Part shown: positions 1 to 34,469 of the stretch, one piece after another
Layout of the letters: each line of letters opens with the position of its first letter
How positions within the stretch are numbered: position 1 is the first letter of the stretch
DNA from: a bacterium
GTDB taxonomy: Bacteria; DUMJ01
Assembly: GCA_026418035.1 (NCBI GenBank)
Contig: JAOACC010000060.1
Coordinates: forward strand, 1-34,469
Length of the DNA: 34,469 bases
Direction of reading: 5' to 3'
The notes under the pieces: generated by a model
The model's database searches: none
Told to the model about the DNA's origin: nothing
Seen by the model: the letters and a program-made list of their open reading frames with translations, nothing else
Translations under genes and position numbers: made by a program

Positions 1-572
1 TTGGGGGTAACTATACTGTGTCCTAGTTCCCTTGCAAATTCATAACCATCTCCTGTAGAACCAGTCTCAGGGTAAGATAAGCCCCCAGTAGCAATAATTA
101 CACTATCTGAAGGGATAAATCTTCCATCACTAAGAGTAACACCTATAACCCTACTGCTGTCTTTAAGAACCCTTTTTATTTCTCCTTTTATTATCTTCAC
201 ATTATTACTTCTTAGATATCTTTCCAAGGCATCCAATATATCCTTTGCTCTATCCGACTCTGGAAATACTCTGCCCCCTCTTTCAACTTTAGTCTTAACC
301 CCTAGACTATTAAAGAACCTGATTAGGTCTTTATTAGAAAATTTAGTAAATGCACTATATAAAAATCTTCCATTTACAGGTATATTATCAATAAGTCCCT
401 GTAGGTCAGTATCGTTAGTAAAATTACATCTTCCCTTTCCAGTTAAAAGAAGTTTCTTACCCAAAGTATTATTCTTCTCTATAAGTAAAACTTCTAAACC
501 TCTACTTCCAGCGGTTCCTCCTGCCATCATACCAGCAGGTCCGCCACCAATAACTATTACCCTTTTTGACAT
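1..572 (-). CDS. NAD(P)/FAD-dependent oxidoreductase, HI0933/BaiN family (3' end truncated by window edge)
   Basis: Not in the ORF track because it is open at the edge. The reverse complement from ATG at 572 reads MSKRVIVIGGGPAGMMAGGTAGSRGLEVLLIEKNNTLGKKLLLTGKGRCNFTNDTDLQ..., with the Rossmann GGGPAG motif and the GKKLLLTGKGRCNFTN motif typical of HI0933-family flavoproteins, and no in-frame stop to position 1. Confidence 0.9.
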   Translation of the reverse strand, partial: MSKRVIVIGGGPAGMMAGGTAGSRGLEVLLIEKNNTLGKKLLLTGKGRCNFTNDTDLQGLIDNIPVNGRFLYSAFTKFSNKDLIRFFNSLGVKTKVERGGRVFPESDRAKDILDALERYLRSNNVKIIKGEIKRVLKDSSRVIGVTLSDGRFIPSDSVIIATGGLSYPETGSTGDGYEFARELGHSIVTP

Positions 573-630
573 AATAGATTGCTACTTTTATAATTTCCTC
601 TCTTTTCTGTTAGATGTTAATTACTCTAAG

Positions 631-658
631 ATTATACTTTCAAAATTATTACCGTCAA
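631..658 (-). promoter_or_regulatory. Sigma70-type promoter for the HI0933-family gene
   Basis: Reverse complement reads TTGACG-N16-TATAAT (-35 at 653..658, -10 at 631..636), upstream of the ATG at 572. Confidence 0.65.
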
Positions 659-735
659 CTATAATAGAAGTAATTTAAACAATTACTTAGCAAGAGATCG
701 CATATATTCTCTAGATTTATGATAAAATATCTTTT

Positions 736-1209
736 ATGGAAAATATACATATTATAATTTACTCCCAATCTCCCCTAGAAACAGAGAAGATTGGAGAGAC
801 TATAGGCAAGATAAGTAAAGGTGGAGAGCTTTTCTTGCTTCAAGGAAATCTTGGAGCAGGAAAAACCGTATTAGTAAAAGGGATAGCTAAAGGATTGGGA
901 ATAGATGTCCAGATTGTAAGTCCATCATTTATAATTATGAAAAATTACTATGGAAGACTTATACTAAACCATATAGATCTCTACAGAGTAAATAGTATAG
1001 AAGGTCTTGGAATCGAAGAATATATTGATGATAACTCATCTGTTACAGTTGTAGAATGGGGAGAGAAATTAATAAGTCTTTTAGATTTAAAAGAGTATCT
1101 ACTTATAAAAATAGATATAACCGATAATAACTCGAGAGAAATTACTCTAATCCCCAAAGGAGAGAGATATATAAAGTTTATAGAAAGGGCAAAAGAATGG
1201 CAGATTTAG
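736..1209 (+). CDS. tsaE: tRNA threonylcarbamoyladenosine biosynthesis ATPase TsaE
   Basis: Walker A GNLGAGKT, SPSF motif, VVEWGEK motif; followed by tsaB-rimI-tsaD. Confidence 0.92.
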   Translation: MENIHIIIYSQSPLETEKIGETIGKISKGGELFLLQGNLGAGKTVLVKGIAKGLGIDVQIVSPSFIIMKNYYGRLILNHIDLYRVNSIEGLGIEEYIDDNSSVTVVEWGEKLISLLDLKEYLLIKIDITDNNSREITLIPKGERYIKFIERAKEWQI

Positions 1210-1829
1210 CTATTGATACAAGTACTAGTTTTTTATCTCTAGCAATAGTGAAAGAAGATCTAATACTTTATGAGAAGAATATATATTCTTTAAAGCTACA
1301 CTCTATACTTCTTCCTAAAGAGATAGAAAAAGCATTAGAGATAACTAAGGAAAAAATAGAGAGAATATTTGTTGCTATTGGACCTGGGTCATTTACAGGA
1401 TTAAGAGTTGGGCTCTCATTAGTAAAGGGGATAATCCTATTTAGTAAGATACAAGTCATAGGTGTCCCAACCTTTGACGGGCTTGCCTATAATTTGCCTA
1501 TTGAGGGAAAACTTTTTATTATCATGAGATATAGATTAAGTAAGGCATATTATGGTGTATATAGAGCAGAAGATAAAAAATGGATCCAAGAAAAACTTGG
1601 TGTTGCTGAGATAGAAGAACTCCCAACATTAGTCACAAAGGAGAAAGTGGCAATAGTAAAAGAGCAAAACTATAATGAGATAGCTAATATGTTTCAAAAC
1701 CCTATATTTATAACTCCCAGGGCTTTCTTATTAACAATTCCAGGGAGAGAAAGAAAGCCAAGTAAAACAGAAGAGTTAAACCCTATATATATAGAGCCTT
1801 CAGAAGCAGAGAAGATTAAAGGCATATGA
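1197..1829 (+). CDS. tsaB: tRNA threonylcarbamoyladenosine biosynthesis protein TsaB
   Basis: LAIDTST N-terminus and GPGSFTGLRVGL motif; overlaps tsaE by 13 nt. Confidence 0.92.
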   Translation: MADLAIDTSTSFLSLAIVKEDLILYEKNIYSLKLHSILLPKEIEKALEITKEKIERIFVAIGPGSFTGLRVGLSLVKGIILFSKIQVIGVPTFDGLAYNLPIEGKLFIIMRYRLSKAYYGVYRAEDKKWIQEKLGVAEIEELPTLVTKEKVAIVKEQNYNEIANMFQNPIFITPRAFLLTIPGRERKPSKTEELNPIYIEPSEAEKIKGI

Positions 1830-2311
1830 TTGAAATAAAAAGAATGACAGTAAAACATTTAAAAGAGGTATTAAAGATTGAGGAATTATCCTTTCCTATG
1901 CCTTGGAGCTTTCAGTCATTTTATAACGAATTAGTAAGTAATCCATATGGTTACTATATAGTAGCTTTAGAAAATGATAAAGTAGTTGGTTATGGAGGTA
2001 TGTGGATACTCTTTGAAGAATGTCATATAACAACTATAGCGGTTGACCCTAAGAGAAGAAGAGAAGGAATTGGTAGAAAGATAATGGAACACTTAATAGA
2101 GAAGGCAAAGAAACAAGATGTAGAATGGATATCTTTAGAGGTCAGGGTTTCAAATATACCTGCTCAGAATCTATACAAATCATTGGGATTTGAAATAGTA
2201 GGAATAAGAAGGCAATACTATCAGCCAAACAATGAAGATGCCATTATAATGAGATTAATGTTAAAAGGAGAGAAAGGTAATGTATATCCTGGCTATAGAC
2301 ACGTCCTGTGA
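1826..2311 (+). CDS. rimI: Ribosomal protein S18-alanine N-acetyltransferase RimI-like (GNAT)
   Basis: GNAT fold motif VDPKRRREGIGRKIMEHLI and LEVRVSNIPAQNLYKSLGFEIVGIRRQYY; located between tsaB and tsaD. Confidence 0.9.
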   Translation: MIEIKRMTVKHLKEVLKIEELSFPMPWSFQSFYNELVSNPYGYYIVALENDKVVGYGGMWILFEECHITTIAVDPKRRREGIGRKIMEHLIEKAKKQDVEWISLEVRVSNIPAQNLYKSLGFEIVGIRRQYYQPNNEDAIIMRLMLKGEKGNVYPGYRHVL

Positions 2312-3263
2312 TGATACATCTGTTGCTATACTAGAAGATGGTCATAAGATATTGTCAAATCTAGTGAGCTCACAACATGATATACATGAGCGATTTGGAG
2401 GGGTAGTTCCTGAGCTTGCCTCTAGAAGACACTTAGAGAATATAATACCAATGATTAAGCTAGCACTAAAGGAGGCAAAAATAGGAGAAGAAGAGATAAA
2501 TGTTATTGGTGTAACTTATGGTCCTGGTCTTATAGGTTCATTACTAGTAGGACTTATGACTGCAAAAGGATTAGCTTACTCTCTTAAAAAGCCCTTTATA
2601 GGTATAAATCATATGGAAGGACATATCTTTGGAGCTATTCTTGAACATAAGGAACTCTACCCTCCATTTATAGCTTTAGTGGTATCTGGAGGACATACAG
2701 ACCTAGTATTAGTAAAAAAATACTTCTCCTATGAAATCATTGGTTCAACAAGGGATGACGCAGCAGGAGAGGCATTTGATAAGGTGGCAAGGCTATTAGA
2801 TATCGGCTATCCTGGAGGTCCTGCTATAGAGAAATTTGCTAGACTAGGTAGGATAGATTATAACTTACCTAGGGCTATCCCGGAAGAATATGATTTTAGC
2901 TTTAGTGGACTAAAAACTGCTGTAAGTAGATTACTGAAGGAGGATGTGGATTTACCATCTGTAGCTTATAGTTTTCAGGAGGCGGTAGTAGACGTCTTAG
3001 TAGGTAAATCATTAAAAGCTTGTATTAATCATAAAATAAACAAACTCGCAATCTCAGGTGGAGTAGCTGCTAATGAGAGATTGAGAGAGAGATTCTTAGA
3101 AGAAGCTTCTAGATATGGTATAGAGGTCTATTTCCCTTCTATCTCAATGTGTACTGATAATGCTAGTATGATTGCCTGTGCCACATATTATAGGTATCTA
3201 GCAGGGTATAGGAGTGACTTTACTTTAAATGCAGAAAGCTACTGTAGTTATCCAGATGGATGA
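2280..3263 (+). CDS. tsaD: tRNA N6-adenosine threonylcarbamoyltransferase TsaD
   Basis: LAIDTSCDDTSVAI, NHMEGHIFG metal-ligand motif, VSGGHTDLVLV, SGGVAANERLRERF; overlaps rimI by 32 nt. Confidence 0.95.
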   Translation: MYILAIDTSCDDTSVAILEDGHKILSNLVSSQHDIHERFGGVVPELASRRHLENIIPMIKLALKEAKIGEEEINVIGVTYGPGLIGSLLVGLMTAKGLAYSLKKPFIGINHMEGHIFGAILEHKELYPPFIALVVSGGHTDLVLVKKYFSYEIIGSTRDDAAGEAFDKVARLLDIGYPGGPAIEKFARLGRIDYNLPRAIPEEYDFSFSGLKTAVSRLLKEDVDLPSVAYSFQEAVVDVLVGKSLKACINHKINKLAISGGVAANERLRERFLEEASRYGIEVYFPSISMCTDNASMIACATYYRYLAGYRSDFTLNAESYCSYPDG

Positions 3264-3810
3264 ATTGTGGGGTAAATTATTAGAAAAGATTAAGTCCTAT
3301 AATCTAGGAAACCTTGAAGAAGAGGTCGTTCTAAACATCCATCAGGCTCAAGAATATCACTCAGCTTTAGAAAATACTACCTCATTAACAAGCCCACTAA
3401 TTCTTTTTTACTATATGGTAAGTTTAGTAAGAATAATCTTTATCTGTAAAAAGAAATTACCGTTCAAAGAGGTCTTACATGGTCTTACAACAAGGAAAGA
3501 AGGGACATCGGTTACTGTAAAAGCGCATGGGACATTTCCTATAATTCATAGCATTATTAGCAAGACAAAGATTAAACCTGGGACTAAATTCTGCTTAGAA
3601 GAACTTGTAAATATGATACCTTGGATTACAGAAATAGAAGATCCACCATTACCACCAATTTCTACCAGCTATCTTCTATGTTTTCTACTAAGTATGCTAT
3701 CTAGGTATGAACCAGTAGTCTGGGATAAAATTCGAAAAGAGTTTAGTATTGAGCTTTTCCTTAGAGAAACCTCATCATATTTCTTAGAAGAAGTAATAAA
3801 GGTCTTATAG
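3256..3810 (+). CDS. YaaC-like protein (short form)
   Basis: Likely start is the ATG at 3256 (MDELWGKLL...), overlapping the tsaD stop, rather than 3229. Motif style 'QAQEYHSALE...PLILFYYMVSLVRIIF...HGLTTR...LLCFLLSMLSRYEPVVWDKI...' resembles the YaaC family. Assigned by eye. Confidence 0.55.
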   Translation: MDELWGKLLEKIKSYNLGNLEEEVVLNIHQAQEYHSALENTTSLTSPLILFYYMVSLVRIIFICKKKLPFKEVLHGLTTRKEGTSVTVKAHGTFPIIHSIISKTKIKPGTKFCLEELVNMIPWITEIEDPPLPPISTSYLLCFLLSMLSRYEPVVWDKIRKEFSIELFLRETSSYFLEEVIKVL

Positions 3811-3815
3811 GATAC

Positions 3816-3843
3816 TTGAAAAATTGCATATTAGTGCTATAGT
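3816..3843 (+). promoter_or_regulatory. Sigma70-type promoter for the lipoprotein gene
   Basis: TTGAAA (3816..3821)-N16-TATAGT (3838..3843); GGAGGTGA Shine-Dalgarno at 3862..3869 before the ATG at 3877. Confidence 0.6.
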
Positions 3844-3876
3844 TTAGGTATAAAAACACATGGAGGTGAAAGCGGT

Positions 3877-4401
3877 ATGATCAAAAAGCTGATAGTTTTT
3901 TTGGTAGCTCTTCTGTTTGTAGTAGGAGCGGCGGGAGGATGTCTGAATGATACTCCACCAAATCTAAATGGAACTTGGAAAGGAAAACTAAGTAGAAATA
4001 TAAATCCAACTATACCTAATTTCGCAGATGTAACTATAAATCTAACCCAGGATCAGAATAATCAATTTTCTGGTAACATAGAAGTGAAATACAATCCAAA
4101 TACTCCTAATGAGGTTGTCTTAATTGCTAATATTTACTCTAACGATAGTTCGACAAATACATGGAATGCTACAATAAAAGCCAATGGAGTTAATAGTACT
4201 GGAGGTAACATCACTATATCTTATGGTAATGTAAATCTTACTATTCCCAATGGGGAGACATTCACATTCACATTTACACTTCTCCACTTCTATGCTTGTA
4301 GAGGTGGAAGTCTAACAGAGTTAACCGGTGGATATACTCTAACAGTAGGGAATGATATAAATCCTATTGATAGTGGTGCTGTAGATTTAGTTAAACAATG
4401 A
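3877..4401 (+). CDS. Putative secreted lipoprotein, lipocalin-like/beta-barrel type
   Basis: N-terminal signal MIKKLIVFLVALLFVVGAAGGC with a lipobox-like Cys, then LNGTWKGKLS and Asn/Thr-rich beta-like repeats; strong SD and own promoter. Confidence 0.7.
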   Translation: MIKKLIVFLVALLFVVGAAGGCLNDTPPNLNGTWKGKLSRNINPTIPNFADVTINLTQDQNNQFSGNIEVKYNPNTPNEVVLIANIYSNDSSTNTWNATIKANGVNSTGGNITISYGNVNLTIPNGETFTFTFTLLHFYACRGGSLTELTGGYTLTVGNDINPIDSGAVDLVKQ

Positions 4402-4405
4402 AGTG

Positions 4406-4427
4406 GGGGCAATTCATGAATTGCCCC
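4406..4427. repeat. 22-bp perfect palindrome GGGGCAATTCATGAATTGCCCC, possible hairpin terminator or dispersed repeat
   Basis: Read directly: the sequence equals its own reverse complement. It begins 4 nt after the lipoprotein stop codon. No T-run follows on the + strand. Confidence 0.85.
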
Positions 4428-4482
4428 TAAAAGCAAATTTAGAGTTGATTATATTGTTCATAATGCGAATCTATTATTTTAC

Positions 4483-4758
4483 ATGAGATTTATCTGTGAA
4501 AAGATAGAAGTTATCTATGACCGGGAGAATCTTACTATAAAAGGTTTTATCTGGAGAAATAGAGAATACAAGGTCTTAGAAATCTTATCTGCCTGGCAAG
4601 ATTGGAAGTTTCCTAGTAGCCTATCTGGTAAGCGTACTTGGCTACAGAGACATCATAGAAACTATTTTGTTGTAAAAACAGATACCTCAGAGGTATTCCA
4701 GATATATCTAGACAGAAAAGGAAATAAAAGAGAATGGATTCTACTAAAGATATTTTAG
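4483..4758 (+). CDS. DUF6504-like small protein
   Basis: 91 aa with 'GFIWRNREYKVLEILSAWQDW...YFVVKTDTSEVFQIYLDRKGNKREWILLKIF', resembling DUF6504-type domains. Family call tentative. Confidence 0.55.
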   Translation: MRFICEKIEVIYDRENLTIKGFIWRNREYKVLEILSAWQDWKFPSSLSGKRTWLQRHHRNYFVVKTDTSEVFQIYLDRKGNKREWILLKIF

Positions 4759-4761
4759 ATC

Positions 4762-5508
4762 TTATTTCCTTGCTATCTCGTCAAATAGTTCCTGTAAAAT
4801 TTCTAAATCTATCTCTGCCAATTGAGCCTTCCTAATAAGCTCTGGTCTACGCTCAAGAGTTTTTCTCAATGCTTCTTTTCTTCTATAAAGTTCTATCTTT
4901 TTATGATTTCCACTTAGCAATACATCTGGGACTTTATATCCCCTAAAATTATAAGGTCTTGTATATTGTGGATAATCAAAGATACCCTTATAGAAAGATT
5001 CTTCTTTCACCACTTCACTATCAATAACCTGTGGAAACATTCTAGATATAGCATCTATAATTACCATCGCTGGGATTTCCCCACCACTTAAGACGTAATC
5101 CCCTATAGAAACCTCTAAGTCCGCTAAATACAAAGCTACTCTCTCATCTACACCCTCGTAATGCCCACATATAAGGATCAAATTATCTTCATTAATTAAC
5201 TCTTCTATCAGATGCTGTGTAAGAGAAATACCTTGAGGGGAAAGGAGTATAGTCTTTCCTCCCCCTCTAAGTTCTTTTATGTACTCAACAGCTCTAAATA
5301 TTGGTTCTGGCTTGAGAATCATACCTCTACCACCACCATAGGGATAATCATCAACTTTCCTGTATTTATCTTCAGTAAAATCTCTAGGATTAAAAATATT
5401 TACTATTACATGGCCAAGCTGTTGAGCTCTCTTTACTATACTAAAATTAAGAGGACCTATAAAGGCCTCAGGGAAAAGGGATACAACATCTATATAAAGA
5501 GACATCAC
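4762..5508 (-). CDS. trmD: tRNA (guanine-N1)-methyltransferase TrmD
   Basis: YIDVVSLFPEAF, PYGGGRGMILKPEPIF, ICGHYEGVDERV, IGDYVLSGGE motifs. Confidence 0.95.
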   Translation of the reverse strand: MMSLYIDVVSLFPEAFIGPLNFSIVKRAQQLGHVIVNIFNPRDFTEDKYRKVDDYPYGGGRGMILKPEPIFRAVEYIKELRGGGKTILLSPQGISLTQHLIEELINEDNLILICGHYEGVDERVALYLADLEVSIGDYVLSGGEIPAMVIIDAISRMFPQVIDSEVVKEESFYKGIFDYPQYTRPYNFRGYKVPDVLLSGNHKKIELYRRKEALRKTLERRPELIRKAQLAEIDLEILQELFDEIARK

Positions 5509-5514
5509 AGAAAA

Positions 5515-5760
5515 TTAAAGAGATTCTACCATTATCTGCACCTTAGTTTTTCCTAACCTGCGAGCTAAGGTGCTAGCAACAGCCCTTACTGCATTTATAG
5601 TCTTTCCCCCTTGTCCCAAAACCTTACCCATCTCATTATCAGGAACCCTCACTATAAATTTTACCTTTTTTCCACTAACCTCAGAAGATATATCGACTTT
5701 ATCAACGTTATCAACTAGACATCTTATAAGGAATTTTACTGTATTATAAAGTTCGTCCAT
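5515..5760 (-). CDS. khpA: KH-domain RNA-binding protein (KhpA/YlqC family)
   Basis: RVPDNEMGKVLGQGGKTINAVRAV, a GxxG KH loop; located between rpsP and trmD. Confidence 0.88.
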   Translation of the reverse strand: MDELYNTVKFLIRCLVDNVDKVDISSEVSGKKVKFIVRVPDNEMGKVLGQGGKTINAVRAVASTLARRLGKTKVQIMVESL

Positions 5761-5770
5761 CTACCCTCCT

Positions 5771-6028
5771 TTATCCATTTAGATTATTGGGGTCCAAACC
5801 TGCTTGAATAAGTAAACGCTTAACAGTATCAGTAGGTTGAGCTCCTTTCTTTATCCAATCCTTAGCTTTCTCTAAATCTATGTTTATAACTGCAGGCTCT
5901 GAAATTGGATCATAAAATCCTAAGACGTCTATAAATTTTCCATCTCTGGGGCTATGAACATCTGCCACAACAACCCTATAGCTTGGTCTGCCACGTTTAC
6001 CCATTCTTCTAAGCCTTATTTTTACCAT
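5771..6028 (-). CDS. rpsP: 30S ribosomal protein S16
   Basis: [41 protein letters not shown]. Confidence 0.96.
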
Positions 6029-7329
6029 AATCTACCTCCTAACAGTGGAAATCTTCCTTTCTTCTCTAGCTGAGAAAATTGCTTAATCATGCTCTTAATC
6101 TGTTCATACTGCTTAAGAAGCTGATTTATTTCCTGAACTGTAGTTCCGCTTCCTTTAGCTATTCTTTTTTTCCTACTAGCATTAATAATATGAGGATTTT
6201 CTCTTTCTTCTATAGTCATAGAGCTTATAATTGCTTCAATTCTCTTAAGCCTTTTCTCGTCTACAGATATGGGAATCTTACTATTTAGTCTGGAAAAACC
6301 AGGGATCAAATTCATCAGCTGATCCAGAGGTCCCATATTCCTTAGCTCCTTGAGTTGATCCATAAAATCATTAAGTGTAAACCTTTCTAAGGTCTTTTCT
6401 ACCCTTTCTTTAGATACCGCTGATTCGACCTTTTCTACTAAAGTCTTTAGATCTCCCATACCAAGGATTCTACTAGCCATTCTATCAGGATAGAAAGGCT
6501 CTATAGCATCAAACTTCTCTCCTACTCCTACAAATACGATAGGAACTCCAGTAACAGCTCTCATAGAAAGGGCAGAACCACCTCTAGCATCTCCATCCAT
6601 CTTTGTAAGTATAATCCCTGTAAGTGGAACAACTTTCGCAAATGACTCTCCTATATTTACTGCGTCCTGTCCTGTCATAGCATCTACAACAAGAAATACT
6701 TCTTGAGGCTTAACTCGCTCATATGTCTTTCTTAATTCATTCATTAAATCTTCATCTATATGAAGTCTACCTGATGTGTCAAGAATAACAGGCATATAAA
6801 CCTTCTCTTTTGCAAACTTTACAGCATTTTCAGCTATAGTTATAGGATCAGTGTTCTCTTTATAAACTGGCACATTTATACTGTTTCCTATAATCTCCAA
6901 CTGCTGTATAGCAGCCGGTCTTCTAGTATCACAGGCTACTAGCAAGGGTCTTCCTTGTCTCTTTCTATAATAAACAGCTAGCTTCCCAGCTGTAGTAGTC
7001 TTTCCAGAACCTTGAAGTCCCACCAACATAATCACAGATGGAAGACTCTTATCAGCCTTTGCTTCTCCACCGAGTAAATAGGTAAGTTCTTCATATATGA
7101 TCTTTAAGATCTGCTCACTAGGAGATATACTCTTTAATACAGATTCTTGAAGAGCCTTCTCTTTAACTCTTTCCAAAAACTCCTTTACTACCTTATAATT
7201 TACATCTGCTTCTAATAGTGTTATTCTTATTTCTCTTAGAACTTCCTGTATATCTGCTTCGCTAAGTTTTCCACGTCTCTTAATTCTATCAAATATATTC
7301 TGTATCTTTTGTGTTAAAACCTCAAACAT
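6022..7329 (-). CDS. ffh: Signal recognition particle protein Ffh
   Basis: [54 protein letters not shown]-terminal M domain with RIAKGSGT. Confidence 0.96.
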
Positions 7330-7331
7330 AA

Positions 7332-8222
7332 CTAGTTCATCTCCCAGAATAGGGCATCTACAAATTCTATACTATTAAAACTCTGCATATCATCAATCCC
7401 TTCTCCTACACCAACTAATACTATAGGTAACTTAAGCTCAGACACTATACTTATTACAACTCCACCCTTAGCTGTCCCATCAAGTTTTGTAACTGCTATA
7501 CCATCTACCTTCAATGCCTCGTTAAACATCCTAGCCTGATTTATAGCATTTTGGCCCATTGTAGCATCTATAACAAGAAGGGTATAAAGTTGATAATCTT
7601 CTTTTTCTCTCTCTATCACTCTCTTCACTTTCTTTAATTCTTCCATAAGATTGTACTTTGTATGAAGTCTACCTGCAGTATCTACAATTACTATATCGAT
7701 ATTCCTAGCTTTAGCAGACTTTAAGCCATCAAAAGCAACAGCCCCAGGATCTGCTCCTTCTCTATGTTTTACAACGGGAATATTTATCCTTTCTCCCCAA
7801 ATTTCTAATTGTTCTATAGCGGCTGCTCTAAATGTATCACCTGCTACAAACACAACACTTTTACCTCTATCTTTAAGAAGCTTACCTAATTTACCTATAG
7901 TAGTAGTCTTACCACTACCATTCACTCCTATAACAAGTATTATCCATTTCCCTTGGAGAAATTTATTTATAATATCAAAAGAGGGAGGGAAGAGAGAAGT
8001 TATACTATTCTTTAGAAGAACAGATAATTTCTCATCTGGATTTAACTTCCAATTCTCTCTAACTTCTTCTAAAAGTTTCTCAGTAGTCTTAGGTCCTACA
8101 TCAGCACTTAGAAGAGCTATCTCTAGCTCTTCTAAGTCCTCTGCAGATATACTCGAGAAACTTCTCTTTATTAAAGCCCTAGTCTTTTCTAAGCCCTGTT
8201 TTAATTTATCAAACCACTTCAT
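7332..8222 (-). CDS. ftsY: Signal recognition particle receptor FtsY
   Basis: GVNGSGKTTTIGKLG, DTFRAAAIEQLE, DTAGRLHTKYNLM, TKLDGTAKGG. Confidence 0.95.
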   Translation of the reverse strand: MKWFDKLKQGLEKTRALIKRSFSSISAEDLEELEIALLSADVGPKTTEKLLEEVRENWKLNPDEKLSVLLKNSITSLFPPSFDIINKFLQGKWIILVIGVNGSGKTTTIGKLGKLLKDRGKSVVFVAGDTFRAAAIEQLEIWGERINIPVVKHREGADPGAVAFDGLKSAKARNIDIVIVDTAGRLHTKYNLMEELKKVKRVIEREKEDYQLYTLLVIDATMGQNAINQARMFNEALKVDGIAVTKLDGTAKGGVVISIVSELKLPIVLVGVGEGIDDMQSFNSIEFVDALFWEMN

Positions 8223-8223
8223 T

Positions 8224-8487
8224 CTACTTTATAGCCTGAATAGAGAACTTTATAGCAGTTCTTTCTTCTCCATCAACCTCTACCTTAGTAAAGGCAGGAT
8301 ACATAACTAAATTTATACCATTAGGAGCTAGATAACCTCTAGCTATAGCAATAGCTTTTACTGCCTGATTCACAGCTCCTGCTCCAATAGATTGAAGTTC
8401 TACGCCTCCTCCATTTCTAATAACGGCAGCAATAGCACCAGCAACAGATTTAGGATTAGATTTTGCAGACACTTTTAGAACTTCCAT
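8224..8487 (-). CDS. spoVS: Stage V sporulation protein S (SpoVS/Alba-like)
   Basis: MEVLKVSAKSNPKSVAGAIAAVIRNGGGVELQSIGAGAVNQAVKAIAIARGYLAPNGINL; overlaps the rnc 3' end by 32 nt. Confidence 0.93.
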   Translation of the reverse strand: MEVLKVSAKSNPKSVAGAIAAVIRNGGGVELQSIGAGAVNQAVKAIAIARGYLAPNGINLVMYPAFTKVEVDGEERTAIKFSIQAIK

Positions 8488-9160
8488 TATTTATCCCCTC
8501 CTTCTCAAGATTATGTAGTTTACTTAAAGCTTCCTTAGCAGCGTATTGCTCTGCTTCCTTTTTGCTAAAGCCACTACCTGTTCCTAGAGATCTTCCCTTA
8601 ATTATAACTTCTGCTATAAACTTACGCGCATGCATAGGGCCTTCTTCTCCTATTACCCTGTAGATGGGTAATTCTCTATAAAGCGCTTGAACACTTTCCT
8701 GAAGCTTACTTTTATAATCCTCCTCTATTGAGGCTCCAATACTAAAGACTCTTTCTAAAAATCTCCGGGCTTTATCAAGCCCTTCTCCTACAAATATAGC
8801 ACCAACCAGGGCTTCTAGGGCATTACCAAGAATAGTATATCTTTCCCTCCCTCTATCTAAATCTTCTCCTCCCCCTACTCTCATCTCTCCCTTAATATCA
8901 AGCTTAAGAGCGATATCTGCTAGATGTCTTCTACTAATAAGCTTGGCTTTATACTTACTCATATCCCCTTCTGACAAGGGAGGATTAATTTTGTAGAGAC
9001 TTTCTGCAACAACCAAGCCTACTACTGCATCACCCAAAAACTCTAAACGCTCATTATTATTAACTTCATCAAAAGATCGGTGCGTAAACACCAATTTCAA
9101 AAGATCTTCAGGTATACTTATATTTAGCTCTTCTAGTATTTCTAGATATTTAGGTTTCAT
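8456..9160 (-). CDS. rnc: Ribonuclease III
   Basis: NNERLEFLGDAVVGLV catalytic motif and C-terminal dsRBD. The track start is 9205, but the more plausible start is the ATG at 9158..9160 ([13 protein letters not shown]), 11-nt overlap with fabF. Confidence 0.93.
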   Translation of the reverse strand: MKPKYLEILEELNISIPEDLLKLVFTHRSFDEVNNNERLEFLGDAVVGLVVAESLYKINPPLSEGDMSKYKAKLISRRHLADIALKLDIKGEMRVGGGEDLDRGRERYTILGNALEALVGAIFVGEGLDKARRFLERVFSIGASIEEDYKSKLQESVQALYRELPIYRVIGEEGPMHARKFIAEVIIKGRSLGTGSGFSKKEAEQYAAKEALSKLHNLEKEGINNGSSKSVCKI

Positions 9161-10394
9161 AATACTTCTTAAGTGCAATAGATACGTTATGTCCTCCAAA
9201 ACCAAAGGAATTACTCAGTGCTACCTTAACTTCTCTTTTACGTTTTACGTTTGGCACGTAATCTAAATCACATTCGGGATCAGGATGCTCGTAATTAATA
9301 GTAGGGGGTATTATACCTTCTTTAATGGTTAATGCAGTAGCTATAAGTTCTATACTTCCAGATGCTCCTAAGGTATGTCCAATCATTGACTTGTTTGAAC
9401 TTACAGGGATATTATAAGCTAGTTCACCAAATAATGTCTTTATAGCTTTTGTCTCTATAGTATCATTAAGCGGGGTAGAAGTTCCATGAGCGTTAATATA
9501 ATCAACTTCCTTCTTATTTATTCCTCCATATATAAGTGCAAGTTCCATTGCCCGAGCTTGCAATCTACCTTCCGGTTCAGGAGCAGTTAAATGATAAGCA
9601 TCGGAAGTACTACCAACACCTGCCACCTCAGCATATATGTTAGCACCTCTAGACTTAGCACTTTCTAATGTCTCTAAAACTAAAATACCAGCTCCTTCCG
9701 CCATTACAAAACCATCCCTTTCGGCATCAAAAGGTCTACTAGCCCTTTCAGGTTCAACATTTCTAGTAGATAAAGCTTTCATATTGGCAAATCCAGCTAT
9801 CGAAAGAGGAGTAATAGCAGCATCTGTTCCACCAGTTATAACTATATCACACTCACCGAACTGAATCGCCTTTACTGCTTCTCCTATAGCGGTAGCCCCT
9901 GTAGCACACGCAGTATTGACAGAAAATGTAATCCCTGTAAATCCAAAAATAATGGATATATAGGCACTAGCCATATTTGATATGAGCATAGGAATAAAGA
10001 AGGGACTTATCCTACCTGGTCCTTTCTCTAAAAGTAAAGAGTGCTGTTGTTCTAAGATATGAATACCACCTATGCCAGAACCTATTATGACTCCTACCCT
10101 TTCCTTATCAACTTTCTCAGAGTCTATCTTAGCATCTTTTATAGCTTCCATCCCAGCTACTACCGCAAACTGAGTAAAGCGATCCATCTTTCTGGCTTCT
10201 TTCTTTCCAAGATAGGTTTCAGGGTCAAAATCCTTTACCTCTCCGCCTATCTTAACAGGAAGATCTTCGGTATCTATATTAGACAAATACCCAATAGCAC
10301 TCCTACCAGAAGTTAAACCTTCCCAGAAGATTTCTTTCCCCACTCCATATGGAGTAACTAAGCCTATTCCCGTAATAACAATACGCTTCTTCAT
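9150..10394 (-). CDS. fabF: 3-oxoacyl-[ACP] synthase II FabF
   Basis: [20 protein letters not shown] active-site Cys, [25 protein letters not shown]. Confidence 0.96.
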
Positions 10395-10636
10395 TCTCCA
10401 ATCTTAGACTGAATATAGTTTACCGCATCAGCAACTGTCTTAATCTTTTCTGCATCTTCATCTGGTATCTCGATATCAAAACCATCCTCAAACGCCATAA
10501 CTAATTCTACTAGGTCTAAAGAATCTGCTCCTAAGTCATCTGTAAATGAGGAATCAAGAGTAATATCCTCCTCATCAATTCCTAACTGCTCTGCAATAAT
10601 TTTCTTTACCTTATCAAGAACTGCCACAGTAAGCAC
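10391..10636 (-). CDS. acpP: Acyl carrier protein
   Basis: [19 protein letters not shown] phosphopantetheine site. Confidence 0.97.
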
Positions 10637-10639
10637 CTC

Positions 10640-11380
10640 CTATATTACTAATCCGCCATCTATATTAATTACTTGTCCAGTAATATAACTGGCATCCTTA
10701 CTTACTAAAAATAAAACCAATTTAGCCACTTCTTCTGCCTTACCAAATCTTCCAAGTGGAATTCTACTCAAATACTCCTTCTTGACATTTTCGTCAAGTA
10801 CCTTTGTCATCTCCGTATCTATATATCCAGGAGCTACCGCATTCACTGTTATATTCCATCTACTTAATTCTTTAGCGCATGCTTTAGTGAAACCTATAAG
10901 GCCCGCCTTTGCAGCAGAATAATTACTCTGTCCGATATTACCAATCTCTCCTATAACCGAAGTTATATTTACTATTCTACCCTCTTTATTTTTAATCATA
11001 TGCCTAGCTATAAGTCTAGTACATATAAATGCCCCCTTAAGATCTATATCCAATACCTCATCCCAATCTTCTTCATCCATCTTAAGGAGAAGTTTGTCTC
11101 TAGTTATACCTGCATTATTTATAAGGATATCTATTCTTCCCCATTTAGTCAAGACCCCTTTAACTACCTCATCTACATCTGCCCACCTAGTTACGTCAGC
11201 TTGGAAGATCTCCCCTTCTCCACCAAGATTTTCTATCTCTTCTAAGGTTGCAAGAGCTTTCTCTTTATTACTTTTATAAATTATAGCTACTCTTCTACCA
11301 CTATCCGCTAATTCCAGACTTATAGCCCTTCCAATACCTCTAGAGCCACCTGTTACTATGGCTACTTGTCTGTCACTCAT
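10640..11380 (-). CDS. fabG: 3-oxoacyl-[ACP] reductase FabG
   Basis: SDR motifs TGGSRGIGRAI, NNAGITRDKLL, YSAAKAG; ...GQVINIDGGLVI C-terminus. Confidence 0.95.
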   Translation of the reverse strand: MSDRQVAIVTGGSRGIGRAISLELADSGRRVAIIYKSNKEKALATLEEIENLGGEGEIFQADVTRWADVDEVVKGVLTKWGRIDILINNAGITRDKLLLKMDEEDWDEVLDIDLKGAFICTRLIARHMIKNKEGRIVNITSVIGEIGNIGQSNYSAAKAGLIGFTKACAKELSRWNITVNAVAPGYIDTEMTKVLDENVKKEYLSRIPLGRFGKAEEVAKLVLFLVSKDASYITGQVINIDGGLVI

Positions 11381-12282
11381 AAGTTTCTCCCTAACACTTC
11401 TAAAGCATTTCCCAGTATATTTAACTTACTAGTACACTGCTTTACAAGATTTGTAAGAACATTACTAGTTCCTATTTCTACTACTTCAAGACTTCCAATA
11501 TCTTCTAAAGTTCTAACAACATCTACCCATCTTACAGGACTATACATCTGAATTCTTAAACAATCTTTTATTTCCTTTTTATTTCTAAGGATCTTCCCAT
11601 TTACAGAGGATATAAATTCAATCTTAGGGTCACTTATTCTAAGATTCTCTATAAATTCGACATAAAATCTTTCGCTATACTCCTTTAAAAAAGAAGAATG
11701 AAAGGGACCGGCTACATTCAGACGTACAACTCTCTTAGCTCCCTTTTCTTTAAGTATACTCTCTACCATAGAAAGAGTAGGCTCTTTACCAGATATAACT
11801 ATCTGCTTCGGGCTATTGAAGTTTACCGCCTCTACTTCAGTAAAACTACTTATAATACTTAATAGTTCATCTTTATCCATGCCCAATACTGCAATCATTC
11901 CCCCTTTAATCTCTCGACAGGCATCAGCCATAATTCTACCCCTAGCTTTCACTATATTTAAACCATCCTCAAAGGACATTACCCTACTAGCAGTCAGAGC
12001 AGAAAACTCTCCAAGACTGTGTCCCGCAACAAAATCTGCAGTAATCCCTCTAGATTCTAAAGTATAGAAGAGAGAAAGAGAAAGGACATATGTAACTAAT
12101 TGACTAATTTCTGTATCTTCCGGAGAGACACCTTTTAATAAAAGCTCTTCTATGTTTAAATTTACTAAACTAGAACTTTTTCTTATAATATCTCTAGCAG
12201 TAGGAAAATTAAGAATATATTGAACATCACTATCTTTGATCTGAGTACCTTGACCAGGAAAAATAAAAGCTCTTTTTACCAT
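11377..12282 (-). CDS. fabD: Malonyl CoA-ACP transacylase FabD
   Basis: FIFPGQGTQ, GHSLGEFSALTA, GPFHSSFL. Likely start MVKRAFIFPGQG (12282), 21 nt inside the track ORF. Confidence 0.93.
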   Translation of the reverse strand: MVKRAFIFPGQGTQIKDSDVQYILNFPTARDIIRKSSSLVNLNIEELLLKGVSPEDTEISQLVTYVLSLSLFYTLESRGITADFVAGHSLGEFSALTASRVMSFEDGLNIVKARGRIMADACREIKGGMIAVLGMDKDELLSIISSFTEVEAVNFNSPKQIVISGKEPTLSMVESILKEKGAKRVVRLNVAGPFHSSFLKEYSERFYVEFIENLRISDPKIEFISSVNGKILRNKKEIKDCLRIQMYSPVRWVDVVRTLEDIGSLEVVEIGTSNVLTNLVKQCTSKLNILGNALEVLGRNL

Positions 12283-13256
12283 TCTAATACACAAGCCCCC
12301 CAAGTAAGTCCTGCACCAAATCCAACCATAACAATCTTACTACCTTCTTTTATCTTGCCCAGAAGAAGAGCCTCATGAAGAGCTATACCTACTGAGGCAG
12401 AAGATGTATTACCATATCTATCCAAATTAATAAAAACCTTATCCATGGAAAGGCCTAATCTCTCTGCAGCTGACTCAATAATTCTTATATTCGCCTGATG
12501 CGGAATAAACAAGTCTATATCTGAAGGGTCTAGTTCTGCTTTCTCAATCGCCTCTAAAGCAGCCTCACCCATAATCTTTACTGCAAACTTAAAAACCTCT
12601 TTACCATTCATCTTTATATAATGAAGCTTCCGAGAGACAGTTTCATAAGAAGTCGGAAGTCTTGAACCTCCAGCAGGTATCTCTAAAAGATTTCCACCAC
12701 TACCGTCCGCTCCAAGTATAAAAGACTTGAAACCTCCTCGTACTACTGGACTCAAGACTACCGCACTTGCTCCATCTCCAAAGAGTACGCAAGTAGACCT
12801 ATCCTGCCAATCGGTAATCTTAGACAGAACCTCAGCTCCAACTACTAGAACATTATCATAAGTTCCATTAGCCACAAACTGTGCTCCAACACTTAATGCA
12901 TATATAAGACCAGAACATCCGGCAGAGAGATCAAAACCGGGACACTTTGCCCCTAACTTATCCTGTAGAATACAGGCAGTAGCAGGGAAAAACATATCAG
13001 GGGTTACAGTTGCCACTATTATAAGGTCAATATCCTCAGGGGTCAAACTAGCAGACTCTAGAGCCATTTTTGCTGCCTCAAGAGAAAGATCAGAAGTAGC
13101 AACATCAAGCTCTGCTATATGCCTCTCTCTAATACCAGTGCGAGTAACTATCCACTCGTCTGAAGTATCGACAATTTTCTCTAAATCAGCATTAGTTAAG
13201 ACTTTTGGAGGCACATAAGAACCTATTCCTTTAATACCAACCATTCTAACTGACAT
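12276..13256 (-). CDS. fabH: 3-oxoacyl-[ACP] synthase III FabH
   Basis: GIKGIGSYVPPKVLTNADLEKIVDTSDEWI, SAGCSGLIYAL, IPHQANIRII, GNTSSASV catalytic Cys/His/Asn motifs. Confidence 0.96.
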   Translation of the reverse strand: MSVRMVGIKGIGSYVPPKVLTNADLEKIVDTSDEWIVTRTGIRERHIAELDVATSDLSLEAAKMALESASLTPEDIDLIIVATVTPDMFFPATACILQDKLGAKCPGFDLSAGCSGLIYALSVGAQFVANGTYDNVLVVGAEVLSKITDWQDRSTCVLFGDGASAVVLSPVVRGGFKSFILGADGSGGNLLEIPAGGSRLPTSYETVSRKLHYIKMNGKEVFKFAVKIMGEAALEAIEKAELDPSDIDLFIPHQANIRIIESAAERLGLSMDKVFINLDRYGNTSSASVGIALHEALLLGKIKEGSKIVMVGFGAGLTWGACVLEW

Positions 13257-14229
13257 AAGAAGTTACTCCTTCTTCTATCTCCTTGAGAAGATTAGATTCT
13301 ATAGACCTTTTAGCCACCTTTATAGAATTAAATATAGCCTTTGCATTAGATCTTCCATGAGCAACTATACAGACTCCATTAACTCCAAGCAAAGGAGTCC
13401 CTCCATATTCTGAGAAGTCATATATAGAAAAGGCATTATTTATAGCACTATCAACAAAAAACCTGGCAGAACGAGGAATAGAGGAATCTATTATAGAGTC
13501 TTTTACCATCTTTCCAAAAGTATACGCAAAACCTTCCGCAAACTTTAGTAATACATTACCAACAAAACCATCACATACAATTACATCTGCCTTATTTTCA
13601 AATATATCGTTTCCCTCAATATTGCCTACAAAGTTCTTTAGTTTCTTTAATAAAGGATAAACAGATTTTGTAAGATTATTTCCTTTAGTCTCTTCTGCCC
13701 CTATATTTAGCAATCCTACTCTTGGATTTTCTATACCCAATATATTATGAGAATAACTAATACCCATAATAGCAAATTGATATAGGTAATTCGGTTTACA
13801 GTCAACATTAGCCCCTGTATCTATAATAAAAACAGGATTCTTTAATGTTGGAATAGTTACCCCAATAGAAGGTCTCTCTATTCCAGGTAGAGTTCCCAAT
13901 ATTAAAGATGCACAAGCTACAAACGCACCAGTATTTCCAGCAGATACTACAGCATCTACCTTACCAGCTTTAAGCATCTCTACAGCTACAACTAGAGAAG
14001 CTCTCTTTTTGGTCTTAATAGCCTGAGTAGGATGTTCATCCATTCCTATAGCTTCATCGGTATGAACTATCTCAAAAGGAATATTTCTATCGCCAATAAT
14101 TTCACGTATCTTTACTTCATCTCCTACCAGGACTAATTCAACATCTGGACTGTCTTTAGCTATATAAGCTCCTTCTACCAATACCTGTGGGGCAAAATCC
14201 CCACCCATAGCATCTAAAGCTATTCTCAT
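13246..14229 (-). CDS. plsX: Phosphate acyltransferase PlsX
   Basis: MRIALDAMGGDFAP, SAGNTGAFVA, RPSIGVTIPT, VCDGFVGNVLLK. Confidence 0.95.
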   Translation of the reverse strand: MRIALDAMGGDFAPQVLVEGAYIAKDSPDVELVLVGDEVKIREIIGDRNIPFEIVHTDEAIGMDEHPTQAIKTKKRASLVVAVEMLKAGKVDAVVSAGNTGAFVACASLILGTLPGIERPSIGVTIPTLKNPVFIIDTGANVDCKPNYLYQFAIMGISYSHNILGIENPRVGLLNIGAEETKGNNLTKSVYPLLKKLKNFVGNIEGNDIFENKADVIVCDGFVGNVLLKFAEGFAYTFGKMVKDSIIDSSIPRSARFFVDSAINNAFSIYDFSEYGGTPLLGVNGVCIVAHGRSNAKAIFNSIKVAKRSIESNLLKEIEEGVTSYVS

Positions 14230-14411
14230 TTCTCTTGTTTAATCGTTATGACTTCTTCGCCATCATAATAGCCACAAGAAGGACATACCCTATGAGGTAA
14301 GGTCCAACTATGGCACTGCGGACAACGTATTAACGTTGGAGGTTCCAGTTTCCAGAGGGACCTCCTTCTATGTGTTCTGCATCTAGACATCTTCTTCTTT
14401 GGATTAGCCAT
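14226..14411 (-). CDS. rpmF: 50S ribosomal protein L32 (zinc-ribbon form)
   Basis: MANPKKKMSRCRTHRRRSLWKL...CPQC...CPSCGYYDGEEV. Confidence 0.95.
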   Translation of the reverse strand: MANPKKKMSRCRTHRRRSLWKLEPPTLIRCPQCHSWTLPHRVCPSCGYYDGEEVITIKQEK

Positions 14412-14435
14412 ACCTTATCTATCCCCTCCATATCT

Positions 14436-14915
14436 TCAGTATTCTATAGTTATATCCTCTAAGTTACAATTACACTTCTCTCTATTAAGATTCTTACCAC
14501 ATACAGGACAAAGCCCCTTACAATCTTCTCTACATAAAGGTTTAATAGGGAGATTCATTATTATATTCTCCCTAACACTTTTAGAAACATCAACCATATT
14601 GTTCTCTATTGTATACTTAAAATCCTCTTCTGTCAATTTACCTATTATTCTTAAAGGCTCTTCTGTATAGACCTCTTCATAGGAAAATTCAAGCTCCTGT
14701 GGATAAACATCAAGACATCTACTGCATTCAAGTAAGACTCTAGTTTTAACCTTGCAAGCAAGTAATAACTTTCTCCTCTCAATTCTTTTAAGCTTACCTT
14801 CCACCTCAGGTAGATCATCAAACATAAGTCCTTCCATTGTTTCTAGAGTCTCAACGTAGCGAAAAGAGGTAATATTAACCTTCCCCTCTAGCATCTCTTT
14901 AACATCTATATTCAT
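14436..14915 (-). CDS. DUF177/YceD-family protein
   Basis: LLECSRCLDVYPQELEFSYEEVYTEE and C-terminal CxxxCKGLCPVCGKNLN; immediately upstream of rpmF as is usual. Confidence 0.9.
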   Translation of the reverse strand: MNIDVKEMLEGKVNITSFRYVETLETMEGLMFDDLPEVEGKLKRIERRKLLLACKVKTRVLLECSRCLDVYPQELEFSYEEVYTEEPLRIIGKLTEEDFKYTIENNMVDVSKSVRENIIMNLPIKPLCREDCKGLCPVCGKNLNREKCNCNLEDITIEY

Positions 14916-14925
14916 AATAAAACAC

Positions 14926-16116
14926 TCAGCTAATTAGACGTGCAGTCTCTCTTGCAATAACCAACTCTTCATTGGTAGGAATAACCCATACCTTCACTTT
15001 AGAATCTGAAGCGCTAATCTCCTTTTCCTGACCCTTAAAGTTATTCTTTTGAGGGTCTATTTTAATACCAAGATAGTCCATATCATCACATACCATCTCT
15101 CTTATTTCTGGTTCATTTTCTCCTATCCCTGCAGTAAATACTAGCACATCCAACCCATTCATAATGGCAGTATATGCTCCAATATATTTTTTAATTCTAT
15201 AACAGAACATCTCCATAGCTAATTTTGCATTCTGATTACCCTCTTCGGCTGCCTTCATAATGTCTCTCATATCATTGCTAAATTCAGAAATGCCTAAGAG
15301 ACCACTCTCCTTATTAAGGATGTCATCTACCTCTTCTGCAGTATAGTTAAGATTTCTCATAAGATAAAGGGGAATTGCTGGGTCTAAATCTCCACTTCTA
15401 GTTCCCATAATAAGACCTTCTAGAGGAGTGAATCCCATACTAGTATCTATAGACCTACCTCCTTTAACTGCACTAATACTACAACCATTACCAAGATGAC
15501 AGGTAACAATCTTCAACTCTTCTATCGGTCTTCCAACTAATTGTGCAGCTCTATTAGCCACATAGTAATGACTAGTCCCATGGAAGCCATATCTTCTAAT
15601 TCTATAATCCCTATAGAATCTCATAGGTATTGCGTATAAATAGGCGTATTTAGGCATATTTGAATGGAAAGATGTATCAAACACAGCTGTCTGATGGACA
15701 TTTGGCAAGACTTCCATACTAGCCCTTATACCTGCAAGACCCGCAGGATTATGAAGTGGAGCTAACTCGTTATTCTTCTCTATCTCAGCTATTACCTCAT
15801 CATCTATAATAGTAGGTTCTTTAAATTTCTCACCACCATGGACCACTCTATGACCCACTGCCTTAATCTCTTCTATGGAACTTATCACAGGATTAACTCC
15901 ATTTAGTAGGGTATCTATAACTACTTTAAACGCCTCTGTATGATTACCAGCACTTACTTCTTTTCTCTTTTTTTCTCCATTGACCGAATAAGTAAGATAA
16001 GATGGAGGAGTCCCTATTCTCTCTATTATACCTTTCGCTATAACCTCCTCCTTCTCCATATCAAAGAGCTGGTATTTAAGAGAAGAACTCCCACAATTTA
16101 CTACTAGTATCTTCAT
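14926..16116 (-). CDS. ackA: Acetate kinase
   Basis: MKILVVNCGSSSLKYQLFDM, GHRVVHGGEKF, FHGTSHYYV, GNGCSISA, DTSMGFTPLEGLIMGTRSGDLDP. Confidence 0.97.
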   Translation of the reverse strand: MKILVVNCGSSSLKYQLFDMEKEEVIAKGIIERIGTPPSYLTYSVNGEKKRKEVSAGNHTEAFKVVIDTLLNGVNPVISSIEEIKAVGHRVVHGGEKFKEPTIIDDEVIAEIEKNNELAPLHNPAGLAGIRASMEVLPNVHQTAVFDTSFHSNMPKYAYLYAIPMRFYRDYRIRRYGFHGTSHYYVANRAAQLVGRPIEELKIVTCHLGNGCSISAVKGGRSIDTSMGFTPLEGLIMGTRSGDLDPAIPLYLMRNLNYTAEEVDDILNKESGLLGISEFSNDMRDIMKAAEEGNQNAKLAMEMFCYRIKKYIGAYTAIMNGLDVLVFTAGIGENEPEIREMVCDDMDYLGIKIDPQKNNFKGQEKEISASDSKVKVWVIPTNEELVIARETARLIS

Positions 16117-16131
16117 AATATTTTTAACCTC

Positions 16132-17145
16132 CTATAAACTGGTAGCTCTTACACATACAATAGCAATAGAATCTACTATATCTTCAACGCTACACCCTCT
16201 AGATAAATCATTTGCCGGCTTGGCAGTTCCTTGAAGTATTGGACCTATAGCCTTAGCTTTAGCAAGCCTCTCTGTAAGCTTATAGCATATATTACCAGCA
16301 TTAAGGTCAGGAAATATAAGGACATTTGCCTTTCCAGCAACAGGACTACCAGGAGCTTTAGAATTACCAATAGTAGGAACCAACGCTGCATCTCCTTGAA
16401 GTTCCCCGTCTATAACAAGGTCAGGCGCCTTACTCTTAGCTATTTTAGTAGCCTCAACCACTTTATCAACTAGTTCATGCTTAGCGCTTCCCTTAGTTGA
16501 GAAAGATAACATTGCCACTCTTGGTTCTTTTTCAACTAATAATCTAAATAACTGAGCGCTAGATATAGCTATAGAGGCAAGTTCATTTGCATTTGGATTA
16601 GGGTTCACACCACAGTCCGCATAAAGGAAGATTCCATTTTCTCCATAAGGACAATCTGGAACAACCATAAGAAATGCCCCTGAAGCTATGTCTATACCTG
16701 GAGCTGTCTTTATAATCTGAAAGATAGGTCTTTCTGCATCTGCACTTGAGTGCGCTGCCCCTGCTACCCATCCATCAACTCTATCTAACTTCAATAACAT
16801 GGTAGAAAAGTAGAGTGGATTCTTAAGGACTTCATAAGCCTTATCTAAAGTGTCTATACCTTTGTTCTTTCTAAGCTCTACCAATGTGCTAGCTAATAAT
16901 TCCTTTTCAGGATAAGTATCTGGATTTATAATTTCTATTCCATCTAAACTAACTTTAAGTTCCTTAGCTCTCTCTTTTAAAGCCGACTCTTCGCCTATAA
17001 GTACTATTCTAGCTATGCCTTCTTTACTTGCTATCTCGGCTGCCCTTATAGTTCTCTCCTCAAAACTTTCTGGTAAAACAACTTTTTTATTTGCCCTTTT
17101 CGCCTTTTCCCTTATCCTTTGTATAATATCTACAGCTTCACCCAT
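16132..17145 (-). CDS. pta: Phosphate acetyltransferase
   Basis: KKVVLPESFEERTIRAAEIA, VDGWVAGAAHSSADAERPIFQIIKT, DGELQGDAALVP, VLIFPDLNAGNICYKLTERLA. Confidence 0.96.
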   Translation of the reverse strand: MGEAVDIIQRIREKAKRANKKVVLPESFEERTIRAAEIASKEGIARIVLIGEESALKERAKELKVSLDGIEIINPDTYPEKELLASTLVELRKNKGIDTLDKAYEVLKNPLYFSTMLLKLDRVDGWVAGAAHSSADAERPIFQIIKTAPGIDIASGAFLMVVPDCPYGENGIFLYADCGVNPNPNANELASIAISSAQLFRLLVEKEPRVAMLSFSTKGSAKHELVDKVVEATKIAKSKAPDLVIDGELQGDAALVPTIGNSKAPGSPVAGKANVLIFPDLNAGNICYKLTERLAKAKAIGPILQGTAKPANDLSRGCSVEDIVDSIAIVCVRATSL

Positions 17146-17160
17146 AAAATTTCCTCCTTT

Positions 17161-17982
17161 TTATCTTCCCCAGTCTCTAGGATACTTAAAATCAATACCA
17201 ATAGTTCTATTAGTCAACTTTGCAATAATAGGTAAAGAACGTTTAAATTGATTCCTCTTTACCAGACCTATAATCTTGTTAATCTTAGTAACATCATATC
17301 CCCTCTCTATTAAGATAGATGGGGGAATTCTCCTTTCAATGAGATTATACAATATATCATCCGCCTCCTCATAAGTTATACCTAACTCTCCTTCATCTGT
17401 CTGTCCAATCCATAGGTCAGCAGTAGGTGGTTTAAATATGATTCTCTCTGGAATTCCTATCTCCTTTGCCAAGATTCTTATCTGTGTTTTATACAAGTCT
17501 CCTAGAGGATTTATGGCAGAAGCCATATCTCCATATATAGTCCCATAGCCAAGTAATAATTCTGTTTTATTACTAGTCCCTAATACTAGTGCATTAAGCT
17601 CATTAGATTTATCAAAGAGTATACACATTCTAATTCTAGCTATAAAGTTACCCTTCCTAACCTTATCTACATTATCTGTCTTAAAATAATTATCAACTAT
17701 CGGAGTTATATCTATTGTCTCTGCCTGAATACCTAACATCTTTACTATAAGTTGTGCATCATCTAGACTCCCTTTACTAGTCGTCTTATATGGTAATATA
17801 AAGCCATAAACATTCTCTTTACCTAAAGCTTTTACTGCTAACGTAGCAGATACGCTAGAATCTAATCCTCCTGACAGTCCTATTACTATCCTATTTATAT
17901 CAAACTTTTTGGTTTCATCTCTTATAAATCTTACAAGTATATCCTCTGTAAAGATTGGATCAAAAGAAATACTAGTATTCAT
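17161..17982 (-). CDS. nadE: NAD+ synthetase, stand-alone synthetase domain
   Basis: GLSGGLDSSVSATLA PP-loop, KGNFIARIRMCILFD, GTSNKTELLLGYGTIYGD, WIGQTDEGELG. Confidence 0.93.
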   Translation of the reverse strand: MNTSISFDPIFTEDILVRFIRDETKKFDINRIVIGLSGGLDSSVSATLAVKALGKENVYGFILPYKTTSKGSLDDAQLIVKMLGIQAETIDITPIVDNYFKTDNVDKVRKGNFIARIRMCILFDKSNELNALVLGTSNKTELLLGYGTIYGDMASAINPLGDLYKTQIRILAKEIGIPERIIFKPPTADLWIGQTDEGELGITYEEADDILYNLIERRIPPSILIERGYDVTKINKIIGLVKRNQFKRSLPIIAKLTNRTIGIDFKYPRDWGR

Positions 17983-18796
17983 AAGTAAAATCTTTCACCA
18001 ACTTAAACGCCTTGTCAAAATCTATAAAAATATTATCATTCCTAAAGGTTTCCAAATCTAGTTCCAAACTAATAACAGACTCTTCAAAATAAGGGCAAGA
18101 AGCTAAAATTTCTCCAGAAGGACTTATTGCACAGGAACCACCAAAGAAATTAATACCATCTTCAAAACCCACTCTATTTACGTAGACAATATAGAAAGAA
18201 TAAAGTCTTGCGTAGGTAATTAAAAGATTCATTAAATCTACAGAACATTTAGGGATGCCTGCTTTATTAGAAGAATAACCAACAGATATATTATTACTTA
18301 CTATTATCAGTATTTTAATTCCAGCTTTAACAAAGGGTGATATTATTAAAGGATTTAATATGTCTTCTCCAACAACAACTCCCAACTTACCCCATCTAGC
18401 ATCTATAACATCTATCCTATCTCCACTTGTAAAATACTTGAGACTTCCTACATGGGAAGTTAAAAAGAGCTTACGTTGAATAGACTTAAGAGAAGAATTG
18501 CTATAATAAAAAGCAGAATCATAAAGGCCTTTATCTTCTCCAAGTTCAACTAATCCTAAAATCATATCTATATATGTAGAAGCCTCCAATATAGGTCTAA
18601 GGAGATTACTATCCTTAGTCTGTGCTATATCTATAACTAGGTCCATAAGGTTAGAACCTGTAAGGCTCAGTTCTGGAAAGATTAAAAGTTGAGATCTTTG
18701 TTTTACTTCTTTAACAATCTCTAAATGTTTTTCTATATTATATTCTAAATCTCCTAACTTAGGATATATCTGTGCTAAAGAGACTCCCAACTTCAT
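17972..18796 (-). CDS. Nitrilase-superfamily (CN hydrolase) protein corresponding to the glutamine-amidase domain of NadE; catalytic Cys apparently replaced
   Basis: [14 protein letters not shown] (Glu), [21 protein letters not shown] (Lys), [14 protein letters not shown] at the usual ICED position (Cys replaced by Gly); [25 protein letters not shown]. Overlaps nadE by 11 nt. Confidence 0.85.
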
Positions 18797-19275
18797 CTTC
18801 GTCCAACCTTCTCTAAGAGTTTAGTTTCAACACACTCGGGAACTAAACCTGAAACACTACCTCCTAATTTAACTACTTCTTTTACTACACCAGAGCTTAG
18901 ATAAGAATATTCATAACTTGTCATCAGGAAAACTATCTCCACATCAGGATTTAATCTTCTATTCATAAGAGCCATCTGGAATTCTGTCTCAAAATCAGAT
19001 ACCGCCCTTAACCCTCTAACTATTACATCTGCATTTATTTTCGCTGCATAATGAGCTAGTAAACCATCAAAATTATCGACCTTTACATTAGGCATATCGT
19101 TAAGACTCTGTCTTATTAATTCCATCCTTTCCTCTACTGTAAATAGAGGAGTTTTGGCTGGATTAACAAGAACAGCCACGATAAGCTCATCAAAGAGCTT
19201 CGATGCTCTCTTTATTATATCTATATGCCCATTTGTTATAGGGTCAAAACTTCCTGGATATACAGCCCTTTTCAT
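18793..19275 (-). CDS. coaD: Phosphopantetheine adenylyltransferase
   Basis: [53 protein letters not shown]. Confidence 0.96.
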
Positions 19276-19279
19276 TTAA

Positions 19280-19822
19280 CTATGATCCCTTCTTTATATA
19301 TATCAATAATGATTCTCCATATCTCTTTTCTTTTGTTATATTAAGAGACTCTCTATTAATATTACTTCTTACAGAAGTCTCCCATATTATAATACCACTA
19401 TTTGCAAGTAGCCCCTTACTTAAGATTTCTCTAATAATATTAGAACAATCCAAATTGTATGGTGGATCTAGGTAGATAATTTCATATGCACTATCTGAAA
19501 ATTTAACAAAATTCTCTACTGACATACAATATATACTTACCTTTTCCAAACAGCCAAGTATATCCAGATTTTTCTTTATAACATCCATACACTTTCTATT
19601 CTTTTCAACAAAAGTAACTTCTTTTGCTCCTCTACTTAAAGCTTCTATCCCCACAGTTCCAAAACCTGCATAAAGGTCTAAGAACGTAGAATCTTTCACC
19701 ATGCTTCCTAGAGAACTAAAGACAGCCTCACGAATGAAACTCATAGTAGGTCTTACATTGATACCATTTGGAACTTGCAACTTTCTACCTCTAAATATCC
19801 CCCCTGTAATAATTATCTCCAT
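19280..19822 (-). CDS. rsmD: 16S rRNA (guanine(966)-N(2))-methyltransferase RsmD
   Basis: GIFRGRKLQVP...RPTMSFIREAVFSSL, LDLYAGFGTVGIEALSRGA, YLDPPYN. Confidence 0.93.
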   Translation of the reverse strand: MEIIITGGIFRGRKLQVPNGINVRPTMSFIREAVFSSLGSMVKDSTFLDLYAGFGTVGIEALSRGAKEVTFVEKNRKCMDVIKKNLDILGCLEKVSIYCMSVENFVKFSDSAYEIIYLDPPYNLDCSNIIREILSKGLLANSGIIIWETSVRSNINRESLNITKEKRYGESLLIYIKKGS

Positions 19823-19824
19823 TA

Positions 19825-21873
19825 TTAACCCGTACTCAAAAATTCTAAGATACGAGAACTTTCTACTCTTTCCTTCAGTTTTTTAAAAGAATTAAGATCA
19901 GAGTCTTTCTTTAAAAGATTTATTGCCTCTTCTCTCGCTAATTCTAAAGTTCTAACGTCACGTATAATATTTCCTACCTTAAAATCTGGTATACCATGCT
20001 GCCTAGTACCATTTAATTCACCTGGACCCCTAAGTCTTAAGTCTGCTTCAGCTATCTCAAAACCATTCTGTGTTTTAGTCATTATCTTTATCCTTTCTCT
20101 AGCTTCCTCTGTAGCTAAATCACTTATAAGAATACAATAAGATTTTAAGTTCCCTCTACCTACCCTACCTCTTAACTGATGTAGTTGAGAAAGTCCAAAT
20201 CTCTCTGCATTTTCTATTACCATAACAGTTGCATTAGGAACATCTACTCCTACCTCTATTACCGTTGTAGAAACTAGTATATTGATATCTCCATTTCTAA
20301 ATTTGTTCATCACTTCTTCTTTTTCACCAATACTCATTTTCCCATGAAGTAAACCAACTTTGAATTCTGGAAATACCTCTTCTTGCATCTTCTTAGCTAA
20401 AGCTACAGCCGATTCTACCTCTAATCTTTCGGACTCCTCTATAAGAGGACATACAATGTAAGCCTGTTGGCCACTCCTAACAATCTTCCTAACCATACTG
20501 TATACTTGAGCTCTTTGTTCACTAGAAGCCCAATATGTAGCAACAGGTAATCTACCACTAGGGAGCTCGTCTATAACTGAAATATCAAGATCTCCATAAA
20601 GTGTAAGAGCTAAAGTCCTAGGAATAGGGGTAGCACTCATAACAAGAAAATGAGGAGAAACCCCTTTACTTCTTAAAGTCATCCTTTGCATGACACCAAA
20701 TCTATGTTGTTCATCTATAACTATACCAACAAGATTTTTAAACTCTATATCTTCCTGTATAAGGGCATGAGTTCCGATAATTACAGATAATTCTCCAAGT
20801 GCTAATCTCTCCTTTATCTCTTGTTTTTCTTTCTCCTTTGTAGAACCAATAAGTAAAGCAGTTTCTAAACCCAAATTCGATAAAAGCGGTCCAATTCTAT
20901 CGTAATGCTGTTGAGCAAGGATTTCTGTTGGAGCCATAATTGCACTCTGATAACCATTGCTAGCTACTACATATAAAAAGTAAGCTGCTACTACAGTCTT
21001 CCCAGAACCGACATCACCTTGTAAAAGTCTCTGCATAGATTTTCCACTTGCTATATCTCTTTTAATATCCTCGATTACTCTTTTTTGCGCATTTGTTAAT
21101 TCAAAAGGAAGACTCTTAAAAAACTTCTCTTCAACCTCTTTCGATACTTTTATTACAGGAGCGCTTTCCTCCAGCAAAGACATCCTACGTCTTAATATAG
21201 CAAGCTGGAGTAAAAAAAATTCTTCAAATGCTAATCTTTCTCTAGCTCTTCTAAGGGTATCTTCACAGTCTGGAAAATGTATTCCCTGTATAGCATTTTT
21301 TATATCTGGAAAACTATATTTATCTAATATTTCTATGGGGATAAATTCTTCTAACTCATCTAAATATCTATTAAGAGTATTCCAGATAATGTTTCTTACT
21401 ATCTTTTGGCTTAAACCTTCGGTGAGAGGATAAATAGGTATTATTCTTCCTGTATGGATAGTCTCATCACCATCTGCTATTTCATAGTCAGGATTCTGTA
21501 TCTCTACCTTTCCGAACTTTCTAGTAATACTTCCATATAGATAGAGTTTAGTCCCCTTCCTCAATATATTCTTCAGATAAGTCTGATTAAACCATATTGC
21601 AACAGCTTCACCGGTATTATCTCTCACCCTTGCTTTAACTAGTGTAAGATTATTCCTTACTTTCTCCTCCTGGATATCCACTACATAACATAGAACAGTT
21701 TGATAAGTATCTGATTCTAGAGAGTTTATAGGCTTTAAGTTACTCCTATCCTCATATCTCTTTGGAATAAAATAGATCAAATCACGTAGTGTCTCTACGC
21801 CAAGCTTTTTAAAAAGAAGAGCCCTTTTAGGACCTACTCCCTTAACGTACTGAATAGGAATATCTAAAGCCAA
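19825..21873 (-). CDS. recG: ATP-dependent DNA helicase RecG
   Basis: [57 protein letters not shown]. Confidence 0.96.
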
Positions 21874-21894
21874 CCATCTACACCTCTCCTACTT

Positions 21895-22242
21895 TTAAGA
21901 GATGCCAACGACACTTACATTTATGGAGGAAACTGTAAGTCCTGTATATTTCTCTAAGTCTGTTTTTATAGAACTAGCTATAGTCTCCGCAAGTTCTGGT
22001 ATACTTGTTCCATATTTTACTATAATATATACATTTACATCTACTTTATCTCCTGAAATATTAATTTCTACACCTTTAGAAGGAGACTCTACTCTTAAAA
22101 GGTTAGCTATCTCCTCGGTAAAGGACTTAGAGCTCATACCTACCACTCCAGGGCATCTTAAAGTAGCATTAGTTACTATATTAGCTATAGCATTAGCAGA
22201 AATATTTATCTGTCCCAAAGGATTCTCTACTCTACTTTCCAT
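21895..22242 (-). CDS. Asp23/Gls24 family envelope stress response protein
   Basis: GQINISANAIANIVTNATLRCPGVVGMSSK, VDVNVYIIVKYGTSIPELAETIASSIKTDLEKYTGLTVSSINVSVVGI. Confidence 0.92.
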   Translation of the reverse strand: MESRVENPLGQINISANAIANIVTNATLRCPGVVGMSSKSFTEEIANLLRVESPSKGVEINISGDKVDVNVYIIVKYGTSIPELAETIASSIKTDLEKYTGLTVSSINVSVVGIS

Positions 22243-22272
22243 CTGTTATCCCCCTATAATATTACTATTTTC

Positions 22273-22281
22273 ATTATATCA
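22273..22281 (-). promoter_or_regulatory. Extended -10 promoter element upstream of Asp23-recG
   Basis: Reverse complement reads TGATATAAT (TGnTATAAT) in the 52-nt gap between argS and Asp23; GGGGGA SD just before the Asp23 ATG. Confidence 0.5.
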
Positions 22282-22294
22282 CAAAGCAGTATGT

Positions 22295-23941
22295 CTACAT
22301 CTTTTCTGGAGTGCTAACCCCTATTATATCTAATCCATTTTTTATTACTTGTTGAGTAGCAAAAACAAGAGCCATACGAGCGTACATTACAGGCTCTTCT
22401 TCTTGCAAGATACGTAGGGAGTTATAGAAAGAATGAAAACTCTTAGCTAAAGACTCAAGATAAAAAGTAAGTCTATGTGGGGCACGATTATAAAATGCAT
22501 TCCTTAGCATATCTGGAAAGTCTTCAAGGATTATCATAAGATCGACTTCTAACGGATCCTTAAGATAAGACAAATCACAATTAAACACCCTTTCTATCTC
22601 TACTTCTCGTGCTTCGGCTTGTCTAAAAAGACTACAGCATCTGGCAAAAGCATATTGGACATAATACACAGGATTATTGCTAGACTGAGCTTTTGCTAAA
22701 TCTATATCGAAATCTAACTGACTATTTGGGTCTCTCATAATAAAGAAGTATCTAGCAGCATCTTTTCCTACTTCATCTAGCAATTCCCTAAGTGTAACCA
22801 TCTCCCCAGCTCTCTTAGACATTCTTACTGCAGAACCACCTCTAAAGAGATGAACTATCTGGTATATTATCAGTTCAAGAGTATTAGGGTCATAACCTAA
22901 TGCCTTTACACTAGCCTTCATTCTGGGGATGTGGCCATGATGGTCAGCTCCCCATATATCAATTATACGAGAAAATCCCCTCCTGTATTTATCTAAATGA
23001 TACGCTATATCAGCCAAAAAGTATGTAGAAGACCCATCGCTCTTTACAAGAACTCTATCTTTTTCATCACCAAATCTAGTAGAGGCAAACCATACAGCTC
23101 CATCCTTTTCATAAGTGTAACCGCAAGCTTTGAGTATCTCAAAAGCCTCTTTCAAAAGACCTTTCTCATGTAGAGTGCTTTCCTTATACCAACAATCAAA
23201 TCTTATCCCAAAATCTTCTAGGTCTCTTCTTTGCCATTCTAGTATTGTATCCTTAGCAAACTCTTTAAGTCTTTCTAATCTTTTCTCTTGAGGAAGATTC
23301 CAGATATCACTACCAAATCTTCCAATGGCTAAATTAGCTATATCCTTTATATACTCTCCATGATATCCATCTTCCGGAAATTCAAAAGGCATTCCTAATA
23401 ATTCTTTCATCCTAGCCTCAACAGAGAGAGCTAAAAGATTCATCTGAGTCCCCATATCATTCACATAGAACTCTCTCTCCACCTTGTATCCAAACCACTC
23501 AAAAATGTTAGCCAGGACGTCCCCTAAAGCACCACCTCTTCCATTACCAACATGAAGTGGACCAGAAGGATTAGCGCTTACAAACTCTATCTGAACCTTT
23601 TTCCCTTGTCCTTCATTAAATTTTCCATAGTTTGCTCTTTCTTTCATAATCTCTTTTATAACAAGACCAAAGGCATTCTCTTTAAGAAAGAAGTTTATAA
23701 AACCGTTCCTTATCTCTACTTTGTTTATAAATTCCAATGGGTCTGTAAGGTTCTCTACTATATTCTTTGCTATCTCATATGGAGATTTTTTAAGAACCCT
23801 AGAAAGATTAAAGGATACAGATGAGGTATAATGTCCAAAATCTGGACTCTGAGTTCTATCTACCACTACCTCTGTACACTGTATATTAATTTTGACTAAT
23901 GCATCTAAAATCCTATCCGCTAAATATTTCTTCAATATCAT
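22295..23941 (-). CDS. argS: Arginyl-tRNA synthetase
   Basis: EFVSANPSGPLHVGNGRGGALGD, WGADHHGHIPRMKA, VRMSKRAGEMVTLREL, anticodon-binding C-terminal domain. Confidence 0.97.
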   Translation of the reverse strand: MILKKYLADRILDALVKINIQCTEVVVDRTQSPDFGHYTSSVSFNLSRVLKKSPYEIAKNIVENLTDPLEFINKVEIRNGFINFFLKENAFGLVIKEIMKERANYGKFNEGQGKKVQIEFVSANPSGPLHVGNGRGGALGDVLANIFEWFGYKVEREFYVNDMGTQMNLLALSVEARMKELLGMPFEFPEDGYHGEYIKDIANLAIGRFGSDIWNLPQEKRLERLKEFAKDTILEWQRRDLEDFGIRFDCWYKESTLHEKGLLKEAFEILKACGYTYEKDGAVWFASTRFGDEKDRVLVKSDGSSTYFLADIAYHLDKYRRGFSRIIDIWGADHHGHIPRMKASVKALGYDPNTLELIIYQIVHLFRGGSAVRMSKRAGEMVTLRELLDEVGKDAARYFFIMRDPNSQLDFDIDLAKAQSSNNPVYYVQYAFARCCSLFRQAEAREVEIERVFNCDLSYLKDPLEVDLMIILEDFPDMLRNAFYNRAPHRLTFYLESLAKSFHSFYNSLRILQEEEPVMYARMALVFATQQVIKNGLDIIGVSTPEKM

Positions 23942-25044
23942 TTTATATATCTCCCCAAATTTACAACTATATTAATAGCATTCGTCAAGATCTTCTTATC
24001 TAAAAATTCTACACTATCAGTATACCAATGCCAATTTACAGGGAATCCTCTTTCATCAAGTGCAATAATAGTCCCGGCATTGTAATTCCTAGCTAAAAAT
24101 ACAGTAGCATCGGTGGAAAGACCTAAATAGGGTCTAAAATCCACATCTATACCTTTAATACACTCTTTTATAACATTTAACCAACCATCTTTTACCGTAA
24201 ATATCCTCCACATACCCTCTTTGGTAGCTACTGTAAGTCTTCCTGCCCCAAGGTTATCAAGATTCAAAATGAAAGCATCTTTCAACTTCTCACCATATTC
24301 TCTCTCTAAGACTTCAGCTCCATAAGTACCAGATTCCTCTCCCCCAGTAAATACTACCCAAAAGGGGATATTCTCCTCTTTTAATATCTTAGCGCTACAT
24401 AAAGCAGTTATAACACCAGAACCATTATCGTTTCCTCCAGGACTAAATCCCATAAACAATTCTCTGTGTATATGGGCAAATATAAGGAATAGTAGATATA
24501 AAGAGGGAATCAATCCAATGTAGAACCAAAGTTTTAGAGGAAGGATAAGATTAAGAAAGGCAAGAACTAATACAGCTAAGCTAGAACCAGTAGTAAGAAG
24601 CATCGAAATCCTAGGAGAAGTAACATACTTAGGATGAAAGAATATAGATGTCCTAGCAGAGTCTATATGAGCCATTATAACTAGATTTGGCTTATCAGAG
24701 TTTTTACCAATCACATTTCTAGATATCTTAGTTCTAAATAGATTCGTAATATTATGAAATGTATCTAGTTCTCTAAATTCCAAAAAGACAATAATTAATG
24801 CTAGGAGAAATGAGAAAAATCTATTAATGGATATAAAAAATACAGATAAAATTAAAAGGCCCCAGATTATTATATAGGGGTAAGAATAAGTTGGAACAAC
24901 TTTAAAGTCCTGGACCTCGACGTCAAGTCCAAAGGACTTAAGCTTATCCTCTATCCAATTAGAAAATTCCTTCTCTTTATCCGAACCTGTTGGTCTTGGA
25001 CCTACACTCTTAAGTTTGGAAATTACCTCTTCTATCAACTCCAT
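23938..25044 (-). CDS. M28-family metallopeptidase with predicted transmembrane segments
   Basis: VIMAHIDSA, GGNDNGSGVITALCSAKIL, FTGGEESGTYGAEVL, NLDNLGAGRL; hydrophobic stretches YPYIIIWGLLILSVFFISINRFFSFLLALIIVFLEF and SMLLTTGSSLAVLVLAFLNLILPLKLWFYIGLIPSLYLLFLIFAHI. Confidence 0.82.
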   Translation of the reverse strand: MELIEEVISKLKSVGPRPTGSDKEKEFSNWIEDKLKSFGLDVEVQDFKVVPTYSYPYIIIWGLLILSVFFISINRFFSFLLALIIVFLEFRELDTFHNITNLFRTKISRNVIGKNSDKPNLVIMAHIDSARTSIFFHPKYVTSPRISMLLTTGSSLAVLVLAFLNLILPLKLWFYIGLIPSLYLLFLIFAHIHRELFMGFSPGGNDNGSGVITALCSAKILKEENIPFWVVFTGGEESGTYGAEVLEREYGEKLKDAFILNLDNLGAGRLTVATKEGMWRIFTVKDGWLNVIKECIKGIDVDFRPYLGLSTDATVFLARNYNAGTIIALDERGFPVNWHWYTDSVEFLDKKILTNAINIVVNLGRYIK

Positions 25045-25047
25045 ATA

Positions 25048-26583
25048 TTATTCCCACTCTATTGTGGCTGGTGGTTTCGAACTTATATCATACACAACCC
25101 TATTAACTTTAGGAACTTCATTTATTATTCTGTTAGATATAGTCTCTAGAAGAGAATACGGCAATCTAGCCCAATCTGCAGTCATTCCATCTTCACTTAA
25201 AATAGCCCTTATAGCTACTACATGCCCAAATGTCCTTTTATCCCCCATAACCCCAACACTCATTTCTGGTAAAAGAACACCAAAATATTGCCAAAGTTCT
25301 TTACTTAAACCAGCTCTCTCTATCTCAGTAGAGATTATATAATCTGCTTTTCTAATGATCTCTAATCTCTCCTTGGTGACCTCTCCTATAATTCTTATTG
25401 CTAATCCTGGCCCTGGGAAAGGCTGTCGATAAACTATTCTCTCTGGAATACCAAGAGATAGAGCCACCTTTCTAACCTCATCCTTAAAAAGATATCTTAA
25501 TGGCTCAATCAATCTTAACCTCATTTTCTCCGGTAACCCACCAACATTATGGTGAGTCTTTATCTTATGTGCCTTTTGAGAACTCGTTGCACTTTCTATT
25601 ACATCAGGATAAAGTGTTCCTTGAGCAAGAAAATCTATATTACCAAGCCTTATAGCTATCTCTTCAAATATACTTACAAATTCGTGGCCAATTATCTTAC
25701 GCTTCTCTTCAGGGTCTATTACTCCCTTTAATCTTTCCAAAAATCTCTCAGTAGCATCTATATATTCTACTTTCATATTAAAATTTCTTAGAGTATCTAA
25801 TACCTGCTCAACCTCATTCTGTCTAAGTGTTCCCTGATTGACAAATATACAAATAAGGTTGTCTCCAATAGCCTTATGAACAAGCACAGCAGTAGTGGTA
25901 GAATCTACTCCCCCACTCAATGCACATATAACTCTGCCATCTTTAACAGTTCTCTTTATATTTTCTATTGTCTCGTTGATAAAGTGTTCAGGAGTCCAAT
26001 CTCCACTACAGCGACATATCTTGTAAAGGAAGTTCCTTATAATCTTATCGCCGTTTATAGTATGAACAACTTCAGGATGAAATTGAACAGCGTAAAGATT
26101 CCTACTAGAGTCTTCCATAGCAGCTATAGGAGTATTATCGGTAGAGGCAGTAATTTTGAAATTACCTGGAGGCTTTATTACTATATCATTATGGCTCATC
26201 CAAGAAATAAATTCCCGATCTATCCCATCGAATAAGAGAGATTCATTCTCAATCTTTAAAAGAGTCTTACCAAACTCTCCTCTTTCACCCCTTACTACCT
26301 TACCTCCAAGTACATATGCCATAAGTTGCATTCCATAGCAAATACCTAATACAGGATATTTCCCACTAAAAACTAGGGAACTACACGTAGGGGCTCCTTC
26401 CTCGTATACACTAGAAGGACCACCAGAAAGAATAATCCCTTTAGGATTCTTCTTCTCTATCTCTTCAAAGGTAACATCACATGGTAATATTTCAGAATAT
26501 ACTTGTTGTTCTCTTATCCTCCTAGCTATAAGATTTGTATATTGTGAACCAAAATCCAAAACAACTACTACCTCTTTCATCAC
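25048..26583 (-). CDS. guaA: GMP synthase (glutamine-hydrolysing)
   Basis: [57 protein letters not shown]-like C-terminus KPPATIEWE. Confidence 0.97.
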
Positions 26584-27836
26584 TTTATTACCTCAAACTT
26601 AGTATAAGGAACCAAGATTTCTGGAATCTTTATACTTCCATCTTTATTCTGATAATTCTCCATTATGGCAATAATTGCTCTGCCTATAGCTAGAGCAGTT
26701 CCATTTAAGATATGGACATAATGAACATTTCCGTCTTCATCTCTATACCTTATATTCAGGCGTCTAGCCTGAAAGTCGGTACAATTACTACAAGAATGTG
26801 TCTCTCTATATCTATTCTGTCCTGGCATCCAGGCTTCTATGTCGTATTTTTTGCTCGCAGGAAATCCTAAATCACCGGCGCATATAAGGACTACCCTATA
26901 GGGAATATTCAGTTTACTCATTATTTCTTCTTCGATGGAGAGTAAAAATTCATGCTCTTCCCAAGATTTGTCAGGTAAAGTAAAGGATACCATTTCAAGT
27001 TTATCAAATTGATGAACCCTCAATATACCCCTCGTATCTTTCCCTGCAGCCCCAGCCTCTCTTCTAAAACAAGAAGAAAAAGAGATGAATCTCTGAGGCA
27101 GATCCTTTGCATCAAGGATTTCATCCTTAAACATAGGTACAATAGTATGTTCTGAAGTTCCAGCCAATCTAAGCTCATCGAGAGGTATCTTATATATCTG
27201 TTCTTCAAGTTCAGGAAGATATCCGAGATTATAAAGTATATCTTCTCTTACAAGTATAGGAGGAATAACAGGTATAAACCCTTTCTCTAAAAGAAGGTCC
27301 GTTACAAATCTTATCAGTGCATACTCTAGTATAACTAATTCGCGTTTAAGATAGTAGAACCTAGAACCACTTACCTTTCCTGCTCTCTTTACATCTATCA
27401 AGTCCAAAGCCTCCCCCAATTCTAAATGATCCTTTGGTATAAAATCAAACTGCGGGATATTACCACAATACTTTATCGGTACATTGCTATCTTCATCCTT
27501 TCCTTCAGGAACACTCTCATGAGGAAGGTTAGGCAAGGTTAATATCAATCCATTAAGAGAATCTTCCACCTTCTTCAATTCATCCTCAAGTTCTCTTAAT
27601 TTAGGAACTATTTCTCTGATCTTATTAATAAGAATTTCTTTATCTTTAGGATTTTTTTGTATCTCTTTAGAGGTTACATTCTGTAAGTGTCTAAGGTTAT
27701 CCACCTCTTTAATAAGGTTTTTCCTCCTCTGATTTAACTCTAATATTTTATCAATAGGCGGATTATCCATTCCCTTTTTCTTTAAAAGATTTTTTATTTC
27801 CTCTGGTTTAGTTTCTATAAGTCTTATATCTATCAT
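26580..27836 (-). CDS. serS: Seryl-tRNA synthetase
   Basis: [87 protein letters not shown]. Confidence 0.97.
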
Positions 27837-28516
27837 AATATAGCTCCTAATAACCCTCCTATTAAAAGTCCTGGCAATAGATTCCCTACTTTTATCTTTC
27901 CTATACCCAAAAGGTTAATACCTATTCCAATAATCATTAGCCCTCCAACTATAGTTATACAGTTTACAGAACTACTAGGGAGAAGATTTCCAACTATAGA
28001 AGCAAGTATAGTTAGTGCTCCTTGATAACCCAAGACAATCAAAGCTGAAAAAATAACCCCTATTCCTAGCGAGGCAGATAAGACTATAGACGAAATCCCA
28101 TCCATTATGGACTTTGTAAGTAGTATATTATACGTACCTTTTATACCATCCTCTATTGCACCAGTAATTGCCATAGGTCCTATACAGAAAAGCAAACTAG
28201 CCGTCATAAAACCCTGTGTAAAAGTAGCTACGTTACTTGAAGTCTTTTCTTTAATAGTATCTCCTAATCTCTCCAAAAAAGATTCTATATCTAACAATTC
28301 ACCTATTATACCACCAACAGCAAGACTTATCAAAACAATTAAGGATTCTTTTATATCTTTAGCACCAAATGCCATTTTTAGACCTACCGTCAGAGTAAAT
28401 AGACCTACAGACTGTATGGCTATTCTCTGCAACCTCTCAGAAAACCTATTTCCTAAAAATAATCCTATGCTACTTCCAGCTATAACAGTAATAGTATTTA
28501 TAATTGTACCTAGAAT
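27833..28516 (-). CDS. DUF554 family membrane protein, annotated from an apparent ATT start
   Basis: The track ORF starts at TTG 28432. The same frame extends upstream as (ATT)LGTIINTITVIAGSSIGLFLGNRFSER|LQRIAIQSVGLFTLTVGLKMAFG, matching the N-terminal style of DUF554 proteins; in-frame TGA lies 2 codons upstream of the ATT. Confidence 0.75.
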   Translation of the reverse strand: MLGTIINTITVIAGSSIGLFLGNRFSERLQRIAIQSVGLFTLTVGLKMAFGAKDIKESLIVLISLAVGGIIGELLDIESFLERLGDTIKEKTSSNVATFTQGFMTASLLFCIGPMAITGAIEDGIKGTYNILLTKSIMDGISSIVLSASLGIGVIFSALIVLGYQGALTILASIVGNLLPSSSVNCITIVGGLMIIGIGINLLGIGKIKVGNLLPGLLIGGLLGAIL

Positions 28517-28532
28517 AATAGGTCACCCACTA

Positions 28533-28985
28533 TTATTGCAAAGTTACCAATTCGCCTTTTTCTTCTCTAGTTAGTATCTTATCTATATCTAATATAATAA
28601 TCAATCTTTCATCCAATTTCCCAACCCCTTCTATAAAGTCCGCTCCTATAGTAGTAACCGGAGGTGGGGGCTCTATATTATCCTTTGGTATTCTTAAGAC
28701 CTCAGTTACAGAATCTACTATTAAACCAACTGTCTGTGATGATATCTCTACCACTATTATCCTTGTATCTGACGTAATTTCTTTTTCTTGTAGATTAAAC
28801 CTCTCCTTTAGGTCTATAACCGGTATTATCTTACCTCTAAGGTTTATAACACCTTTAACAAATGGTGGAGCCTTAGGTACAAAGGTTATGTCCCTATACT
28901 GAATGATCTCTTGAACCTTATAGATATCTATCCCATAGTCTTCACTTAATAGAGAGAATACAACTAATTGTCTTTCTTCTGCCAT
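28533..28985 (-). CDS. cheW: CheW-like chemotaxis adaptor
   Basis: QLVVFSLLSEDYGIDIYKVQEIIQYRDITFVPKAPPFVKGVINLRGKIIPVIDLKERF, IIVVEISSQTVGLIVDSVTEVLRI. Confidence 0.93.
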   Translation of the reverse strand: MAEERQLVVFSLLSEDYGIDIYKVQEIIQYRDITFVPKAPPFVKGVINLRGKIIPVIDLKERFNLQEKEITSDTRIIVVEISSQTVGLIVDSVTEVLRIPKDNIEPPPPVTTIGADFIEGVGKLDERLIIILDIDKILTREEKGELVTLQ

Positions 28986-29003
28986 AAAATTCCTCCTCCT
29001 TAA

Positions 29004-29906
29004 TTATTTTGCTCCCTTCAAAAATACTAGAGCAGACGCTCCCACTACACCAGCCTTATCACCTAAAGTAGCCCTAGTTATCTTCACATCTCTTCCGCCA
29101 GGAAGGGCATAAGTATCAACCACTTTCCTTATAGGATTAATCAAAAAATTACCCAAATTAGAAACACCCCCAGAAAGAAGTATAATATCAGGATTAAATA
29201 TATTTATAAAGCTTACCATTGCATATCCAAGTAACGTTCCAATCTCTTCTATTGCTTCTAAAACTACTTTATCCCCCTCTTCTGCATATCTTTGAATCTC
29301 TTCAGGAGTCGATATAAACCTACCCCTTTCTTGAATTCTTTTTACAAGAGCTGGACCAGATGCATATGCCTCAATACACCCTATACCACCACAGTTACAT
29401 CTAATCCCATCATACTTTATACTCATATGTCCTAACTCTGCACCAACACCTTTGGCGCCTCTAAAAACCTTGCCATCATAGATTATTCCAGAACCAATCC
29501 CGGTACCTATAGTAAGACATAAAAGACATCTAGCACCCTTCCCACCACCAGCCCACCATTCTCCTAAAGCAGCCACATTACCATCATTATCTACATAGGT
29601 AGGAAGATTAAATCTTCTCTCAATTATATCTTTTAAAGAGGTTCCAGCCCAGTCTTTAAGGTTAGGTGTAGCAGTAATTATTGTGCCAGTATCGGGATCA
29701 ACCTGACCTGCAGTCCCTATACCTATTCCTTCTATATCATCAGTCAAAACACCCTCTATAGCTTCATACAAGTGGCTCAAAATCCTCTCTCTACCCTCTT
29801 TACCTTCGCTTGGAACTCTTAAAGTCTTTATTATATTTCCTTCCTCATCTATAACAGCAGAAAGAATTTTCGTTCCTCCAATATCTATTCCAATAGCTTT
29901 GGGCAT
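29004..29906 (-). CDS. ROK-family sugar kinase, glucokinase-like
   Basis: IGIDIGGTKILSAVID, TIGTGIGSGII, GAELGHMSI, CNCGGIGCIEAYASG zinc motif. Confidence 0.92.
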   Translation of the reverse strand: MPKAIGIDIGGTKILSAVIDEEGNIIKTLRVPSEGKEGRERILSHLYEAIEGVLTDDIEGIGIGTAGQVDPDTGTIITATPNLKDWAGTSLKDIIERRFNLPTYVDNDGNVAALGEWWAGGGKGARCLLCLTIGTGIGSGIIYDGKVFRGAKGVGAELGHMSIKYDGIRCNCGGIGCIEAYASGPALVKRIQERGRFISTPEEIQRYAEEGDKVVLEAIEEIGTLLGYAMVSFINIFNPDIILLSGGVSNLGNFLINPIRKVVDTYALPGGRDVKITRATLGDKAGVVGASALVFLKGAK

Positions 29907-29909
29907 AGT

Positions 29910-30905
29910 TCATCCCTCTCTTAAAGATTTATAGATAGTATCTATAGTCTCTAAAACTAATAGAGAACTCACAGCATCTATCCTTGTAGGAGTATTTTTA
30001 ATTATACCATTACAAAAATCTAGCACCATATTTTTAAAACAGAGTCTCCTAAGATATAAAGGGTCATATGTAATGACTTTTGGAGAAATCACATTATCTT
30101 TTATTCTCCATGCATTAATACTATTCAGTGCCAAGCCACCAATTACTATAGTTCCTTTATCCCCAAATATACTCAAACTTGTCTCAAGATTCTGAGGATA
30201 GATAGAAAAACTTCCTTCAAAAGTAGCTAAAGTGCCATTATAAAATCTTAAAACTGCAACCAAAGTATCCTCAGTTTCAATCGAATGAGTAAAAGTACCA
30301 GCCATGGCATAGGCAGATTGAACCTCACCGAAGAATAAGATCAAGAGGTCTAAATAATGGATTGCCATATTATAGAGCATGCCACCATCATAGTTTTTAC
30401 TTCCTCTCCAGGAATTTTCAAAGTACTCTTGTGGTCTATACCAGAGCATATGAACACTTCCCAAGAAAGGTATTCCTAATGCTCCATTTCTTACAGCCTC
30501 CTGAGCTAACTCTATAAGTGGATTATATCTCATTTGTACTACCATACCTAACTTTAAACCCAAGTTATCAGAAAGAAAACACAACTCTTTAGCTTCTTCT
30601 AAACTTAAGGCTAATGGTTTTTCGACAAGAACATTTACTTTCGAATTTAGTGCAAACTTGGCAATCTCATAGTGGGATGAATGTGGTGTAGAAATAGAAA
30701 CAAAGTCTAAATCTTCCTTTTCTAAAAGTTCTCTATAATCCATGTAAACCTTTTTAACCTTATACTGAGAAGCAAAATCCTCTGCTCTAGATAAATTACT
30801 ATCACATACTGCTACTAACTCCAAATAAGGAATATCCGAAACAACTTCGCTATGCTTATGCGCATTCTGTCCGCACCCTACAATAGCAAATCTAATTCTT
30901 TCCAT
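29910..30905 (-). CDS. Gfo/Idh/MocA-family oxidoreductase
   Basis: FAIVGCGQNAHKHSEVV Rossmann motif, DFVSISTPHSSHYEIAKFAL, VEKPLALSLEEAKEL. Confidence 0.93.
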   Translation of the reverse strand: MERIRFAIVGCGQNAHKHSEVVSDIPYLELVAVCDSNLSRAEDFASQYKVKKVYMDYRELLEKEDLDFVSISTPHSSHYEIAKFALNSKVNVLVEKPLALSLEEAKELCFLSDNLGLKLGMVVQMRYNPLIELAQEAVRNGALGIPFLGSVHMLWYRPQEYFENSWRGSKNYDGGMLYNMAIHYLDLLILFFGEVQSAYAMAGTFTHSIETEDTLVAVLRFYNGTLATFEGSFSIYPQNLETSLSIFGDKGTIVIGGLALNSINAWRIKDNVISPKVITYDPLYLRRLCFKNMVLDFCNGIIKNTPTRIDAVSSLLVLETIDTIYKSLREG

Positions 30906-32001
30906 AGAAAGATTTTATAACCTCCACAACTTCTCTAACTTCTTCATCTTTTAATTCTGGCCACATAGGTAATGCTAGAACCTCTTCAGAGGCTTTCTCT
31001 GCCTCTGGAAGATCCCCCAATTTATAACCCAAATCCTTGTAAACTTTTTGAAGGTGTAATGGCAACGGATAGTATATAGTAGAACCAATACCATTATCAG
31101 AAAGATACTTCTGTAATTCATCTCTCTTTTCTGCCCTTATTACATATTGATGAAAGGTATGCGTTCGTCCTTCCTTAATCTTTGGAGTTTTCACATAAGG
31201 CACATCTGAAAGCAGATCACTATATAAACTAGCTATCTCCTGCCTTCTTTTTATATAGCTATCTAAATATTTAAGTTTTACCCTTAATATAGCTGCTTGA
31301 ATCTCATCTAATCTACTATTGTAACCTAATTCTTCATGATAATACTTCTTTTTACTTCCGTGATTTCTCAACATTAAGACTTTCTCTTTTATTTTCTCAT
31401 CATTAGTAACAATCATTCCCCCATCTCCAAATGCCCCTAGGTTCTTAGTAGGAAAGAAACTAAAACACCCAGTGTTCCCAAGGCTTCCAGCCTTTTTACC
31501 GTTATAGACTGCACCTATAGCTTGACAAGCATCTTCCACTATATAAACGTTATATCCTTCTCTAATTTCCATAAGCTTATCCATATCACACATCTGTCCA
31601 AAGATGTGAACAGGTAAAATAACTTTAGTATTTTTAGTTATCAACTGTTCTACCTCTTCTACATTCATATCAAAAGTATCTGGTTCTATATCAACAAAAA
31701 CTGGCTTTGCACCAAGATTAGAAATAACCTCAGTAGTAGCAAAGAATGTAAATGGGGTAGTTATGACTTCATCTCCAGGTCCTATATCAAGAGCTCTCAA
31801 AGAGAGTAAAAGTGCATCGGTCCCTGAAGCAACTCCAATAGCGTATTTAGTACCGCAATAAGTAGAAACTTCAGATTCCAAAGAAGTTACATTTTCTCCT
31901 AATATAAATTGGCCTCTTTCCATCACTTCTTGTAAAATCTGATTTATCTCCATCTTAAGATTTTGATACTGTCTCTTAAGGTCAAAACTAGGAATCCTCA
32001 T
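30892..32001 (-). CDS. DegT/DnrJ/EryC1/StrS-family PLP-dependent aminotransferase
   Basis: GVASGTDALLLSLRAL, PFTFFATTEVI, VEDACQAIGAVY, CFSFFPTKNLGAFGDGGMIVTND. Confidence 0.95.
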   Translation of the reverse strand: MRIPSFDLKRQYQNLKMEINQILQEVMERGQFILGENVTSLESEVSTYCGTKYAIGVASGTDALLLSLRALDIGPGDEVITTPFTFFATTEVISNLGAKPVFVDIEPDTFDMNVEEVEQLITKNTKVILPVHIFGQMCDMDKLMEIREGYNVYIVEDACQAIGAVYNGKKAGSLGNTGCFSFFPTKNLGAFGDGGMIVTNDEKIKEKVLMLRNHGSKKKYYHEELGYNSRLDEIQAAILRVKLKYLDSYIKRRQEIASLYSDLLSDVPYVKTPKIKEGRTHTFHQYVIRAEKRDELQKYLSDNGIGSTIYYPLPLHLQKVYKDLGYKLGDLPEAEKASEEVLALPMWPELKDEEVREVVEVIKSFYGKN

Positions 32002-33364
32002 CTTTCTTTAATTCCTCCTTGAGATTTCTCCAAAATTCTAGAAAGAAGGCTAAAAATATTCCCAAAAATAGGGAAGCTACTCCAGCGATAAGGACATTAA
32101 GCATCGTGTTAGGCTTACTATGTTTTTCAGGCGGTACAGCATAATCTAATACTTGAATCTCTACTGATTCCCTGGCTTCACTTATTTTTGCCTGTTCGTA
32201 TTGAGTAGAGAGTGTAGTATATATAGCTTCTTGCAACTTTACATCTCTAATAAGCTTAGAGAGTTGTAAACTCAAATCCGGAAGTCTACTTATCTTCTCA
32301 TCATATTTTGATATAAGTCCTGTCAAACCTTGATATTTAGCCTCTAAAGAGATCCTTTTAACACTCAAATCAAACAATTCTGGAGTAGAAAGAGTTCCTA
32401 ATGCATCGGATAATCTCTCTATTTCTTCCTTCATAACCCTCTTTATCTCAGTTATCTGCTGCTTCACTTCAACCACTTTAGGATGAAGTTCCCCATAATC
32501 TTGTAACAGAGTAGCTAAAGTAACTTCGCTTTCTATAAGCTTTTCTCTCCAAGTCTGAATCTTAGGATCTGAGCTTATAGTAGTTATTGTAAGAGGGTCT
32601 TTACCCAAAAGTTCTGCCTGAGACTTTAGAATGCTCTGAAGATTATTTATCTGAGAATTTACAGCATTTAGCTCTATCTGGGTAGATTCTTTCTGAGCCT
32701 GCAAATTAGCCATATTATCTATCAAGGCCTTAGTCTCATCACTTACGCTGATTAGCTTATACTTTTCTTGGAAGGCTTTAAGCTTAGATTCTGCCTCGTT
32801 TAGAAGTTTCTCTGTCTCTCTTAACCTTCTCTCTAAAAATAGTTTCTCCCTCTGGGCAGAACTAAGTATAATCTTAGACGTTATCTCCTTTAAGGCAGAT
32901 ATATATGTATTAGATATATCTGCAGCCAATTGAGGACTTTTAGCTTCTGTAGTTATCTCCATAGTATTCTCTTTTGTATCGCTTATCTTCACAGATTTCT
33001 GTAAGATAGATATAGCCCTCTGTAAGCTATTAGTATTAAACTCTTCTTCTAGCTTTAACTTTTTAACAACATATTCTGCTGCTGATCGACTCTTAAGAAT
33101 AGCGGAATAATTCGCTCCCACCCCTCCTGTTAAACTCGAAATTCCTGTTATAGGAAGATACTGTAGGAGCTGAGCACTTATTCCAGTACTTTTTTCACTA
33201 GGTAAAAGTATTACTGCCTTTGCAGAATATATCTTAGGACTTACCTTACTAAAAACATAAGCCCCTATAACAGCTAATAGAAAGATCGATATAATGTATA
33301 CTCTTCTCTTCCTTAAGACTTTTATAAGGTCAACTAGACTTATTTCTTCTTCCATAATTACCAC
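31988..33364 (-). CDS. Wzz/chain-length-determinant family protein
   Basis: ISLVDLIKVLRKRRVYIISIFLLAVIGAYVFSKVSPKIYSAKAVILL; coiled-coil middle; C-terminal PPEKHSKPNTMLNVLIAGVASLFLGIFLAFFLEFWRN. Confidence 0.9.
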   Translation of the reverse strand: MVIMEEEISLVDLIKVLRKRRVYIISIFLLAVIGAYVFSKVSPKIYSAKAVILLPSEKSTGISAQLLQYLPITGISSLTGGVGANYSAILKSRSAAEYVVKKLKLEEEFNTNSLQRAISILQKSVKISDTKENTMEITTEAKSPQLAADISNTYISALKEITSKIILSSAQREKLFLERRLRETEKLLNEAESKLKAFQEKYKLISVSDETKALIDNMANLQAQKESTQIELNAVNSQINNLQSILKSQAELLGKDPLTITTISSDPKIQTWREKLIESEVTLATLLQDYGELHPKVVEVKQQITEIKRVMKEEIERLSDALGTLSTPELFDLSVKRISLEAKYQGLTGLISKYDEKISRLPDLSLQLSKLIRDVKLQEAIYTTLSTQYEQAKISEARESVEIQVLDYAVPPEKHSKPNTMLNVLIAGVASLFLGIFLAFFLEFWRNLKEELKKDEDS

Positions 33365-34449
33365 CCAAATAGAGAGCCAAATGTATCTTTTAGTATCCCA
33401 ATACTCATAAGTATCTGAACAAGGTCTTGCCAGCCTCTAAAGAGAAGTTCTGGAACATAAACTATATCATCTTCTTTGATTTCTATATCCAGTTCACTTT
33501 TACCTTTCTTAACAATGTCTTCATAATTGACTGTTATCATTTCAGGTTTATCCCCACTCTGTCTAATAACAGTAACCTTCTTAAGGTCTGCTCTATCCTT
33601 TATACCACCCGCAGTACTTATATACTCAGTAAGTCTTCTCCCTTCTACATATTCTATAGCTCCAGGGCTATTAACCTGTCCTAATACATAGACAAGTCTT
33701 CTTAATGCTGGGATAAATATACTATCTCCATCTTTTAACAAGACATTGTTCTTTTCATCCCCTCTAAGTGCATAGTCCACATTAAATAGAATATCCTCTT
33801 TCTTACCACCTACAGTTCGTTCAATCTTTGCCAAGGTCCTTGTAGATTGAGGTGTTAATCCGCCAGCTCTTATAAGTAAGTCTCTTATTCTATCTCCTTC
33901 TCTTATCTCGTATATGCCAGGTTCTCGTACTTGTCCAAAGATTCTAATTGTTTTCTCCATCGGAGGAACAAATATTACATCACCATCTATAAGACGTAAA
34001 CTTACCTCCTGTGTTATATCTCCTAAGACTAAAACTCTATAAAGGTCAAGAACAGCTATTTCCTTTCCTCCTCTAAGGACTTTTATATTCCTAGCGCTTG
34101 CAGTAGGTAATATACCGCCGGCACGAGATATTAGTTCAGATATCCTAGCTCCTTCTCTAGCCTGGCTAGGAAGCATTTCACCAGTTGGAGTTCCACTTAT
34201 TTCTCCAGAAGTCAAGGTAATAGCCCCAGGGTTCCTAACTTGACCTAAGACGTAAACCCTATCTATCTTAGTGGGTATTCTAATTAGATCTTTGTCCTTT
34301 AAAAGAACTTCAGAAGATTTAAGAAAATCCAATTCTATAATCTCTCCAGAAACCCTTTCGATAATTCCTCCTACTAGACTCGCCTTGGGGGTTAATCCCC
34401 CTGCCATCTCTATGATGTCTTTTAGCCTATCCCCTTCTACTATCTCATA
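33358..34449 (-). CDS. SLBB-domain polysaccharide export protein (5' end truncated by contig end)
   Basis: Repeated SLBB units (EGDRLKDIIEMAGGLTP, DRVYVLGQVRNPGAI, IRIFGQVREPGIYEIREGDRIRDLLIRAGGLTPQS, VYVLGQVNSPGAIEYVEG). The MCIRDR residues in the track are adapter-derived and excluded. Confidence 0.9.
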   Translation of the reverse strand, partial: YEIVEGDRLKDIIEMAGGLTPKASLVGGIIERVSGEIIELDFLKSSEVLLKDKDLIRIPTKIDRVYVLGQVRNPGAITLTSGEISGTPTGEMLPSQAREGARISELISRAGGILPTASARNIKVLRGGKEIAVLDLYRVLVLGDITQEVSLRLIDGDVIFVPPMEKTIRIFGQVREPGIYEIREGDRIRDLLIRAGGLTPQSTRTLAKIERTVGGKKEDILFNVDYALRGDEKNNVLLKDGDSIFIPALRRLVYVLGQVNSPGAIEYVEGRRLTEYISTAGGIKDRADLKKVTVIRQSGDKPEMITVNYEDIVKKGKSELDIEIKEDDIVYVPELLFRGWQDLVQILMSIGILKDTFGSLFGW

Positions 34450-34450
34450 C

Positions 34451-34469
34451 CTGTCTCTTATACACATCT
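34451..34469. other. Residual Nextera transposase adapter sequence (assembly artefact)
   Basis: Terminal 19 nt are CTGTCTCTTATACACATCT, the standard Nextera read-through adapter sequence. Confidence 0.97.

Follow-up and report, generated by a model that had tools for sequence, protein, structure and literature searches.

The window, which is the whole stretch of 34,469 nucleotides analysed here, ends in 19 nucleotides that are almost certainly Nextera library-construction DNA left by read-through, and these give a truncated export gene a false start. The feature is confirmed as a sequencing-library artefact of a familiar type that affects an otherwise ordinary polysaccharide-export gene, and no biological feature stands behind it. 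Its relevance is one of data hygiene only, and trimming of the adapter also reveals real adjacencies between contigs.

The terminal 19-mer and its surroundings

In a Nextera (Tn5 tagmentation) library, both sides of each insert carry the 19-bp mosaic end, followed by one of two different tails. The final 19 nt of the window are CTGTCTCTTATACACATCT without a mismatch, and a scan of the window allowing up to 3 mismatches revealed no second site for the 19-mer. The base composition (35.8% GC) predicts 5e-7 exact copies by chance for the window and 3e-5 for the whole assembly of 2.13 Mb. The same string is given as a trimming string together with GACGCTGCCGACGA and CCGAGCCCACGAGAC (PMC6460022), and the identical 19 bp are described as the Tn5 mosaic end (PMC8269240). 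The original prediction that the last 19 nt are Nextera adapter is supported by the exact match, by the copies present across the assembly at other contig ends, and by Nextera tails at 14 of these ends. The features of the window are as follows.

1-18, plus strand: 18 nt identical to the last native nt of contig C145, beyond which C145 enters adapter; the left boundary of the window is a false break
3-572, minus strand: N-terminal 190 aa of an FAD-binding enzyme of the aminoacetone oxidase family (TIGR00275), interrupted where the contig begins
31988-33364, minus strand: Wzz/GNVR chain-length determinant gene, downstream of the export gene (Pfam Wzz 6.6e-14, GNVR 5.4e-13)
33358-34449, minus strand: native 363 aa plus stop of a polysaccharide export protein of the Poly_export/SLBB type; 5' part absent
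34392-34450, minus strand: 59-nt overlap, without mismatch, with the 3' end of contig C33, which is native where the window has adapter
34450-34467, minus strand: false start ATG TGT ATA AGA GAC AG/g, encoding MCIRDR, in which codon 6 combines 2 adapter bases with 1 native base
34451-34469, plus strand: untrimmed Tn5 mosaic end, non-genomic; an exact match, unique in the window, to the common part of both Nextera adapters

Distribution of the adapter in the assembly

The window is contig C86 of an assembly (G000) of 168 contigs, with 336 contig ends and a size of 2.13 Mb. A search of this assembly for the exact 19-mer gave 38 copies, 19 per strand, and 0 for a reversed control pattern. All 38 copies lie at contig ends or within 18 nt of them and point outwards, and none is internal. 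A 14-nt probe added 7 ends with copies shortened to 16-18 nt, so that 45 of the 336 ends carry adapter. The sequence stops exactly at 19 nt at 24 of these 45 ends and at 16-18 nt at 7, while outward of the 19-mer GACGCTGCCGACGA or CCGAGCCCACGAGAC tails, whole or partial, are present at 14 ends (6 i5 and 8 i7).

Comparison of overlapping contigs revealed native sequence in one contig where its partner has adapter in three pairs, C33 and the window, C145 and the window, and C65 and C83. The ends of C65 and C83 share 48 nt, and each contig has adapter where the other continues, which is the picture a 48-bp insert would leave if reads passed through it in both directions. At the left boundary of the window, TIGR00275 model positions 1-184 are found on the window and positions 182-400 on C145 (G000:C145:1-1500), the latter under an MCIRDS start, and the joined frame runs for 408 aa with no stop. 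The adjacency of C145 and the window, brought out by adapter trimming, is real. A further candidate pair, C58 and C155, has 58 nt in common, but C155 diverges upstream of them and no adjacency was drawn.

The adapter could have been placed by chimeric ligation or by a scaffolding step and not by read-through of short inserts, and internal adapters beside N runs in Streptomyces and Actinoplanes scaffolds speak for such a route. For the present assembly we regard it as improbable, since no internal adapter was found in G000 and the overlap of C65 and C83 is exactly the stretch between two adapters, which is what a read-through insert would give.

Far less credible is a natural origin of the 19-mer as a Tn5/IS50-like transposon end, with the contig stopping at a repeated mobile element. 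The mosaic end is derived from the ends of Tn5, repeated elements do break contigs, and 38 contig-end copies would fit a multi-copy element. However, the 14 ends that run into two different Nextera tails leave a natural sequence or element no explanation, as they carry no element sequence, and the 7 shortened ends stop inside the 19-mer itself. A search for insertion-sequence or transposase DNA outside the 19-mer at the G000 ends found none, only adapter tails or the contig end. The phylum is represented by three genomes, all of one genus, and a search of the two congeners (G001 and G002) found 0 copies of the 19-mer, which is therefore not a conserved sequence of the genus. The adapter tails, together with the uninterrupted native sequence that overlapping contigs have in the same places, rule out a natural transposon end.

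The false start of the export gene and its missing 5' part

The adapter at the window end has its effect on the minus-strand ORF 34467-33358 (369 aa), which begins MCIRDRYEIVEG and is an SLBB protein in its remainder. Five codons (MCIRD) consist wholly of adapter, whereas the third base of codon 6 (G, 34450) is native. The native codon at this hybrid position is GAG (Glu) in the overlapping contig C33, which indicates that the R of MCIRDR is also artefactual. Native residues begin with Y (codon 34449-34447), and MCIRDR is followed by YEIVEG. The earlier description of MCIRDR as fused to a genuine SLBB protein thus stands for the ATG, which lies in the adapter, and for the SLBB remainder, but has to be corrected for the sixth residue, whose codon is only partly adapter. 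Pfam analysis of the window piece identified SLBB domains PF10531 (5.3e-37) and PF22461 (1.5e-36).

Analysis of C33 located the 5' part of the gene in the same assembly, in agreement with the prediction that the real gene continues beyond the contig. Before the 59-nt overlap, C33 reads AGGTAAGGAATCCAGGGGA where the window has adapter, with GGGGA preceding GTATGAG. The region G000:C33:3057-3779 encodes the first 241 aa, with Poly_export (PF02563, 3.6e-13) and SLBB domains. Compared with the intact 767-aa protein of the congener G001, C33 covers residues 1-241 (91% identity) and the window residues 405-767 (89%). The missing 5' gene part is partly recoverable from C33 without raw reads. In the intact orthologue, 404 aa precede the residue with which the native part of the window protein begins, and the predicted falsity of the N-terminus is borne out by this. 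An uninterrupted ORF with an ATG in the 19-mer could be cited for native coding sequence here, with MCIRDR as the authentic beginning of a short SLBB protein. This reading has practically no probability left: it is ruled out by the 767-aa congener protein and the C33 overlap, and the 19-mer also stands ahead of unrelated genes at the 44 other adapter-bearing ends.

The SLBB gene of G001 (G001:C1:55500-60000, minus strand) contains a stretch of about 158 nt twice, 546 nt apart. This repeat measures 157-158 nt, with exact runs of 99 and 58 nt and about one mismatch between the copies, and the 59-nt overlap of C33 and the window falls inside the repeated stretch. Such an in-gene module duplication of the congener SLBB gene would hinder short-read assembly. 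C33 and the window may join directly, giving a protein of 585 aa, or a middle piece of about 182 aa may have been lost from a gene of 767 aa. The sum of 585 aa and 182 aa (546/3) equals the exact 767 aa of the congener, which makes a lost middle piece the likelier case and a direct join the less likely one. A search for the middle piece in the organism's own assembly found none, yielding just paralogous SLBB repeats of at most about 50% identity, a result compatible with either arrangement.

Protein signatures of the adapter and their occurrence in public sequences

Read inwards, the mosaic end supplies an ATG in one of its frames (MCIRD followed by R or S, depending on the next native base), a GTG in the second (MYKRQ), and a TAA in the remaining one. 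MCIRDS results where AG is completed by C or T, and the C-terminal fusion forms are CLLYTS, VSYTH, and LSLIHI. In G000, 14 of the 45 adapter ends open a false-start ORF of at least 60 aa (3 MCIRDR, 5 MCIRDS, and 6 MYKRQ), and another 21 ends have an outward frame, open over at least 60 aa, that reads into the adapter. The suspicion that MCIRDR N-termini are artefactual accordingly agrees with the 8 ends that open an MCIRDR or MCIRDS ORF of this length, but it was drawn too narrowly, because MCIRDR is one of several forms; MCIRDS, MYKRQ, and the C-terminal forms are commoner in this assembly, and most cases would escape a screen restricted to MCIRDR. Comparison of the adapter-encoded peptides with PHROGs models gave no match, a weak test given such very short queries. 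A literature search for MCIRD as an artefact returned unrelated uses only, a result that does not show it to be unreported. At contig ends, proteins starting with MCIRDR, MCIRDS, or MYKRQ or ending in CLLYTS, VSYTH, or LSLIHI are unfit as seeds for protein families, and these adapter-derived termini are likewise unfit for signal-peptide predictions and start-site statistics.

Beyond this assembly, a sample of 289 other species genomes contained 4 with the 19-mer. Among the matches listed, which form non-random samples of 84 viral and 87 genomic matches, 83 of the 84 viral and 79 of the 87 genomic ones sit no more than 100 nt from the end of the stretch compared, nearly all with the same tails, and some of the others are internal, beside N runs in scaffolds. 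Also among the matches listed, 31 of the 162 terminal ones open an MCIRDR or MCIRDS ORF of at least 100 aa. Contig breaks and gene starts made by adapter very probably exist in a measurable share of public genomes, and trimming could rejoin neighbours such as C145 and the window.

Individual records show other placements of the adapter. In Streptomyces and Actinoplanes scaffolds (L186, L218, L239, and L255), the mosaic end plus CTG or CTGA stands internally, directly before an N run. The genome of Escherichia phage vB_EcoM_WFK, deposited as complete, has the mosaic end and i5 tail inside it (MK373775.1:149749-149781), and its annotated long tail fibre gene terminates within this stretch. In the record of Escherichia phage ev207 (LR597636.1:1-186), the hypothetical protein VUF52988.1 spans the mosaic end and i5 tail at the record start.

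Proposed origin and comparison with known systems

The identity of the adapter, its position at the contig end, both tails, the native sequence of C33, and the homology of the truncated gene were all observed directly. The course of events that we infer from them begins with reads of short inserts, which would pass the far edge of the insert and enter the mosaic end. With this read-through left untrimmed, the assembly would follow the insert into the adapter and then halt. The halt would often come at exactly 19 nt, as at 24 ends here, since the i5 and i7 adapters diverge at that point and the assembly graph would branch. The mosaic end would then supply an ATG or GTG from which an ORF caller would assign a plausible false start to the truncated gene. 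In the window, the gene so affected would be the 3' part of a Poly_export/SLBB export gene lying upstream of Wzz, with its 5' part on C33.

Compared with the known Nextera adapters, which consist of the mosaic end CTGTCTCTTATACACATCT and one of the two tails, the window end has the exact 19-mer, and both tails occur at other ends of the same assembly. Unlike the full adapters, the window's own end has the common 19 nt only, and the tail type is not distinguishable there. The gene itself is similar to those of outer-membrane polysaccharide export proteins of the Wza type, with the Poly_export domain on C33, SLBB domains on both pieces, and the Wzz/GNVR gene adjoining. It differs from them in its length, which exceeds that of the NCBIfam equivalogs (no such model reached its cut-off), and in its many SLBB repeats, and is otherwise an ordinary member of this group.
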